Shown piece after piece: positions 1 through 64,000 of a stretch of 64,000 bases of DNA. Below the pieces are notes generated by a model, which was given only the letters and a program-made list of their open reading frames with translations, was not told the origin of the DNA and did no database searches. Every line of letters starts with the position of its first letter. Position 1 is the first letter of the stretch. Origin of the DNA: Undibacter mobilis (GTDB taxonomy: Bacteria; Pseudomonadota; Alphaproteobacteria; Rhizobiales; Xanthobacteraceae); the NCBI RefSeq assembly GCF_003367195.1, contig NZ_QRGO01000001.1, forward strand, positions 1,288,501-1,352,500, in the 5' to 3' direction. The translations under genes were made by a program, and so were the position numbers.

Positions 1-935
1 CGCAATGCGCCGACGTCGCTGCGGCCCGGTACATCGGCTGCGTCCAGCACCTCGCTCCAGGCAAACACCGTGAGGCCCGCCGTCAGTGGCGCGACATGGC
101 GGCCACCATTGATTGCGGCGATATGAAAGGCATTACCGAGGCCGTTGAACGACAGCGCGCGTGCCAGCGAGATGGCGTGGCCGCCATAGATCAGGCGACC
201 GCCGAACCGGCCTTTGCTCTCGGTGAAATGATCGAAGTGGACGCGCGCGGTGTTTTGATAGAGCCGCGTCGCAATCATGTGCTCGGCGTCTTCCACGGTC
301 ATGCCGACGACGTGATCGATCTTGTCGCCCTTGGCGTAATTGCCAAAACGATGCGGACTGCCGGCAAGTTCGGTGTCGTAGGTCTTGGCGTCCAGCGACG
401 GGCAGGCGGCGCCGAGCTGTGCCGGATCGACAACCTTCGGCAGTTCTGGAACGTGTTCGCCCGGCGCAGGCGCCTTCTCGTCGCGTTTGCGCACCATGAC
501 CCAGCGCGCATAGTCCAGCACCGTGGCGCCGGTCTGATCGAAGCCGCGCGAGCGCACATAGACGATGCCGGTCTTGCCGTTGGAATTCTCCTTCAACCCG
601 ATCACTTCCGAGGCGGCGTTGAGCGTATCGCCGGGATAGACGGCCTTGAGAAAGCGGAAATCGGCATAGCCGAGATTGGCCACGGCGTTCAGCGAAATGT
701 CCGGCACTGTCTTGCCGAAGACCATATGGAAGACGAGCAGGTCGTCGATCGGCGAACGCGGATAGCCGATGCGCTGCGCGAAGGTGTCGGCCGACTGCAC
801 CGCAAAGCGCGAGCCGAACAGGCCATTGTACAGCGCGACGTCACCGAGCGTCACTGTACGGGGTGTCGCGTGCTGGATTTTCTGGCCGAGCTTGAAGTCT
901 TCGAAGAAGTTGCCGGAATTTGTCTTGCCGCTCAC
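1..935 (-). CDS. mch: Mesaconyl-CoA hydratase (beta-methylmalyl-CoA dehydratase), C-terminus cut by window edge
   Basis: MaoC-type hot-dog hydratase that interconverts mesaconyl-C1-CoA and beta-methylmalyl-CoA in the ethylmalonyl-CoA pathway of acetate/C1 assimilation (cytoplasm). The N-terminus (NFFEDFKLGQKIQHATPRTV, then DDLLVFHMVFGKTVPDISLN, YPGDTL and GLKENSNGKTG) matches what I recall of the Rhodobacter/Methylobacterium enzyme very closely. About 311 codons are visible of a family length near 340-350, so only the end is missing. Start is a GTG at 935 preceded by AGAGGAG; no ATG lies in a usable position. It is divergent from nothing and follows ndh on the same strand after 97 bp. A malyl-CoA lyase/thioesterase homologue at 16.4 kb belongs to the same pathway. 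Family assignment is sure; exact isomer specificity is inferred. Confidence 0.88.
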   Translation of the reverse strand, partial: MSGKTNSGNFFEDFKLGQKIQHATPRTVTLGDVALYNGLFGSRFAVQSADTFAQRIGYPRSPIDDLLVFHMVFGKTVPDISLNAVANLGYADFRFLKAVYPGDTLNAASEVIGLKENSNGKTGIVYVRSRGFDQTGATVLDYARWVMVRKRDEKAPAPGEHVPELPKVVDPAQLGAACPSLDAKTYDTELAGSPHRFGNYAKGDKIDHVVGMTVEDAEHMIATRLYQNTARVHFDHFTESKGRFGGRLIYGGHAISLARALSFNGLGNAFHIAAINGGRHVAPLTAGLTVFAWSEVLDAADVPGRSDVGAL

Positions 936-1032
936 AAGTGACTCCTCTGGTCCCGTCGCGTCGGGACAGTACCAACAATCTTCCGGCGCGCCCATTGTTG
1001 CAAAGACCAAGGGCTATGGCCACCGGCAGGCG

Positions 1033-2298
1033 TCACGTCGGCTCATCAGGCGCGCGAGTGATCAGTCGCGCGCCGCGTTGAAAAGTGAGGTAGCTCCACA
1101 GCCAGCTGAAAGCGACGATGAAGCGGTTGCGGGTGCCGATCAGAAAATAGACGTGGGCGATGCCCCAGAACCACCAGCCGAAGTAGCCGCGCAGCCGAAA
1201 ACGGCCGAGCTGCACCACCGCCGCGCGGCGGCCGATGGTGGCAAGATCGCCGAGATGCCGATAGCGAAACGGTTTGCCGGTATCGCGGCCGGCGATACGC
1301 GCGGCGATCACTGCGCCGACATATTGTCCCATCTGCTTGGCGGCCGGCGCGATGCCAGGCACCGGCCGGCCCGTGTTGTTGTTGGTCACAGCGGCGGCGT
1401 CGCCGATAACGAAGATGTCGGGATGGCCGGGTACCGACAGGTCGGCATTGACCCGGGTGCGGCCGGCGCGGTCGGCCTCGGCGCCAAGCCATTTGGCGGC
1501 GGGTGAGGCCATAACACCGGCAGCCCAGATGACGGTCGCGGCTTGCAAGCGCTGCGGACCGAGCTCGACGCCGCCGGCATCGCACGTCGTCACCATGGTA
1601 TCGGTCATCACCGTCACGCCGGCTTTTGACAGCGTGACGCGCACATAGTCCGATTGCTCCGGCGGAAAGGCCGGCAGGAGGCGCGAGCCGGCCTCCACTA
1701 GCACAATGCGGGCATTGCGCGGGTCGATGCGGCGGAAGTCCATCGCCAGCGTTTGGCGGGCGATTTCGGCGATAGCGCCCGCCATCTCGACGCCGGTGGC
1801 GCCGCCGCCGACGATCACGAAAGTGAGCAGGCGGCGCTGCACCTCAGGGTCCTGCGCGATCTCGGCCTTCTCGAAGGCTATGAGAATCTGGCGGCGGATG
1901 CGGGTGGCATCGTCAATGCGCTTGAGACCAGGGGCGAACGGCGCCCAGTCGTCATGGCCGAAGTAGGAGTGCATCGCGCCGGTCGCCAGCACGAGATAAT
2001 CAAACGGCATCTCGCCGAAATTGGTGATCAGCACCTTGCGCGCGGGATCGACCCCGAGCACCTCCTCCATCAGGACGGTGGCGTTTTTCTGCGCCCGCAG
2101 GATATGCCGGATCGGCCAGGCGATCTCGGCCGGCGACAAAGCCGCGGTCGCAACCTGATAGAGCAGCGGCTGGAAGCAGTGGTGGTTCTGCCGGTCGACG
2201 ACCGTGACGTCCGCGGCTGCGTGGCGCAACGCCCGGACGGTTTCCAGCCCGCCGAAGCCGGCACCGACAACGATGACCCGGGGGATTTTCACGCTCAT
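1033..2298 (-). CDS. ndh: Type II NADH dehydrogenase (NDH-2), FAD-dependent
   Basis: Single-subunit NADH:quinone oxidoreductase of the respiratory chain, non-proton-pumping, bound to the inner face of the membrane. Two Rossmann dinucleotide sites are visible: GAGFGG close to the N-terminus for FAD and VIVGGGATGVEMAGAIAE in the middle for NADH. The quinone-side motif QPLLYQVATAALSPAEIAWPIR is typical of the family. The C-terminus is aromatic and amphipathic (GYFGWWFWGIAHVYFLIGTR), the usual membrane anchor. Length 421 aa fits NDH-2. The ATG at 2298 has GGAG nine bases upstream; the frame stays open further upstream but without family sequence. It is transcribed divergently from leuB. Confidence 0.9.
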   Translation of the reverse strand: MSVKIPRVIVVGAGFGGLETVRALRHAAADVTVVDRQNHHCFQPLLYQVATAALSPAEIAWPIRHILRAQKNATVLMEEVLGVDPARKVLITNFGEMPFDYLVLATGAMHSYFGHDDWAPFAPGLKRIDDATRIRRQILIAFEKAEIAQDPEVQRRLLTFVIVGGGATGVEMAGAIAEIARQTLAMDFRRIDPRNARIVLVEAGSRLLPAFPPEQSDYVRVTLSKAGVTVMTDTMVTTCDAGGVELGPQRLQAATVIWAAGVMASPAAKWLGAEADRAGRTRVNADLSVPGHPDIFVIGDAAAVTNNNTGRPVPGIAPAAKQMGQYVGAVIAARIAGRDTGKPFRYRHLGDLATIGRRAAVVQLGRFRLRGYFGWWFWGIAHVYFLIGTRNRFIVAFSWLWSYLTFQRGARLITRAPDEPT

Positions 2299-2464
2299 CA
2301 CGATCTCCGTTCTGCGCCCGCGGAGAGGCTGAACCGCTCCCTCGCGGTTGCCAAGGGGCGGGGGAGGCATTAGCAATCCGCCAGTTTTGGCAGCGCGGGC
2401 GGGCCCGCTTGGCTGCAAGGAAACGCGCGAAACGCAAAAAGCGGCGTCCAAAGAAAGGCGAACA

Positions 2465-3577
2465 ATGGCGACCCACAATCTGCTCCTGCTGCCGGGCGAC
2501 GGCATCGGTCCCGAAGTTATGGCCGAGGTGAAGCGGCTGATCGAGTTCTTCAACAAAAAGGGCCCGAATCGCTTCGTCTACGAGGAAGGCCTGGTGGGCG
2601 GCGCCTCATATGACGCCGACAAGACTTCGATCAGCGACGTCACCATGGAAAAGGCCAAAGCCGCGGACGCCATCATCTTCGGCTCCGTGGGCGGTCCGAA
2701 ATGGGCCGACGTGCCCTACGAGGCGCGGCCCGAAGCCGGCCTGCTCCGCCTGCGCAAGGACCTCGACCTCTACGCCAATTTGCGCCCTGCCGTGACCTAT
2801 CCGGCGCTGGCCGATGCCTCCTCGCTCAAGCGCGAGCTGGTCGAAGGCCTCGACATCATGATCCTGCGCGAACTCACCGGCGGCGTGTACTTCGGCGAGC
2901 CGAAGACCATCACCGATCTCGGCAACGGCCAGAAGCGCGCGGTCGATACGCAGGTTTACGACACCTACGAGATCGAGCGCATTTCGCGCGTCGCCTTCGA
3001 ACTGGCGCGCAAGCGCAACAACAAGGTGACGTCGATGGAAAAGCACAACGTCATGAAGAGCGGCGTGCTCTGGAAGGAAGTTGTGCAGCAGACGCACGAC
3101 CGCGAATTCAAGGACGTGAAGCTCGAGCACCAGCTTGCCGATTCCGGCGGCATGCAGCTCGTCAAGAACCCCAAGCAGTTCGACGTCATCGTCTGCGACA
3201 ATCTGTTCGGCGATATGCTGTCGGATATCGCGGCCATGCTCACCGGCTCGCTCGGCATGCTGGCCTCGGCGTCGCTCGGCGAAGTGGATCCCAAGACCAA
3301 GCGTCGCAAGGCGATGTACGAGCCGGTGCACGGTTCGGCGCCGGATATCGCCGGCAAGGGACTCGCCAACCCGATCGCGATGATCGCGTCCTTCGGTATG
3401 GCCCTGCGCTACTCGTTCGACATGGGCGCGGAAGCTGACCTGATCGACAAGGCGATCGCGGCCACGCTCGACAAGGGCATCCGCACCGCGGATATCGCCA
3501 CCGCGGGCGAGAAGACGGTGAGCACCACTGAAATGGGCTCGGCCATTCTCGCCGAGATGGAAGCCCTGTCGGCTTAA
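2465..3577 (+). CDS. leuB: 3-isopropylmalate dehydrogenase
   Basis: Oxidatively decarboxylates 3-isopropylmalate to 2-oxoisocaproate with NAD+, third committed step of leucine synthesis. The N-terminal [13 protein letters not shown], the substrate-binding [23 protein letters not shown], the metal-binding [16 protein letters not shown] and the NAD-binding [14 protein letters not shown] segments are all present in family order. Length 370 aa is normal. The ATG at 2465 follows AAAGGCGAACA; the upstream open frame carries no family sequence. It is monocistronic here: followed by a 104-bp repeat and a strong hairpin before the nrd leader. leuC and leuD are 15-20 kb away on the other strand. Confidence 0.97.
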
Positions 3578-3585
3578 GCCCGTTT

Positions 3586-3689
3586 GTCATTCCGGACGCC
3601 GCGTAAGCGGCGATCCGGAATCCAGAGCAGCAACGGACATCTATGTGTCTGGATTCCGGGTTCGCGCCTGCGGCGCGCCCCGGAATGAC
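3586..3689. repeat. 104-bp palindromic doublet (REPIN-like, family B)
   Basis: The element starts GTCATTCCGG and ends CCGGAATGAC, and internally has CCGGAATCCA ... TGGATTCCGG. It is therefore two small hairpin units in inverted orientation around a short spacer. A second copy of identical length lies at 25190-25293 with the same terminal and internal words but different hairpin loops. It sits just after the leuB stop codon. Confidence 0.8.
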
Positions 3690-3743
3690 GACGAAGAGTT
3701 GTCCCGCAGTTCGCGGTGGGGGCTCGGCATGCCGAATTGCAGC

Positions 3744-3812
3744 TTGACGAATCGTGGGACCGTGACGCCATATATGGGCGTCACGGTCTTTTCGTTTCTA
3801 CATATTGTAGGA
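3744..3812 (+). promoter_or_regulatory. Probable NrdR-box pair and promoter for nrdAB
   Basis: Two ATAT-centred palindromes lie 32 bp apart centre to centre: ACGCCATATATGGGCG (3765-3780) and TCTACATATTGTAGGA (3797-3812). NrdR operators are known as paired 16-bp ATAT-core palindromes about 31-32 bp apart upstream of ribonucleotide reductase genes, so position, spacing and core all fit. The first site matches the core better than the second. A TTGACG at 3744-3749 with CATATA overlapping box 1 could be the promoter, although the 19-bp spacing is long. Inference from motif and context. Confidence 0.5.
3758..3792 (+). terminator. Perfect 12-bp hairpin followed by TTTT
   Basis: GACCGTGACGCC (3758-3769) pairs exactly with GGCGTCACGGTC (3777-3788) around a 7-base loop and is followed by TTTTC. 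It could end leuB transcription. Because it is centred on the first ATAT palindrome it may instead be an operator with extended symmetry. The two readings are not exclusive. Confidence 0.5.
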
Positions 3813-4012
3813 ACGGGAAGCTAAGAGGGAATCCGGTGCGCCGTCCGCGGCCAAGCCGGAGCTGCCCCCGCAACTGTAAGCGGCGAGTTGTCATCTTGAA
3901 GACCACGGTGCGATCCGGCGTTCACGCCGCCGCACCGTAGCAACGCCACTGATGCCAGTCGGTATCGGGAAGGCTGATGACAACAGCGACCCGCAAGCCA
4001 GGAGACCTGCCG
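3808..4012 (+). ncRNA. Cobalamin (B12) riboswitch upstream of nrdAB
   Basis: The conserved B12 elements appear in order: AGAGGGAATCCGGTGCG (3824-3840), AAGCCGGAGCTGCCCCCGCA (from 3853) with ACTGTAAGC after it, a variable arm with GCCACTGATG, CGGGAAGGC (about 3966-3974), and the B12-box GCGACCCGCAAGCCAGGAGA (from 3986). It precedes nrdA by 119 bases. B12 riboswitches are known to turn off B12-independent isozymes when cobalamin is available, here the iron-tyrosyl reductase NrdAB, implying a B12-dependent NrdJ elsewhere. The B12-box bases 3999-4007 (CAGGAGACC) are exactly complementary to GGTCTCCTG at 4101-4109, and CCCC(N8)GGGG just before the start codon could hide the ribosome-binding site, so regulation is probably at translation. 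Confidence 0.93.
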
Positions 4013-4131
4013 TGACCGCTGAAAACGTCCACGGGCGGGGTGCCCCGGCGGGTCGCTTGTGCTCGTCCGCTTGAGGGGACGAGGCTCTCAGGCATCCCTC
4101 GGTCTCCTGCCCCAACATCACGGGGTTGCTG

Positions 4132-6081
4132 ATGGCCTTCGCCTTTGACTTCGACCAAAACGGTCAGCTTGTTCCGCCCACGATCAATGCTCCCAGGCCG
4201 GTGCCGGTTCGCAGCGCCGAACGCGCGCCTGAACTTGCGCTGGTGCAAAAGCCGCATCCTGCGCCATTGCCGCAGCCACTCGCCCCGGCGCCGAAGCCGT
4301 CCGATCTTGAGCTCGACCGCTCGCGCGACGATCTGCTGACGACCTTCGGCAAACTCACGCTCAATGATCGCTATCTGCTCGCCGGCGAGAGCTATCAGGA
4401 CATGTTCGCGCGGGTGTCCTGCGCCTTTGCCGACGACATCGCGCATGCGCAGCGGCTCTACGATGCGATGTCGCGGCTCTGGTTCATGCCGGCGACGCCG
4501 GTGCTGTCGAACGGCGGCACGACGCGCGGCCTGCCGATCTCGTGCTTCCTCAATGCCGTGCCGGATTCGCTCGACGGCATCGTTACCACCTGGAACGAGA
4601 ATGTCTGGCTCGCCTCCAATGGCGGGGGCATCGGCACCTATTGGGGCAAGGTCCGCTCGATCGGCGAGAAGGTCAAAGGCGGCGTCACATCCGGCATCAT
4701 CCCGTTCATCCATGTCATGGACGGCCTGACGCTGGCGATCAGCCAGGGTTCGCTGCGCCGCGGCTCGGCCGCGGTCTATCTCGACATCCATCATCCCGAG
4801 ATCGAGGAATTCCTCGAAATTCGCAAGGCTTCGGGCGACTTCAACCGCAAGGGCCTGAACCTGCATCACGGCATCAATGTCACCGACGCCTTCATGCAGG
4901 CGGTGAAGGACAATGCCCTGTTCGCGCTGCGCAGCCCGAAATCGGGCGAGACGGTGCGCGAGGTTAATGCCCGCCAGCTCTGGCAGCGCATTCTGGAAAC
5001 GCGGCTGCAGACCGGCGAGCCGTATCTGCTGTTCATCGATGCGGTGAACCGCGCCTTGCCTAAGCATCAGCGCGAACTGGGGCTGAAAGTCTCGACGTCC
5101 AACCTGTGCAGCGAAATCACGCTGCCGACCGGCGTCGATCATCGCGATGAGGAACGCACCGCGGTGTGCTGCCTGTCGTCGCTCAATGTCGAGACCTGGG
5201 ATCAGTGGTGCGATGAGCCGTATTTCATCGACGACGTGTTGCGCTTCCTCGACAACGTGCTGACGCATTTCATCAATGTCGCGCCGGACGGCATGAAACG
5301 GGCGCGCTACGCGGCGCTGCGCGAACGGTCGGTTGGACTCGGCATCATGGGCTTCCACTCCTTCCTGCAATCGAAAGGCGTGCCGTTTGAAAGCGCGATG
5401 GCAAAGTCGTGGAATTTCAAGATGTTTCGTAAAATTCGCCGCGACGCTGATGCCGCGTCGGTGGCGCTGGCGAAAGAGCGGGGGCCTTGCCCCGACGCTA
5501 TGGAGCGCGGCGTGATGGCGCGCTTCTCGCACAAGCTGGCCATTGCGCCGACTGCCTCGATCAGCATCATTTGCGGCGGCACGAGCGCCTGCGTTGAGCC
5601 GATCCCGGCCAACATCTACACGCACAAGACCTTGTCGGGCGCGATCTCGGTGCGCAATCCGCACCTGGCCAAGCTGCTGCGCGCCAAGGACGCCGACACG
5701 CCGGAGGTGTGGCAGTCGATCATCGAGCACGAAGGCTCGGTGGCGCATCTCGACATGCTGAGCGAGCAGGACAAGCTGGTGTTCCGCACCGCTTTCGAAA
5801 TCGACCAGCGCTGGGTCATCGAGCTCGCCGCCGATCGCACCCCGTTCATCTGCCAGAGCCAGTCGATCAACGTCTATTTGCCGGCCGACATCGATAAATG
5901 GGATCTGCACATGCTGCACTGGACGGCGTGGAAGAAGGGGCTGAAGAGCCTCTATTACTGCCGCTCCAAGTCAATCTCGCGCGCGGCCTTCGTCGGCCAG
6001 CAGGGCGAGAAGGCATCGCCGGCTGAAGCGCTCACTACTCCCGTCCGCGCCGATTACGAGGAGTGCCTCGCATGTCAGTAA
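4132..6081 (+). CDS. nrdA: Class I ribonucleotide reductase, large (alpha) subunit
   Basis: Reduces ribonucleoside diphosphates to deoxyribonucleotides with NrdB. Active-site residues by comparison with E. coli NrdA: redox cysteines C138 (PISCFLN) and C346 (AVCCLSS); N324, thiyl-radical C326 and E328 in NLCSE; radical-transfer tyrosines Y608-Y609 (SLYYC); C-terminal relay cysteines C645 and C648 (ECLACQ). Length is 649 aa against about 760 in E. coli. The first 70 residues are Pro/Ala-rich and I see no ATP-cone, so overall dATP feedback through an alpha-subunit cone looks absent. The ATG at 4132 is chosen over in-frame TTG 4126; GGGG lies 8 bases upstream and is the likely target of the riboswitch. 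Overlaps nrdB by 10 bases, so translation is coupled. Confidence 0.95.
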   Translation: MAFAFDFDQNGQLVPPTINAPRPVPVRSAERAPELALVQKPHPAPLPQPLAPAPKPSDLELDRSRDDLLTTFGKLTLNDRYLLAGESYQDMFARVSCAFADDIAHAQRLYDAMSRLWFMPATPVLSNGGTTRGLPISCFLNAVPDSLDGIVTTWNENVWLASNGGGIGTYWGKVRSIGEKVKGGVTSGIIPFIHVMDGLTLAISQGSLRRGSAAVYLDIHHPEIEEFLEIRKASGDFNRKGLNLHHGINVTDAFMQAVKDNALFALRSPKSGETVREVNARQLWQRILETRLQTGEPYLLFIDAVNRALPKHQRELGLKVSTSNLCSEITLPTGVDHRDEERTAVCCLSSLNVETWDQWCDEPYFIDDVLRFLDNVLTHFINVAPDGMKRARYAALRERSVGLGIMGFHSFLQSKGVPFESAMAKSWNFKMFRKIRRDADAASVALAKERGPCPDAMERGVMARFSHKLAIAPTASISIICGGTSACVEPIPANIYTHKTLSGAISVRNPHLAKLLRAKDADTPEVWQSIIEHEGSVAHLDMLSEQDKLVFRTAFEIDQRWVIELAADRTPFICQSQSINVYLPADIDKWDLHMLHWTAWKKGLKSLYYCRSKSISRAAFVGQQGEKASPAEALTTPVRADYEECLACQ

Positions 6082-7166
6082 GCGGCGAAGGATTGGGCAA
6101 ATTCAACCCCCGCACTCTGATCGGCACCGGCAAAATAGGGCTTCTGGAAACGACCGGCACCTACGATGTCGATCGTTATGCCTGGGCCTATGAATGCTGG
6201 AAGCGCCAGCAGCAGACGCACTGGATGGGCGAGGAGGTGCCGCTCGGCGGCGACCTCAAGGATTGGGCGTCGGATCGCGTAACGCCAAACGAGCGGGCGC
6301 TGCTGACGCAGATCTTCCGCTTCTTCACCCAGTCGGACATCGAGGTCGGCGACAATTATCTCAAGCGCTACATACCGATCTTCCAGCCGCTCGCAGTGCA
6401 GATGATGATGGCCGCCTTCACCAATATGGAGACGGTCCACATCGACGCCTATGCGTTGCTGTTGAAAACGCTCGGCATGCCGAAGACCGAATTCGAGGCG
6501 TTCCGCGATTATGCTGAGATGCGGGCCAAGGCCGATTACATGCACGAGTTCGGCGTCGAAACCGTGGCCGACGTGTCGCGCACGCTCGCCATGTTCGGCG
6601 CCTTCACCGAGGGCATGGCGCTGTTCGCCAGCTTCGCCATGCTGCTCAACTTCCCGCGCCACAACAAGATGAGTGGCATGGGACAGATCGTCACTTGGTC
6701 GGTGCGCGACGAGAGTCTGCATTGCGAAGGCATTATCAGGCTGTTCCATGAATGGAATCACGAGACCGGCGCGCTGACCAAATCGGTGGGCGATGACATT
6801 GTCGATGTCGCCAAGACCATGGTCGGGCTTGAGGAGCGTTTCGTCGATCTGGCTTTCGGGCTGGGTGGCATCGAAGGCATGACGCCGCAGGACATTCACG
6901 CCTACGTGCGTTACGTCGCCGACTGGCGGCTCACTCAGCTCAGGCTGCCGACGACGTTCGGTTATTTTGAGCAGACCGAGGGCGGCTACAACCAGCTCAA
7001 GCCACATCCTTTGCCGTGGCTCGTCGAAATCCTCAACGGTGTCGAGCACGCCAACTTCTTCGAGCAACGCGCCACGGAATATTCGAAGGGGGCGAGCCGC
7101 GGCAGCTGGGATGGCGATGAAGGCGTTTGGTCGCAATTCGACAGCGCCGGACAAGGACGGTCCTGA
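6072..7166 (+). CDS. nrdB: Class I ribonucleotide reductase, small (beta) subunit
   Basis: Ferritin-fold subunit holding the diiron-tyrosyl radical cofactor for NrdA. All metal ligands can be placed: D89, E120, H123, E180, E214 and H217, in the motifs QSDIEV, METVHIDAY, FTEGMALF and VRDESLH. Y127 occupies the position of the E. coli radical tyrosine (E-x2-H-x3-Y), so this is a tyrosyl-radical enzyme and not a radical-lacking variant. 364 aa. The ATG at 6072 is preceded by GAGGAG and lies inside the last codons of nrdA. An upstream ATG in the same frame (6063) lacks spacing to an SD. A strong hairpin terminator follows directly. Confidence 0.95.
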   Translation: MSVSGEGLGKFNPRTLIGTGKIGLLETTGTYDVDRYAWAYECWKRQQQTHWMGEEVPLGGDLKDWASDRVTPNERALLTQIFRFFTQSDIEVGDNYLKRYIPIFQPLAVQMMMAAFTNMETVHIDAYALLLKTLGMPKTEFEAFRDYAEMRAKADYMHEFGVETVADVSRTLAMFGAFTEGMALFASFAMLLNFPRHNKMSGMGQIVTWSVRDESLHCEGIIRLFHEWNHETGALTKSVGDDIVDVAKTMVGLEERFVDLAFGLGGIEGMTPQDIHAYVRYVADWRLTQLRLPTTFGYFEQTEGGYNQLKPHPLPWLVEILNGVEHANFFEQRATEYSKGASRGSWDGDEGVWSQFDSAGQGRS

Positions 7167-7170
7167 CAAC

Positions 7171-7200
7171 AAAAAACGCGGCCCGGTGGGCCGCGTTTTT
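7171..7200. terminator. Bidirectional rho-independent terminator
   Basis: AAAAAACGCGGCCC-GGT-GGGCCGCGTTTTT: a 7-bp or longer GC stem flanked by A and T runs. It serves nrdB on the plus strand and the convergent gene ending at 7223 on the minus strand. Confidence 0.92.
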
Positions 7201-7222
7201 CAATGCCGAAATGGGAGCTGGA

Positions 7223-7579
7223 TCAGAACTTCAGCCAGGGGCCGTTGCGGCCTGAATCCCACGGACCCGGCAGCGGGAGCTGGCTCGTGCCGGCCGAGGT
7301 ATTGTCGAGGATGCCGGTGGCCCGATGGTTCGGGTTCTGCGCGTAATCGAGGTCGTGGCGGCTGCCCGGCAGCACTTCGGTGCCCGGATCGAGATAAGAG
7401 CGCTTCTCGATGATGATGCGGGTGCGGGTCTTGCCGTCCTCGCCGCGCGTCACGACGACCGTATTATTGCGGTTCGAATAGGTCCGCTTCTGCGTGGTCT
7501 GCGCGTCGGCTGGCGCTGAGAGAAGCGCCAAAGCGCCAATTGCGGCGGCGCAGCTCACGGCAACGAACTTCAGGTGCAT
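7223..7579 (-). CDS. Small secreted protein of unknown function
   Basis: 118 aa with a clear Sec signal peptide (MHLKFVAVSCAAAIGALALL, cleavage near ADA-QT). The mature part is basic and polar (QKRTYSNRNNTVVVTR, then RTRIIIEKRSYLDPGTEVLP) and ends in Pro/Gly/Trp-rich sequence (LPLPGPWDSGRNGPWLKF). No cysteine in the mature protein and no domain I recognise. The sequence style is common among conserved hypothetical exported proteins of Bradyrhizobium relatives. It is a single gene between the nrdB terminator and the divergent ECF sigma gene. The function cannot be inferred from context. Confidence 0.75.
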   Translation of the reverse strand: MHLKFVAVSCAAAIGALALLSAPADAQTTQKRTYSNRNNTVVVTRGEDGKTRTRIIIEKRSYLDPGTEVLPGSRHDLDYAQNPNHRATGILDNTSAGTSQLPLPGPWDSGRNGPWLKF

Positions 7580-7767
7580 TTTCGACGTTCCTCAACCGAT
7601 TCCTAGGTGGCACACTGTAGCCGTGTTCGGTTCGGCTTGATAGGGGGCCAAACGGCGGCGCGCGGCTTTGGCGCCGGCCGTTGCCAAAATGCGGCGGTTG
7701 CCAAGTCCGCTGTCCGTCTCGATAGTTTGCCCGATACCGTGTAACCGGCGAGCCCATCGGAAGCCCC

Positions 7768-8271
7768 ATGGCCTTCGATATCCGTTCCGCACTGCCTGAA
7801 CTGCTACCCCGGCTGGTCGCTTTCGCGCGCACCATTGTCGGCGATTCCGACGTGGCCCGCGATCTGGTCCAAGAGGCGGTGGTGCGCGCGCTGGCGGCCG
7901 GCCGGGCGCCGTCCGATAGGCTGGCCTTCCGCGCCTGGATGTTTGCCATCGTGCGCAACGCCGCAATCGACGAACTGCGCCGCCGGCGAGCCTCAAAAAT
8001 CGAGTATGAGCCCGGCGTCGATCTCTGGCGCTACGACAATGCCAGTATTGCGAAGATTACCGTCGAGCGGGGGCTGCTGACGCTCAATCCAGAGCATCGG
8101 GAAATTATCGCCTTGATTGATATTGCCGGTTTCAGCTACGCCGAAGCGGCCGGAATACTGGAGATTCCAACCGGGACAGTGATGAGCCGTATCGCGCGCG
8201 CCCGCTCTGCATTGCTGGCCGCCATCGAGGCGAGTTCGCTGAGGCCGCTGAAGTCGAAACATGGCCACTAA
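7768..8271 (+). CDS. RNA polymerase ECF-family sigma factor
   Basis: 167-aa group IV sigma factor. Region 2 is seen as LVAFARTIVGDSDVARDLVQ followed by RAWMFAIVRNAAIDELRRR, and region 4 as LNPEHREIIALIDIAGFSYA followed by GTVMSRIARARSAL (helix-turn-helix). It has no C-terminal extension. The ATG at 7768 has GGAAG six bases upstream. Its stop overlaps the start of the anti-sigma gene by 11 bases, the usual sigma/anti-sigma arrangement. The next genes encode a sulfite-dehydrogenase-like pair, so this module probably controls them, perhaps in response to redox or sulfur stress; that is inferred from position only. Confidence 0.92.
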   Translation: MAFDIRSALPELLPRLVAFARTIVGDSDVARDLVQEAVVRALAAGRAPSDRLAFRAWMFAIVRNAAIDELRRRRASKIEYEPGVDLWRYDNASIAKITVERGLLTLNPEHREIIALIDIAGFSYAEAAGILEIPTGTVMSRIARARSALLAAIEASSLRPLKSKHGH

Positions 8272-8974
8272 CGGATCCACACCTGACGCGACCGAGCGTC
8301 TGAATGCCTTGATCGACGGCGAATTGCCGGCCGACGAGCAGGCTGCCTTGGCCGATTGCATTGCCGCCGCGCCCGACCTCGCTCAGGCCTATGCGACGCT
8401 GGCGCGGCTGAAGGCCTGCGTTATTCAATCCGCTACCGAAGCCGACGTGTCCGGCATCGATGTGCCGCGCAAACCGTCGCGGCTGCTACCGATCGGCGCC
8501 GCAGCCGCGGCCGCAACGGCGTTGTCGATCGCGATCTTCCTGGCGATGCCGGCACGCGAGAAAACGGCGGCGCCGGCAGCCGATATCGCGTCGCTCGTCA
8601 CCCTTGCCTCGTTGCCGGCGATGCCGGTCATTCCTGATCTCGCCAATGCCGGGTTGAGCCTGGTTGGTGGCGAAATCGAGCGAATCGGCGCAACGCCGGT
8701 GATGGTCGCGGCCTATCGTGGCCCGCGGGGCTGCCGGCTTGAATTGCGCGTCCATCCGGCGGCGATTGTCCTGCCGCCGACCGCCGGCACGATCCGCGCC
8801 GCCTGGACCGCGGGCGAGCTGGCCTACGAACTGGTAGCCTTCGGCATGCCGGATAGCCGCTTCGCGGCCGTCGTTGTTGCGGCGCAAGCGGCTACGCGCG
8901 CGGGACAGGTTCCGCGTGACGCCAGTACGCGTTTGCGCGAAGCGAGCCTGAAAGCCCCGCCCTGCCTCGGCTGA
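8261..8974 (+). CDS. Membrane-anchored anti-sigma factor
   Basis: 237 aa. The cytoplasmic N-terminus (TERLNALIDGELPADEQAAL, residues 11-30) is the typical anti-sigma helical start, followed by a single transmembrane helix at about residues 75-97 and a periplasmic domain of about 140 residues. The HxxxCxxC zinc signature of ZAS anti-sigmas is missing, so sensing probably lies in the periplasmic part. Translationally coupled to the ECF sigma gene (11-base overlap). The periplasmic partner fits the exported enzyme encoded next. Confident on class, not on signal. Confidence 0.82.
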   Translation: MATNGSTPDATERLNALIDGELPADEQAALADCIAAAPDLAQAYATLARLKACVIQSATEADVSGIDVPRKPSRLLPIGAAAAAATALSIAIFLAMPAREKTAAPAADIASLVTLASLPAMPVIPDLANAGLSLVGGEIERIGATPVMVAAYRGPRGCRLELRVHPAAIVLPPTAGTIRAAWTAGELAYELVAFGMPDSRFAAVVVAAQAATRAGQVPRDASTRLREASLKAPPCLG

Positions 8975-9024
8975 CCGCTTCGCCCGCCATCGCGCGAGAC
9001 CGGCACAAAGATGTTGGCCGGCAT

Positions 9025-9050
9025 GGAATAAATTTCCAGCCTCATTCGTT
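9025..9050 (+). promoter_or_regulatory. Candidate ECF-type promoter before the sulfite dehydrogenase gene
   Basis: GGAAT at 9025-9029 and CGTT at 9047-9050 are separated by 17 bases. GGAA(C/T)-N16/17-CGTT is the general alphaproteobacterial ECF/EcfG pattern. It lies 73 bases upstream of the coding start and directly after the sigma/anti-sigma genes. I did not find the same pair in front of the sigma gene itself. Confidence 0.4.
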
Positions 9051-9122
9051 TCTTCTTCAACGTGTCGTGGCGAGGGCCATGGCGCGACAAAAGCCGCCGC
9101 GAGCGGTGAGGGAGAGAAACAA

Positions 9123-10466
9123 ATGTCGGAGAAAATCGAGCGTTCAATTGAGGAACTCTACCGCGACGATCCGGAGCGTGCCGATGCGCTGGCCTTCGGG
9201 CGCAAGAGCGGGCCAAACCGCCGCGGCTTTCTGGGAGGCGCGGGGCTGGCCGCCATGAGTGCCGCGGTCGGCGGAGCCATCCCCTTTGCCGCCAACATGC
9301 CGGGCGGCCTGATCCCGGCGGCCATGGCCCAGGGGGCCGCCCCGCCGGCGCCGCCGAAAGGTCCGATCTATCTCAATTTTCCAGGCAAGAACGACAAACT
9401 TGTCGTGATCGGCGAGCGGCCTCTGGTCGCCGAGACGCCGGAGCATCTGCTCGACGACGACACCACGCCCTACGAAAAGTTCTTCATTCGCAACAACGGC
9501 CAAATTCCGGACGAAGCCAAGGAGCCGGACAAGTGGAAGTTCACCGTCGAAGGCGAGGTGAACAACAAGCTCGAACTCACGCTCGGTGAGCTCAAGTCGA
9601 AGTACAAGGCTCAGACTCGCCGCATGGTGCTGGAATGCGGCGGCAATGGTCGCTCGTTCTACTCGCCGAAAGCAAGCGGCAACCAGTGGACCAATGGCGG
9701 CGCCGGTTGCGCCGAGTGGACCGGCGTGCGTCTCGGCGATGTGCTGAAGGCGGCGGGCGTGAAGCCGTCGGGCATCTACACGGCGCACTACTCAGCGGAT
9801 CTGCATCTGTCAGGTGATGCCACGAAGCCAACCTTGTCGCGCGGCGTGCGCCTCGCCAAGGCGATGGATCCGGACTCGATGATCGTGTGGGCTATGAACG
9901 GCAAGCCACTGCCGAACATCCACGGCGGTCCGGTTCGTTTGCTGATTCCCGGCTGGCCTGGATCGGCATCGCAGAAGTGGCTGACCAAGATCGTCATCCG
10001 TGACAAGGAGCATGACGGTCCCGGCATGACCGGCACGTCCTATCGCCTCACCATCAATCCGATGGTGCCGGGCGACAAGGCCGATCCGAAGAACTTCAAG
10101 ATTCTCGAATCGATGCCGGTGCGATCCATCATCACCAGTCCCGCCAACGGCACCAAGCTGCCGGCTGGCACGCGCGAGGTGAAGCTGCGCGGCGCCTCAT
10201 GGGCCGGCGACTTCACCGTAAAGCGTGTCGATGTCTCGACCGACTACGGCGTGACCTGGCAACCTACCAAGCTGGAGAAGGGCAAGAACCGTTTCGACTG
10301 GCAGCGCTGGACCACGGCGGTGAAACTGCCGCGCGACGGCTATTATGAAATCTGGGCGCGCGCGATGGATAGCCGCGGCCTCATGCAGCCGCATGTGGCG
10401 CCGAACTGGAATCCGAGCGGCTATGGCGGCAATCCGATGCATCGAGTGGCGGTGCTGATCGCCTGA
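9123..10466 (+). CDS. Tat-exported sulfite oxidase-family molybdoenzyme (SorA/SoxC-like)
   Basis: Periplasmic molybdopterin enzyme expected to oxidise sulfite to sulfate and pass electrons to a cytochrome c. A twin-arginine signal is seen (NRRGFLGG, R33-R34) after a long 32-residue n-region, with cleavage near AMA-QG (about 69). The molybdenum-ligand cysteine is C172 in VLECGGNGRSF. Other family motifs are KFFIRNN, WTGVRLGDVL, HGGPVRLLIPGW and, in the C-terminal dimerisation domain, VKRVDVSTDYGVTW. 447 aa. SD GGGAGAG at good spacing. The next gene is a monoheme cytochrome c, matching the SorAB layout; a SoxCD assignment is less likely because the partner is small. The substrate is inferred from family. 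Confidence 0.85.
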   Translation: MSEKIERSIEELYRDDPERADALAFGRKSGPNRRGFLGGAGLAAMSAAVGGAIPFAANMPGGLIPAAMAQGAAPPAPPKGPIYLNFPGKNDKLVVIGERPLVAETPEHLLDDDTTPYEKFFIRNNGQIPDEAKEPDKWKFTVEGEVNNKLELTLGELKSKYKAQTRRMVLECGGNGRSFYSPKASGNQWTNGGAGCAEWTGVRLGDVLKAAGVKPSGIYTAHYSADLHLSGDATKPTLSRGVRLAKAMDPDSMIVWAMNGKPLPNIHGGPVRLLIPGWPGSASQKWLTKIVIRDKEHDGPGMTGTSYRLTINPMVPGDKADPKNFKILESMPVRSIITSPANGTKLPAGTREVKLRGASWAGDFTVKRVDVSTDYGVTWQPTKLEKGKNRFDWQRWTTAVKLPRDGYYEIWARAMDSRGLMQPHVAPNWNPSGYGGNPMHRVAVLIA

Positions 10467-10554
10467 ACGGTCTGGCGAACGCACCCACATGCGCCGGGAC
10501 GGCAAGGCCGACCGGCGCGTGCTTTCCTGAGATGACCGAAAGGCCGACATCAAT

Positions 10555-10914
10555 ATGCGTGCGATCGTTTCTCTTTTATCCGCCGGCGCCCTGCTGGTGG
10601 CCCTTGCTGTCTCCGTCGTGGCGCAGCCCAAAACGTTTACGCCACGCGATGAAAGTCCGGAGGAGTTCGTCGCGGCGCCTGGGCGCGACGAGACCTTCTA
10701 CGCCTGCACGGCCTGTCATAACTTCAAACTGGTTGCGCAACAGGGCATGAACCGGCGGCAGTGGGAGGACATCCTCGTCGTCATGCGCGACAGGCACGGC
10801 ATGCCGGAACTCGACGCGAAGGATCGCGAGATCGTGCTGAGCTATCTCGAAGCCGCTTATCCGCAGCGCGAGCAGGAGCGCGGCGGCTGGCAGAACCCCT
10901 TTCTCAACCGCTGA
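10555..10914 (+). CDS. Small c-type cytochrome, probable sulfite dehydrogenase subunit (SorB-like)
   Basis: 119 aa with N-terminal signal sequence (residues 1-23) and one heme-binding CTACH (C51, C54, H55). M83 in RHGMPEL is a likely axial ligand. It is exported and matured by the Ccm system, whose genes lie at 37.5-40.5 kb. It follows the molybdoenzyme by 88 bases on the same strand and is the natural electron acceptor. The convergent unknown gene ends only 7 bases beyond its stop, with no visible terminator. Confidence 0.85.
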   Translation: MRAIVSLLSAGALLVALAVSVVAQPKTFTPRDESPEEFVAAPGRDETFYACTACHNFKLVAQQGMNRRQWEDILVVMRDRHGMPELDAKDREIVLSYLEAAYPQREQERGGWQNPFLNR

Positions 10915-10921
10915 TCGAAGT

Positions 10922-11707
10922 CTAGCGATCGGTGCGGTGCACCGGCGGCGGGCCCATTTCCAGCGCCTTCCAGAGCGCCCGGTATTTGGGCGTCGGCGTC
11001 ATGAGCGGGTCGCGCTGGCCACAATAGCTCCGGTTGAGCTCGGCATGCGCGAACAGCGCGCCGATCTTTGGTTCGCTGCCGGCGTAGAGCAGAGTCAGCC
11101 GGTCCAAAGCGCAGGACAGGGTGCTGTCCTGGACGAAACTGTCGCCCTGGCAGAAGCGGCCCGAGATCTGGAGCATCGGATCGTCATAGCTGCGCACGAA
11201 GCCGAGGCAGAAACGCTTGGCGCCTTGCGATGTCTCAAAGCGGGCCATGGCCAACGGGCCGAATTTCGTCGCCAGTGGCTCGGTTGCCGGCTTGATGTTG
11301 ACCGGGCCGAGCGCCGCCGCGTCGCTGACGATGGCCTCGATTGGCGGTGCGAAGCGGGCGATCTCGCTGCCGGCGCGATAGATGGCGACCTCGAAGTAGG
11401 GCGTGAGGCCGTCCGGGTCCCCCAAGCCGAGAATGTCCTTGCGGCCGTCGCCGGCGGCGTGGCGGCGAATGGCATAGCGCTCGGGCTGACCGGCAGCCTC
11501 CGGAATGGACAGGGTGAAGGCCGGGAAGGGTTTGTCGATCTCGATCCAGTCCGATCGATCAACGGGAGCGATGGCAGTCTTCACCGGCGTCGATTGATAG
11601 AATTCGGCAGCAACGATGGACAACAGCACCAGACCACCCACATAAGCCATGAGCCTGACGGCATGGCCGGGCAGTTCGTCGCGCCAGGAATGCAGGGCCG
11701 GGTGCAT
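10922..11707 (-). CDS. Unknown membrane-anchored protein
   Basis: 261 aa with one N-terminal transmembrane segment (RLMAYVGGLVLLSIVAAEFY, about residues 18-37) and a periplasmic remainder. The C-terminal half has paired cysteines (FCLGF, FCQGD, LSCAL, SYCGQRD) that could form disulfides. I recognise no domain. The ATG at 11707 has GAGG nearby. It converges with the cytochrome gene and is divergent from asd. Similar proteins occur as conserved hypotheticals in Rhizobiales, from memory. Confidence 0.75.
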   Translation of the reverse strand: MHPALHSWRDELPGHAVRLMAYVGGLVLLSIVAAEFYQSTPVKTAIAPVDRSDWIEIDKPFPAFTLSIPEAAGQPERYAIRRHAAGDGRKDILGLGDPDGLTPYFEVAIYRAGSEIARFAPPIEAIVSDAAALGPVNIKPATEPLATKFGPLAMARFETSQGAKRFCLGFVRSYDDPMLQISGRFCQGDSFVQDSTLSCALDRLTLLYAGSEPKIGALFAHAELNRSYCGQRDPLMTPTPKYRALWKALEMGPPPVHRTDR

Positions 11708-11849
11708 GGTCGAGCCTCGCCTCGCGGGCCTCGGAAATAGCGCTTTCGCCTCTGTAACCGTTGTCAGAAACGCTATTCTCGCCTAGAAGCGCTGCCATCC
11801 GGTTGTTTCAATTCAAGCCAGACCGGGGAATTTTTTCGGAGAGTAAACA

Positions 11850-12884
11850 ATGGGTTACAAGGTCGCCGTGGTCGGCGCCACCGGCAATGTGGGGCGCGAA
11901 ATGCTCAACATTCTGGATGAGCGCAAATTTCCCGCCGACGAAGTCGTCGCGCTCGCCTCGCGCAAGAGCGTGGGGCAGGAATGTTCCTATGGCGACAAGA
12001 CCCTGAAAGTGAAAGCGCTCGATCACTACGATTTCTCCGACGTCGATATTTGTTTGATGTCGGCTGGCGGCACCGTATCGAAGGAATGGTCGCCGAAGAT
12101 CGCCGCACAGGGCGCGGTGGTGATCGACAATTCGTCGGCCTGGCGCATGGATCCGGACGTGCCGCTGATCGTTCCGGAAGTGAACGCGCATGCGCTCGAG
12201 GGCTTTGCGAAGAAGAACATCATCGCCAACCCGAACTGCTCGACGGCGCAACTCGTCGTCGCGCTGAAGCCGCTGCACGACAAGGCGAAGATCAAGCGCG
12301 TGGTCGTCGCGACCTATCAGTCGGTGTCCGGCGCCGGCAAGGAGGCGATGGATGAATTGTTCTCGCAAACCAAGTCAGTGTTCACGCTCGACGAAGTGAC
12401 GACCAAGAAATTCCCGAAGCGCATCGCCTTCAACGTCATTCCGCAGATCGATGTCTTCATGGAAGACGGCTACACCAAGGAAGAGTGGAAGATGATGATG
12501 GAGACCAAGAAGATTCTTGATCCCAAAATCAAGCTGACCGCTACCTGCGTGCGCGTGCCGGTGTTCGTCGGCCACTCGGAAGCCGTGAACATCGAGTTCG
12601 AGAATCCGATCTCGGATGAGGAAGCACGCGAGATCCTGCGCAGCGCGCCGGGTTGTCTTGTCATCGACAAGCGCGAGCCGGGCGGCTACGCGACGCCGTA
12701 TGAAGCGGCGGGCGAAGACGCGACCTATATCAGCCGCATCCGCACCGACCCCACGGTCGAGCACGGCATCGAGATGTGGGTGGTGTCCGATAATCTGCGC
12801 AAGGGCGCGGCGCTCAACACGATCCAGATCGCCGAGAGCCTGATCAACCGCAAGCTGTTGCAGGCGAAGAAAAAGGCGGCGTAA
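11850..12884 (+). CDS. asd: Aspartate-semialdehyde dehydrogenase
   Basis: Reduces beta-aspartyl phosphate to aspartate semialdehyde with NADPH, the branch point to lysine/diaminopimelate, threonine and methionine. The N-terminal nucleotide fold VAVVGATGNVGREML and the catalytic cysteine C130 in NPNCSTAQL are present, as is the substrate-binding QSVSGAGKEAM. 344 aa, normal. SD GGAGAG before ATG 11850. Monocistronic with its own terminator; dapF of the same pathway is at 30.7 kb. Confidence 0.97.
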   Translation: MGYKVAVVGATGNVGREMLNILDERKFPADEVVALASRKSVGQECSYGDKTLKVKALDHYDFSDVDICLMSAGGTVSKEWSPKIAAQGAVVIDNSSAWRMDPDVPLIVPEVNAHALEGFAKKNIIANPNCSTAQLVVALKPLHDKAKIKRVVVATYQSVSGAGKEAMDELFSQTKSVFTLDEVTTKKFPKRIAFNVIPQIDVFMEDGYTKEEWKMMMETKKILDPKIKLTATCVRVPVFVGHSEAVNIEFENPISDEEAREILRSAPGCLVIDKREPGGYATPYEAAGEDATYISRIRTDPTVEHGIEMWVVSDNLRKGAALNTIQIAESLINRKLLQAKKKAA

Positions 12885-12907
12885 TCTTCTCGCCCTTTAC
12901 GAAAGGC

Positions 12908-12940
12908 AAATGGCCGGCATTGCGCCGGCCATTTTCTTTT
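12908..12940. terminator. Bidirectional terminator between asd and carbonic anhydrase
   Basis: AAATGGCCGGC (12908-12918) pairs with GCCGGCCATTT (12924-12934) with T-rich sequence on the plus side and A-rich on the other. It lies between two convergent genes. Confidence 0.9.
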
Positions 12941-12953
12941 GCGGGTTCCCGGA

Positions 12954-13619
12954 TCAGAACGCCGGGTTCTTGAACGGCGCGTCGCTGGGATTGATCCGCA
13001 CGAACTTCTTCTGCGCCGGGTCGTAGATGGACAGGTCGCCGGTGGCGACGCCGAAATAGGCGGCGTGGAGCTGCAGCTTGCCGCGCTCGACCAGGATGTT
13101 GATGCAGGGGAACGTCATCAGGTTGTTCAGGGTCGACACTGCAGTCTGCTGCTCCAGCGCCGTGAGATACTCGGTGAAACTGCGGTCGCCGCGCGGGCCG
13201 ACGGCCTTGGCGGCCGGGGCAATCAGCTCGATCCATCGGCCGATGAAATCGCCGGGCGACAGTGGCGCCGCTTCCTCGGCATAGGCGCGGATTCCGCCGC
13301 ACTGGGCGTGGGCGAGCACCACGATGTGCTTGACGCGCAGCGCCTGCACGGCGAATTCGAGTGCCGCCGAAACGGCGCGCTGCGCCCCGTCCGGCGTATA
13401 GGGCGGCACCAGGTTGGCGATGTTACGGGCGACGAACAGTTCGCCCGGCCCGGCGTCGAAGATGGCCTCCGGCGCAACCCGCGAATCGCAGCAGCCGATG
13501 ACCATGATTTCCGGGCTTTGACCGCTCTCGGCGAGCTGGCGGAAGCGGTCCTGCTCGGATTTTAGCCGGCCGCCGGCAAAGGCGCTGTAACCCTCGATCA
13601 GGCGCTGCGGGAAGCTCAT
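12954..13619 (-). CDS. Beta-class carbonic anhydrase
   Basis: Zinc enzyme interconverting CO2 and bicarbonate. The zinc-ligand motifs are C43-C-D-S-R (with D45/R47 dyad) and H104-A-Q-C107-GG. It is 221 aa from the ATG at 13619, which has AGGAG eight bases upstream; a GTG at 13628 would sit on the SD itself, so it is rejected. The C-terminal YFGVATGDLSIYDP is typical of the bacterial plant-like clade. Single gene. Confidence 0.95.
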   Translation of the reverse strand: MSFPQRLIEGYSAFAGGRLKSEQDRFRQLAESGQSPEIMVIGCCDSRVAPEAIFDAGPGELFVARNIANLVPPYTPDGAQRAVSAALEFAVQALRVKHIVVLAHAQCGGIRAYAEEAAPLSPGDFIGRWIELIAPAAKAVGPRGDRSFTEYLTALEQQTAVSTLNNLMTFPCINILVERGKLQLHAAYFGVATGDLSIYDPAQKKFVRINPSDAPFKNPAF

Positions 13620-13833
13620 GGGTATCACTCCTGAAACCGGCGTTGCCTCCCATATCGAGGCGGGCGAGGCAAGCGGCGCTAATTATCCGGCGGTTGTGGC
13701 TTCAACCGGCATTGGCCGGTGCTTTTTTGCGAGTTCCGTCAGACCTTTGTAACCAGTTTCAGGCAAGCTTCGCCATTCATCGCGTGTTCAGGTCGAATGG
13801 ACGACTGATAGGCTTCCATCAGGCTCATTTTTT

Positions 13834-15468
13834 ATGCTGTCACCGACCAGGCCGGATCACGCCGAGCCGACTATTGCGCGTCCCCGCTCGCACGGATTTT
13901 CCGGCGGGCAGATCGCCGTGCTGTTCGCGGCCTTCACGCTGCTGATCTCGATTCCGATCTGGACCCATCCGCTGCCGCCGCTGTCGGATTACGTCAATCA
14001 TCTGGCGCGCATGCAGGTGCTGGCGACCCTCGACAAGAATCCGCGGCTGGCCGAGTTCTACATGATCAACTGGCAGGTCATTCCGAACCTGACCATGGAT
14101 TTCATTGTGCCGTGGCTGGCGCGCGCGGGTCTGAACATCTACGTCGCCGGTCAGATCTACATGGTGGCGATGTTCGCGCTGATCATGTCGGGCGCGCTTG
14201 CGCTGAACCGCACACTGATCGGTCGCTGGTCAACGACGCCACTGTTCGCCTTCCCGATCCTGTACAACTACGTCTTTCTCGTCGGACTGATGAACTATTT
14301 GTTCGGCATCGGCATCGCGCTGTGGGCGATGGCCGGCTGGGTGGCGCTACGCGATCGCGTCTGGCCGTGGCGCTATCTGTTGTCGGCGGCGAGCGTGCCG
14401 CTGCTGTTCTTCTGTCATCTGTCGGCGCTCGGCGTTTATGGCGTCGGAATTCTGTCTTACGAAGCGCTCAGGTTGTGGGAACGGCGTGGCGAGCCGTGGC
14501 CGGCGCGCATCGCCGAATTTGTCTGCGGCGGTTTGCCGTTCCTCGCCGCGGCGCCACTGCTTTGGGCGAGCCCGACTTTGGGCCTGGCCGGCAATCTCTA
14601 CTGGGAGCAGCGCGGCAAGATCGACGGCCTGATGTATGTCATCGCCGATTATTCGGACATTACGGCCTTCCTGATCGTCAGCGTGCTCGGCGCCTCCATC
14701 GTCTGGGCGGTGCGCCACCGCGTGCTGCGCTTCCATCCGCTGGTCTATGTGCTGCTGCTGGTGGGCGGCATCATTTACCTCGCGCTGCCGCGTGTGATGT
14801 TCGACACCTACATGACCGATCAGCGCGTGCCGGTCGGCATCGCCTTCATGATCTTCGCCTGTGGCGATCTCGAATTGCGCCGGCGCCTGGTGCGCCGCGG
14901 CTTCATGGTTGTGCTGATCGTGTTGATGGCCGCGCGCCTGATCGAGATCGATTATAACTGGACGCAGCTGTCCGATACGACGAGCCAGCTCCGCGCGTCG
15001 GTGAAGCGCATCGCGCCGGGCTCCAAGGTGTTTGTTGCTTACTCCGATCGGTCGATGGGCGACGATGTCCGCGATCTCGGCCTCGTTCATGCCGCCTGCA
15101 TGGCCACGATCGAACGTTCGGCCTTGGTGACGACTTTATTCACGGTGCCGGGCAAGCAGATCGTTCACGTCAAGCCGGCCTACGAGGACTTTGCCGATAT
15201 TCATGACGGCACGCCGCCTTCGGTGGCGCAACTCATCGTCGCTGCCGAACAGCCGCAACCGGGCACGCCCGCATTCTGGCTGAACTGGACCAAGTTCGAT
15301 TACCTCTATGTGCTCTTCACGGAGGACGACGCGCCCAATCCCTATCCGTCGCACCTCAAGCTCGTCGCCGACGGCGATCGCTTCCAGCTTTACAAGATCA
15401 TCAAGCCGGGCGAGACGACGGATCGCCAACCGCAATATCCTGGCCGCTATACGGTGGGACAGCGGTAG
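13834..15468 (+). CDS. Polytopic membrane protein, GT-C glycosyltransferase-like
   Basis: 544 aa with about ten hydrophobic segments and a C-terminal soluble region from about residue 390. After the first membrane helix comes PPLSDYVNHLARM; an acidic residue in the first outer loop is the usual place of the catalytic carboxylate of GT-C enzymes, which suggests a polyprenyl-phosphate-sugar transferase, but I cannot name a family. No good SD precedes ATG 13834, so the start is uncertain. No glycan genes are nearby. Treat the function as unproven. Confidence 0.7.
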   Translation: MLSPTRPDHAEPTIARPRSHGFSGGQIAVLFAAFTLLISIPIWTHPLPPLSDYVNHLARMQVLATLDKNPRLAEFYMINWQVIPNLTMDFIVPWLARAGLNIYVAGQIYMVAMFALIMSGALALNRTLIGRWSTTPLFAFPILYNYVFLVGLMNYLFGIGIALWAMAGWVALRDRVWPWRYLLSAASVPLLFFCHLSALGVYGVGILSYEALRLWERRGEPWPARIAEFVCGGLPFLAAAPLLWASPTLGLAGNLYWEQRGKIDGLMYVIADYSDITAFLIVSVLGASIVWAVRHRVLRFHPLVYVLLLVGGIIYLALPRVMFDTYMTDQRVPVGIAFMIFACGDLELRRRLVRRGFMVVLIVLMAARLIEIDYNWTQLSDTTSQLRASVKRIAPGSKVFVAYSDRSMGDDVRDLGLVHAACMATIERSALVTTLFTVPGKQIVHVKPAYEDFADIHDGTPPSVAQLIVAAEQPQPGTPAFWLNWTKFDYLYVLFTEDDAPNPYPSHLKLVADGDRFQLYKIIKPGETTDRQPQYPGRYTVGQR

Positions 15469-15525
15469 ATATCTCACCCCAAAGCGAAGAGGGCGCGCGC
15501 CGAGTTTGACGCGCGTCTTTTGCGC

Positions 15526-16308
15526 TCACGCCCAGATCGCCATCGGCAATCCGAACGTGTCCTGCGGTGGGTCTTGCGGATAAGACCGCGCCTCGCCGCG
15601 AAACAGGCGCTGCGCGGTGACGAGGCAGGCGAGTGCGTCGATCAGGTCGTCATCGCCGGCGCCCTTCGGCGCTTTCATCGTGGCGATGCCGGCGTCGATA
15701 CCGGCCCCAACCAGTAGATTGCGGCGCAGATCGAGGCCCGGCGGATAGACGCGGCTCTTAACTTTTTTGGGCTGATCGAGTGCCCTCCCGCCGTTCATCA
15801 TCACGAATGCAAGTTCGGGATGCGTCTCGAAGATGCGGCCCGCGTGCTCCTTGTGCCCGCGCAGGAAGGTATCGACCTCGGCGACCTTGTCGAGAATGTA
15901 GAAGCCTTGCTTGGCGAAGCCCTTGCGGTCGTCGGACGTTTCGCGGGCGATGGCGCAGGCGGCAAAGAAGCGCTCACGCGCGTCGGCCGGTTCCGGGGCC
16001 ACGCTGGCCTCGACGGCAGGGCGCGACGGAATGCGGAATACGCTCGACCTGCGATCGCCGAGTAGCGCCCGCGCCTCGCGTTCGGCGAGACGCCCGCCGG
16101 CCGGGCTTCGTTCCGGCAGGCCGATCGGCATATCCACAGCGATGATCGCCGGCCGCTGGTCGCCCAAGGCAATATCGGCAAAACGCTTCACCACGCGCGG
16201 CGGCAGGATCGCGCCATCCGGCCGGGCGAAAACCGCCAACCATGCGCCCGGGCAGCCATCGACGCCGGCAAGCCAGATATCGTCGCTTGTCTTCGTGGTC
16301 ACTGTCAT
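15526..16308 (-). CDS. DUF429 family protein (predicted RNase H-like nuclease)
   Basis: 260 aa. The start WLAGVDGCPGAWLAVF and the downstream AVDMPIGLPE and RRSSVFRIPSRPAVE are hallmark DUF429 strings; the two Asp-containing strands suggest the RNase H fold. The substrate is unknown for the family. The ATG at 16308 has an AGGCGG upstream. Converges with the GT-C-like gene. Confidence 0.85.
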   Translation of the reverse strand: MTVTTKTSDDIWLAGVDGCPGAWLAVFARPDGAILPPRVVKRFADIALGDQRPAIIAVDMPIGLPERSPAGGRLAEREARALLGDRRSSVFRIPSRPAVEASVAPEPADARERFFAACAIARETSDDRKGFAKQGFYILDKVAEVDTFLRGHKEHAGRIFETHPELAFVMMNGGRALDQPKKVKSRVYPPGLDLRRNLLVGAGIDAGIATMKAPKGAGDDDLIDALACLVTAQRLFRGEARSYPQDPPQDTFGLPMAIWA

Positions 16309-16415
16309 GCCGCCTGCAGCCTAGCCGCTGCTTCGCATTGATCAAACTCAGACTGACGCTTGCGGAAATTCGGCTAAGATTGCTCCCGACAGTCAATGCC
16401 AATCGGGGAGCAACC

Positions 16416-17294
16416 ATGACCATCCGTCCGCGCCGCAGCGTGCTCTATATGCCAGGCTCCAATGCTCGCGCGCTGGAAAAGGCGAAAACCCTGCCGGCCG
16501 ACGGCGTGATCCTCGACCTCGAGGACTCGGTGGCACCCGACGCCAAGGAAGGCGCGCGCAAGCAGGTTGTCGAGACGGTGAAGGCCGGCGGCTTTGGCGC
16601 CCGCGAAGTCATCATCCGCGTCAACGCCGTCGACACGCCGTGGCACGCCGACGATCTCACTGCAGCGGCGCAGGCGGGGGCGGACGCCATTCTCATTCCC
16701 AAGGTGCAATCGGCCGAGACGCTGGAGATGATCGGCCGCCGGCTGCTCGATATGCATACGCCGGTTAAAACGCGCGTCTGGGCCATGATCGAATCGCCGC
16801 TTGCCATTTTCAACATCCTCTCGATCGCCGCTGAAGCGAGAGACTCCGAAGCGCGACTGTCTTGTTTCGTGCTCGGCACCAATGATCTGGCCAAGGACAC
16901 GCGCGCGCGCCTGGTGCCGGGCCGGGCGCCCATGCTGCCGTGGCTCACCACGGTCATCGCCGCCGCGCGCATCCACGGCATTGAGGTGCTGGATGGCGTT
17001 TATAATGATCTGGGCAATGCCGAAGGTTTCGCCGCGGAATGCCAGCAGGGCGTCGAACTCGGCATGGACGGCAAGACGCTCATTCACCCGAACCAGATCG
17101 AGCCATGCAACACGGCGTTCTCGCCGACTGCGGCCGAAGTCGAGTGGGCGCGCAAGATGATTGCGGCTTTCGACCTGCCCGAAAACAAGTCCAAGGGCGT
17201 TGTGTCGATTGACGGCCGCATGGTGGAGCGGCTGCACGCTGAAATGGCACGGCGCACGGTGGCGATCGCCGAAGCCATTGCCGCGCGGGGGTAA
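16416..17294 (+). CDS. CitE-like CoA-ester lyase, probable (3S)-malyl-CoA thioesterase / beta-methylmalyl-CoA lyase
   Basis: HpcH/HpaI-fold Mg-dependent enzyme. Family strings: RSVLYMPGSNARALEKA, then GVILDLEDSVAPDAK with the Mg-binding acidic residues, ILIPKVQSAE, WAMIESPLAIFN, VLGTNDLAKD and GKTLIHPNQIEPCN. 292 aa. From memory it is closer to Rhodobacter Mcl2 (malyl-CoA thioesterase) than to Mcl1. Together with the hydratase at the left edge it points to the ethylmalonyl-CoA pathway, though citramalyl-CoA lyase is an alternative. GGGGAG before ATG 16416; own terminator. Confidence 0.82.
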   Translation: MTIRPRRSVLYMPGSNARALEKAKTLPADGVILDLEDSVAPDAKEGARKQVVETVKAGGFGAREVIIRVNAVDTPWHADDLTAAAQAGADAILIPKVQSAETLEMIGRRLLDMHTPVKTRVWAMIESPLAIFNILSIAAEARDSEARLSCFVLGTNDLAKDTRARLVPGRAPMLPWLTTVIAAARIHGIEVLDGVYNDLGNAEGFAAECQQGVELGMDGKTLIHPNQIEPCNTAFSPTAAEVEWARKMIAAFDLPENKSKGVVSIDGRMVERLHAEMARRTVAIAEAIAARG

Positions 17295-17316
17295 GCATTC
17301 GGCCTCTGAAATAAGG

Positions 17317-17345
17317 AAGGCGCGGGATCGCTCCCGCGCCTTTTG
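17317..17345. terminator. Bidirectional terminator
   Basis: AAGGCGCGGGA (17317-17327) pairs with TCCCGCGCCTT (17332-17342), followed by TT. It lies between the convergent CoA-lyase and bactofilin genes. Confidence 0.9.
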
Positions 17346-17372
17346 AACTCAACAGCGCCGAAAAGGCCGAAT

Positions 17373-17972
17373 TTAGTAGCTCGGCGTCTGACCGGTCGGC
17401 AGTTCGCTATTGGCGTTGCCGGCCTCTCGGTTCGCATAACCATTACCATTGGCGTAGCTGCCGCTGGCGTAGGCATAAGCGCTGGCCGCCGGCTGCTCCG
17501 GCACCAGAGCCGGCGTCGCCGGCTTCACCACGATCTGGTCTTCCAGCGGCGCTTCAACCGGCTGGGTCAGGCGGCGAGCGACGCCTTCGAAATTGGCGTT
17601 CTGGTCGATCGCCAGTGAGCGGTTATAAATCTCGCCATCGACCATGGCAGTCGATTGCAGCTTCACGACATTGCCGTGAATGGTGCCCTTGAAGGTGCCG
17701 TCGATGACGACGTCCTGAGCGCGGACATTGCCTTCAATATTGGCGCCCTTGCCGACCACCAGATGTGCGGCATGGATATCGCCGACGACGCGGCCGAACA
17801 CTTGCACGCCACCGGTGGACACGATGTTGCCGGTGATCAGCAGCCCGGCGCCCAGCGTGGATACGATTTCACGCTCAGCCGTGCGCACGGGAGCGGCTGG
17901 CTTGACGTCGGGCGCGACGGCCTCTGCCGCCTTCACAGGGCGGTCGCCTTTGGTCGGGGAAAAATAACTCAA
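17373..17972 (-). CDS. Bactofilin (polymer-forming cytoskeletal protein)
   Basis: 199 aa. The core of about residues 45-130 is a short-period beta-helix: GAGLLITGNIVSTGGVQVFG, then GDIHAAHLVVGKGANIEGNV, VVIDGTFKGTI and AMVDGEIYNRSL, characteristic of bactofilins (DUF583). The tails are disordered: Pro/Ala/Lys-rich N-terminus, Ala/Tyr/Asn-rich C-terminus (SAYAYASGSYANGNGYANRE). Start chosen is a TTG at 17972 with AGGAG six bases upstream; the open frame continues upstream without family sequence. Bactofilins shape cell walls or stalks, but no cell-wall gene adjoins it. Confidence 0.88.
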   Translation of the reverse strand: MSYFSPTKGDRPVKAAEAVAPDVKPAAPVRTAEREIVSTLGAGLLITGNIVSTGGVQVFGRVVGDIHAAHLVVGKGANIEGNVRAQDVVIDGTFKGTIHGNVVKLQSTAMVDGEIYNRSLAIDQNANFEGVARRLTQPVEAPLEDQIVVKPATPALVPEQPAASAYAYASGSYANGNGYANREAGNANSELPTGQTPSY

Positions 17973-18292
17973 CTCACTCTCCTGTCGTCTTGTCAGGTGG
18001 CAGCGTCGATGGGGATGGTGTTCTTTGCGAAACGAATAGGTCCGGCGCACCGGCATTTGCCTCGGTGGTGCGGCAGGACAATATTAACCAGATAGGCCGG
18101 GCCGTACAGGACAAGATGAATCTATCGCTAACGGCGGCGCCGTGACTGTCATACCGGCGTTAACTAGCGGCCTAAAATAGCGACCGCGGTGGCTGTCTCG
18201 CCGCAATGATCATGGCTAATATAGGCGTAGCGTAACCCGCGCCGGCGCATGCTGTTGACTGCGCGCGCCAGACAATGATCCGGCGAAGAAAC
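17973..18292. other. 320-bp intergenic region between divergent genes
   Basis: Holds the upstream regions of the bactofilin gene and of the small gene at 18293. I see no repeat unit, RNA or terminator in it, and no promoter I would defend. Confidence 0.6.
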
Positions 18293-18496
18293 ATGATCGG
18301 CGACAAAGCCATGCAGGTCGCGATCGACCGTTACATCAAATTGGTTCGCCCGCAGGCGCAGGCCGAGCTGACGAAGGTCATTCGCGAGGCGATGGATCGT
18401 GGCGACTTGCGCGGCGGCACTATCGACACTGCGGTTCAACTGACCTGCGAGAAGATCGGCCTCAACGTCACGCTGTACGGCAAGGTCGAGCTTTAG
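18293..18496 (+). CDS. Small DUF6494-like protein
   Basis: 67 aa from ATG 18293 (73 aa if ATG 18275 is used; GAAG precedes the later start). The pattern of helix, helix, then VQLTCEKIGLNVTLYGKVEL resembles the small DUF6494 proteins as I remember them (REA..G.L.G...., V.LT.E..GL.V...G...L). No export signal. It converges with leuD across a shared terminator. Function unknown. Confidence 0.65.
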   Translation: MIGDKAMQVAIDRYIKLVRPQAQAELTKVIREAMDRGDLRGGTIDTAVQLTCEKIGLNVTLYGKVEL

Positions 18497-18550
18497 CGCG
18501 ATTCGGCTCTTCGGGCCGCCTCGAAATGACGGGTTGGTAGTCTGCAACGA

Positions 18551-18580
18551 AAAAGCCGCGCCCTTCGGCGCGGCTTTTGT
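18551..18580. terminator. Bidirectional terminator before leuD end
   Basis: AAAGCCGCGC (18552-18561), loop CCTTCG, GCGCGGCTTT (18568-18577), flanked by A and T runs. Confidence 0.9.
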
Positions 18581-18601
18581 TTGTAACCAGTCAGTGGCGA
18601 T

Positions 18602-19207
18602 TTACGCCCACGGACGCGCCGTGGCTGCCTTTTGCTCGAAGCTCGAAATCTTGTCGGCCTTCTGCTTGGTCAGGCCGATGTCATCGAGACCATTGAGCAG
18701 GCAGTGCTTGCGGAAGGCATCGACGTCGAACTTGATGACGCCGCCATCCGGTCCACGGATTTCCTGCTTCTCCAGATCGACGGAGAGCGTCGCATTGGCG
18801 CCGCGGTCGGCGTCGTCGAACAGCTTTTCGAGATCTTCCGGCGAGACACGGATCGGCAGAATGCCGTTCTTGAAGCAGTTGTTATAAAAAATGTCGCCGA
18901 ACGAGGTCGAGATCACGCAACGGATGCCGAAATCCATCAGTGCCCAGGGCGCGTGCTCGCGCGACGAGCCGCAGCCAAAATTGTCGCCGGCGACCAGAAT
19001 CTTGGCGTTGCGATAGGCTGGCTTGTTGAGCACGAAGTCGGGGTTCTCGGCGCCGTCGTCGAGATAGCGCTGCTCCGAGAACAGGCCTTTGCCCAGGCCG
19101 GTGCGCTTGATCGTCTTCAGGTACTGCTTCGGAATGATCATGTCGGTATCGACATTGATGATCCGCAGCGGCGCGGCAACGCCTTCGAGGTGATTGAATT
19201 TTTCCAT
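18602..19207 (-). CDS. leuD: 3-isopropylmalate dehydratase small subunit
   Basis: Swivelling domain partner of LeuC; together they isomerise 2- to 3-isopropylmalate. Family strings: [40 protein letters not shown] and [13 protein letters not shown]. 201 aa, normal. GGGAG before ATG 19207. leuC lies 3.7 kb away on the same strand with an omptin, a metalloprotease and a DNA glycosylase gene between, so the two subunits are not in one operon. Confidence 0.96.
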
Positions 19208-19411
19208 TGAATCGGCTCCCGGCCCCCATTTCAGGGCTGTTTGACCAGTTTTAAGGCCTTCAACGGGCCGGTCAACCGCAACTGGCGCGCCGGCGGCATG
19301 CGGCTGGCGAGGGCCTGCCGCCGACGCTAGAAATCATTAACCATCGCGGTTCCATACCACCGTTGGCGACGGAAACCGCCGATTCGGGGCTCAAGATCAG
19401 GTGGGGCAGGC

Positions 19412-20398
19412 ATGAAATCGCGCGCACAGGGCTGTGCGGTTGCGTTTCTTGTGGTGGCGTTCGGGGTTAGCGGGGCAGATGCCCAATCCGTTTCCAGAAA
19501 GAATTCGGCCAGCCGGACCATCGGGGACACGGCTTCGCTGGAGGTCTACGCCGGTTATATGTCCGGCGAGTCCCGTGAACTGGTCATCGATGCCGGCACT
19601 GGCTTCGTCAACAGCGAACTGTTCTGGAAAATCAACAAGGCGTCGGTGATCGGCGGTGCCTTCACCTACAGTCCGCGGCCCTGGATGACGTTCAAGGTCA
19701 GCGGCTGGGTGCCGGCCAGCGCCGTCAACACTATGGACGATTACGATTATCTGGCGGCACCGAGCAACGCTTGGACCGACTTGTCGCATCACGACGACAC
19801 CAGCCTCGATCATGCCTGGATGATCGACGCGCGCGTCGGTGTGCGGGTGCTGTCGCTGCCGCCGATGGCGCTTGCCGATCGGGGTGGCATCGAGGCCATT
19901 GCCGGATTCAGGCGCTTCAACATCGCCTGGACGGCAAAGGGCGGCAGCTTCATCTATTCGAGCGGTGGTGGCTTCCGCAACGACACGGGCAATTTCGCGC
20001 CCGGGCAGACGGTCATCAAATACGAGCAGTGGATGTACACGCCGTTTCTCGGCATCGGCGGCTCAGTCGGTTTCGGCCGCTGGTCGCTCGACGGCTCGTT
20101 CATCGGCAGCCTGTGGGGCGAGGGCCGCGACCGCGACGATCATGTTCTGCGCAGCACCCTGTTCACCGATGAGTTCTCCAAGGTGAAGATGATCGGCATC
20201 GACACCGCGCTGAACTATGCTGTGAACGATCGCATTTCGGTGTTCGGCCGCTACGAGTATCAGAAATACTACGAGGCGCGCGGCGCGAGCACGGCCAATG
20301 ACTATGGTGCCGGCACAGTGACGGTGTCGCCCGGCGATGCCGCGGGCATGTCGCACTACTCGATGGTGGTGTCGTTCGGCATCAAGGGCCGGCTGTAG
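19412..20398 (+). CDS. Omptin-family outer-membrane protease
   Basis: 328 aa with Sec signal (residues 1-24, ADA-QS), then a ten-strand barrel pattern. Aligned by eye to E. coli OmpT it keeps the catalytic set: D110 and D112 in MDDYDYL (OmpT D83/D85) and D242/H244 in RDRDDHVL (OmpT D210/H212). Shared motifs include AWTDLSHHDDT, AKGGSFIYSSGGGFRND and YKQ-like KYEQW. OmpT-type enzymes cleave cationic peptides between basic residues at the cell surface using LPS as cofactor. Omptins are best known from enteric pathogens; rhizobial members exist but are little studied. Alone, with TTAACCAT 80 bases upstream. Confidence 0.88.
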   Translation: MKSRAQGCAVAFLVVAFGVSGADAQSVSRKNSASRTIGDTASLEVYAGYMSGESRELVIDAGTGFVNSELFWKINKASVIGGAFTYSPRPWMTFKVSGWVPASAVNTMDDYDYLAAPSNAWTDLSHHDDTSLDHAWMIDARVGVRVLSLPPMALADRGGIEAIAGFRRFNIAWTAKGGSFIYSSGGGFRNDTGNFAPGQTVIKYEQWMYTPFLGIGGSVGFGRWSLDGSFIGSLWGEGRDRDDHVLRSTLFTDEFSKVKMIGIDTALNYAVNDRISVFGRYEYQKYYEARGASTANDYGAGTVTVSPGDAAGMSHYSMVVSFGIKGRL

Positions 20399-20406
20399 CC
20401 GCCGCG

Positions 20407-20835
20407 CTACTCGACGCTGGCCTCGATCGCTTCCATGTCCTCGTCCGACAGGCCGAAATGGTGGCCGATCTCGTGGACCAGGACATGGGTGACGATGGCG
20501 CCCAGAGTCTCCTCGTGCTCGGCCCAATAGTCGAGAATCGGCCTCCGGTACAACCAAACCATATTAGGCATCTGACCGGACACCTGACCCGCGGTCATGA
20601 ATGGCAGGCCGATGCCCTGGAACAGGCCGAGCAGGTCGAATTCGCTCTCGGCGCCCATGTGCTCGAGCACTTCCTCGGTCGGGAAATCGTCGACCTGGAT
20701 CACCAGCCCCTCGCACAGCGCCCGGAAGGTCTCCGGCAGGCGTGCATAGGCTGCCTGGGCCAGCGTTTCGATATCGTCGAGTGACGGGGCTCCCGCGCCG
20801 TACCAGCCTTCCGGATCGTCGATTTCGCGTGCCAT
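20407..20835 (-). CDS. Small zincin-like metallopeptidase (PF06262-type)
   Basis: 142 aa. The active-site HEIGHHFG (HExxH plus third-ligand region) is near the C-terminus, preceded by VTHVLV. N-terminal FPTEEVLEHMG and the central YRRPILDYW belong to the family often annotated metallopeptidase family protein. No signal, so cytoplasmic. Start is ATG 20835 rather than the adjacent TTG. Acidic, soluble. Physiological substrate unknown. Ends 9 bases from the convergent omptin gene. Confidence 0.85.
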   Translation of the reverse strand: MAREIDDPEGWYGAGAPSLDDIETLAQAAYARLPETFRALCEGLVIQVDDFPTEEVLEHMGAESEFDLLGLFQGIGLPFMTAGQVSGQMPNMVWLYRRPILDYWAEHEETLGAIVTHVLVHEIGHHFGLSDEDMEAIEASVE

Positions 20836-20950
20836 CAACCCTATCTAGGCGACGCGGCGGGGGGAACCAAGTGTCTCATTCCAAGCCATTGACCGGGTTG
20901 CGGAATAGCCTGCCGTTAACTATTATGGCGGCTTCGGGAAAGGACACATC

Positions 20951-21208
20951 ATGGCTCTGAAGTCGATCGGAACCGCCATCTTGGCCGCTGCGCTCATCGG
21001 CGCCGCCGCGACGCCGGCCGCGGCCGAGTTCTTCGGCTGCAAGGAGCCGCGCAGCAAGGTCAGCTATTCCTCGTCCGCCGACCGGCACGCCTTCGAGGCC
21101 TACAATCGCTCGCATCATTCGAGCCGGGTGACTTACGACAGCGCCCCGCGCCGCGAACGCAGCGCCGGGCTGTTCGCACCCTATAGCGCCCGCAATCAGC
21201 GCTGGTAA
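20951..21208 (+). CDS. Small secreted protein, unknown
   Basis: 85 aa with a clean signal peptide (MALKSIGTAILAAALIGAAA, cleavage TPAAA-EF). The mature part of about 58 aa is Ser/His/Arg-rich (YSSSADRHAFEAYNRSHHSS). One Cys. It is followed 6 bases later by another small exported protein on the same strand, so they are probably co-transcribed. Confidence 0.7.
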   Translation: MALKSIGTAILAAALIGAAATPAAAEFFGCKEPRSKVSYSSSADRHAFEAYNRSHHSSRVTYDSAPRRERSAGLFAPYSARNQRW

Positions 21209-21214
21209 TTATCA

Positions 21215-21457
21215 ATGCGCCGCGTTCTCGCTCTCGCTTTGGTCGTCGGAACGGCCGCCGTCGCGGCGCTGCCTGCGTCCGCCCAGACGCAGCGCGGCAC
21301 CGAAGTCGCGCAGGCGTCGCGCCAGCGCATCATCGTCACGCCGGGACGCACCACGCCCGGCCCGAACGCCAAACGCGAATGCCGCGCCCGCCTCGTCGAA
21401 CAGTATCGCCCGAGCGGCACGGTGATCGTGCCCGTCATGCATTGCTGGTGGCAGTAA
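21215..21457 (+). CDS. Small secreted protein with conserved RECRARLVEQYRPSG motif
   Basis: 80 aa, signal peptide to about residue 23 (ALPASAQ-TQ). The C-terminal segment KRECRARLVEQYRPSGTVIV then PVMHCWWQ has two cysteines that may pair. A decayed relative of this segment lies at 22815 on the same strand (TRECQARLVGQYRPSG), so the family is duplicated here. Function unknown. Confidence 0.7.
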   Translation: MRRVLALALVVGTAAVAALPASAQTQRGTEVAQASRQRIIVTPGRTTPGPNAKRECRARLVEQYRPSGTVIVPVMHCWWQ

Positions 21458-21475
21458 CGAGTGCTTCTATAGTCC

Positions 21476-21559
21476 GCATGTAGCGAAGCGAAATACGGAA
21501 AGCAGATCCCGGATTGCGCTCCGCTCCATCCAGGCTACGAGAAAAACAAAAATGCCGCC
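21476..21559. repeat. Dispersed intergenic repeat (family D)
   Basis: GTAGCGAAGCGAAATACGGA ... GGATTGCGCTCCGCTCCATC then GGCTACGAG is the inverted-arm pattern (arm words GTAGC...GCTAC, CGAAGCG...CGCTCCG) of a common rhizobial intergenic repeat. The end TACGAGAAAAACAAAAA and YGCCGCC recurs at 22888-22911. Confidence 0.6.
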
Positions 21560-21565
21560 TAAATC

Positions 21566-22723
21566 TCACTCCGCCAACTGAAAGAGCGCGAAGCGGTCGA
21601 GCTCTTCCTCGATCCGCCGCTTCAACTCCTTGCGCGGTGCAGTCTTCGGCCCGAGCCAGGTCCATTTCTGCATCAGCAATTTGCGCTGCTTGCGGTCGGT
21701 CTTGAGATCGAGTGCGGCAACGATCTTGTCGTCGACCAGCACCGGCAGCGCGAAATAGCCGAGCTTGCGTTTCTCCTTCGGCACATAGGCCTCGAAGCGG
21801 TGGTCGTAGCCGAAGAACAGATTGGTTCGCTTGCGCTGGATGATTAGCGGATCGAACGGCGACAGGATGTGCACCAGCCCAGACTCGCCTTCACGCTTGC
21901 CTTCAAGCGTCGCAGGCGCCGCCCAATGCTCCTGCTTTCCGGCACCGTCGAGCGCCACCGGCACCAGTTTGCCGCGCCGCATGTGCGCTTCGATCAGCTT
22001 GCGCATGGCAGGCTTGGCGGACGCATAGAGATGGCAAATTGAATCGAGACTGACGATGCCCTGCGAGCGTAGGGCGCGGTCGAGCAGGTAGGCCATAGTC
22101 TCGGTTGCTGTCGCCGCCTTCGGCAATTTGTCCCAGCCAAAATGCCGCAGCAGCAGATCATAGGTCTTGAGCATGCCGGTGCGCGCGGACACCGTCAGCC
22201 GGCCTTCATAGAAGCCGAGTTGCAGCGCCCGCTTGGACGGCTTGCGGCTCGCCCATTCGTGATCCTTCTCGCGCAACACATCGTCGTCGATGTCGCGGAT
22301 CGACAGCGGCCCCTTTCTGATCAGCCGCATGACTTTGCGGGTGTCTTCCGGCTTCACGGATTCGAACCAGGCGCCGCGCTCGCGCCGATGACGTTTCATA
22401 TCCGGTACGAAGAAGCCGATATCGCGCGTTGGCACATAGGCCAGGGCATGCGTCCAGTACTCGAACACGCTCTTGTCGATGCTTTGCGCGGTGCGCAGGT
22501 CATCACGCCGGTAGGCGGGGATGCGCGAAAACAGAATGTGGTGATGGCTGCGCTCGATGACGTTGATGGTGTCGATCTGCACATAGCCGAGCTGCGCAAC
22601 CGCTTCGGCGACGGCGGCGGGTCCTCCGCCAAATGGTGCGCGCACATCCAGCCGCTGCGCCCGCAGCCAGACGCGGCGGGCGAGGGTGTTGCTGACGGTG
22701 ATGGGTGTTGCTGACTTCTTCAT
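21566..22723 (-). CDS. AlkX/YcaQ-family winged-helix DNA glycosylase
   Basis: 385 aa of the HTH_42 superfamily. E. coli YcaQ (AlkX) removes nitrogen-mustard adducts and unhooks interstrand crosslinks. The catalytic QxD is visible as Q49-I-D51 in AQLGYVQIDTINVI, followed by RSHHHILFSRIP. Further family strings are FEYWTHALAYVP, LSPFDPLIIQRKRT and FGYDHRFEAYVPKEKR. The ATG at 22723 lacks a good SD; a TTG 30 bases upstream is the alternative. Flanked on both sides by related repeat and gene-fragment sequence. Probably a genome-maintenance enzyme. Confidence 0.85.
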   Translation of the reverse strand: MKKSATPITVSNTLARRVWLRAQRLDVRAPFGGGPAAVAEAVAQLGYVQIDTINVIERSHHHILFSRIPAYRRDDLRTAQSIDKSVFEYWTHALAYVPTRDIGFFVPDMKRHRRERGAWFESVKPEDTRKVMRLIRKGPLSIRDIDDDVLREKDHEWASRKPSKRALQLGFYEGRLTVSARTGMLKTYDLLLRHFGWDKLPKAATATETMAYLLDRALRSQGIVSLDSICHLYASAKPAMRKLIEAHMRRGKLVPVALDGAGKQEHWAAPATLEGKREGESGLVHILSPFDPLIIQRKRTNLFFGYDHRFEAYVPKEKRKLGYFALPVLVDDKIVAALDLKTDRKQRKLLMQKWTWLGPKTAPRKELKRRIEEELDRFALFQLAE

Positions 22724-22814
22724 CGATCGCGAGGATAACAAAAAGGTCTGCAAAATTTGAGGGCCTTTGACTTTCAGTCGTGGATGGCCGGGTCAAGCCC
22801 GGCGCAATTCGACC

Positions 22815-22911
22815 CGTGAATGCCAGGCGCGGCTGGTCGGGCAGTATCGGCCGAGCGGTTGCGCTTCGCTCCAGGTGGGCTACGGCCTACGAGAAAAACA
22901 AAAACGCCGCC
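22815..22911 (+). pseudogene. Fragment of a paralogue of the 21215 secreted protein joined to repeat D
   Basis: 22815-22858 reads RECQARLVGQYRPSG in frame and matches 35 of 44 bases of 21374-21417. Most differences sit at wobble positions, so the copies diverged while still coding. No signal peptide or full gene remains. It runs directly into repeat-D sequence ending TACGAGAAAAACAAAAACG. The equivalent join in the intact copy is about 100 bases longer, so part was deleted. Confidence 0.6.
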
Positions 22912-22940
22912 CGATGAGGGCGGCGTTTTCAGTTTCAGTG
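22909..22940 (-). terminator. Terminator of leuC
   Basis: AAACGCCGCCC (from 22910), short loop, GGGCGGCGTTTT (to 22936): an 11-bp GC stem with an A run on its low-coordinate side, i.e. a T run on the minus strand, just past the leuC stop. Confidence 0.88.
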
Positions 22941-22951
22941 TTTGATTGCGC

Positions 22952-24355
22952 TCAGCGCCACTCGCGCACGTCGACGAAGTGGCCCGCGATAGCAGCGGCC
23001 GCGGCCATCGCCGGCGAGACAAGGTGCGTGCGGCCCTTGTAGCCCTGACGGCCTTCGAAGTTGCGGTTCGAGGTCGAGGCGCAGCGCTCGCCCGGCGCCA
23101 GCTTGTCCGGGTTCATGGCGAGGCACATCGAGCAGCCCGGCTCGCGCCAGTCGAAGCCCGCTTCCTTGAAGATCTTGTCGAGGCCTTCGGCTTCCGCCTG
23201 CAGCTTCACCAGACCCGAGCCCGGCACGATCATGGCCGAGACATTGGCGTTGACCTTCTTGCCCTGCGCGATGCGCGCGACATCGCGCAAATCCTCGATG
23301 CGGCCATTGGTGCAGGAGCCGATGAAAACGCGGTCGAGCTTGATGTCGGTGATTTTCTCGCCGCCCTTGAGGCCCATGTAGCCAAGCGAACGTTCGGCCG
23401 CGACGCGCTTCTTCTCGTCGGCGATTTCCGACGGTACCGGCACCGTGCCGGCGATCGAGACGACCTGCTCGGGGCTGGTGCCCCAGGTCACGATCGGTGG
23501 CAGCTTGGCGGCGTCGAGCCTGATCTCCCAGTCGAAATGCGCGTTGTCGTCCGAGCGCAAGGTTTCCCAGTAGCGCATGGCCTGATCCCAGGCTTCGCCC
23601 TTCGGCGCCATGGGCCGGCCTTTCAGATAGTCGAACACCTTCTGGTCCGGCGCGATGAAGCCGGCCTTGGCGCCGCCTTCGACCGACATGTTGCAGATGG
23701 TCATGCGGCCTTCGATCGAGATGTCGTCGATCGCTTCGCCGGCATATTCCAGCGCATAGCCGGTGCCGCCGGCGGTGCCGATCTCGCCGATGATGGCGAG
23801 GATGATGTCTTTCGCCGTCACGCCCGGCGGCAGCTTGCCGTCGACGATGGCGCGCATGTTCTTCGACTTGCGCTGCAGCAGCGTCTGCGTCGCCAGCACA
23901 TGCTCGACTTCCGACGTGCCGATGCCGTAAGCGAGCGCGCCGAAAGCGCCGTGCGTCGCGGTGTGGCTGTCGCCGCACACAATGGTCGTGCCGGGCAGCG
24001 TGAAGCCCTGCTCGGGGCCGATGATGTGAACGACGCCCTGACGCTTGTCGAATTCATTGAAGTAGGTGATGCCGAAGTCCTTGGCGTTCTGCGCCAGCGC
24101 GGCGATCTGCTCGGCGCTTTCCGGATCGGGATTGGGCTTGGAGCGGTCCGAGGTCGGCACGTTGTGATCGACCACGGCGAGCGTCTTCTCCGGCGCGTGG
24201 ACCGGGCGGCCGGCGGTGCGCAGACCTTCGAAGGCCTGCGGGCTGGTCACTTCGTGAACCAGATGACGGTCGATATAGAGCAGCGCGGTGCCGTCTTCCT
24301 GGACATCGACGACGTGGTCGTCCCAGATCTTGTCATACAGGGTGCGCGGTTGCAT
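22952..24355 (-). CDS. leuC: 3-isopropylmalate dehydratase large subunit
   Basis: 4Fe-4S aconitase-superfamily subunit. Visible: [12 protein letters not shown] at the start, [34 protein letters not shown] (first cluster cysteine) and [11 protein letters not shown] (other two). The C-terminal [10 protein letters not shown] is standard. 467 aa from ATG 24355, with AAAAGG upstream; the open frame extends further but without family sequence. A candidate leader ORF and strong promoter lie 80-215 bases upstream. Confidence 0.97.
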
Positions 24356-24433
24356 GGCGGTGTACCTTTTCTGAAAGGAGCGGTTCTCGGGCTTTCGATG
24401 GCAGCAGATGCGCGCCAAAGCGCGCCGCGCCGA

Positions 24434-24532
24434 TCAAAGGCCGGCTTGGACGGCAGCGGTCAGCCGACCGAAGAACCGCCAGGGCAGGCGGGTGTGGTCG
24501 GCGAGAATGATGCGCTGAGCCTTTAGAACCAT
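24434..24532 (-). CDS. Candidate leaderless 32-aa leader ORF upstream of leuC
   Basis: ATG 24532 opens a 32-codon frame (MVLKAQRIILADHTRLPWRF, then a basic-hydrophobic tail ending QAGL). The promoter at 24541-24569 would start RNA within a base or two of the ATG, i.e. a leaderless mRNA. A perfect 6-bp hairpin (GCGCGC-TTTG-GCGCGC) follows the stop, without a T run. Leucines are present (5 of 32) but not clustered as in classical attenuators. Too short for gene finders; speculative. Confidence 0.35.
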   Translation of the reverse strand: MVLKAQRIILADHTRLPWRFFGRLTAAVQAGL

Positions 24533-24540
24533 GACAGGTT

Positions 24541-24569
24541 ATATAGCGGCTCGGCGGGGCGGCGACAAC
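24541..24569 (-). promoter_or_regulatory. Probable sigma-70 promoter of leuC
   Basis: Reading the minus strand: GTTGTC (24569-24564), 17-base spacer, CTATAT (24546-24541). This is near the rhizobial consensus CTTGAC-N17-CTATAT. Predicted start is at about 24534-24532. Confidence 0.6.
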
Positions 24570-24637
24570 GCGCCTCGGCAGGCTGAGAGCCATGCGCGTT
24601 TCTCCCGGTCCCGACGCCGGCGGCGGGCCGCCAAAAG

Positions 24638-24665
24638 AAAAAGGGCCGCACAAGGCGACCCTTTT
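24638..24665 (-). terminator. Terminator of rplS
   Basis: On the minus strand AAAAGGGTCGCC-TTGT-GCGGCCCTTTTT, an imperfect GC stem with a T run, 28 bases past the rplS stop. It separates rplS from the leuC promoter. The rest of 24356-24692 is described under the leuC promoter and leader ORF. Confidence 0.8.
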
Positions 24666-24692
24666 CCGGCTATCCCCGAACAGCCGTCAATC

Positions 24693-25079
24693 TTACGAGG
24701 CCGCAGCTTCCGAGCCAGTGTTGCCGGTCGCTTCGACGATGCGGGCCTTCTTGCCGCGCAGCGCGCGCAGGTAATAGAGCTTGGCGCGGCGTACTTTGCC
24801 GCGGCGCACAACCTTGAGCGAGTCGATCGCCGGCGCGTAAAGCGGGAACACGCGCTCGACACCTTCGCCGTACGAAATCTTGCGCACGGTGAAGCTCTCG
24901 TGCAGGCCGCGGCCCGAACGCGCGATGCAGACGCCTTCGTAGGCCTGCACGCGGGTCTTGTCGCCTTCGGTCACCTTGACGTTGACCTGCAGGGTGTCGC
25001 CCGGGGCGAATTCCGGAATGGTCTTGTTGGCGGAAAGCTTCTCGAGCTGCTCTTTCTCGAGTTCCTGGATGATGTTCAT
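24693..25079 (-). CDS. rplS: 50S ribosomal protein L19
   Basis: 128 aa. Starts [20 protein letters not shown], then [40 protein letters not shown] and the basic [20 protein letters not shown], all standard L19. L19 sits at the 30S-50S interface. Last gene of the rpsP-rimM-trmD-rplS group, but separated from trmD by 219 bases that include a 104-bp palindromic doublet. Confidence 0.97.
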
Positions 25080-25189
25080 GGCTCAAATCTCCGTCGGCAG
25101 CGCCAGCAACCGGCGCGCGGTTCAAGGCTCAAACTGAATGGGTTGCCGGGCTTTTAGACGAAAGAAATGGCGTTGTCATCACCCTATCC

Positions 25190-25293
25190 GTCATTCCGGG
25201 GCGCGGCCGGAAGGCCGTGAACCCGGAATCCATACCCCCGGCGCTGCGGACTACGGATTCCGGGCCTGCCCCTTGGGGCCGTCCCGGAATGAC
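25190..25293. repeat. 104-bp palindromic doublet (REPIN-like, family B)
   Basis: Same ends (GTCATTCCGG ... CCGGAATGAC) and same inner words (CCGGAATCCA ... GGATTCCGGG) as 3586-3689, and exactly the same length, with different loop sequences. It lies between trmD and rplS, within an otherwise conserved operon. Confidence 0.82.
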
Positions 25294-25298
25294 ACCAA

Positions 25299-26012
25299 TT
25301 AGGGCTTCTTGCGCGCCAGAAAGGCCGCCCAGAGGTCCGGGCGGCGCTCCCGGGTCAGCCGCTCGGCCTCGGCACGGCGCCAGGCGGCGACCTTGGCGTG
25401 GTCGCCGGAGGTCAGGATGTCCGGGATCGGCCGGCCCTCGAACACTGCCGGCCGGGTGTACTGGGGGTACTCCAGGAGGCCGTCGGAGAAGCTTTCCTCC
25501 ACCCCGGAGGCTTCCTTGCCCATGACGCCCGGGATCAGCCGTACGCAGGCGTCCAGCAGGGTCAGGGCGGCCATCTCGCCGCCGGACAGCACGAAATCGC
25601 CGAGGCAGACCTCCTCCAGGCCGCGGGCCTCGATCAGGCGCTCATCGACCCCCTCGAAGCGGCCGCACAGGATCACCGCGCCAGGGCCGGCCGCCAGTTC
25701 GCGGACACGGGCTTGGGTCAGGGGCTTGCCGCGCGCGCTCATGAGCAGGCGCGGGCGCAAAGAACCTTCATTGTCGGCCGAAACGGCGTCCAAAGCGCGG
25801 GCCAGCACATCTGCCTTCATCACCATGCCGGGGCCGCCGCCAGCCGGTGTGTCATCGACGGTGCCGTGCTTGTCGGTGGCGTGGTCGCGGATTTGTCTGG
25901 CTTCCAGCGACCACAGGCCATTCGCCAGGCCCTTGCCGGCGAGGCTGATGCCGAGCGGCCCGGGAAACATCTCCGGATAGAGCGTAAGGACAGTGGCGCG
26001 CCACATGGTCAT
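25299..26012 (-). CDS. trmD: tRNA (guanine37-N1)-methyltransferase
   Basis: SPOUT-class enzyme using S-adenosylmethionine to make m1G37, preventing frameshifts. Family strings: [63 protein letters not shown] and LEYPQYTRP. 237 aa. The ATG at 26012 shares one base with the rimM TGA (TGATG), indicating coupling; ATG 26006 is an alternative. Confidence 0.97.
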
Positions 26013-26539
26013 CACTCAATGATCGTCGGCAGCACGATCACGACCTTGCCGCCCTTGATGTCTACTTCGGGGACCACCGCATTGCTGAACGGCAGGAGCA
26101 GCGGCTCGCCACCTTGTGTCGTCGCGATTTCGATCAGGTCGCCGGCGCCGAAATTGTAGAGCGCCGTCACCTTGCCGAGCGCGACGCCTTCGGGCGACAC
26201 GGCGGCAAGGCCGATGAGATCGGCGTGATAATAAGTGCCGTCTTCGTCGATCGCGGGCAGGCGCTCGCGCGGCACATAGAGATCGGTGTTGGTGAGCTTT
26301 TCGGCTGCGGTGCGGTCAGGCACGCCCGAGAGACGGGCGACGAAGTGATCCTTCGCCGCGCGCATCGTCTCGATGTCGAAGGTGCGCTTGCCGTCCAGCG
26401 TCTCGAACGGGCCGTAATCGGCGATCGCCGCCGGGTCCTCGGTGAAGGACCACAGCTTCACCTCGCCGCGCACGCCATGCGCCGCGCCAATGCGCGCGAC
26501 GCATACGCGTCCGGACTTGTCGCTTTTCTCGGACCTCAT
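26012..26539 (-). CDS. rimM: Ribosome maturation factor RimM
   Basis: 16S rRNA processing and 30S maturation factor. N-terminal [20 protein letters not shown], mid [20 protein letters not shown], then [11 protein letters not shown] and the PRC-barrel C-terminus [16 protein letters not shown]. 175 aa. The only possible start, ATG 26539, lies inside a palindromic repeat unit (26534-26580) and overlaps the stop of the upstream GIY-YIG gene (ATGA); no SD of its own is visible. Translation therefore probably depends on coupling to that gene. Confidence 0.96.
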
Positions 26540-26580
26540 GGTGAGGAGCGGCGCGCAGCGCCGCGTCTCGAACCATGAGC
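26534..26580 (+). repeat. Palindromic unit, family A, left of GIY-YIG gene
   Basis: CCTCATGGTGAGGAGCG - hairpin GCGCGCAGCGCCGC - GTCTCGAACCATGAG. It has the family-A architecture CCTCAT..TGAGGAGC - hairpin - GTCTCGAA..ATGAGG in plus orientation. It encodes the last residues and stop of the GIY-YIG protein and the first codon of rimM. Confidence 0.85.
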
Positions 26581-26871
26581 GGAGGAACTTCGGCGGGTCC
26601 GCGCCAGAAGCCCAAGCCTTGCGAAATCGCCGGCCATCAACGCTTCTTTCTTCGCCCGCGACCAGCCTTTGATCTGTCGTTCGGCTGCTATCGCGTTAGT
26701 AATCCGATCGAAGTATTCGCTATAGGCCAATACAACGGGTGTTCGCGTTTGGGTGTAGCCCGCGAAATGCCCGGCTTGCTGTTCTGCCACGCGGCGTTCG
26801 AGATCCGCTCGCGTCGTGCCGGTGTAGTAGCTGCCGTCGCTGCACCGAAGAATGTAGAGCCACGCACCCAT
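26536..26871 (-). CDS. GIY-YIG domain nuclease (YhbQ/UPF0213-like), repeat-flanked
   Basis: 111 aa. The GIY-YIG core is [20 protein letters not shown] followed by [12 protein letters not shown], with the usual downstream [20 protein letters not shown] and [13 protein letters not shown]. Single-domain members are structure-specific or homing-type nucleases; the role of this subgroup is unknown. The last 14 residues ([12 protein letters not shown] region) are read from the repeat unit at 26534-26580, and its SD (AGGACGAGG, four bases before the ATG) comes from the inverted unit at 26876-26923. It lies between rpsP and rimM, which are neighbours in most bacteria, so it looks inserted. Confidence 0.88.
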
Positions 26872-26875
26872 TGGG

Positions 26876-26923
26876 CCTCGTCCTTCGAGACGGCCGGCTA
26901 ACGCCGGCCTCCTCAGGACGAGG
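26876..26923 (-). repeat. Palindromic unit, family A, right of GIY-YIG gene (inverted)
   Basis: Read on the minus strand: CCTCGTCCTGAGGAGG - hairpin CCGGCGTTAGCCGG - CGTCTCGAAGGACGAGG. Same layout as 26534-26580 but opposite orientation, so the two units form inverted repeats around the nuclease gene. Confidence 0.85.
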
Positions 26924-26948
26924 GTAACACAATGGCGAGCGATTGACC

Positions 26949-27287
26949 TCAGGCCGCCGGGGCCTTGGCGGCTTCTTCGGCCTTGGCCTTGCGTTCCTTG
27001 CGCGGCACGGCCTTTTCCGGATTGTTGCGCGGCGCGCGCTTGGCGACACCGGCCTTGTCGAGGAAGCGCATTACGCGGTCGGACGGCTGCGCGCCCTTCT
27101 TCATCCACTCCTTGACCTTGTCGAGGTCGAGCTTGAGGCGCTCTTCCTTGTCCTTCGGCAGCAGCGGATTGAAATAGCCAAGACGTTCGATGAAGCGGCC
27201 GTCGCGCGGCGAACGCGAGTCGGCGAGGACGATGTGATAGAACGGGCGCTTCTTGGTGCCGGCGCGGGCCATGCGGATAACGAGCAT
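26949..27287 (-). CDS. rpsP: 30S ribosomal protein S16
   Basis: 112 aa. The body of S16 is plain: [40 protein letters not shown] and [20 protein letters not shown]. The C-terminus has a Lys/Ala-rich extension common in alphaproteobacteria. AAAGG before ATG 27287. It follows ffh by 48 bases on the same strand and is separated from rimM by the repeat-flanked nuclease gene. Confidence 0.97.
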
Positions 27288-27335
27288 TTTCGGTTTTCCT
27301 TTCAGGTATCTCGATCGTTGATGTGTTGAAGTCGG

Positions 27336-28895
27336 TTATTTCTTTTTCCCGAAGCCCGGCAATCCGCCGGGGCCGGGGAATTTCCCGCCGAGACCGGGAA
27401 GGCCCGGCATGTTCGGCGGCAATTTCGGCATTGTCGGTGGCAAACCTCCGCCACCTGGCAAGCCCGGGGGCAACTGGCCGCCCGGCATGTTCTTGGCGAT
27501 CTCGGCAAGTTGCTCCGGCGACGGCGCGGCGCCGCCGCCAAGGCCGAGCATCTGGCCGAGGCCGGCCATCGGGCCGCGCTTGTTGCCTTTGCCCATGGCC
27601 TTCATCATGTCGGCCATGCCGCGGTGCATTTTCAGCAGCTTGTTGATCTGCTCCGGCGAGGTGCCCGAGCCCGCGGCGATGCGCTTCTTGCGGCTGTTCT
27701 TGAGCAAATCCGGATTGCGCCGCTCCTGCGGCGTCATCGATTCGATGATCGCGACCTGGCGCTTGAGCAACTTGTCGTCCATGCCGGCGGCGGCGATCTG
27801 GCTCTTCATCTTGGCGATGCCGGGCATCATGCCCATCAGGCCGCCGAGGCCGCCCATCGACATCATCTGCTGAAGCTGGTCGCGCATGTCGTTGAGGTCG
27901 AACTGACCCTTGCGCATTTTCTCGGCGGTGCGCGCCGCCTTTTCGGCGTCGATATTCGCCGCGGCTTTTTCAACGAGCGAGACGATGTCGCCCATGCCGA
28001 GAATGCGGCCGGCGATGCGCGCGGGATCGAACTCCTCCAGCGCATCCATCTTTTCGCCGGTGCCGATCAGCTTGATCGGCTTCTGCGTCACCGCGCGCAT
28101 GGAGAGTGCGGCGCCGCCGCGGCCGTCGCCGTCGACGCGGGTCAGCACGATGCCGGTGAGGCCGACGCGCTCGTTGAACGACCGCGCGAGATTGACGGCG
28201 TCCTGGCCGGTCAGCGAGTCGGCAACGAGCAGTACTTCATGCGGATTGGCCGAGCGCTTCACCTCGGCCGCCTCGTTCATCATCTCGTCGTCGAGCGTGG
28301 TGCGGCCGGCGGTATCGAGCAGCACGACGTCGTAGCCGCCGAGACGGCCGGCATCGAGCGCGCGCCGGGCAATCTGTGGCGGCTGCTGGCCGGCGACCAC
28401 GGGCAACGTGTCGATGCCGGTTTCGCGGCCGAGTACGGCCAATTGCTCCATCGCGGCCGGACGGCGCACGTCGAGCGAGGCCATCAGAACTTTTTTCTTC
28501 TGACGCTCGGTGAGGCGCTTCGCCAGCTTGGCGGTGGTCGTGGTTTTGCCCGAGCCCTGCAGGCCGACCATCATGATCGCGACCGGCGGCGCGGCGTGCA
28601 GATCGATGGCATTACCAGAATTTTGCGCGTCGCCGCCCAGCGTGGCGACCAGTTGGTCGTGGACGATCTTGACGACCATCTGGCCGGGCGTGACGGATTT
28701 TACGACCGTGGCGCCGATCGCCTGCTTGCGCACATTGTCGACGAACTCGCGCGCGACATCGAGCGCCACGTCGGCCTCGAGCAGCGCCCGGCGCACCTCA
28801 CGCATCGCGGCGTCGACGTCGGCTTCCGACAGCGCGCCACGGCGGGTGAGGCGGTCGAGAATGCCGCCAAGTTTTTCCGACAGTGAGTCGAACAT
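27336..28895 (-). CDS. ffh: Signal recognition particle GTPase Ffh
   Basis: 519 aa NG-M protein that binds signal sequences on ribosomes and docks to FtsY. The N domain comes first, then P-loop GLQGSGKTTTTAKLA, DTAGRTTLDDEMM, TRVDGDGRGGAALS (TKxD variant TRVD) and the Met-rich M domain (GMADMMKAMGKGNKRGPMAG region). A glycine/proline/leucine-rich low-complexity C-tail ends GFGKKK. The leader carries a tight pair of repeat units. SRP RNA was not found in this window. Confidence 0.97.
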   Translation of the reverse strand: MFDSLSEKLGGILDRLTRRGALSEADVDAAMREVRRALLEADVALDVAREFVDNVRKQAIGATVVKSVTPGQMVVKIVHDQLVATLGGDAQNSGNAIDLHAAPPVAIMMVGLQGSGKTTTTAKLAKRLTERQKKKVLMASLDVRRPAAMEQLAVLGRETGIDTLPVVAGQQPPQIARRALDAGRLGGYDVVLLDTAGRTTLDDEMMNEAAEVKRSANPHEVLLVADSLTGQDAVNLARSFNERVGLTGIVLTRVDGDGRGGAALSMRAVTQKPIKLIGTGEKMDALEEFDPARIAGRILGMGDIVSLVEKAAANIDAEKAARTAEKMRKGQFDLNDMRDQLQQMMSMGGLGGLMGMMPGIAKMKSQIAAAGMDDKLLKRQVAIIESMTPQERRNPDLLKNSRKKRIAAGSGTSPEQINKLLKMHRGMADMMKAMGKGNKRGPMAGLGQMLGLGGGAAPSPEQLAEIAKNMPGGQLPPGLPGGGGLPPTMPKLPPNMPGLPGLGGKFPGPGGLPGFGKKK

Positions 28896-28902
28896 TGCTC
28901 AA

Positions 28903-29010
28903 CCTCGTCCGGAGGAGCGTCGCGCGAGCGACGCGTCTCGAAGGGCGAGGTCCCTCCGTTGTGGCTCATCCTTCGAGACGCCCGCCTTCGGCGGGCTCCT
29001 CAGGATGAGG
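28903..29010. repeat. Inverted doublet of family-A units (REPIN-like)
   Basis: Plus-oriented unit 28903-28950 (CCTCGTCCGGAGGAGC - hairpin - GTCTCGAAGGGCGAGG) and minus-oriented unit 28965-29010 (CTCATCCTTCGAGACG - hairpin - GCTCCTCAGGATGAGG), 14 bases apart. It lies directly upstream of ffh. The rest of the gap to 29226 (unpaired GC-rich sequence, then an AT-rich stretch at 29205-29230) shows nothing else I can name. Confidence 0.85.
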
Positions 29011-29226
29011 CCGAAAAAACAAAACGACGCCCGAGGGCGCATCGCGCTGTCGGGCGGTGGCCTCCGGCCTCACGGGACCGGGCGGCGGGTCGAAAAGTCA
29101 GTCTCTTAGCGAGAACGGCCGGAAACTAGGGACCGGAGGGGGGCAAGTCAAGGCAAGTCTGGGGCCTGCGGGGTCCCGAAGGCAGGCCGCGACTCCTCTT
29201 TAAGTCGTTGTTTCAATTAATAAAAA

Positions 29227-29928
29227 TTAAGGCGCCAGTTCAAAGGTCACGGAAATGGCGGCGCGCAGCATCTGCTCGCCGGGCGCCACCGGCACGGCGG
29301 AGGCGCGCATGGCCTGCACCACCGGCCGCGGCGGGTTGGAGCCTTCCTCGGCGATCGACGTGACGGCGCCGAGTTTGACGCCCGCGGCCTTGGCGTAAAG
29401 CTCGGCCTTGCGGCGCGCATCGGCGACGGCGTCGTCGCGCGCCTGATCGAGCAATTTCGACTGTTCGGACACGACGAATTCGATGCCGGACATCTCGTTG
29501 GCGCCGGCGGCGATGGCGCGGTCGAGAATGCCGGGGAATTTGTCGATCTCGCGGATGCGGATGGCGATCTGGTTGGTGACCTGGAAGCCGAGCAGCCGGG
29601 CCGGGCCGGCCTTGCCCTGTTCGTATTGCGGCTGCAACGACAGGCGCGAGGTCTGCACGTCGCGGTCGGCGACGCCGGCCTCCTTGATGGCCGCCAGCAC
29701 ATTGGTCATCTGCCGGGCATTGGCCTCGCTCGCTTCCCGCGCATTCTTGCCCTGGCTGGTGACGCCGAGGCGGATATTGGCGTTGTCGGGCGCGACGGCG
29801 ACGGTGGCCTCGCCGGTGACAGTGATCGTGCGATCGGCGGCGCGGGCCGCCATCGGCGCCAGCAGCGGCACCATCATGGCGCCAGCGGCGATCGCGAGGC
29901 TCAGGGGAAGGCGGAACAGCGGTTTCAT
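29227..29928 (-). CDS. SIMPL-domain (DUF541) periplasmic protein
   Basis: 233 aa, signal peptide ending near ARA-AD (residue 30). The SIMPL domain fills the rest: ITVTGEATVAVAPDNANIRL, RQMTNVLAAIKEAGV, DVQTSRLSLQPQYE and FVVSEQSKLLDQARDDAVAD, then ARRKAELYAKAAGV. Homologues (YggE, Brucella BP26) form periplasmic channel-like oligomers and are linked to oxidative-stress tolerance. Its ATG shares one base with the stop of the GyrI-like gene (TAATG), so the two are coupled. Confidence 0.9.
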   Translation of the reverse strand: MKPLFRLPLSLAIAAGAMMVPLLAPMAARAADRTITVTGEATVAVAPDNANIRLGVTSQGKNAREASEANARQMTNVLAAIKEAGVADRDVQTSRLSLQPQYEQGKAGPARLLGFQVTNQIAIRIREIDKFPGILDRAIAAGANEMSGIEFVVSEQSKLLDQARDDAVADARRKAELYAKAAGVKLGAVTSIAEEGSNPPRPVVQAMRASAVPVAPGEQMLRAAISVTFELAP

Positions 29929-30554
29929 TATTTCACCGGCACGTAGACATTGATGATCAGAGAATTCGGATCGCTCTTGGCCGGATCCGATGTGAATTCC
30001 TCGATGAACAGATCCTGCGCTTCGAGGTTACGGTCATCGAGGTAGTTGGTGATCGCCTCATAGGTCGTGTCCATCGAATCGTAGGAGCCGCGATGGACGA
30101 ATTTCAGCGCCTTGCCGGCCGGCGCCTTGCCCGAGGCGATATCGCCCTTCGGCGGATTGGCGAGCGGCTGCGCGATGATGACGCCGGCCTGGAACGAGAA
30201 GCCGGTGTCGTCGGTCTCGGTATAGATCGTGAGATACGGCCCGGCCGGCTTGATGTTCTGCTTGGTGAGGTAATCGTTCAGCGATTTGAAGGCGTCGATC
30301 AGCGTGTCGAAGGCCGTGTCCCAGTTGGTGTGGCCCTTGATGTAAACAAAGTTGCGGTCTGGAAGCTGCACCTCCTCGCCGAAGGCGTCGCCCGGCTGGG
30401 CCGGCAGCGGCGCGTGCGGCTTGATATCCGGCATCGGCGCCGCCGGGGTCGGTCCGGACTTGGGCGCGGAGGTGCCTTGCGCCAGCGCAAGTGGGCCCGT
30501 TGCTAGCCAGACTGCCGCTACCAGGGCAAGGCGCAGGCTCCGCGCTCCAGACAT
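29928..30554 (-). CDS. Exported GyrI-like effector-binding domain protein
   Basis: 208 aa: signal peptide (residues 1-28, ALAQG), Pro-rich linker, then a SOUL/GyrI-like ligand-binding fold (RNFVYIKGHTNWDTAFDTLI, AGPYLTIYTETDDTGFSFQA, KALKFVHRGSYDSMDTTYEA). This fold is normally cytoplasmic and attached to regulators; an exported stand-alone copy suggests periplasmic small-molecule binding. GGAG before ATG 30554. Operon with the SIMPL protein. Confidence 0.82.
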   Translation of the reverse strand: MSGARSLRLALVAAVWLATGPLALAQGTSAPKSGPTPAAPMPDIKPHAPLPAQPGDAFGEEVQLPDRNFVYIKGHTNWDTAFDTLIDAFKSLNDYLTKQNIKPAGPYLTIYTETDDTGFSFQAGVIIAQPLANPPKGDIASGKAPAGKALKFVHRGSYDSMDTTYEAITNYLDDRNLEAQDLFIEEFTSDPAKSDPNSLIINVYVPVK

Positions 30555-30695
30555 CGTGCGGTCTCCGTCCTTGTCGGCGATTCGCTTTGACAAAGCGATC
30601 CTATCACGGCCCCTAGCCAATGGGGCGATCTTTGGCCATATAAACCGGGCGAAACCCGGGCAGGGCCCCGGGTTTTCCAAAACCGCTGGCGGATC

Positions 30696-31574
30696 ATGGG
30701 CGCACTTTCCAACAAGGCCTTCGTGAAGATGAACGGCATCGGCAACGAGATCGTCGTTGTCGATCTGCGCGCCGACACGCCGCGTGCCGCGCCCATCGCC
30801 GCGGATGAGGCGCGTGCTGCCGCGTCGCCTGCGGGTGCACCTTATGACCAATTAATGGCGCTCTATCCGCCGCGCACGCCCGGTACCGACGCCTTCATCC
30901 GCATCTACAACAATGACGGCTCCGAAGCCGGTGCCTGCGGCAATGGCATGCGCTGTGTCGCCACGCTTGTCTCGGATGCGAATGGCAAGTCCAAGCTGGT
31001 CTTCGAAACCGGTGCCGGCATTCTCAATGCCTGGAAGAACGACAACGGCCAGTTCACCATCGACATGGGCAAGCCGCGCTTTGCCTGGAACGAGATTCCG
31101 CTGGCCGAGGAATTCCGCGACACGCGGATCATCGAACTGCAGATCGGTCCGATTGATGCGCCGATCCTGCATTCGCCGTCGGTCGTCAACATGGGTAATC
31201 CGCACGCGATCTTCTGGGTCGACGATCCCTACGCCTACGATCTTGGGAAGTTTGGGCCGCTGCTGGAGAACCATCCGATCTTTCCCGACCGCGCCAATAT
31301 CACGCTGGCGCATATCGTCGATCGCGAGCACATCGTCATGCGTACCTGGGAGCGCGGCGCCGGCCTGACACGCGCCTGCGGCTCGGCCGCCTGCGCCACC
31401 GCGGTGGCGGCGGCGCGTCTCAAGCGCACCGAGCGCAAGGTGCATATGACCTTGCCGGGCGGCGAGCTTGTCATCGAATGGCGCACCAGCGACGATCATG
31501 TGCTGATGACCGGGCCGGTGGCATTCGAATTCGAGGGCAGATTCGATCCGAAGCTGTTCGAGAAGGCGTCGTGA
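30696..31574 (+). CDS. dapF: Diaminopimelate epimerase
   Basis: Converts LL- to meso-diaminopimelate for lysine and peptidoglycan. The two catalytic cysteines are C81 in GACGNGMRC and C228 in ACGSAACA. The start [17 protein letters not shown] is typical. 292 aa. Its last bases overlap mtaB (GTGA), so the pair is coupled. Divergent from the GyrI-like gene. Confidence 0.96.
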
Positions 31575-32791
31575 GCGTCGACGTCCTTACCTTCGGTTGC
31601 CGGCTGAACATCGCCGAATCCGAAGTCATCAGGCGCGAGGCCGCAGCCGCCGGTGTCACCGACGCCGTTGTATTCAACACCTGCGCCGTGACATCGGAAG
31701 CGGTACGTCAGGCGCGGCAGAGCATCCGCCGCGTCAGACGCGAGAAGCCCGACGCAAAGATCATCGTCACCGGTTGCGCGGCGCAAGCTGATGCCGCGCC
31801 GTTTGCTGCCATGCCCGAAGTCTATCGTGTGCTTGGCAACGAGGAAAAGTTGAGTGCCGATGCCTGGCGCGGCAATTCGCGTGTGGCGGTCGGCGATATC
31901 ATGGTGGCGCAAGGCATCAAGGCGCATGGTGTCGATCACATCGACGGCCACACCCGTGCTTTCGTGCAGGTGCAGAATGGCTGCGATCATCGCTGCACTT
32001 TCTGCATCATCCCGTTCGGGCGCGGCAATTCGCGCTCGCTGTCCATCAATGATGCGATCGCCCAGGCGCGGCGGCTCGTCGCCAACGGCTATCGCGAGAT
32101 CGTGCTGACCGGCGTCGACATCACCAGCTATCGCGATGGTGAACTCAAGCTCGGCGCGCTGGTAAAGCGGCTGCTGCGCGACGTGCCGGAGATTGCCCGG
32201 TTGCGCCTCTCTTCGATTGATTCGGTTGAGGCCGACGCCGATCTGCTCGATGCGCTCGCCAATGAACGGCGGCTGATGCCGCATCTGCATCTGTCGCTGC
32301 AGGCCGGCGACGACATGATCCTCAAGCGCATGAAGCGCCGGCACTTGCGCGCCGATGCCATCGCGTTCTGTAACGAGGTGCGCCGGCTGCGGCCCGATGT
32401 CGTGTTCGGCGCCGACGTCATCGCCGGTTTCCCGACCGAGAGCGAAGAGATGTTTCAGCGTTCGCTCGATCTGGTCGAGGAGTGCGGCCTGACGCAGCTT
32501 CATGTATTTCCGTTCTCGCCGCGGCCCGGCACGCCGGCAGCGCGCATGCCTCAACTCGACCGCACGCTGATCAAGGAACGCGCGCAGCGTCTGCGCAACA
32601 AAGGCGAAGCGGCCTTGCGCACGCATCTCGATGCGCAGGTCGGTGCCACGCATCGCGTACTGACCGAGCGTGGCGGCATCGGCCGCACCGAGCAGTTCAC
32701 CGCTATGCGCCTCAATGCGCCGCTCGCGCCGGGGCTGTTCCTCGATCTCACCGTCGCCGGCCATGACGGCCGGCAATTGCTGGCGGCGTGA
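31571..32791 (+). CDS. mtaB: tRNA t6A37 methylthiotransferase MtaB
   Basis: Radical-SAM enzyme adding a methylthio group to t6A37 of tRNA (ms2t6A). The N-terminal MTTase domain has C10 (TFGCRLN) plus NTCAV and TGCAAQ cysteines; the radical-SAM cluster is C138, C142, C145 in [15 protein letters not shown]; a C-terminal TRAM region follows. 406 aa from GTG 31571, which overlaps dapF. Upstream in-frame codons have no family sequence. Confidence 0.94.
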
Positions 32792-33159
32792 TGATGAAAC
32801 GGGTGGCGGTCGCTGCATGGATGGTGGCCGCTGCCGCAGGCGGCGCGATGGGGCAGGCCGCGCCGCCTTATGTCGGGCAATGGGCAGTCGAAGGCCCGGA
32901 CGCCTGTCGCGACGGCAGCAATGACGATCTCAAGGCCAGCTTCAGCACCAGGCAATTGGAGTATTACGCCAGCACCTGTCGCGTGGTGTCGTCACGCCGG
33001 CTATCCCGCTCCGGCAATGCTGCGCATCGGCTCAAGCTGACTTGCGAGGGCGAGGGCATTCTGATCGTGCTCGACAAGACTGAACAGCGGCCGGATTTGC
33101 TGATGCATATCGACGCGGCGAGCTGGGAAACTTTGAGCTATCAGCGCTGCGCCGGCTGA
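32791..33159 (+). CDS. Small secreted Cys-containing protein, unknown
   Basis: 122 aa, starting in the mtaB stop codon (TGATG). Signal peptide [18 protein letters not shown], cleavage near MGQA-AP. The mature part starts YVGQWAVEGPDACRDGSNDD and has four cysteines (ACR, TCR, TCE, RCA), probably two disulfides. It looks like a small lipocalin-like or beta-rich domain, but I cannot assign a family. Co-transcribed with dapF-mtaB by position. Confidence 0.75.
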   Translation: MMKRVAVAAWMVAAAAGGAMGQAAPPYVGQWAVEGPDACRDGSNDDLKASFSTRQLEYYASTCRVVSSRRLSRSGNAAHRLKLTCEGEGILIVLDKTEQRPDLLMHIDAASWETLSYQRCAG

Positions 33160-33217
33160 TCGTGTCCGCCGGGTGTACGGGCCGGCAATTTGCCGACGGC
33201 TTTCGGAGCGAAGAACA

Positions 33218-33841
33218 ATGAGCGCGACTGAACATCTCATCACGACCATCGAACAACTCGAGGCCATTTACGGAAAGCCCCACGGCGCTTCCGTCGTCAA
33301 GGAAATCGACAGGATCGCTCCAGCCTATCGCAGGATGATTGAAGTCTCGCCTTTCGTGGCCATCGCCACTGGCGGCGAACTGGGGTTCGATTGTTCGCCC
33401 AAAGGCGACGCGCCGGGCTTTGTCCGCATTCTTGACGACAAGACCTTGGCGATCCCCGACCGTCCCGGCAACAACCGGATCGACGGGTACCGCAACATCA
33501 TCCGTAATTCGCATGTCGCGTTGCTTTTCATGATCCCAGGGGTCGGCGAGACCTTGCGCGTCAATGGACGGGCTTCAATTTCGATTGAGCCGGACTTGAT
33601 GCAGGGCTTCGCCGTCGACGGCAAGCTGCCGCGCAGCGTCATGGTCGTTCATGTCGATACGGTTTTCTTCCATTGCTCGCGCGCCATCGTGCGCTCGAAA
33701 CTGTGGGATGAGGCGAGCAAGGTGGATCGCAAGAGCCTGCCGTCAACCGGCAGCATGATTGCAGAAGTGAGCGCCGGACAACACGGCGGCGAAGCCTATG
33801 ACCTCGCGCTGCCCGCGCGCGTCAAGGCGTCTCTGTACTGA
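33218..33841 (+). CDS. Pyridoxamine-5-phosphate-oxidase-like flavoprotein
   Basis: 207 aa split-barrel protein. Family strings: FVAIATGGELGFDCSPKGDA, VRILDDKTLAIPDRPGNNRI, NIIRNSHVALLFMIPGVGET, then LRVNGRA and FFHCSRAIVRSKLW. This is the PPOX-class FMN (or F420) binding type rather than true PdxH. GGAG before ATG 33218. Role unknown; possibly an oxidoreductase of small metabolites. Confidence 0.87.
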   Translation: MSATEHLITTIEQLEAIYGKPHGASVVKEIDRIAPAYRRMIEVSPFVAIATGGELGFDCSPKGDAPGFVRILDDKTLAIPDRPGNNRIDGYRNIIRNSHVALLFMIPGVGETLRVNGRASISIEPDLMQGFAVDGKLPRSVMVVHVDTVFFHCSRAIVRSKLWDEASKVDRKSLPSTGSMIAEVSAGQHGGEAYDLALPARVKASLY

Positions 33842-33858
33842 GCAAAAACACCTTTGAA

Positions 33859-34623
33859 CTATTCCGCTTGCGCGGCCGGTGCCTCTGGCGTTCCGCCTTC
33901 GCGGGAAGGAACGAATTTGGCCGCGGTTTCGCCGCTCCAGCCGCACGCCGCCAGCAGCTCGCGCATATGCTCCGGCACCGGCGCTTCGACGGTGACCGCC
34001 GGCTTGTTCTTCGAGATCGGTACGGTGATGGCGCGCGAATGCAGATGCAGCGGCGTGCCGCCGGTGCGCGGCGCTGTGCCGTATATGGGGTCGCCGACAA
34101 TCGGAAAGCCCATCTCGGCGGAATGCACGCGCAGTTGATGCGTGCGGCCGGTCAGCGGCTCCAGCGCCAGCCAGGTCATCGCGACACCGTCCTTGCCTTG
34201 GCCGCGCCCCATCACCTTCCACGTCGATGACGCCGGCTTGCCGGCCGCGTCGGGCTTCATCCACCAGCCCCGGCCTTTGTCGATTTCGGACAGCGCCATG
34301 TCGATACGGCCTTCGTCTTCGGCCGGGCCGCCTTCGACCACGGCCCAGTAGGTCTTGCCGACCTTGCCCTGTTTGAACAGCTTGCCGAGCAGGGCGAGCG
34401 CCTTGCGATGGCGCCCCAGCACCAGGCAGCCCGAGGTATCCTTATCGAGGCGGTGCGCCAGCGCCGGATCGCGCGGCAGGCCGAAACGCAGCACGCCGAA
34501 ATAGTCTTCGAGGCTGTTGCCGCCCTTCGGCCCACGATGCACGGACAGGCCGGCCGGTTTGTCGACAACCAGCATCATGCCGTCGCGGTAGAGCAGGCGG
34601 GCGAGCATCTCGTCAGGGGACAT
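33859..34623 (-). CDS. RluA-family RNA pseudouridine synthase
   Basis: 254 aa. Catalytic aspartate D60 in AHRLDKDTSGCLVLGR; the family strings LVVDKPAGLSVHRGP, LTGRTHQLRVHSAEMGFPIV and GDPIYG are present. No S4 domain is seen, so it is a stand-alone catalytic domain. The exact rRNA or tRNA target cannot be told from sequence. Divergent from ftsY. Confidence 0.92.
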   Translation of the reverse strand: MSPDEMLARLLYRDGMMLVVDKPAGLSVHRGPKGGNSLEDYFGVLRFGLPRDPALAHRLDKDTSGCLVLGRHRKALALLGKLFKQGKVGKTYWAVVEGGPAEDEGRIDMALSEIDKGRGWWMKPDAAGKPASSTWKVMGRGQGKDGVAMTWLALEPLTGRTHQLRVHSAEMGFPIVGDPIYGTAPRTGGTPLHLHSRAITVPISKNKPAVTVEAPVPEHMRELLAACGWSGETAAKFVPSREGGTPEAPAAQAE

Positions 34624-34683
34624 AATTTCTTACCAATGGCCGCCGAAACGGGTATCAGGGGCGCGGCTCCCTGGGAACTGGCA

Positions 34684-35616
34684 ATGAACGAGACGACGGA
34701 AAAGCAGAGCTGGTGGAAGCGCCTGAGCGGCGGGCTCAAGCGCACGTCGGCGTCGCTGGGAACCGCGATCGGCGATCTCGTCACCAAGCGCAAGCTCGAT
34801 GCCGCCACGCTCGACGATCTGGAGAATGAGCTGATCCGTGCCGATCTCGGCATCGGCTTTGCGGCGCGCATTACCGAGACGCTCGGCGGCGGTCGCTATG
34901 AGAAAGGCATTGCTCCGGAGGAACTGCGTGCGCTGCTCGCCGGCGAGATCGAAAAGGTCATGGCGCCGGTGGCGAAGCCGATCGAGGTCACGGTGCAGCC
35001 TTTCGTGATCCTCGTCTCCGGGGTCAACGGCTCCGGCAAGACCACCACCATCGGCAAGATGTCCGCGCGCTTCCGCGCCCAGGGCAAGAAGGTGATGCTG
35101 GTCGCGGCCGACACGTTCCGCGCCGCCGCCATCGATCAATTGAAGATCTGGGCCGAGCGCACCGGCGCCAGCGTGATGGCCCGCACGCCCGGCTCCGATC
35201 CGGCGAGCCTCGCCTTCGAAGCCGTGACGGCCGCGAAGGCCGACGGCACCGACGTCGTGCTCATCGACACCGCGGGGCGTCTGCAGAATCGCGCCGAGCT
35301 GATGAGCGAACTGGAAAAGATCGTGCGCGTGATCCGCAAGGTCGAGCCCGCCGCACCGCATGCCGTGCTGCTGGTGCTCGACGCCACCGTCGGGCAAAAC
35401 GCATTGAGTCAGGTCGAAATCTTCGGCAAGACCGCGGGCGTCACCGGCCTTGTGATGACCAAGCTCGACGGCACTGCGCGCGGCGGCATCCTTGTGGCGA
35501 TCGCCGAGAAGTTCAAGCTGCCCGTGCATTTCATCGGTGTCGGCGAAGGTGTCGATGATCTAAGTGAATTCACTGCGCGCGATTTTGCCCGTGCGGTGGT
35601 GGGGATCGAGGATTGA
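34684..35616 (+). CDS. ftsY: SRP receptor GTPase FtsY
   Basis: 310 aa. P-loop VSGVNGSGKTTTIGKM, DTFRAAAIDQL, IDTAGRLQNRAELMSEL and TKLDGTARGG identify the SRP GTPase; GVGEGVDDLSEF ends it. The acidic A domain of E. coli FtsY is absent, as usual in alphaproteobacteria; a short basic amphipathic start (KQSWWKRLSGGLKRTS) probably binds the membrane. Start ATG 34684 has GGGAA; ATG 34636 is a weaker alternative. ffh is 5.8 kb away. Confidence 0.96.
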   Translation: MNETTEKQSWWKRLSGGLKRTSASLGTAIGDLVTKRKLDAATLDDLENELIRADLGIGFAARITETLGGGRYEKGIAPEELRALLAGEIEKVMAPVAKPIEVTVQPFVILVSGVNGSGKTTTIGKMSARFRAQGKKVMLVAADTFRAAAIDQLKIWAERTGASVMARTPGSDPASLAFEAVTAAKADGTDVVLIDTAGRLQNRAELMSELEKIVRVIRKVEPAAPHAVLLVLDATVGQNALSQVEIFGKTAGVTGLVMTKLDGTARGGILVAIAEKFKLPVHFIGVGEGVDDLSEFTARDFARAVVGIED

Positions 35617-35622
35617 CAGAAT

Positions 35623-35743
35623 CCTCATGGTGAGGAGCGCCCATTGGCAGGCGCAGCCTGCGTAAACTTGGCTGCGATGGGCTCGCGAACCATGAGGCTC
35701 ATTCTTCGAGAATCGCTCCTTTGGAGCGCTCCTCGGGATGAGG
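35623..35743. repeat. Inverted doublet of family-A units (REPIN-like)
   Basis: Plus unit 35623-35697 (CCTCATGGTGAGGAGC ... CGCGAACCATGAGG, with an enlarged central hairpin region) abuts minus unit 35698-35743 (CTCATTCTTCGAGAATC - hairpin - GCGCTCCTCGGGATGAGG). Located 7 bases after ftsY. Confidence 0.82.
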
Positions 35744-35772
35744 GTTTAACGACAAGCGCTTGGAACGAAAAG

Positions 35773-36339
35773 ATGGCCGACAAGAAACAACTCAACCCCA
35801 TGCTCAAGCTGGCGCTCGATATCGGGCCGCTGATCCTGTTCTTCTTCATGAACTCGCGGCTTGGCATTTACTATGCCACCGGCAGCTTCATGGTCGCGGT
35901 GCTGATCGCGCTTGTCGTGTCCTATGTGCTGACCAGGCATATCGCGGTGATGCCGGTCGTCACGGCCGTGGTGGTATTGGTGTTCGGCGGGCTGACCTTG
36001 GTGCTGCACGACGATGTGTTCATCAAGCTCAAGCCGACCATCATCTATCTGCTGTTCGCCGGCGCCTTGCTGTTCGGCATCGTTTTCAACAAGCCGTTGC
36101 TCAACATGGTCTTCGACTCGGTGTTCCACATTACCGACGAAGGCTGGCGCAAGCTGACCTGGCGCTGGATGCTGTTCTTCGTCTTTCTTGCTGTGCTCAA
36201 CGAGGCGGTGTGGCGCACGCAGACGACGGACTTCTGGGTCAATTTCAAGCTGTTCGGCTTCGTGCCGCTGACGCTGCTGTTCGGCATTGCGCAGGTGCCG
36301 CTGCTGAACAAATACGCCGCGCCGGAACGCAAGCCGTAA
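35773..36339 (+). CDS. Inner membrane protein YciB / septation protein IspZ family
   Basis: 188 aa, about five membrane helices. Family strings LALDIGPLILFFFMNSRLGI, LLFGIVFNKPLLNMVFDSVF, WRKLTWRWMLFFVFLAVLNE and VWRTQTTDFWVNFKLFGFVP. Homologues take part in cell-envelope synthesis and septation. ATG 35773 has only a weak SD (GAAAAG). Follows ftsY past a repeat doublet. Confidence 0.93.
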   Translation: MADKKQLNPMLKLALDIGPLILFFFMNSRLGIYYATGSFMVAVLIALVVSYVLTRHIAVMPVVTAVVVLVFGGLTLVLHDDVFIKLKPTIIYLLFAGALLFGIVFNKPLLNMVFDSVFHITDEGWRKLTWRWMLFFVFLAVLNEAVWRTQTTDFWVNFKLFGFVPLTLLFGIAQVPLLNKYAAPERKP

Positions 36340-36346
36340 CGCCGGC

Positions 36347-37441
36347 TCAGGCGGTCACGGCGGCGCGGTCGCGCAAATAGGGTTTGCGGAAGGCAAGAAA
36401 GCGCTTCTCGAGCAAGGTGTAGGACATCGCCGCCACCGGCAGGAAGGCGATGAAGGCCAGTGTCGCGATGAGCCAGGCGACATAGAAGTCGTCGGCGCTG
36501 CCGCTGCGGCCCCAGAATGTGTGGCGCAGGGCGACAATCGGGAAGAAGTGCAGCAAATAGATCGAGTACGACCACTCGCCGATTCGCGTCAGTACGCGAT
36601 CGAGGGCGGCGGGAATGCGGAAGGTCGCGCCGTCATACCAGGCGATCAAGGCGCCGAAGGTGATGGCCTCGATCGTCGGGATGACAATCCAGATCGGATG
36701 CGGTGAGGGCGCGCCGGTGCGGTTATGGAAGCCGCCCATGGCGTCGAATTGCGTCCAGATGATCAGGAACGACAGCATCGAGATCGCGGCGATGGCGTTG
36801 AGCGCCGGCCGGCGCAAGGTGCCGGATAGGGTCGCAAACGCGAAGATCATGCCGAACACGAACTGGTCGATACGGCCGAAGATGGTCCAGTACGCGATGT
36901 GCTGCGCTTCGCCGAAGGTGATCCACCAGTTGATGCACAGCGCCAGTGCGCCGGCGACCACCAGCATCAGCGCGCCGGGGCCCTGGCGGCGCGTCAGCAA
37001 CAGCAGCAGTGGAAACATGAGGTAGAAGTGCAGCTCGATCGCGACCGACCAGGCGCCATAGGGCCAGGTCGGCAGCAGGAAGCCGTAGACGAGATCGCTT
37101 GTCGGGATCGGCTTGCCGGTCAGCTGGCCGATGACGGTCCAGGCGGTGAGGCACACGATCAGCAGTGGCGCCAGCCGCATCGCGCGGTTCCACAGGAAGC
37201 GCGGAAAGTCGATGTCGTGCGGGCCGACCAGCTTGGCGAACAGATAGCCGGACAACGTCATGAACAAGGCGACGCCGGTGTGGCCCTCGTCGAACAGCGC
37301 CAGCGGGAAGATCGGCTGACTGGCATAGGGCACCGGAAATTCCGGCGTCATGTGCAGGAAATGCCAGACGAAGACCAGATAGGCGGCGAGGGCGCGCAAG
37401 TGGTCGAGCCGGGAGAAGTGCTGGCCGCTGGTCGAGCGCAA
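36347..37441 (-). CDS. Acyltransferase family 3 (OafA/YrhL-type)
   Basis: 364-aa polytopic membrane acyltransferase, ten or so helices. N-terminal RLDHLRALAAYLVFVWHFLH (with the active-site-like H) and GVALFMTLSGYLFAKL, then WSVAIELHFYLMFPLLL are family hallmarks. Members O-acetylate surface polysaccharides or lipids; the substrate is unknown. Start taken as TTG 37441 with AAGGA eight bases upstream; no ATG fits. Ends 8 bases from the convergent yciB-like gene. Confidence 0.88.
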   Translation of the reverse strand: MRSTSGQHFSRLDHLRALAAYLVFVWHFLHMTPEFPVPYASQPIFPLALFDEGHTGVALFMTLSGYLFAKLVGPHDIDFPRFLWNRAMRLAPLLIVCLTAWTVIGQLTGKPIPTSDLVYGFLLPTWPYGAWSVAIELHFYLMFPLLLLLTRRQGPGALMLVVAGALALCINWWITFGEAQHIAYWTIFGRIDQFVFGMIFAFATLSGTLRRPALNAIAAISMLSFLIIWTQFDAMGGFHNRTGAPSPHPIWIVIPTIEAITFGALIAWYDGATFRIPAALDRVLTRIGEWSYSIYLLHFFPIVALRHTFWGRSGSADDFYVAWLIATLAFIAFLPVAAMSYTLLEKRFLAFRKPYLRDRAAVTA

Positions 37442-37537
37442 AAGGTTAATCCTTCCTGCCCACGGGACTGGCGTGGCGCAGGGGTATCACCGCCGGCTCT
37501 AACGTTTGGTTACGGCGCAGCGTGAATGGCGCTGCGG

Positions 37538-38134
37538 TTACGGCTGCTGCAGCGCTTTCTCGATCTGCGGTTTCAGCACGGCCTCGATATTCTGCGGCGT
37601 GATCGGTCCGACCAGCTTGTAGGCGATGCGGCCGTCGCGGCCGATCAGGAAGGTTTCCGGCACGCCATAGACGCCCCAGTCGATCGAGGCGCGGCCCTTC
37701 TCGTCCACGCCGACCGCGGTGAAGGGATTGCCGTAGCGGTTGAGGAAGCGCCGCGCATTGTCGGCGACGTCCTTGTAGTTGATGCCGACAATGTTGAAGC
37801 GCTTGTCCTTGGCGAGCGCGTCGAGCAGCGGCGCCTCGTCGTGGCACGGCACGCACCACGACGCCCAGACATTCACCAAAGTCACGTGGCCCTTGAGCAT
37901 GTCGTCTTTGAGACCCGGCACCGGCTTGCCGTTGATGGCCAGCGCCTCGAGCGGCGGCAGGTCGGTCGGCGGCACTTGTTTGCCGATCAGCGCCGATGGC
38001 AGCTTCGACGGATCGCCGGCGATCAGCCCGAAATAGAACAGGGCCGCGATGGCGGCGAAAATGATCAGCGGCAGCGCCAGCACCAGGCTGCGCCGGCGCG
38101 GCGTGGTCTCAGTCGTGTGTTCGGCGGGGCTCAT
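37538..38134 (-). CDS. ccmG: Thiol:disulfide oxidoreductase CcmG/DsbE
   Basis: 198 aa. One N-terminal membrane anchor (about residues 16-38), then a periplasmic thioredoxin fold with C94-VP-C97 in NVWASWCVPCHDEAP and the family cis-Pro segment YGVPETFLI. It keeps apocytochrome heme-site cysteines reduced. ATGA overlap with ccmD. Last gene of ccmABCDG. Confidence 0.95.
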   Translation of the reverse strand: MSPAEHTTETTPRRRSLVLALPLIIFAAIAALFYFGLIAGDPSKLPSALIGKQVPPTDLPPLEALAINGKPVPGLKDDMLKGHVTLVNVWASWCVPCHDEAPLLDALAKDKRFNIVGINYKDVADNARRFLNRYGNPFTAVGVDEKGRASIDWGVYGVPETFLIGRDGRIAYKLVGPITPQNIEAVLKPQIEKALQQP

Positions 38135-38307
38135 GCCTGATCCTCGCGTTGCGAGCGACGCTTGATGCCGCGGCTTTCCAGATCGCCGAGAATGCGCCGT
38201 TGCACGGCGTAGTCGCGCGCGATCCACCCGATCAGCCCGACGATCACGATCGCCGTCGCGATGTAAGCGACGAGGATGAAACCGGCATGAGGTCCGAGAG
38301 TCGCCAT
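38131..38307 (-). CDS. ccmD: Heme exporter protein D
   Basis: 58-aa single-span protein: MATLGPHAGFILVAYIATAI then VIVGLIGWIARDYAVQRRIL and a basic tail ending REDQA. Helps release heme-loaded CcmE from CcmABC. Too short for routine ORF calling but in the right place, between ccmC and ccmG, with a 4-base overlap into ccmG (ATGA). Confidence 0.93.
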   Translation of the reverse strand: MATLGPHAGFILVAYIATAIVIVGLIGWIARDYAVQRRILGDLESRGIKRRSQREDQA

Positions 38308-38365
38308 CACGCGCTTTTTCCTTTGCGCATGACCTTGTCGGACAATCGCTTCACACTTTCCCGGG

Positions 38366-39091
38366 TCATGCGCTTGCCGCCTGCATCATGCGCATGCTGC
38401 GGACGCGGCGGCGCAGGATCTCGTTGCGCATCGCGGCTATATGCAGCGTGAAGAACAGCAGCGTGAAGGCCAGCGCCATCGTCAGCAGCGGCACCAGGAT
38501 CGACGGATCGATGGCCGGGCCGTCCATGCGCACGACCGAGGCCGGCTGATGCAGTGTGTTCCACCAGTCGACCGAGAATTTGATGATCGGAATATTCACG
38601 GCGCCGACCAGCGCGAGAATGGCAGCCGCGCGTGAGGCGCGGTTCGGATCGTCGGCTGTCCAGTACAAGGCCAGCATGCCGAGATACAGAAGGAACAGCA
38701 CCAGCACCGAGGTCAGCCGCGCGTCCCAAACCCAGTAGGTGCCCCACATCGGCCGGCCCCACAGCGAACCGGTCACCAGGCAGATGAAGGTGAAGGCCGC
38801 GCCGACCGGCGCCGCCGCTTTCACGGCGACATCGGCGAGCGGATGCCGCCACACCAGCGTGCCCAGCGCGGCAACCGTCATCAGGCCCCAGCCCATCATG
38901 GCGAGCCAGGCCGACGGCACATGCAGGAACATGATCTTGACGGTCGCGCCTTGTTGGTAGTCGTCCGGCGCATAGGCGACGCGGTAGAGCCCGTAGGCGA
39001 ACACGGCCACGGTCACGAGCGCCAGCCACGGCAGCACGCGGTTTGCCAGGGCGAGGAAGCGGGTCGGATTGGCGAGGTCGATCAGGGCCAT
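38366..39091 (-). CDS. ccmC: Heme transporter/handling protein CcmC
   Basis: 241 aa, six membrane helices. The tryptophan-rich heme-binding WGTYWVWDARLTS (WWD-type) loop is present, with the flanking histidines in FLHVPSAW and NTLHQPASV. It loads heme on CcmE. Start ATG 39091; the open frame extends upstream without family sequence. Spaced 58 bases from ccmD. Confidence 0.95.
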   Translation of the reverse strand: MALIDLANPTRFLALANRVLPWLALVTVAVFAYGLYRVAYAPDDYQQGATVKIMFLHVPSAWLAMMGWGLMTVAALGTLVWRHPLADVAVKAAAPVGAAFTFICLVTGSLWGRPMWGTYWVWDARLTSVLVLFLLYLGMLALYWTADDPNRASRAAAILALVGAVNIPIIKFSVDWWNTLHQPASVVRMDGPAIDPSILVPLLTMALAFTLLFFTLHIAAMRNEILRRRVRSMRMMQAASA

Positions 39092-39101
39092 GGGCGGATA
39101 T

Positions 39102-39167
39102 CTAGCCAGCGCGGGACGGGCGGGCAATGAGGTGGGTCAACGCTGCGGTCAGGTCTTCGTTACTCAT
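39102..39167 (-). CDS. Possible 21-aa ORF between ccmB and ccmC
   Basis: ATG 39167 preceded by AGGAG (5 bases), encoding MSNEDLTAALTHLIARPSRA plus G and stop. It starts 2 bases after the ccmB stop and ends 10 bases before ccmC. A translational-coupling leader for ccmC or a micro-protein is possible; chance is not excluded. Confidence 0.3.
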   Translation of the reverse strand: MSNEDLTAALTHLIARPSRAG

Positions 39168-39169
39168 CG

Positions 39170-39838
39170 TCACTCCTGCCCCTGTCGCAGCGCCGCAGCG
39201 GCCGCCAGCGGGCCGAGCACCAGCGTGGCCAAAGACAGCGCGCACAAAATGGTGAAAGGAGGCCCGAAGGGGGCCGGCCCGACGATGGCAGCATTGGCGG
39301 CGGCGACGCCGAAAATCAGCACCGGCACCGTGAGTGGCAGCACCAGGATCGCCATCAGCAGGCCGCCGCGCCGCAAGGTCACGGACAATGCCGCGCCAAT
39401 GAGGCCGATGAAGGTGAGCGACGGCGTGCCGGCGAGCAAGGTCAGCGCCACATAGCCCATTGCGGTGAATTCGACATTGAGCATCAGGCCGAGCACCGGC
39501 GTGATGACGACCAGCGGCAAGGCGGTGGTCAGCCAGTGCGCGATGGCCTTGGCGGCGACAGTCAGCTCCAGCGGCAAGCCGCTCATGGTCAGAAGATCGA
39601 GCGAGCCGTCGTCGTGATCGGCGGCAAACAACCGGTCGAGCGCCAGCAGGGTCGAGAGCAACGCGCCGATCCACAGCACCGCCGGGCCGATCCGCGCCAG
39701 CAGATTGAGGTCGGGGCCGATGGCGAAGGGGATCATCGAGACGACGACAAAGTAGAACAGGGCGCCCATCAGCGCGCCGCCGCCCACGCGTACGGACAGC
39801 CGCATGTCGCGGAGGATGATGGCGGTGAAGGCGGTCAT
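39170..39838 (-). CDS. ccmB: Heme exporter protein B (ABC permease)
   Basis: 222 aa, six membrane helices. Family strings LRDMRLSVRVGGGALMGALF, then WIGALLSTLLALDRLF and DDGSLDLLTMSGLPLEL. Forms the CcmAB ABC module that powers heme-CcmE release. ATGA overlap with ccmA. Confidence 0.95.
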   Translation of the reverse strand: MTAFTAIILRDMRLSVRVGGGALMGALFYFVVVSMIPFAIGPDLNLLARIGPAVLWIGALLSTLLALDRLFAADHDDGSLDLLTMSGLPLELTVAAKAIAHWLTTALPLVVITPVLGLMLNVEFTAMGYVALTLLAGTPSLTFIGLIGAALSVTLRRGGLLMAILVLPLTVPVLIFGVAAANAAIVGPAPFGPPFTILCALSLATLVLGPLAAAAALRQGQE

Positions 39839-40458
39839 GCCGTCACCCCCATCTTCAGTTCGCGCGGGGCGTCTAACCCGATCGGGCCATGGGTCGCGGC
39901 GACGATCATGCCGCCGCCGGCCAGATGCTCGCGCATGAACTGGGCGAGGCGGCCCTGTGACGGCGCATCAAGGGCCGAGGTCGGCTCGTCGAGCAGCCAC
40001 AGCGGCCGCTTTACGGCGAGCAGACGCGCGATCGATAGCCGCCGCTTCTGCCCGGCGGACAGATAGGCGGCCGGCAGGTCGGCGAGGCTGCCGAGCTCGA
40101 CGGCATCGAGCGCGGCGTCGGTCGCAGCCTCGTCCGGCGCGCCGAGGAAGTTCGTCCAGAATGTCAGGTTCTCGCGGACCGTCAGCGAAGGCTTGGCCGC
40201 GTCGAGATGACCCAGGTAATGCGCCTGCTCGGGCAGGCTGGATTCCTCTATGCCGCCGGTCAGCTCGATCTTGCCCTCCGCCGCGCGCAGTAAGCCGGCG
40301 ATCACCCGCAGCAGAGACGATTTGCCAGCGCCGTTGCGCCCGGTCACGACCAGGGCCTCGCCGGCCGATACCGTGAAATTCATGTCGGCGAAAACCCGCC
40401 GTCCGCCGCGCTCACAGGCCAGGCTCTCGCAGAGGAGCTGCATCCGGTCGCTGTTCAT
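39835..40458 (-). CDS. ccmA: Cytochrome c biogenesis ATP-binding protein CcmA
   Basis: 207 aa. Walker A GRNGAGKSSLLRVIAG, signature LSAGQKRRLSIARLL (divergent, as in CcmA), Walker B LWLLDEPTSALD. First gene of ccmABCDG. ATG 40458 is used; ATG 40443 is an alternative. Divergent from acnA across 261 bases that contain an AGCAAAATTGCT palindrome (40509-40520) and no gene. CcmE, F and H are not in the window. Confidence 0.95.
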   Translation of the reverse strand: MNSDRMQLLCESLACERGGRRVFADMNFTVSAGEALVVTGRNGAGKSSLLRVIAGLLRAAEGKIELTGGIEESSLPEQAHYLGHLDAAKPSLTVRENLTFWTNFLGAPDEAATDAALDAVELGSLADLPAAYLSAGQKRRLSIARLLAVKRPLWLLDEPTSALDAPSQGRLAQFMREHLAGGGMIVAATHGPIGLDAPRELKMGVTA

Positions 40459-40719
40459 CGAACCTCGCGCGTGCGGTTGCTTGTGACGGTCCGGAACAAC
40501 AGCCTCAGCAAAATTGCTACCTTCTTACTCTGGAATGATCCCAGCCATTATGGCATCTGGCGTGAAAAGACCTTATAAGCCAGCCGATACGGCGCTGCGC
40601 TATCGTAAAAGTGCGTAGCCGAGTTCAAGCTGGGTGAATACTTCTTTCAGGCCAATGGCTTAGTGCCAAGGGCGCCCCGTCCGGATCGTCGTCCCCTCGC
40701 CGGGAATGGAAACACAATC

Positions 40720-43425
40720 ATGACCTCTCTCGACAGCTTCAAATGCGCCAAGACCCTCAAGGTCGGCAGCAAGACTTACGCCTATTACAGCCTCCCGGTG
40801 GCGGAGAAGAACGGCCTGAAAGGCATCTCGCGGCTGCCCTTCTCAATGAAGGTGCTGCTCGAGAATCTGCTGCGCAACGAGGACGGCACGACCGTCACCA
40901 AGGAAGACATCAAGGCCGTCGCCGAGTGGATGAAGACCAAGACATCCACGCATGAATTCGCCTTCCGCCCGGCGCGCGTGCTGATGCAGGACTTCACCGG
41001 CGTCCCCGCGGTGGTCGATCTCGCCGCCATGCGCGACGCCATGGTGAACTTCGGCGGCGACCCGAAGAAGATCAACCCGCTGATCCCCGTCGATCTCGTC
41101 ATCGACCACTCGGTCAACGTCAACTTCTTCGGCGACAGCAAGGCCTTCAAGAAGAACGTCGATGAAGAGTATCGCCAGAATCAGGAGCGCTACACCTTCC
41201 TGAAGTGGGCGCAGCGTTCGTTCGACAATTTCCGCGTCGTGCCGCCCGGCACCGGCATCTGCCACCAGGTCAATCTCGAATATCTGTCGCGTGTCGTCTG
41301 GACCAAGAAAGACAAGGTTACGATCGGCAAGAAGACCGCCGAGATGAACGTCGCCTATCCGGACACGTTGGTCGGCACCGACTCGCATACCACCATGGTC
41401 AACGGCGTTGCCGTGCTCGGCTGGGGCGTTGGCGGCATCGAGGCGGAAGCAGCGATGCTCGGCCAGCCCTTGTCGATGACGCTGCCGGAAGTGATCGGCT
41501 TCAAGCTGGTCGGCAAGCTGAAAGAGGGCCTCACCGCTACCGACCTCGTGCTCACCGTGACGCAGATGCTGCGCAAGCGCGGCGTCGTCGGCAAGTTCGT
41601 CGAGTTCTTCGGCCCGGGCCTGCAGCATCTGCCGGTCGCCGATCGCGCGACGCTCGCCAACATGGCGCCGGAATATGGCGCGACCTGCGGCTACTCGCCG
41701 GTCGATGACGACGCCATCCAGTTCCTCAAGGACACCGGCCGTCCGGCCGACGTGGTCAAGCTCGCCGCCGCTTACGCCAAGGCGCAGGGCATGTATCGCA
41801 CCGCGCGCACGCCGGATCCGGTGTTCACCGACATCCTCACGCTCGACCTTGCCACCGTGCAGCCGTCGCTGTCGGGCCCGAAGCGCCCGCAGGATCGCAT
41901 TGCGCTGCCTGACGTCGTCGCCGGTTTCACCACGGCAATGGAGAAGGAATACAACAAGGCCGCCGAGCTGAAGAAGCGCGCGCCGGTCGAAGGCCGCAAG
42001 CATGATCTCGGTCATGGTGACGTCGTCATCGCCGCCATCACCTCCTGCACCAACACCTCGAACCCGAGCGTCATGATCGGCGCCGGTCTGCTCGCCCGCA
42101 AGGCGGCGGCTTTGGGCCTCAAGTCCAAGCCCTGGGTGAAGACGTCGCTGGCGCCGGGCTCGCAGGTCGTCGCCGAATATCTCGCCAAATCGGGGCTGCA
42201 GAAGGATCTCGACAAGGTCGGCTTCAACCTTGTCGGCTTCGGCTGCACCACCTGCATCGGCAATTCGGGCCCGCTGCCGGAAGAAATTTCCGAGTCGATC
42301 AACAAGAACGATCTGGTCTCGGCCGCGGTGCTCTCGGGTAACCGTAACTTCGAAGGCCGCGTTAATCCGGATGTGCGCGCCAACTATCTGGCGTCGCCGC
42401 CGCTGGTCGTTGCCTATGCGCTGGCGGGCTCGATGTATGTCGATCTCACCAAGGATCCGCTCGGCACGGACAAGAAGGGCAAGCCGATCTATCTCAAGGA
42501 CATCTGGCCGACCAACAAGGAGATCGCCAAGTTCGTCTCCAAGTACGTGACGAAGAAGATCTTCTCGGCGAAATACGCCGACGTGTTCAAGGGCGATGCC
42601 AACTGGCGCAAGATCGCGGTCAAGGGCGGTCTCACGTATGGCTGGGACGATCGCTCGACCTATGTGCAGAACCCGCCTTACTTCGAAGGTATGCAGCGCA
42701 AGGAAGTGCCGATCGACGACATCGTCGGTGCGCGTGTGCTTGGCCTGTTCCTCGACTCCATCACTACCGACCACATTTCGCCGGCCGGTTCGATCAAGGA
42801 GTCGAGCCCGGCGGGCACCTATCTGCGCGATCATCAGGTGCGCCCGATCGACTTCAATCAGTACGGCACGCGGCGCGGCAATCATCAGGTGATGATGCGC
42901 GGCACTTTCGGCAACATTCGCATCAAGAACCAGATGGTGCCGGGCGTCGAAGGCGGCGTGACGGTTCACTATCCCGACAAGGAAAAGATGACGATTTACG
43001 ACGCGGCCATGAAGTACAAGGCCGAGAAGGTTCCGCTCGTCGTCTTCGCCGGCAAGGAATACGGCACCGGCTCGTCGCGCGACTGGGCTGCCAAGGGTTC
43101 GGTGCTGCTCGGCATCCGCGCCGTGATCACGCAATCGTTTGAGCGCATCCATCGCTCGAACCTCGTCGGCATGGGCGTGATGCCGCTCAACTTCGAGGAA
43201 GGCACCTCGTGGCAGTCGCTCGGTCTCAAGGGCGACGAACTGGTCACGATCCGCGGCCTCGAGGGCGACCTCAAGCCCCGGCAGAAGCTCACCGCCGAGA
43301 TCACGATGGCCGACGGCACCGTGAAGAAGGTGCCGCTGATCTGCCGCATCGATACCCTCGACGAACTGGAATACTTCCGCAGCGGCGGCATTCTGCAATA
43401 CGTGCTGCGTCAGCTCGCCGCCTGA
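40720..43425 (+). CDS. acnA: Aconitate hydratase A
   Basis: TCA-cycle enzyme isomerising citrate and isocitrate; 4Fe-4S cluster ligands C443 (TSCTNTSNPS), C509 and C512 (GCTTCIGNSG). 901 aa, normal for AcnA/IRP-type. C-terminal swivel domain strings SRDWAAKGSVLLGIRAVITQ and FERIHRSNLVGMGVMPL. Start ATG 40720; the open frame upstream lacks family sequence. Next to ccmA as in Bradyrhizobium relatives. Confidence 0.97.
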   Translation: MTSLDSFKCAKTLKVGSKTYAYYSLPVAEKNGLKGISRLPFSMKVLLENLLRNEDGTTVTKEDIKAVAEWMKTKTSTHEFAFRPARVLMQDFTGVPAVVDLAAMRDAMVNFGGDPKKINPLIPVDLVIDHSVNVNFFGDSKAFKKNVDEEYRQNQERYTFLKWAQRSFDNFRVVPPGTGICHQVNLEYLSRVVWTKKDKVTIGKKTAEMNVAYPDTLVGTDSHTTMVNGVAVLGWGVGGIEAEAAMLGQPLSMTLPEVIGFKLVGKLKEGLTATDLVLTVTQMLRKRGVVGKFVEFFGPGLQHLPVADRATLANMAPEYGATCGYSPVDDDAIQFLKDTGRPADVVKLAAAYAKAQGMYRTARTPDPVFTDILTLDLATVQPSLSGPKRPQDRIALPDVVAGFTTAMEKEYNKAAELKKRAPVEGRKHDLGHGDVVIAAITSCTNTSNPSVMIGAGLLARKAAALGLKSKPWVKTSLAPGSQVVAEYLAKSGLQKDLDKVGFNLVGFGCTTCIGNSGPLPEEISESINKNDLVSAAVLSGNRNFEGRVNPDVRANYLASPPLVVAYALAGSMYVDLTKDPLGTDKKGKPIYLKDIWPTNKEIAKFVSKYVTKKIFSAKYADVFKGDANWRKIAVKGGLTYGWDDRSTYVQNPPYFEGMQRKEVPIDDIVGARVLGLFLDSITTDHISPAGSIKESSPAGTYLRDHQVRPIDFNQYGTRRGNHQVMMRGTFGNIRIKNQMVPGVEGGVTVHYPDKEKMTIYDAAMKYKAEKVPLVVFAGKEYGTGSSRDWAAKGSVLLGIRAVITQSFERIHRSNLVGMGVMPLNFEEGTSWQSLGLKGDELVTIRGLEGDLKPRQKLTAEITMADGTVKKVPLICRIDTLDELEYFRSGGILQYVLRQLAA

Positions 43426-43451
43426 CGCTTCGCCGGTTCCGGACCGGAGTC

Positions 43452-43486
43452 TCACCCGCCCTCACTGCGAAGTGAGTGGCGGGTGA
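43452..43486 (+). terminator. Hairpin downstream of acnA
   Basis: TCACCCGCCCTCACT-GCGA-AGTGAGTGGCGGGTGA: about 14 paired bases with one mismatch, followed by TTTACTTTT. Confidence 0.75.
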
Positions 43487-43540
43487 TTTACTTTTGTCCC
43501 TATATGATGCGCGTCGCGTCGACCGGGGAATGCCGCCGAA

Positions 43541-44296
43541 ATGAGATTGAACCGCCTGACCTTTGCTGCCGCCTTTGCTGCGGCGCTGGCTGTCGTGAAC
43601 CCCGCCGCCGGTGGGGAGCCGAAAGCCGTGGTCGAGCTGTTTACCAGCCAGGGCTGCTCCTCCTGTCCGCCGGCCGACCGGCTGCTTGGCAATCTGGCGC
43701 ATGATCCTGCCGTGATCGCGCTTAGCCTGCCGGTCGATTACTGGGATTACCTCGGCTGGCAGGACACGCTGGCGCTGAAGGGCCACGGCAAGCGCCAGCG
43801 CGCCTATTCGATCGCGCGCGGCGATGGCGCTGTCTATACGCCGCAAGCCGTGGTGAACGGCGTCGCCCACGCACTTGGCAGCGACAAGGCAGCGATCGAG
43901 GACGCCGTTATCAAATCGCGCGCCGGCAAGCAGGCGCTGACACTGGCAGTCAAAGCTTCGATCGAGGACGGCAAGATCGTCGTGAATGTGCCGGGCATGG
44001 ATGGCGAGCCGCTGATCGCCGATGTCTGGCTGTGCCCGGTGACCGACAAGATCGAGGTCACGATCCAGCGCGGCGAAAATCGCGGGCAGTCGCTCAACTA
44101 TTACAACGTGGTGCGGCGCTGGGTGAAGCTCGGCACCTGGAGCGGCAAGGCCGAAACCTTCACCATTCCGATGGCCGACATTCCGAATGCGAATTTCACG
44201 CTGTCGGACATCAATCACTTCGTCGTGCTGGTGCAGAATAGCACCAACGGCAAGCCGGCGCTGATGGTGGGCGCCGCGACCGTGGCGATGAAGTAA
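43541..44296 (+). CDS. DUF1223 exported thioredoxin-like protein
   Basis: 251 aa with signal peptide (residues 1-24). The domain starts KAVVELFTSQGCSSCPPADR, with a thioredoxin-like C39-SS-C42, then LPVDYWDYLGWQDTLALKGH and TPQAVVNG. DUF1223 proteins are periplasmic and presumed redox-active; substrate unknown. Follows acnA by 115 bases and ends at a terminator. Confidence 0.88.
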   Translation: MRLNRLTFAAAFAAALAVVNPAAGGEPKAVVELFTSQGCSSCPPADRLLGNLAHDPAVIALSLPVDYWDYLGWQDTLALKGHGKRQRAYSIARGDGAVYTPQAVVNGVAHALGSDKAAIEDAVIKSRAGKQALTLAVKASIEDGKIVVNVPGMDGEPLIADVWLCPVTDKIEVTIQRGENRGQSLNYYNVVRRWVKLGTWSGKAETFTIPMADIPNANFTLSDINHFVVLVQNSTNGKPALMVGAATVAMK

Positions 44297-44322
44297 TTCC
44301 ACAGCGTCAATGTTGGTTGGTC

Positions 44323-44351
44323 AGGCGCGTCCCGAGAGGCGCGCCTTTTTT
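44323..44351 (+). terminator. Terminator of the DUF1223 gene
   Basis: AGGCGCG (44323-44329), 10-base loop, CGCGCCT (44340-44346), then TTTTT. Confidence 0.8.
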
Positions 44352-44380
44352 CGTGGCGCGCACATTTCAACTCTACGCGA

Positions 44381-44530
44381 CAAAAAAATAGGACCGGCGG
44401 TTAAGCCGGCCCTGAGGCATAGGGGATTGAATCGAACGCTACTCAACTTGAACTCAATCGGCCCGGTCCGAAGACCCCCGGGGGGCTGGGGGGCTGAGGA
44501 ATCCGGAGGTCGAACCGGACCGGGCCTTGA
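44381..44530 (-). ncRNA. Candidate small RNA with C-rich hairpin and own terminator
   Basis: On the minus strand: an 11-bp perfect stem (GGCCCGGTCCG, 44526-44516, with CGGACCGGGCC, 44470-44460) encloses a loop rich in CCTCC, CCTC and two CCCCCC runs. A 45-base linker follows, then the hairpin GGGCCGGC-TTAACC-GCCGGTCC (44412-44391) and TATTTTTTT. No open frame fits. C-rich loops that can pair with Shine-Dalgarno sequences are typical of rhizobial trans-acting sRNAs. No convincing promoter was found and the 5' end is estimated. The rest of 44297-44772 is the DUF1223 terminator and the upstream region of the DUF2794 gene. Confidence 0.5.
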
Positions 44531-44772
44531 GGCAACGATGCATTTATCCCAAGCGGTCATGTCCGGCGATTGACCGAAATTGGGCGTTATTGTGGGAGGT
44601 CCTGACGAGTTCGTGATGGCGCGAGCGGGCTTTTTGGGCTGTTTTTGGCAGGCTTTTTCCGATTGGCGCGCTTGGCCGAAAACTGAAAGGTGCGATGCTG
44701 CCATTGAAATCAGGGGCTTGCGGCGCAGGGGCGGTGGCGCGATCATTGGACTGTCATATGAAGGGAGACCGC

Positions 44773-45159
44773 ATGACGATCGGGTCCGGCGATAGCGAGC
44801 CCAGCCAGTTTTCGGGCGGCGGTGCCGCGGCACGCGGCCCCTCCGCCCCCAACCTGCTGGGTCAGGTCACCTTCAACCGCCGCGAACTCAATCGCATCCT
44901 CGATCTCTACGGCCGCATGGTCGCCGCCGGCGAATGGCGCGATTACGCCATCGACTTCCTGAAAGATCGCGCGGTGTTCTCGGTGTTTCGCCGCACGTCG
45001 GAAGTGCCGCTCTATCGCATCGAGAAAAATCCGAAGCTGGCGCAGCGGCAGGGCGCCTACAGCGTCATCTCGGCAACGGGTTTGATCCTGCGCCGCGGCC
45101 CCGAACTCGACCGCGTGCTGCGTGTGCTGGAGAAGCCGCTGCTGGCGCTGGCGAACTAG
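44773..45159 (+). CDS. DUF2794 family protein
   Basis: 128 aa. QVTFNRRELNRILDLYGRMV, AAGEWRDYAIDFLKDRAVFS, VFRRTSEVPLYRIEKNPKLA and RQGAYSVISATGLILRRG make up nearly the whole conserved DUF2794 domain, found widely in alphaproteobacteria with no known function. Start ATG 44773 has AAGGGAG; ATG 44758 is an in-frame alternative. Soluble, no signal. Confidence 0.9.
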   Translation: MTIGSGDSEPSQFSGGGAAARGPSAPNLLGQVTFNRRELNRILDLYGRMVAAGEWRDYAIDFLKDRAVFSVFRRTSEVPLYRIEKNPKLAQRQGAYSVISATGLILRRGPELDRVLRVLEKPLLALAN

Positions 45160-45162
45160 ACA

Positions 45163-45678
45163 TTACGCCGGTTCGCGGTCGCCTTTGCCGAGCGGCAGCT
45201 GCATCTGCACGGTGTCCAGCCAGCGGCCGAACTTGAAGCCGACCGACTTGAACACGCCGGCGGGCTGGAAACCGCATGCCTTATGCAGAGCGATTGAACC
45301 GGCCTGGTTCGAGTCGCCGATTACCGCCAGCATCTGCCGGAAGCCGGCATCGGTGGAGAGCTTGATCAGCTCCGCCATCAGCGCCTTGCCGATGCCGCGC
45401 TTCTGCATCTCCGGCGCGATGTAGATGGAATCCTCGACGGTGAAGCGATAGGCCGGCCGTTCCCGGAACGGTCCGGCATAGGCGTAACCGGCAACCTGCC
45501 CGTCGATTTCGGCGACGATGTAGGGGAATTTCCCGGCGCGCAGTTTCTCGTAGCGGCGCATCATCTCCGTTTCGTCCGGCGGTTCTAGCTCGAAGGTGGC
45601 AGTGCCAGTGCGCACGGCGTGGGCGTAGATGGCCGTAATCGACGGGATATCGGCGGGGCTGGTGGGGCGGATGTTCAT
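45163..45678 (-). CDS. GNAT acetyltransferase, phosphinothricin/methionine-sulfoximine type
   Basis: 171 aa. N-terminal IRPTSPADIPSITAIYAHAV, RTGTATFELEPPD, then the acetyl-CoA loop MQKRGIGKALMAELI and GDSNQAGSIALHKACGF identify the Pat/Bar-YncA group, which acetylates glutamate-like toxins such as methionine sulfoximine. Substrate inferred from family. The YccA-family gene lies upstream with a terminator between. Confidence 0.87.
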   Translation of the reverse strand: MNIRPTSPADIPSITAIYAHAVRTGTATFELEPPDETEMMRRYEKLRAGKFPYIVAEIDGQVAGYAYAGPFRERPAYRFTVEDSIYIAPEMQKRGIGKALMAELIKLSTDAGFRQMLAVIGDSNQAGSIALHKACGFQPAGVFKSVGFKFGRWLDTVQMQLPLGKGDREPA

Positions 45679-45696
45679 GGAGGCACCACAAAAGAA

Positions 45697-45726
45697 AACG
45701 CCCCGGCTTTAGACCGGGGCGTTCCA
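45697..45726 (-). terminator. Terminator of the Bax-inhibitor-1 gene
   Basis: AACGCCCCGG (45697-45706) with CCGGGGCGTT (45714-45723); on the minus strand followed by TTCTTTTG. Confidence 0.88.
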
Positions 45727-45751
45727 TCTCGCAACTGGCTCTGTCCGTTCG

Positions 45752-46522
45752 TTAGCGGCGATCGCCGAGGAAGCGCAGCATGAACAGGAACAGGTTGATG
45801 AAGTCGAGGTAGAGCGTCAGCGCGCCCATCACCGCCTTGCGGCCCGCGATGGTGCCGTCGTCGTTGACGTCGTACATCTCCTTGATCTTCTGGGTATCCC
45901 AGGCGGTCAGGCCGGCGAAGATCAGGACGCCGACGATCGAGATGACGAAGCCCAGGCCCGAAGAGCCGAGGAAGATGTTGACGATCGACGCCAGGATCAG
46001 ACCGAACAAGCCCATGATCAGGAACGAGCCGATCGGCGACAGATCACGCTGCGTCGTGTAGCCGTACAGGCTCAGCGCGCCGAACGATGCCGCGGAGATG
46101 AAGAAGGTGCGGGCGATCGACGAGCCGGTGTAGACCACCAGGATCGACATCAGCGCCAGGCCGAGCAGGCCGGCGTACAGCATGAACAGGCCGAAGGCGG
46201 TGCTGGGCTGCAGCGTATGCACGCGGAAGCTCAGGAAGAACACCAAGCCAAGTGTTGCCAGCATGAGCACGATGGGCGTGAAGCCGCCGAGGATCATCTG
46301 GCCGAACGCGGTCGCGCCGACGATACCCGCCGGGGTGATGCGGATCGCATCGCCACCCGCGAGCTGGAAGGCAAAAAAGGCGACGACGCCGGTCAGAGCG
46401 ACGCCGGCGGCCATGTAGTTGTAAACGCGGAGCATGTAGGCGCGCAGGCCCGCATCGATCTCCACGGAGCGCGCGGCAGTGCCAAAGCCGCGGGCAGCTA
46501 CGTTACGGTCGAAGTCCGACAT
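45752..46522 (-). CDS. Bax inhibitor-1 / YccA family membrane protein
   Basis: 256 aa, seven membrane helices. Family strings LRAYMLRVYNYMAAGVALTG, LMSILVVYTGSSIARTFFIS, TTQRDLSPIGSFLIMGLFGL and the C-terminal AWDTQKIKEMYD with the Asp pair linked to pH-gated Ca leak in BsYetJ. In bacteria these modulate FtsH or ion balance. Terminator-flanked single gene. Confidence 0.92.
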   Translation of the reverse strand: MSDFDRNVAARGFGTAARSVEIDAGLRAYMLRVYNYMAAGVALTGVVAFFAFQLAGGDAIRITPAGIVGATAFGQMILGGFTPIVLMLATLGLVFFLSFRVHTLQPSTAFGLFMLYAGLLGLALMSILVVYTGSSIARTFFISAASFGALSLYGYTTQRDLSPIGSFLIMGLFGLILASIVNIFLGSSGLGFVISIVGVLIFAGLTAWDTQKIKEMYDVNDDGTIAGRKAVMGALTLYLDFINLFLFMLRFLGDRR

Positions 46523-46710
46523 CGAAAGTTTCCTCTTCTCAGTGCCGGCGTTTGTCAGGTGACGGTGCCGGCTCGCGTCAGGCGCGGGTTTGAACTCGCG
46601 CTCGTGTTGTCGAATGTAATGGTTGGTGAGGTTCTACGCCAGATATGGCGGGGTGATGTCGGCCTCACCTTGCGGAATATTAACCTTTGCCGCCGGGGTG
46701 AATTCCCTCG

Positions 46711-46735
46711 ACAAAACAAGGCCCGAGGGCCCCGT
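46711..46735 (-). terminator. Probable terminator of the ABC permease gene
   Basis: On the minus strand GGGGCCCTCGGGCCTTGTTTTG: a short GGCC/GGCC stem followed by a T-rich run, 55-80 bases past the permease stop. The stretch 46523-46790 otherwise shows nothing. Confidence 0.5.
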
Positions 46736-46790
46736 TTGACCCGGCGCGGCTGAATGTCGCTGGCAATCCAAGGCGTTAAGCGCGATTGGG

Positions 46791-49340
46791 TCAAAGATTG
46801 CGCAGCACCGGGGCCGGTTTCTGGCCAAGCGCCGAGAACGTGCCGGCCAGCCCCAGCACGACCGTGACCAGCACCGCGGCGAAGGTGGCGGCGAGCGCCG
46901 TCCCCAGCTGCCATGAAAACGGCAGGCGCATCAGCTCGGTCACAATCAGCCAGCTGGCGGCGGTGCCGCTGAGCACGCCGAACAGCGCGGTGGCGGCGGC
47001 GATCAGCAGATATTCGATGGTGTAGGCGCCGATCAGCCGCAGCCGGGTCGCCCCCAAAGTCTTGAGGATGACGGCGTCGTAGACGCGGTGACGGTGGCCG
47101 GCGGCAAGCGCGCCGCCCAGCACCAGCGCGGCAACCAGCAGCGTCAATGCCGAGGCGCCGCGGATCGCCAGCACCAGATTGCCGATCAGCGCGCCGATGG
47201 CGTCGAGGGCGTCCTTGACGCGCACGGTGGTGATCATCGGGAAATCCTGCGCCACGGCGCGGATAATCTTGTTTTCCTGCTCCGCGGTCGAACCGCCATT
47301 CGGATAGGTCAGTGTCGCCAGCCGCGTATGCGGCGCGCCGTCGAAGACATGCGGTGAGAACACCAGCACGAAGTTGATGCTCAGGCTCTGCCAGTCGACC
47401 GTGCGCAGATTGGCGATCTTCGCCGTGATATTGCGGCCGAGCACATTGACGGTGACGCTGTCGCCGACCTTGAGGCCGAGGCCGTCGGCGATCTTCTTCT
47501 CGAACGACACCAGGGGTTCGCCGCGATAATCGGCGGTCCACCACTGGCCGTCGGTCAGGCGCGAGCCGTTCGGTACCGTCGCCGAATAGGTGATGCCGCG
47601 GTCGCTCTGCAGCACCCACGCGGCTTCTTCCGACGGCTGGAGATCCTGCGCGTCGATGCCCTTGGCCGCCACGATGCGGCCGCGCAGCATCGGCACTTCG
47701 TCGAGGTCGGCGCCGGGGGCTTGTTTGGCGACGAAGGCGTCGAAGTCCGGCGCGCGCTCCGAGGGGATGTCGAGGAAATAGAACGCCGGCGCCCGCGCCG
47801 GCAGTTCCTTGGCGAACTGGCTGCGCAGATTGCCATCGATTTCGATGACGGTGACGAGCAACGCGATGCCGAGACCGAGCGACAATACGATGGTCGGCGT
47901 CAGTGCGCCGGGACGATGAATATTGGCGATGGCCATGCGCAGGCTGGTCGAGCGCGCGCGCGGCGCGCGGCGGGCAACCGCCATCACCAGCATGCCGACA
48001 AGCTGCAATAGCACGAAAACCGCGGCGGCAACGCCGACATAGATCAGCGCCACGCGCCGGTCATAGGCCAGCAGCACCGCGAGCGTGCCGAGCGCGGCAA
48101 TCGCCAGCGCCGTTAGCGCCATATAGCTGCGACGCGGCCAGGACGGCTGCGCGGCGACGACGTCGCGAAACAGCGCACCGACCGGCACGTCATGGGCCCG
48201 GCCGAGCGGCCACATTGCGAAAGCGAGCGCGGTAAGCAGGCCGTAGACCAGCGACAGCACCAGCTCCGGCGCTTGAATCGCCGGCACGATCGGCAGTGGG
48301 ATGATGGAGCCAAAAACGCCGACAACGATGAAGGGCAGCGCTGCGCCCAAAGCCGCGCCAATGGCGCCGCCGATCAGCGCCAGCAGGATTACCTGTGTGA
48401 GGTAGATCGCGAAAACGCGGCGACCGCTGGCGCCCAGGGCTTTCAGCGTGGCGATGGTGGCGCGCTTGCGGTCGAGATGGCTCTTCACTGCATTGCCGAC
48501 ACCGACACCGCCGACCAGCAGCGCGGTGAGGCCGACAATGGTCAGGAATTGCGTGAAGCGGTTGACGTTGCGCTCCAATTGCGGCGAGGCATTGGTGCGG
48601 TTGCGGATTTCCCAGCCAGCATTGGGCTGTTTGGCGCGAGCGTCATCGGTGACGGTCTTGACCTCGGTTTCGGTGCCGGCGCCGGGCAGCTTCACCTGAT
48701 ATTTCCAGCGCACGAGGCTTCCGGGCTGCAGCAGGCCGGTGGCCCGCAGCGCCTCTTCGTTGACCATCAGGCGCGGGCCGAAGCCGATGCCGACTGAAAG
48801 TTTATCCGGTTCGCTGGTGAGCGCGGCGCGGATGATGAAGTCGATATTGCCGACGGTGATGCGCGCACCCGGCTCGATGGCAAGCCGCGCCAGCAGTGTT
48901 TGGTCGGCGACCGCGCCATAGGCGCCGTCGCGTCGCGCCATCGCTTCATCGAGCGACATGTCGGGCGTGAGCGTGACCTTGCCGAACAGCGGATAAGCTT
49001 TGTCGACGGCTTTGAGTTCGACCAGCGTGGCATCGCCGCTGGCGACGCGCGACATCGCGCGCAGGCTGGCGGTGGTCGAGACCGCGCCGTGGCTTTTCAG
49101 GAAAGCCAGCTCTTCGGGTTTGGCTTCGCGCTGGATCAGGCTGAACGACAAATCGCCGCCGAGAATGACGCGGCCCTCGCGCGCCAGCCCGTCATTCAGG
49201 CTGGCCGCCAGCGAACCGACGCCGGCGATCGACATCGCGCCCAGTGCGATGCAGGCGATGAACACATAGAAGCCCGACAGGCCGCCGCGCATCTCGCGCA
49301 GCGCGTAACGAAGCGGCAGCCATCGCGCCAGGCGGCTCAT
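46791..49340 (-). CDS. FtsX-like ABC transporter permease (YbbP type)
   Basis: 849 aa with the MacB/FtsX-like topology of YbbP: one N-terminal helix (YVFIACIALGAMSIAGVG), a large periplasmic domain, three helices with the FtsX signature KSHLDRKRATIATLKALGAS, another periplasmic domain and the last helices (HRVYDAVILKTLGATRLRLI). Works with the ATPase encoded next. YbbAP is thought to extract or export hydrophobic compounds and is usually paired with the esterase TesA, as here. Start ATG 49340, overlapping the ATPase stop by 4 bases. Confidence 0.93.
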   Translation of the reverse strand: MSRLARWLPLRYALREMRGGLSGFYVFIACIALGAMSIAGVGSLAASLNDGLAREGRVILGGDLSFSLIQREAKPEELAFLKSHGAVSTTASLRAMSRVASGDATLVELKAVDKAYPLFGKVTLTPDMSLDEAMARRDGAYGAVADQTLLARLAIEPGARITVGNIDFIIRAALTSEPDKLSVGIGFGPRLMVNEEALRATGLLQPGSLVRWKYQVKLPGAGTETEVKTVTDDARAKQPNAGWEIRNRTNASPQLERNVNRFTQFLTIVGLTALLVGGVGVGNAVKSHLDRKRATIATLKALGASGRRVFAIYLTQVILLALIGGAIGAALGAALPFIVVGVFGSIIPLPIVPAIQAPELVLSLVYGLLTALAFAMWPLGRAHDVPVGALFRDVVAAQPSWPRRSYMALTALAIAALGTLAVLLAYDRRVALIYVGVAAAVFVLLQLVGMLVMAVARRAPRARSTSLRMAIANIHRPGALTPTIVLSLGLGIALLVTVIEIDGNLRSQFAKELPARAPAFYFLDIPSERAPDFDAFVAKQAPGADLDEVPMLRGRIVAAKGIDAQDLQPSEEAAWVLQSDRGITYSATVPNGSRLTDGQWWTADYRGEPLVSFEKKIADGLGLKVGDSVTVNVLGRNITAKIANLRTVDWQSLSINFVLVFSPHVFDGAPHTRLATLTYPNGGSTAEQENKIIRAVAQDFPMITTVRVKDALDAIGALIGNLVLAIRGASALTLLVAALVLGGALAAGHRHRVYDAVILKTLGATRLRLIGAYTIEYLLIAAATALFGVLSGTAASWLIVTELMRLPFSWQLGTALAATFAAVLVTVVLGLAGTFSALGQKPAPVLRNL

Positions 49341-50032
49341 GCGTGGCCGTCCACGATATGCCCCGAGCGCAGCCGCACGACGCGGCCGCATTTCTGCGCC
49401 AGCGCCGGATCGTGCGTCACCAGCACGAGCGTGGCGCCGTGCTTCTCGTAGCCAGCAAATAACAGCTCGACGATCTGCCTGCCGGTATCCTCGTCGAGAT
49501 TGCCGGTCGGCTCATCGGCGACCAGGATCGACGGGTTCGGCGCCAGCGCGCGGGCGACCGCGACGCGTTGCTGCTCGCCGCCCGACATCTGCGCCGGATA
49601 GTGATGCAGGCGATGACTCAGGCCGACGAGATCGAGTTCGGCGCGGGCGCGGTCCAGCGCATCGTCGATGCCGGCGAGCTCGAGCGGCACCGCGACATTC
49701 TCGAGCGCCGTCATAGTCGGAATGAGGTGGAAAGACTGGAAGACGATACCGATGTTGCGGCCGCGGAAGCGGGCAAGTTCATCTTCGCTGAGCTCGCGCA
49801 GGTTCTCGTCGGCGACCTTCACGGTGCCGGTGTCGGCACGTTCCAGCCCGGCCATCACCATGAGCAGGGTCGATTTGCCCGAGCCTGAAGGGCCGACGAG
49901 GCCAATTGCCTCGCCCCTGCCTATATTCAGGTTGATGTCCTTGAGGATATGAACGCGGGCGGCATCGCTGCCGAGCGAAAGATTGAGGCCGGAGAGGGCA
50001 ATGGCCGGTGCCGGCTCAGAAGGTGCTTTCAT
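49337..50032 (-). CDS. ABC transporter ATP-binding protein (YbbA type)
   Basis: 231 aa. Walker [21 protein letters not shown], signature [16 protein letters not shown], Walker [18 protein letters not shown]-loop LVTHDP. LolD/MacB-like. Start ATG 50032 with GGAATGAG upstream. Its start codon overlaps that of the divergent esterase gene on the other strand (shared CATG, 50030-50033), so each promoter must lie inside the other gene. Confidence 0.94.
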
Positions 50033-50717
50033 GAATCTCATTCCGATGCGGTGGCCGACATATGGGGAAGTTCTAGGCCCCGTCCAGCGGGCTGCGGCGC
50101 TATTACTCACGATAGTTTGCGTTTTAGGGCCGAATTGGGCCGCCGCGGCTGACAAACCCGTGAAGATCGTGGTCCTCGGCGATTCCCTGACCGCCGGCTA
50201 TGGCCTCAATGTCCAGGATGCCTTCCCGACCAAGCTTGGGGTGGCGCTGAAGGCCAAGGGTCATGCCATCGAATTGATCAATGCTGGTGTCTCGGGCGAC
50301 ACCGCGACCGGCGGGCTGGACCGCTTTGACTGGTCGGTGCCGGCGGACGCCGACGCGCTGATCCTTGAACTCGGCGCCAACGATGCGCTGCGTGGAGTCA
50401 GTCCGGATGTCACGCGCGCGGCGCTCGACAAGATTCTGAGCAAGGCCGCCGAACGAAAGATTCCGGTGCTGATCGCCGGCATGAAGTCGCCGCCCAATAT
50501 GGGCGCCGATTATGTGGCAAAGTTCGACGCCATCTTTCCCGAACTCGCCAGAACACATAATGCGCTGCTCTATCCGTTCTTCCTCGAGGGCGTCGCCGCC
50601 GACGAAAAGCTCAACCAGCGCGATGGCATGCATCCAAACTCGGACGGCGTGGACGTGATCGTGAAGAATATTCTGCCCAAGGTCGAAGAATTGATTGCGA
50701 AGGCGAAGGCCAGCTAA
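50031..50717 (+). CDS. TesA-like GDSL arylesterase / lysophospholipase
   Basis: 228 aa SGNH hydrolase. Signal peptide of about 40 residues (hydrophobic AAALLLTIVCVLGPN, cleavage AAA-AD). Block I VVLGDSLTAGYG (nucleophile Ser), block II-III NAGVSGDT and LELGANDALRG, block V DGMHPNSDG (Asp/His). Periplasmic esterase on acyl substrates. ATG 50031 follows AAGGTG; ATG 50046 is a weaker alternative. Divergent from YbbAP, a conserved pairing. Confidence 0.92.
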   Translation: MNLIPMRWPTYGEVLGPVQRAAALLLTIVCVLGPNWAAAADKPVKIVVLGDSLTAGYGLNVQDAFPTKLGVALKAKGHAIELINAGVSGDTATGGLDRFDWSVPADADALILELGANDALRGVSPDVTRAALDKILSKAAERKIPVLIAGMKSPPNMGADYVAKFDAIFPELARTHNALLYPFFLEGVAADEKLNQRDGMHPNSDGVDVIVKNILPKVEELIAKAKAS

Positions 50718-50725
50718 CGCCCATC

Positions 50726-51271
50726 ATGCCTCGTTTATTCACCGGCATCGAAATTCCATCGGGCATTGCCGAAGCGTTGAACATGTTGCGCGGCGGACTT
50801 CCGGGTGCGCGATGGATCGATCGCGAGAATTATCACATCACCTTGCGGTTCCTCGGCGATATCGACGATCGCATGGCGAACGATGCGGCATCGATCCTCG
50901 CCGATATCAAAAAACCGGCATTCGACCTGCATTTCGACGGGCTTGCGTCGTTCGGCGGCCGCAAGCCGCGATCGGTCTATGCCCAGGTCGCGGCGGCGCC
51001 GCCGCTGGTGGACTTGCAGGATGAGCATGAGCGGCTGATGCGCCGCATCGGCCTTGTGCCGGAAACGCGCAAATTCACACCGCATGTGACGCTGGCGCGC
51101 CTGCGCGGCACGTCGAGCCTCGATGTCGCGGATTATCTGTCGGCGCGCGGGTTTTTCCGCACTGCGCCGTTTCCGGTCACGCGCTTCGTGCTGTTCTCGT
51201 CACGCGCCTCAACCGGTGGCGGGCCCTATGTGGTGGAAGAGAGTTATTCGCTTGGCCCTGTCTCATCCTGA
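50726..51271 (+). CDS. thpR: RNA 2',3'-cyclic phosphodiesterase (LigT/ThpR)
   Basis: 181 aa 2H phosphoesterase. Both HxTx motifs are present: ENYHITLRFLGD and FTPHVTLARLRG. N-terminal MPRLFTGIEIPSGIAEAL is typical. 8 bases after the esterase gene, so probably co-transcribed. The last residues (VSS) and the TGA stop are contributed by a palindromic repeat unit (51262-51303). Confidence 0.92.
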   Translation: MPRLFTGIEIPSGIAEALNMLRGGLPGARWIDRENYHITLRFLGDIDDRMANDAASILADIKKPAFDLHFDGLASFGGRKPRSVYAQVAAAPPLVDLQDEHERLMRRIGLVPETRKFTPHVTLARLRGTSSLDVADYLSARGFFRTAPFPVTRFVLFSSRASTGGGPYVVEESYSLGPVSS

Positions 51272-51303
51272 GGAGCGGCGGCAGACCGCGCCTCGAAGGA
51301 TGG
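51262..51303 (+). repeat. Single family-A unit, apparently half of a doublet
   Basis: CTCATCCTGAGGAGCGG - imperfect hairpin - GCGCCTCGAAGGATGGG. The following GCGGCCAC matches the junction of the doublet at 62842-62937 (GGATGGGCGGCCACATGG), so the second unit seems to have been lost here. Confidence 0.75.
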
Positions 51304-51316
51304 GCGGCCACCCGGT

Positions 51317-51892
51317 CTACGCCACCTTGAACAGCCGCATCTGGGCTTCGAGCATCGAACTGGCGATGCCGTGGGCATCTTCCATGGCTTCGAGCGCGAT
51401 CGACATGGGCGTGTAGCGCGCGGCCTTCACCTCGCCGACAATGCTGCCGAAATCGAAGGTGAAGTCGGCTTCGAACTTGCGGGCGAGTTGCTGCATGCGG
51501 CGGTTGCCGGCGAGACAATCCATGCGCAGTAAACGAATGCCGCGGTTGCGCGACGACAACAGGATGCGTTCGAGCAGCGCGGTGCCGACGCCGTGGCTCT
51601 GCCAGTCCTTTTCGATCGAGAAGGCGGCTTCGGCCTCGTGGCTGAACAGCGGGCCGACCGGGCGCAGTTCGCCGGCGCCGCGCAAGGTGCCGTCGACGAA
51701 GAAGCCGAACACGATCACGCCGAAGTCGCGGATGCTGTGGGCGTGCTTGTCGATGAATTCGTCGGAGACCGCGCCGGAGAAGCGGGTGTTGCGGCTCTCG
51801 CGGTCGAGGCGCAGCAGGTGGTCGCGATAGGCGGCGGCCTCGGTTGGCCACAGCTTGCGGACAACGCCATCGAGGGGCAGGGGCTCGCTCAT
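51317..51892 (-). CDS. GNAT-family N-acetyltransferase
   Basis: 191 aa. GNAT core: FGFFVDGTLRGAGELRPVGP, AAFSIEKDWQSHGVGTALLE (Q/R-x-x-G-x-G/A loop as HGVGTAL), then LLRMDCLAGNRRMQQLARKF. From memory it resembles the acetyltransferase domains fused to regulatory domains in rhizobia, but no extra domain is present here. Substrate unknown. Converges with thpR across a repeat. Confidence 0.85.
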   Translation of the reverse strand: MSEPLPLDGVVRKLWPTEAAAYRDHLLRLDRESRNTRFSGAVSDEFIDKHAHSIRDFGVIVFGFFVDGTLRGAGELRPVGPLFSHEAEAAFSIEKDWQSHGVGTALLERILLSSRNRGIRLLRMDCLAGNRRMQQLARKFEADFTFDFGSIVGEVKAARYTPMSIALEAMEDAHGIASSMLEAQMRLFKVA

Positions 51893-52224
51893 GTCGGTAT
51901 TCCTCAGGTCAAAGTGTCGGCTTTGCCCCCCGACTCAATTTTTGTTTGCACGCATGTATATGGTGCATTGCAGCAAAAATACGATCCCTGCTTAGGGCGT
52001 AGACGGCCTCCATTGCGAAAAATGCATGGCTTACAACGTGTTAATAAAGGTTAACCGGCCGGTATTCACAGTGCTCAGGACGGAATGCTGCGGCTTTGCC
52101 GCGCAACATGCGGGCTTTTGCTGTGCGAGCAGCCAGCCTCAATGGGTGAGGCGATTTACAGCCGCGGCGGTACGCCTTAGCAGTTGCGGCATCGTCCCGC
52201 CGCCCCGAAACCTGCCCCTCGGTC
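51893..52224. other. 332-bp intergenic region between GNAT and zapE
   Basis: Contains the TGC-type partial palindrome at 51961-51978 and a TTAATAAAGGTTAAC at 52041-52055 (CtrA-like but with a 6-base gap). No repeat unit, terminator or RNA recognised. Confidence 0.5.
51961..51978. promoter_or_regulatory. Candidate operator TGGTGCATTGCAGCAAAA
   Basis: The core TGCATTGCAGCAAAA matches the palindrome in the mdh leader (54797-54813) in all but one position. The TGC-N3-GCA layout resembles described PhaR-type operators. It lies 69 bases upstream of the GNAT start and 247 before zapE. Inference only. Confidence 0.35.
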
Positions 52225-53397
52225 ATGAATCAGTCCTTTGCCAGCCGCTATGCCGCGTTGGTCGCCTCCGGAAAGATCGAGGCCGACCCGGCGCAGGCCG
52301 AACTCGCCCGGCACTATGTCGCGCTCGACCAGCGGCTGACCGAGCGGCTTCTGGCGCGCAAGTCGTCGTCGCTCGGCTGGCTGTTCGCCAAGAAGGCCAA
52401 GGCCGCCGTGGTGAAGGGCCTTTACGTCCATGGCGAAGTCGGCCGCGGCAAGACCATGCTGATGGACCTGTTTTACGAATCCACGCCGGTCGAGAAGAAG
52501 CGCCGCGCGCACTTCCACGAATTCATGGCGGACGTGCATGAGCGCGTGCATCGTTTCCGTCAGGCCATCAAGGACGGCAAGGTGCCGGATCAGGATCCGA
52601 TCCTGCATGCGGCCAACGACATTGCCGACGAAACGCAGCTCATCTGCTTTGACGAGTTTCATGTGACCGATATCGCCGACGCCATGATCCTGGGCCGGCT
52701 GTTCACCAAACTGTTCGAGCGCGGCGTGGTCATGGTTGCGACGTCGAATCTGGCGCCGCGCGATCTCTATAAGGACGGGCTCAACCGCGCGCTGTTCGTG
52801 CCCTTCCTCAAGTTGCTGGAGCAGCAATGCGAAGTGGTGAGGCTCGATGCCCGCACCGACTTCAGGCTTGAGAAGCTCACCGGCGTCAATGCCTGGTACG
52901 TGCCGGCGGATGCCAAAGCGGAAGCGGCTCTCGACAAGGCCTGGCGCGATCTGGTCGGCCATGCCGAAGGCGCGGCGCATGAACTGGTGGTGAAGGGTCA
53001 CATCGTTAATGTGCCGAAGGCGGCGATGGGCGTCGCCCGTTTCGATTTCGCCGATCTATGCTCGAAGCCGCTCGCAGCCTCGGACTTCCACAAGATCGCG
53101 CTGGAATTCCACACCCTCATCATCGACCGCATCCCGATCATGAATGAGTCGCGGCGCAACGAGGCCAAGCGTTTTATCATTCTGGTCGATACGCTGTACG
53201 ATCACGCCGTGAAGCTGCTGGCGTCGGCCGAAGCTTCGCCGGAAAATCTCTACACCGGCACGGATGGCTATGAGGCCAACGAATTCAAGCGCACGGCGTC
53301 GCGCCTCTTCGAAATGCGCTCGCAGTCCTATCTGGGACTGCCGCACGGTCCGCGCACGGCGGAGAATGTCGATCTGGCGAAAATCGTCGATACCTAA
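52225..53397 (+). CDS. zapE: Cell division ATPase ZapE (AFG1 family)
   Basis: 390 aa. Walker A GEVGRGKT (G70-T77), Walker [12 protein letters not shown] (D143-E144), family strings [56 protein letters not shown] and [19 protein letters not shown]. ZapE acts at the Z-ring; the mitochondrial homologue is AFG1. Near mdh-suc as in many alphaproteobacteria. Its stop overlaps the convergent NRAMP gene by 4 bases. Confidence 0.95.
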
Positions 53398-54653
53398 AGG
53401 CTCGTCCAGATCAGCAGGGCGACGACGACAGCCATCAGCGCTGCGGCGCACCAGCCTAATGCGACCAACCAGCGCGGCAGCGCCAGGCCGGTTTCGCGCT
53501 TGCTCGATACAACGATCATCGTCGCCACCATGATGGGCACCGCGACGATGCCGTTGACGACGGCGGTCCAGAAAAGCATCGCAATCGGATCGATATTGGT
53601 GACGGCGAGCGCGGCGCCGCCCAATGTCGCAGCGGCGACGATCGCATAAAAGCCGATGGCGCGGTTGACGGGCAGTTCGAGGCTGCCGTGAATCCTGAAG
53701 ATATCTGCGACGGCATAAGCGGCCGAGCCGGCGAGCACCGGCACCGCCAGCAGTCCGGTGCCGATAATGCCAAGCGCGAACAACGCAAAGGCAAACGAGC
53801 CGCCGACCGGGCGCAAGGCCTCCGCCGCCTGTGCCGCGGTATTGATATGGGTGATGCCGTTGGCATGCAGCGTCGCCGCCGTGGTTACGATGATGAAAAA
53901 GGCAATCAAGTTCGAAAAGAACATGCCGACCCAGGTATCGATCGAAATCGCGCGGAACGCGTTCGTTTCAACGCGTCGTTCGGACAGACTGCGGCGATGA
54001 CTGAGGCGCGACTCTTCGGCTTCCTGCGACGCCTGCCAGAAAAAAAGATAGGGGCTGATCGTCGTGCCGAACACTGCGACGATCATCAGCATCGTGTCGC
54101 GATCGAACGAAATTGCCGGGACAAATGTTGCGCGGACGACCTCGCCCCACGGCACCTTCACGCTGAAGGCCGCCGCGACGTAGAACAGCAGCACCATGGT
54201 CATGAGCTTCAGGATGCCGGCGTAGCGGTGGTAAGGAATGAGGACTTCGGCGACGAGACAGATCACGCCGAACATCACGGCAAAGATCAGCGCGGAGCCG
54301 CCGGTCACCAGTCGCAGGGCTTCTCCCATGGCGGCGAGATCGGCGGCGATGTTGAGCGTGTTGGCGACGACCAGCGCGCCGATCAGCGGATAAAGTACGG
54401 CGCGTGGCAGAACGCGCGCGATGTTCGTCGCGAGGCCGCGGCGGGTTTGCCAACCGATCATGGCGCTCACAACCTGAATCGCGGTCATGAATGGCAGCGT
54501 CAGGAAAAGCGTCCACAGCAGCCCGAAGCCGAACTGGGCGCCGGCCTGGGAATAGGTGGCGATGCCGCTGGGATCGTCGTCGGCCGCGCCGGTGACGAGA
54601 CCAGGCCCGAGCGCCCGCCAGACGGTTCTGGTCGAAAATCGGATCAGCGACAT
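53394..54653 (-). CDS. NRAMP-family transporter lacking canonical metal-site residues
   Basis: 419 aa with about 11 membrane helices. The NRAMP fold is clear ([20 protein letters not shown], then [39 protein letters not shown]). However, the helix-1 metal motif DPGN is DPSG (D27-G30), and the helix-6 A/M-P-H motif is S200-P201-Y202. The methionine that selects Mn/Fe is thus missing. Such divergent NRAMPs (NRMT-like) have been linked to Mg or other cations; the ion here is unknown. Convergent with zapE. Confidence 0.88.
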
Positions 54654-54759
54654 CGGAACAGGTCCTTCCCGACCCCTCTCGCCAGCTTATGGCACGGCCT
54701 TACGGCGCCAGGGGCACTGGATCAAAAACGGACTGGACTTTGGTCGAAAGCTTTGCTGG

Positions 54760-55832
<1,073 letters not shown>

Positions 55833-55843
55833 ATGATCGCCGT

Positions 55844-55938
55844 TGTCGCCCGCGCAAGCGGGCGATTCAGTCACCGCCTGCGTCGATAGAGATGCGAGAA
55901 CCGGGAATACTGGATGCCCCGCTTTCGCGGGGCATCAC
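55844..55938. repeat. Intergenic palindromic repeat (family C)
   Basis: GTCGCCCGCGCAAGCGGGCG - ATTCAGT ... TACTGG - ATGCCCCGCTTTCGCGGGGC ATCAC: two hairpins in inverted arrangement. A related, more decayed element is at 61475-61563, so the repeats bracket sucC-sucD-sucA. Confidence 0.65.
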
Positions 55939-55963
55939 AGCCTAGGGAGTTGGGGAGAGCCGG

Positions 55964-57133
55964 ATGAATATCCACGAGTATCAAGCTAAAGCAGTTTTGA
56001 AGGAATTCGGCGTTCCGGTGCCGCGCGGCATCCCCGCCTTTACTGTCGACGAAGCCGTCAAGGCCGCCAATGAACTCGGCGGCCCGGTCTGGGTGGTGAA
56101 AGCCCAGATCCACGCCGGCGGCCGCGGCAAGGCCGGCGGCGTCAAGGTCGTCAAGTCGATCGACGACGTGAAGAAGGAATCGACCCGTATCCTTGGCTCG
56201 ACCCTGGTCACGCACCAGACCGGCCCGAAGGGCAAGGTCGTCAACCGCCTCTACATCGAAGAAGGCTCGCTGATCGACAAGGAGTTCTATCTCTCCGCGC
56301 TGGTCGACCGCGAGACCTCGCGTGTCGCTTTCGTCGTCTCGACCGAAGGCGGCATGGATATCGAGGCCGTCGCGCATGACACGCCTGAGAAGATCATTTC
56401 CTTCTCGGTCGATCCGGCGACCGGCTTCATGCCGCACCACGCGCGCCGCGCCGCGCAGGCCTTGAACCTTACCGGCGATCTCGCCAAGCAGCTCGGCGAC
56501 ATCCTGCCGAAGCTCTACAATGCGTTCGTTTCCAAGGACATGGCGCTGCTCGAGATCAACCCGCTGGTGGTCACCAAGGACGCCAAGATCATCTGCCTCG
56601 ACGCCAAGGTCGGCTTCGACACCAACTCGCTGTATCGCCACGCCGATGTGATGGCGCTGCGCGACATCACCGAGGAAGACGAGAAGGAAGTCGAAGCCTC
56701 GAAGTTCGACCTCAACTACATCGCACTCGACGGCCAGATCGGCTGCATGGTCAACGGCGCCGGCCTCGCGATGGCGTCGATGGACATCATCAAGCTCTAC
56801 GGCATGGAGCCGGCAAACTTCCTCGATGTCGGCGGCTCGGCCACCAAGGAAAAGGTGACTGCCGCGTTCAAGATCATCACCTCCGATCCGAACGTGAAAG
56901 GCATCCTGGTCAACATTTTCGGCGGCATCATGAAGTGCGACGTCATCGCGGAAGGCGTCGTCGCCGCGGTGAAGGAAGTGGGCCTGAAGGTTCCGCTGGT
57001 CGTGCGTCTCGAAGGCACGAACGTCGAACTGGGCAAGAAAATCATCAAGGAATCGGGCCTCAACGTCACCTCCGGTGACGACCTGGACGATGCCGCGCAG
57101 AAGATCGTCAAGGCCGTGAAGGAGGCTGCGTAA
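55964..57133 (+). CDS. sucC: Succinyl-CoA synthetase beta subunit
   Basis: ADP-forming ligase subunit with ATP-grasp fold. [51 protein letters not shown] and [15 protein letters not shown] are all present. 389 aa. GGGGAGAG before ATG 55964. Its TAA overlaps the sucD ATG by one base (TAATG). Confidence 0.97.
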
Positions 57134-58017
57134 TGTCCGTCCTCATCGACAAGAATACCAAGGTCATCTGCCAGGGCTTCACCGGCAAGAACGGCACCTT
57201 CCACTCGCAGCAGGCGATCGCCTACGGCACCAAGATGGTCGGCGGCACCTCGCCCGGCAAAGGCGGCGGTACGCATCTCGATCTGCCGATCTTCGACACC
57301 GTCGCCGAAGCCAAGGACAAAACGGGAGCCGACGCTTCCGTCATCTACGTGCCGCCGCCGGGCGCGGCCGACGCGATCTGCGAAGCCATCCAGGCCGAGA
57401 TCCCGCTGATCGTCTGCATCACCGAAGGCATTCCGGTGCTGGACATGGTGAAGGTGAAGCGCGCGCTGTCGGGCTCGAAGTCGCGTCTCATCGGGCCGAA
57501 CTGCCCGGGCGTGATGACCGCGGGCGAATGCAAGATCGGCATCATGCCGGGCAACATCTTCAAGTCGGGTTCGGTCGGCATCGTGTCGCGCTCCGGCACG
57601 CTGACCTATGAAGCCGTATTCCAGACGTCGCGCGAAGGCCTTGGTCAGACCACGGCGGTCGGCATCGGCGGCGATCCGGTCAAAGGCACCGAGTTCATCG
57701 ATGTGCTCGAGATGTTCCTAGCCGATCCGAAGACCACCTCGATCGTCATGATCGGCGAAATCGGCGGTTCGGCCGAAGAAGACGCCGCGCAGTTCCTCAT
57801 CGACGAGGCGAAGCGCGGCCGCAAGAAGCCGATGGTCGGCTTCATCGCCGGTGTCACCGCGCCTCCGGGCCGCCGCATGGGTCATGCCGGCGCGATCATT
57901 TCCGGCGGCAAGGGCGATGCGAAGTCCAAGACCGCGGCGATGGAAGCGGCCGGCATTCGCGTGTCGCCGTCGCCGGCGCGCATCGGCAAGACGCTGGTGG
58001 AAGTGCTCAAGGGCTAA
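57133..58017 (+). CDS. sucD: Succinyl-CoA synthetase alpha subunit
   Basis: 294 aa. CoA-binding Rossmann domain [20 protein letters not shown], then [22 protein letters not shown] and [20 protein letters not shown], and the phosphohistidine H251 in [17 protein letters not shown]. Coupled to sucC. A 490-base gap separates it from sucA. Confidence 0.97.
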
Positions 58018-58507
58018 AGCGGCTCTTCAACCGGTCAGATCACACGAAGCGAGCGCCGCCAGGCTGATGCCGGCGGCGCTTGTCGTTTGGAGCCACACGC
58101 CCGTCGGCTTGGCCGCGAGCCCTTAGGGGCGCCCTCACAAAACATGACGGGGACGTAAACCGGTGGGTGATCCGGGCTCTCGAGCCCTTCGCCGGAACAC
58201 AACCGCAAGATTAAGGGTTGGATCTTTGACACGCGGCGATTGGCCGGCGAACAGGCTGGCAAAGAGTCAGGCGGAGGTCCTGGTAATCAAATGAACTGAT
58301 ATTCAGTCTTATGCTTTTTTGGACTTAACTACGTCATAAATAGGTTTAAGAGTGAGGATCGCCGACGCAGGGGCGTAAAGCCCCGGAGCGGCCCGTCCGA
58401 CAGAGCAGCTTCCGGTCCGGCAGGGGGATCGCGGGGCCGTTTACCGGATTGTCCCACGCAGGAAACGCATATTGCGCGGCAATTGCGCCGCGCCAGGATC
58501 AACCGAC
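58018..58507 (+). other. 490-bp region upstream of sucA
   Basis: No open frame with coding character. An AT-rich block at 58287-58350 (TGATATTCAGTCTTATGC, TCATAAATAGG) is a likely promoter area, after which about 150 bases of structured leader include GGGGCGTAAAGCCCC and a GGTCCGGC-type stem. I recognise no known riboswitch class. Confidence 0.45.
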
Positions 58508-61465
58508 ATGTCTCGCCAAGACGCCAACGCCGCCTTTGCCCACACTTCGTTCCTCTACGGCGGCAACGCCGCCTACATCGAAGACCTGCAGGCCCGTTTC
58601 GAAAAAGATCCGAGCTCCGTCGATGCCGAGTGGCGGACCTTCTTCGAGGCGCTGAAGGATAACGGCACCGATGTCGTCAAGCAGGCGCAAGGTGCGTCCT
58701 GGAAGAAGCCGAACTGGCCGGCGCGGCCGAGCGGCGATCTGGTCGCCGCGCTCGACGGACAATGGGCCGAGACCGAAAAGAAGCTCGGCGAGAAGATCGC
58801 GGCGAAGGCTCAGGCCACGGGCGTCAATCTGTCGAATGCCGACGTCATGCAGGCGACGCGCGATTCGATCCATGCGCTGATGTTGATCCGCGCCTACCGC
58901 ATGCGCGGCCACTTCCACGCCAACCTCGATCCGCTCGGCATCCAGGCGGAGCCGAACGAAGAAGAACTGATGCCGGCGTCCTACGGCTTTTCCGAAGCCG
59001 ACCTGGACCGCAAGATCTTCCTCGACAAGGTGCTTGGTCTGGAATTCGCGTCGATGCGCGAGATCATCGCCATTCTGCGCCGCACCTACTGCCAGACGCT
59101 CGGCGTCGAGTTCATGCACATCTCGAACGCCGCGCAGAAGGCGTGGATTCAGGAGCGCATCGAAGGTCGCGACAAGGAAATCCAGTTCACCCGCGAGGGC
59201 AAGCGCGCCATCCTCAACAAGCTTGTCGAGGCCGAAGGCTTCGAGAAGTTTCTCGACGTCAAGTTCACCGGCACCAAGCGCTTCGGTCTGGATGGCGGCG
59301 AGTCGCTGATCCCGGCGCTGGAGCAGATCATCAAGCGCGGCGGCAATCTCGGCGTGAAGGAAATCGTGCTGGGCATGCCGCATCGCGGCCGCCTCAACGT
59401 TCTCACGCAGGTGATGAGCAAGCCGCACCGCGTGCTGTTCCACGAATTCAAGGGCGGCTCGGCGACGCCGGACGACATCGAAGGCTCCGGCGATGTGAAG
59501 TACCACCTCGGCGCTTCGTCGGACCGCGAGTTCGACGGCAACAAGGTGCATCTGTCGCTGACGCCGAACCCGTCGCATCTGGAAATCGTCGATCCGGTGA
59601 CGCTCGGCAAGGTGCGCGCCAAGCAGGAGCAGCACGGCGCGACGCCGGCCGACCGCACCATGGTCATGCCGCTGCTGATCCACGGTGACGCGGCCTTCGC
59701 CGGCCAGGGCGTGGTGGCGGAATGTTTCGGCCTGTCGGGCCTGAAGGGCTACCGCACCGGCGGCAGCATCCATTTCATCGTCAACAACCAGATCGGCTTC
59801 ACGACCTATCCGCGCTACTCGCGTTCGTCGCCTTATCCGTCCGACGTCGCCAAGATGATCGACGCGCTGATCCTGCATGTGAACGGCGACGACCCGGAAG
59901 CGGTGGTGTTCGCCGCCAAGGTCGCGACCGAGTACAGGATGCAGTTTCAGCACCCGGTCGTCATCGACATGTGGTGCTATCGCCGCTTCGGTCATAACGA
60001 AGGCGACGAGCCGGCCTTCACCCAGCCGGTGATGTACAAGAACATCCGCTCGCGCCGCTCGACGCTGGAGATCTACTCCGAGAAGCTGATCGCCGAAGGC
60101 GTTGTCACCGAAGGCGAGATCGACAAGATGCGCGCCGACTGGCGCTCGCGCCTCGACGCCGAGTTCGAAGCGGGCCAGGCCTACAAGCCGAACAAGGCGG
60201 ACTGGCTCGACGGCCGCTGGTCGGGCCTCAAGCCGGCGCAGGATGCCGACGATCCGCGCCGCGGCAATACCGGCGTCCCGCTCGCCGATCTGCGCGCCAT
60301 CGGCAAGGCGATCACGACGGTGCCGAAGGACTTCAACGTCCACAAGACGGTGCAGCGCTTCCTCGACAACCGCGGCAAGGCGATCGAGACCGGCGAAGGC
60401 ATCGACTGGGCGACCGCCGAAGCGCTCGCCTTCTGTACGCTGCTCAAGGACGGCCATTCGGTTCGCCTGTCCGGTCAGGACTCCGAGCGCGGCACCTTCT
60501 CGCAGCGTCATTCGGTGCTGTTCGATCAGGAAACCGAAAAGCGCTACGTGCCGTTCAACACGCTCGGCACCAGCCCGGCCAAGTACGATGTGATGAACTC
60601 GATGCTGTCGGAGGAGGCGGTGCTCGGCTTCGAGTACGGCTATTCGACCGCCGAGCCGAATACGCTGACCTTGTGGGAAGCGCAGTTCGGCGACTTCGCC
60701 AACGGCGCGCAGGTGGTGTTCGACCAGTTCATCTCCTCGGCCGAACGCAAGTGGCTGCGCATGTCGGGTCTCGTCTGTCTTCTGCCGCATGGCTACGAAG
60801 GCCAGGGGCCTGAGCACTCGTCGGCGCGCCTTGAGCGCTTCCTGCAGATGTGCGCCGAAGACAACATGCAGGTCGCCAACTGCACCACGCCGGCCAATTA
60901 CTTCCACATCCTGCGCCGCCAGCTCAAGCGCGAGATCCGCAAGCCGCTGATCCTGATGACGCCGAAGAGCCTGCTGCGCCACAAGCGCGCGATCTCGAGC
61001 CTCGCCGAAATGGACGCCGGCACCTCGTTCCATCGCCTGCTGTGGGACGATGCGCAGTTCCTGTCCGGCGAGAAGATCAAGCTCGTCACCGACGACAAGA
61101 TCCGGCGCGTCGTGCTGTGCTCGGGCAAGGTCTATTACGATCTTTACGAGGAACGCGAAAAGCGCGGCATCGACGACATCTATCTGCTGCGCGTCGAGCA
61201 GCTCTATCCGTTCCCGACCAAGGCGCTGATCACGGAGCTGTCGCGCTTCAAGCAGGCCGAGATCATCTGGTGCCAGGAAGAGCCGCGCAACCAGGGCCCC
61301 TGGTTCTTCGTCGACGTCTATCTCGAATGGGTGCTCAACCAGATCAACGCCAAGCATCGCCGCGCCCGTTATGCGGGCCGTCCGGCTTCGGCGTCGACCG
61401 CGGTCGGCCAGATGTCGAAGCATCTCGCGCAGCTCAAGCAGTTCCTCGATGAGGCGCTGGGCTGA
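58508..61465 (+). CDS. sucA: 2-oxoglutarate dehydrogenase E1 component
   Basis: 985-aa thiamine-diphosphate E1o. N-terminal FLYGGNAAYIEDLQARFEKD binds E2. The ThDP regions GMPHRGRLNVLTQV, HGDAAFAGQGVVAECF and GGSIHFIVNNQIGFTTYPRY are present, as are RRFGHNEGDEPAFTQP, SGQDSERGTFSQRH and the C-terminal KALITELSRFKQAEIIWCQE. ATG 58508 has AGGA at long spacing; upstream frame has no family sequence. Confidence 0.97.
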   Translation: MSRQDANAAFAHTSFLYGGNAAYIEDLQARFEKDPSSVDAEWRTFFEALKDNGTDVVKQAQGASWKKPNWPARPSGDLVAALDGQWAETEKKLGEKIAAKAQATGVNLSNADVMQATRDSIHALMLIRAYRMRGHFHANLDPLGIQAEPNEEELMPASYGFSEADLDRKIFLDKVLGLEFASMREIIAILRRTYCQTLGVEFMHISNAAQKAWIQERIEGRDKEIQFTREGKRAILNKLVEAEGFEKFLDVKFTGTKRFGLDGGESLIPALEQIIKRGGNLGVKEIVLGMPHRGRLNVLTQVMSKPHRVLFHEFKGGSATPDDIEGSGDVKYHLGASSDREFDGNKVHLSLTPNPSHLEIVDPVTLGKVRAKQEQHGATPADRTMVMPLLIHGDAAFAGQGVVAECFGLSGLKGYRTGGSIHFIVNNQIGFTTYPRYSRSSPYPSDVAKMIDALILHVNGDDPEAVVFAAKVATEYRMQFQHPVVIDMWCYRRFGHNEGDEPAFTQPVMYKNIRSRRSTLEIYSEKLIAEGVVTEGEIDKMRADWRSRLDAEFEAGQAYKPNKADWLDGRWSGLKPAQDADDPRRGNTGVPLADLRAIGKAITTVPKDFNVHKTVQRFLDNRGKAIETGEGIDWATAEALAFCTLLKDGHSVRLSGQDSERGTFSQRHSVLFDQETEKRYVPFNTLGTSPAKYDVMNSMLSEEAVLGFEYGYSTAEPNTLTLWEAQFGDFANGAQVVFDQFISSAERKWLRMSGLVCLLPHGYEGQGPEHSSARLERFLQMCAEDNMQVANCTTPANYFHILRRQLKREIRKPLILMTPKSLLRHKRAISSLAEMDAGTSFHRLLWDDAQFLSGEKIKLVTDDKIRRVVLCSGKVYYDLYEEREKRGIDDIYLLRVEQLYPFPTKALITELSRFKQAEIIWCQEEPRNQGPWFFVDVYLEWVLNQINAKHRRARYAGRPASASTAVGQMSKHLAQLKQFLDEALG

Positions 61466-61474
61466 TCATCATCT

Positions 61475-61563
61475 GTCGTCTCCCACGAAAGCGGGGGACC
61501 CAGTAGTCACCGGCTGCGCCTGACGGCACCGACCGTGATTACTGGATCATTCGCTGACGCGGA
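61475..61563. repeat. Intergenic palindromic repeat (family C, decayed)
   Basis: GTCTCCCACGAAAGCGGGGG - ACCCAGTA ... TTACTGGATCA: same words and order as 55844-55938, with the second hairpin mutated. Lies between sucA and sucB. Confidence 0.6.
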
Positions 61564-61604
61564 TGAGGACGGCAACCAGTTTGAACGCTAACGGACAAAG
61601 ACAC

Positions 61605-62837
61605 ATGACTGACATCAAGGTGCCTACGCTCGGTGAATCGGTGACCGAGGCCACCGTCGGCAAATGGTTCAAGAAGCCCGGCGACGCCGTTGCAGTCGAT
61701 GAACCGCTCGTCGAACTCGAAACCGACAAGGTGACGCTGGAAGTGCCGGCGCCGGCCGCGGGCGTGCTTGGCGACATTGCGGCCAAGGACGGCGACACTG
61801 TCGGCGTCGGCGCGATCCTCGGCACCATCAAGGACGGCGCGGCTGGCGCCAAGGCGGCCCCGGCCGCCGCTCCGGCCAAACCTGCCGCAGCCCCTGCTCC
61901 AGCTGCTCCGGCCGCCACGCCCGCTCCGGCTTCCGGCGCGACCAATACCGCGCAGGCTCCCTCGGTGCGCAAACTCGCCGCCGAATCGGGCGTCGATCCG
62001 TCGAACGTGGCCGGCACCGGCCTCAAGAACCAGGTGACCAAGGGCGACATGCTCGCCGCCATCGAAAAGGCTGCGTCGGCGCCGACCCCGGTCGCCGCCC
62101 CGGTGCAGATGCGGGCGCCGTCCGCGCCGGACGATGCCTCGCGCGAAGAGCGCGTGCGCATGACAAAGCTGCGTCAGACCATCGCGCGCCGTCTCAAGGA
62201 CGCGCAGAACACCGCCGCCATGCTCACGACCTTCAACGAGGTCGACATGACCACGGTGATGGCGATGCGCAATCAGTACAAGGAGCTGTTCGAGAAGAAG
62301 CACGGTGTGAAGCTCGGCTTCATGGGCTTCTTCGTGAAGGCCTGCATCGCCGCGCTCAAGGACATCCCGGCGGTCAACGCCGAAATCGACGGCACCGATC
62401 TCGTCTACAAGAACTATTATCACATCGGCATTGCCGTCGGCACCGACAAGGGCCTTGTCGTGCCGGTGGTGCGCGACGCCGACATGCTGTCGCTCGCCGG
62501 CGTCGAGAAGAAGATCAACGATTTCGGCAAGCGCGCCCGCGACGGCCAGCTCAAGATCGACGAAATGCAAGGCGGCACCTTCACCATCACCAATGGCGGC
62601 ATTTACGGATCGCTGATGTCGACGCCGATCCTCAACGCGCCGCAGTCCGGCATTCTTGGCATGCACAAGATCCAGGAGCGGCCGATGGCGATCGGCGGCA
62701 AGATCGAAGTGCGGCCGATGATGTATCTGGCGCTGTCCTACGATCACCGCATCGTCGACGGTCGCGAGGCGGTCACGTTCCTCGTGCGCGTCAAGGAGAA
62801 CCTCGAGGATCCGGCAAGGCTGGTGCTGGATCTCTGA
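61605..62837 (+). CDS. sucB: Dihydrolipoamide succinyltransferase (E2 of 2-oxoglutarate dehydrogenase)
   Basis: 410 aa. One lipoyl domain with lipoyl-lysine K42 ([13 protein letters not shown]), an Ala/Pro linker (residues about 80-125), the peripheral-subunit-binding domain ([20 protein letters not shown]) and the catalytic acyltransferase domain ending [13 protein letters not shown] (active His/Asp). Start ATG 61605. Followed by a repeat doublet, then lpd. Confidence 0.96.
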
Positions 62838-62841
62838 TCCG

Positions 62842-62937
62842 CCTCATCCGGAGGAGCGCCGCAACGCGGCGCGTCTCGAAGGATGGGCGGCCACATGGTT
62901 CGAGACGCCACGCTTCGCGCGGCTCCTCACCATGAGG
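62842..62937. repeat. Inverted doublet of family-A units (REPIN-like)
   Basis: Plus unit 62842-62887 (CCTCATCCGGAGGAGC - hairpin - GCGTCTCGAAGGATGGG) and minus unit 62894-62937 (CATGGTTCGAGACG - hairpin - GGCTCCTCACCATGAGG), 6 bases apart, between sucB and lpd. Confidence 0.85.
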
Positions 62938-62978
62938 CCGATTTGGCGGCGCGATAAATAGGTTTGGAGCATTCATTC

Positions 62979-64000
62979 ATGTCCTACGATCTCATCGTCA
63001 TCGGTTCCGGACCCGGCGGCTATGTCTGCGCCATTCGCGCGGCGCAGCTCGGCCTCAAGACCGCGGTGGTCGAAAAGACCGCACTCGGCGGCACTTGCCT
63101 GAACATCGGCTGCATCCCGTCGAAGGCGTTGCTCCATGCCTCCGAACTGTTCGAGGAAGCCGGGCATTCCTTCGCCAAGATGGGCATCGGCGTCTCCGCG
63201 CCGAAGCTCGATCTCAAGACCATGCTCCAGTTCAAGCAGGACGCCATCGACGGCAACGTCAAGGGCGTGGACTTCCTGTTCAAGAAGAACAAGATCGAGA
63301 CGCATTACGGCTTCGGCCGCATCGCCGCGCCGGGCAAGGTTGAGGTGAAGGCGGCTGACGGCAAGACGACGATGCTGGAGAGCAAGTCGATCGTGATTGC
63401 CACCGGTTCGGACGTCGCCAGGCTGCGCGGCATCGACATCGATGAGAAACGCATTGTGTCCTCGACCGGCGCGCTGTCGCTGCCGGAAGTGCCGAAGCAT
63501 CTTCTGGTCATTGGCGCCGGCGTCATCGGCCTTGAACTTGGCTCGGTGTGGCGCCGCCTCGGCGCCAAGGTCACGGTGGTGGAGTTCCTCGACGGCATTT
63601 TGCCGGGCATGGACGGCGAAGTGCGCAAGCAGTCGCAACGCCTGCTTGAAAAGCAGGGCATCACTTTCAAGCTGTCGTCCAAGGTCACCGGCGTCGATTC
63701 ATCCGGCAAGACGCTGAAGGCGACCATCGAGCCGGCGAAGGGCGAGGGCAAGGCGGAGATCATCGAAGCCGATATCGTGCTCGTGTCGACCGGCCGCGTG
63801 CCTTACACCGACGGCCTCGGCCTGAAAGAACTTGGCGTGAAAATGGATGAGCGCGGCCGCATCGTCACCGATCATTATTATGCGACCAGCGTGCCGGGTA
63901 TCTGGGCCATTGGCGACGTGATCACGGGTCCGATGCTGGCGCACAAGGCCGAAGACGAAGGCGTCGCGGTTGCCGAAATGCTGGTCGGCCAGGCTGGCCA
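62979..64000 (+). CDS. lpdA: Dihydrolipoyl dehydrogenase (E3), cut by window edge
   Basis: The first 340 codons are visible of about 465. FAD-binding [20 protein letters not shown], redox disulfide C40/C45 in [19 protein letters not shown]-binding [17 protein letters not shown] and second FAD motif [20 protein letters not shown]. Reoxidises the lipoyl groups of SucB. GGAG nine bases before ATG 62979. The frame is open to the last base. Confidence 0.96.

Follow-up and report, generated by a model that had tools for sequence, protein, structure and literature searches.

Results

A GIY-YIG gene between rpsP and rimM

We analysed a 64,000-nucleotide stretch of the Undibacter mobilis genome (the window), in which a small gene of the GIY-YIG type separates rpsP from rimM (Table 1). 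The original prediction held that an inverted pair of palindromic units, here called A units, encloses this gene, and both units as well as the gene are indeed present. The reading frame of the GIY-YIG gene ends within its 3′ unit. This unit encodes the C-terminal tail of the nuclease and, in addition, the ATG of rimM; in uninserted relatives rimM has an apparent GTG start and a different N-terminus.

Table 1. Positions of genes and repeat units in the window; P0002 is a second bracketed GIY-YIG gene of the same genome, described below.
Feature	Position	Strand	Basis or remark
B unit	3650-3689	-	B-unit scan
Gene-less B doublet between trmD and rplS	25190-25293	.	spacer equals P0002 inner flanks at 17/21 positions; B doublet here in 3/18 loci, own included
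rimM, downstream neighbour	26012-26539	-	named by reading the translation; start unlike that of uninserted relatives
A unit, 3′ end of GIY-YIG gene	26534-26580	+	CACCATGAGG within the unit is the source of the rimM start codon
GIY-YIG nuclease gene, A subfamily	26536-26871	-	111 aa; Pfam GIY-YIG E 2.4e-14, 53.8 bits
A unit upstream of GIY-YIG gene	26876-26923	-	inverted relative to the 3′ unit
rpsP, upstream neighbour of the insertion	26949-27287	-	named by reading the translation
Gene-less A doublet upstream of ffh	28903-29010	.	A doublet here in 3/21 loci, own included
A unit, mate unrecognised	35705-35734	-	scan, at most 1 mismatch per arm
Degenerate A unit	51270-51297	+	scan of the window
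Gene-less A doublet	62842-62937	.	scan for A units

Architecture and orientation of the A units

The exact A core, GAGGAGC-N(4-30)-GTCTCGAA, occurs 65 times in the 4.1-Mb genome, against 0 times for its reversed-pattern control. A looser scan for the two arms, applied to the window alone, gave 12 matches against 3-13 in simulated sequence and was no better than the simulation; we therefore based all counts on exact-core matches or on aligned flanks. Taking 63 of the 65 core matches (two non-hairpin matches were left out), we found that stem pairs 2-5 are Watson-Crick in 61/63, 59/63, 55/63 and 55/62 units with three to four pair types, while a register shifted by one gives only 9-18 Watson-Crick pairs. 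The A unit thus combines constant tails with a hairpin stem whose sequence varies freely yet remains complementary.

Exact A units lying no more than 100 bases apart form 17 pairs, 15 of them in +/- order, two in -/+ order and none in the same orientation (binomial P 7e-8), and the +/- order is also the one that brackets the GIY-YIG gene of the window. When the inner side of the A doublets was itself used as a search pattern, there were 0 matches. Tight inverted doublets had been claimed at three further places in the window, and those upstream of ffh and at 62842 were recovered as such; at the third (35623-35743), however, only the right-hand unit was recognised with at most one mismatch per arm.

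Presence and absence at orthologous sites

Elements are present in some genomes and absent from others at three sites: rpsP-rimM, upstream of ffh and trmD-rplS. At rpsP-rimM, compared in 30 of the 40 genomes with an rpsP match, five loci (own included) carry the gene with A units, two a gene-less A doublet (G001 and G016), three a B doublet (see below), three another repeat, and 17 no insertion. The claim that the element is inserted between rpsP and rimM is therefore borne out by an empty site in relatives. A sixth copy of the gene at this site, from genome G028, stands outside the 30-locus tally. Two genomes whose RpsP is 98% identical to our own (G010 and G029) have neither gene nor doublet there. 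Neither a target-site duplication nor a target preference was readable at the compared sites, the uninserted relatives being too diverged.

We also observed that another palindromic repeat, of the CCCTCTCCCC type, fills the rpsP-rimM or ffh-upstream gap at four loci (L098, L101, L107 and L355). In genome G002 (L108) a B doublet in the rpsP-rimM gap could, judged by eye, be translated in frame and lengthen RimM at its N-terminus, which recalls the in-frame Rickettsia palindromic elements.

A second gene with a different unit in the same genome

Another small GIY-YIG gene of the genome, P0002, lies between genes reading as recN and ligA. The inverted pair around it consists of another palindrome, the B unit (GTCATTCCGGG...CCCGGAATCCA), of which the genome contains 62 exact matches. 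A third GIY-YIG gene (L002), which we take to be UPF0213-like, has no matching units (flank match score 14), and the fourth family match reads as UvrC.

Five of the 15 complete B doublets of the genome (L316, L319, L321, L325 and the one at 25190 in the window) have a spacer that matches the two inner flanks of P0002 at 15-18 of 21 positions; shuffled P0002 flanks gave a best match of 14/21 in 2000 trials. One B doublet of a relative (L334) matches at 20/21. P0002 itself lies at the meeting point of the two spacer halves. At 15-18/21, the genome's own doublets fall short of exact gene-minus junctions. In L316 and L321, moreover, the right spacer half matches at only 5/10 and the spacer comes close to being an inverted repeat of itself, so that part of the match could be due to longer unit tails and not to a gene-minus junction. 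The doublet may be the element minus its gene, or the gene may have entered a doublet; both fit the spacer match. The P0002-type spacer pattern, whose left half was fixed and hence matches by construction, occurs in 15/60 genomes, all within the genus. Inverted ends are common to gene-bearing and gene-less copies, a feature of insertion sequences with MITE derivatives.

Matched inverted units flank GIY-YIG genes in many bacteria

That nuclease homologues elsewhere might be bracketed in the same manner was part of the original prediction, and they are. A flank match score of at least 22 was reached by 138/197 GIY-YIG loci and by 2/168 control genes of the same loci, the controls being longer genes (at least 120 aa); among cross-pairs the figure was 79/1178. 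The remaining 59/197 GIY-YIG loci have no matching pair at this threshold. A first smaller set had given 41/60 loci above the 95th and 29/60 above the 99th percentile of the cross-pair null. Besides loci from 60 relatives, the 197-locus set takes in loci from 289 genomes of the class, 128 of which gave a match, a further 60 loci from these, and 80 loci from named genomes, which are the best 80 of 508 confirmed and are rich in Bradyrhizobium. Left out of the count were two duplicates (L003 and L038), the UvrC-like L004, two other GIY-YIG types (L002 and L025, scores 14 and 11), the doublet and rpsP loci L065-L114, and two loci with short flanks. In a larger set, matched inverted flanks were found at 177/246 loci and in 116/168 site clusters.

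Loci from 60 relatives show the same bracketing with many unit types. The score is weaker for A-type genes (6/13) because their two units have matching tails but dissimilar stems; visual inspection shows units at L005-L010, L012, L014, L015 and L017. We regard the association of the GIY-YIG gene with matched inverted units as very firm.

It also extends outside the Alphaproteobacteria. Among the 30 named loci shown, scores of at least 22 occur there in Cupriavidus, Methylophaga, Oxalobacteraceae, Sulfuritalea and a Planctomycetaceae assembly, and further in two beta- and one gammaproteobacterial assembly, with the proviso that metagenome assemblies in the named set may be mis-binned. Loci from Nitrospirae (L165), Nitrospira (L181), Dehalococcoidales (L175), Caldisericota (L192) and Jacksonbacteria (L186) score 17-21, below the threshold, and assemblies labelled Zixiibacteriota (L170) and Burkholderiaceae (L183) score 11 and have no matching units. 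Nine of the 33 records from a plasmid collection were examined with a wider 250-base flank that had no control of its own; eight of these nine score at least 22, including Neisseria, Aeromonas, Planktothrix and Spirosoma, and the Rhizobium tumorigenes record scores 9. Two records labelled as plasmids, NZ_CP119142.1 (2.2 Mb) and NZ_AP026896.1 (4.9 Mb), look like chromosomes.

Some individual loci deserve mention. In Azospirillum lipoferum AZO_p3 (L289) sufB and sufC are separated by an element that has doublets to its left and right. On Planktothrix agardhii plasmid p1 (L288) the neighbours of the GIY-YIG gene are annotated as an MmeI-type restriction enzyme and the DISARM helicase DrmA, and genome G019 (L294) has two GIY-YIG genes of the family about 1 kb apart on opposite strands.

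The unit type follows the nuclease lineage

The type of unit tracks the lineage of the nuclease and not the genome in which it resides. This comparison used 159 loci with matched units and left out pairs with detected outer-flank homology, though diverged orthologous sites may remain. Within one genome, none of 23 pairs with less than 50% nuclease identity share a unit, and all of the seven pairs with at least 65% do. Between genomes the shared fraction is 0.02 of 436 pairs below 35% identity (0.02-0.04 below 45%), 0.80 of 392 pairs at 65-75%, and 0.96 of 47 pairs at 75% or more. Unit sharing correlates with nuclease identity (Mantel r 0.41), and 0/999 permutations gave a value as high.

In four locus pairs, picked for short similarity, the similarity starts at or a few bases from the tag and ends at TGAC on the other side; in the exceptional pair, L219/L223, it continues into another unit. 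Upstream, Bradyrhizobium locus L139 is shared with L132, and downstream with L125, which looks like the outcome of recombination between element copies.

No pair of gene-bearing loci from the same genome is as much as 75% identical in protein (0/67, in a sample smaller than the full set of copies). In this the full element is unlike a busy insertion sequence, and the suggestion that the window element is an autonomous copy proves to be the weakest part of the original prediction.

Doublet number and nuclease presence

Repeat number had also been expected to follow the presence of the nuclease. Statistically it does so, with gene-presence cut-offs that were set after the matches had been seen, P values that ignore phylogeny, and some genomes incomplete: the median number of A units is 29.5 in 10 genus genomes with an A-type gene versus 7.5 in 26 without (P 0.012), and that of B units is 60 in 10 genomes with a P0002-like gene versus 15.5 in 26 without (P 0.001). 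The P0002-type spacer doublet occurs in 6/8 genomes with a gene of at least 68% identity versus 9/28 without (P 0.039). Outside the genus, no B units were found in 24 genomes.

The expectation fails, however, for single genomes. Five of them (G001, G013, G016, G027 and G033) hold 31-59 A units each without an A-type gene, and P0002-type spacer doublets number 31 in G033 and 10 in G018, genomes in which no close relative of P0002 was found. These exceptions suggest that doublets outlive or outrun a close nuclease.

The enzyme

The GIY-YIG gene is under purifying selection. Among the six rpsP-rimM copies, dN/dS is 0.05-0.16 in 13/15 pairs, often with dS above 1, and is undefined in the other two pairs. 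Conserved Tyr, Tyr, Arg and Glu residues characterise GIY-YIG enzymes; here Tyr6, Tyr16, Arg27 and Glu64 are invariant in 57/57 aligned sequences, and together with the domain match they place the protein in the GIY-YIG nuclease superfamily. The window copy has Gln31 (codon at 26779-26781) in place of a near-invariant His that is present in the other 56/57, and given this loss the window copy itself may be inactive. The G004 copy has Gly for Trp70.

A predicted structural model (mean pLDDT 78) is closest to the NMR structures of UPF0213 proteins and then, weakly, to Slx1 (E 0.055), a nuclease for branched DNA. No relatives with a solved structure other than the UPF0213 proteins (PDB 1zg2 and 1ywl) emerged from the sequence comparison, and the same two rank first in fold. 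This likeness makes it plausible that the nuclease nicks extruded hairpins.

A search for Y1 transposases (PF01797) in 36 genus genomes gave no match in 34, own included, and a match in two. A RAYT was accordingly not found in our genome by this search.

Discussion

Taken together, the association of the gene with its units, their inverted arrangement, the cognate pairing, presence and absence at orthologous sites, spacers matching the flanks of gene-bearing elements, and purifying selection on the gene point to a REPIN/RAYT-like system built on an unrelated nuclease, one that moves or copies doublets in trans. We give this reading a probability of about 0.6; the movement itself we infer. A REPIN/RAYT-like system with another enzyme is what was originally predicted, and the general bracketing and the inverted doublets uphold that part of the proposal, while autonomous copying finds less favour.

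If this reading is correct, the window gene would be the nuclease-bearing form of a small element with two inverted CGTC-type REP ends, and many doublets would be gene-less forms of that kind of element. The small GIY-YIG nuclease would recognise its own unit family, that is, constant tails plus a hairpin with a free stem sequence, at times when the units extrude as hairpins or a cruciform, and would nick at or near the tag. Nicked doublets could then be excised, copied or inserted elsewhere in trans with the help of host repair and replication, and the nuclease acting on doublets would be a functional analogue of the RAYT acting on REPINs, by way of an unrelated enzyme. In this sense the nuclease may bind and cut the units and cause their spread.

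The cognate pairing would fit equally well if the nuclease were a homing endonuclease whose gene invades existing REP doublets, cutting the spacer and being copied in by repair with the flanking units as homology, while the repeats spread by other means. GIY-YIG is a classic homing nuclease fold, and P0002 sits where the spacer halves meet, as an insertion into an empty doublet would. However, a homing gene that faces many like empty doublets in one genome should then occupy several of them, which the lack of closely similar gene-bearing pairs among the 67 compared within genomes speaks against, and in two of the closest relatives, G010 and G029, rpsP-rimM is free of both gene and doublet. Where G001 and G016 have a gene-less A doublet at that site, either loss of the gene or an empty target would fit. 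On balance we consider homing unlikely.

Still less probable, in our judgement, is a passenger role, in which the enzyme would serve housekeeping or defence by processing REP hairpins or cruciforms and would travel along with them. Purifying selection, collinear inheritance at some sites (for example in Bradyrhizobium) and the likeness to UPF0213 and weakly to Slx1 would suit such an enzyme; the position of the gene between inverted matched units, and a unit family that tracks the nuclease lineage and not the genome of residence, would not.

Genomes with many doublets and no close nuclease raise the thought that another, unrecognised enzyme moves the doublets and that the GIY-YIG element is one more substrate carrying a gene. 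This seems to us very improbable, as the cargo would have to be the same nuclease family in different sampled groups, each lineage with its own unit type, and the search for an alternative mover, which covered the Y1 family, was negative in 34/36 genus genomes. Chance flanking, by which abundant terminator-like hairpins (65 A and 62 B exact matches in 4.1 Mb) would border any small gene, has a negligible claim in view of the control genes of the same loci (2/168, at least 120 aa), the gene-specific unit pairs and the label shuffling.

Extending the preferred reading of a nuclease that moves doublets in trans, we lean slightly towards the view that the CGTC REPs of many bacterial groups, among them neisserial dRS3, do have dedicated enzymes, so far missing, and that these are small GIY-YIG nucleases. 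Each nuclease lineage would recognise its own hairpin family and spread gene-less doublets in trans, making this a second, independently evolved REP-moving machinery that works without covalent tyrosine chemistry. If true, there would be a second and mechanistically different REPIN-type system, and many natural nuclease/hairpin pairs with which to study how a minimal nuclease reads DNA structure.

Comparison with known systems

Among GIY-YIG proteins, the UPF0213-like copy of our own genome has no matching units, unlike the bracketed family. Free-standing GIY-YIG homing endonucleases share the nuclease fold and a selfish-gene logic with the genes described here; they differ in that here no intron or intein is seen, palindromes of a repeat family bracket the gene, and the protein is little larger than the catalytic domain.

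In REPIN/RAYT systems (REPtrons) a Y1 transposase gene is flanked by REPs with a GTAG end. As there, we find dispersed inverted doublets of short palindromes, a nuclease-type gene bracketed by its own units, and few gene copies beside many gene-less doublets. The enzyme, however, is a Y1/HUH tyrosine transposase there and a GIY-YIG nuclease of about 95-111 aa here; the tag is GTAG there and CGTC, TGTC or CCTC here, and the A stems here are nearly free in sequence. By inspection the unit ends are of the CGTC/TGTC/CCTC type, and GTAG is absent from the units shown. With both the Y1 transposase and the GTAG tag absent, the system would work like REPIN/RAYT without being a member of it.

Br-REP2 of Bradyrhizobium (PMC5082802) has a consensus that resembles the B unit, and the words nuclease and endonuclease are absent from the main text of that paper. 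More generally, we recognised no bacterial literature joining GIY-YIG genes with REPs among the matches listed, in a search to which preprints and most subscription papers did not belong.

Among the closest published repeats are the CGTC-tagged REPs, described as having a CGTC, TGTC or CCTC tag and a CCA tail, as forming mostly head-to-head dimers, as biased towards the Alphaproteobacteria, and as including neisserial dRS3 and rickettsial RPE-4/RPE-6 (Di Nocera et al. 2013, PMC3733652). Our units resemble these in the tag (CGTC/TGTC/CCTC), in the AT beside it, in the alphaproteobacterial bias, and in the head-to-head dimers (15/17 close A pairs, and the B doublets). B units have a CCA tail, which the pattern used to find them prescribes, and many class-level units have one too; none was seen in A units, and with a longer hairpin and no clear CCA tail, the A units depart from the published description. 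The same paper reports the CGTC repeats without associated transposase genes (PMC3733652), which agrees with the Y1 search in our genus; here a GIY-YIG partner is found. The CGTC REPs range from rhizobia to Neisseria and, according to the 2013 report, lack a dedicated transposase; such a partner would account for how these very common bacterial repeats arose.
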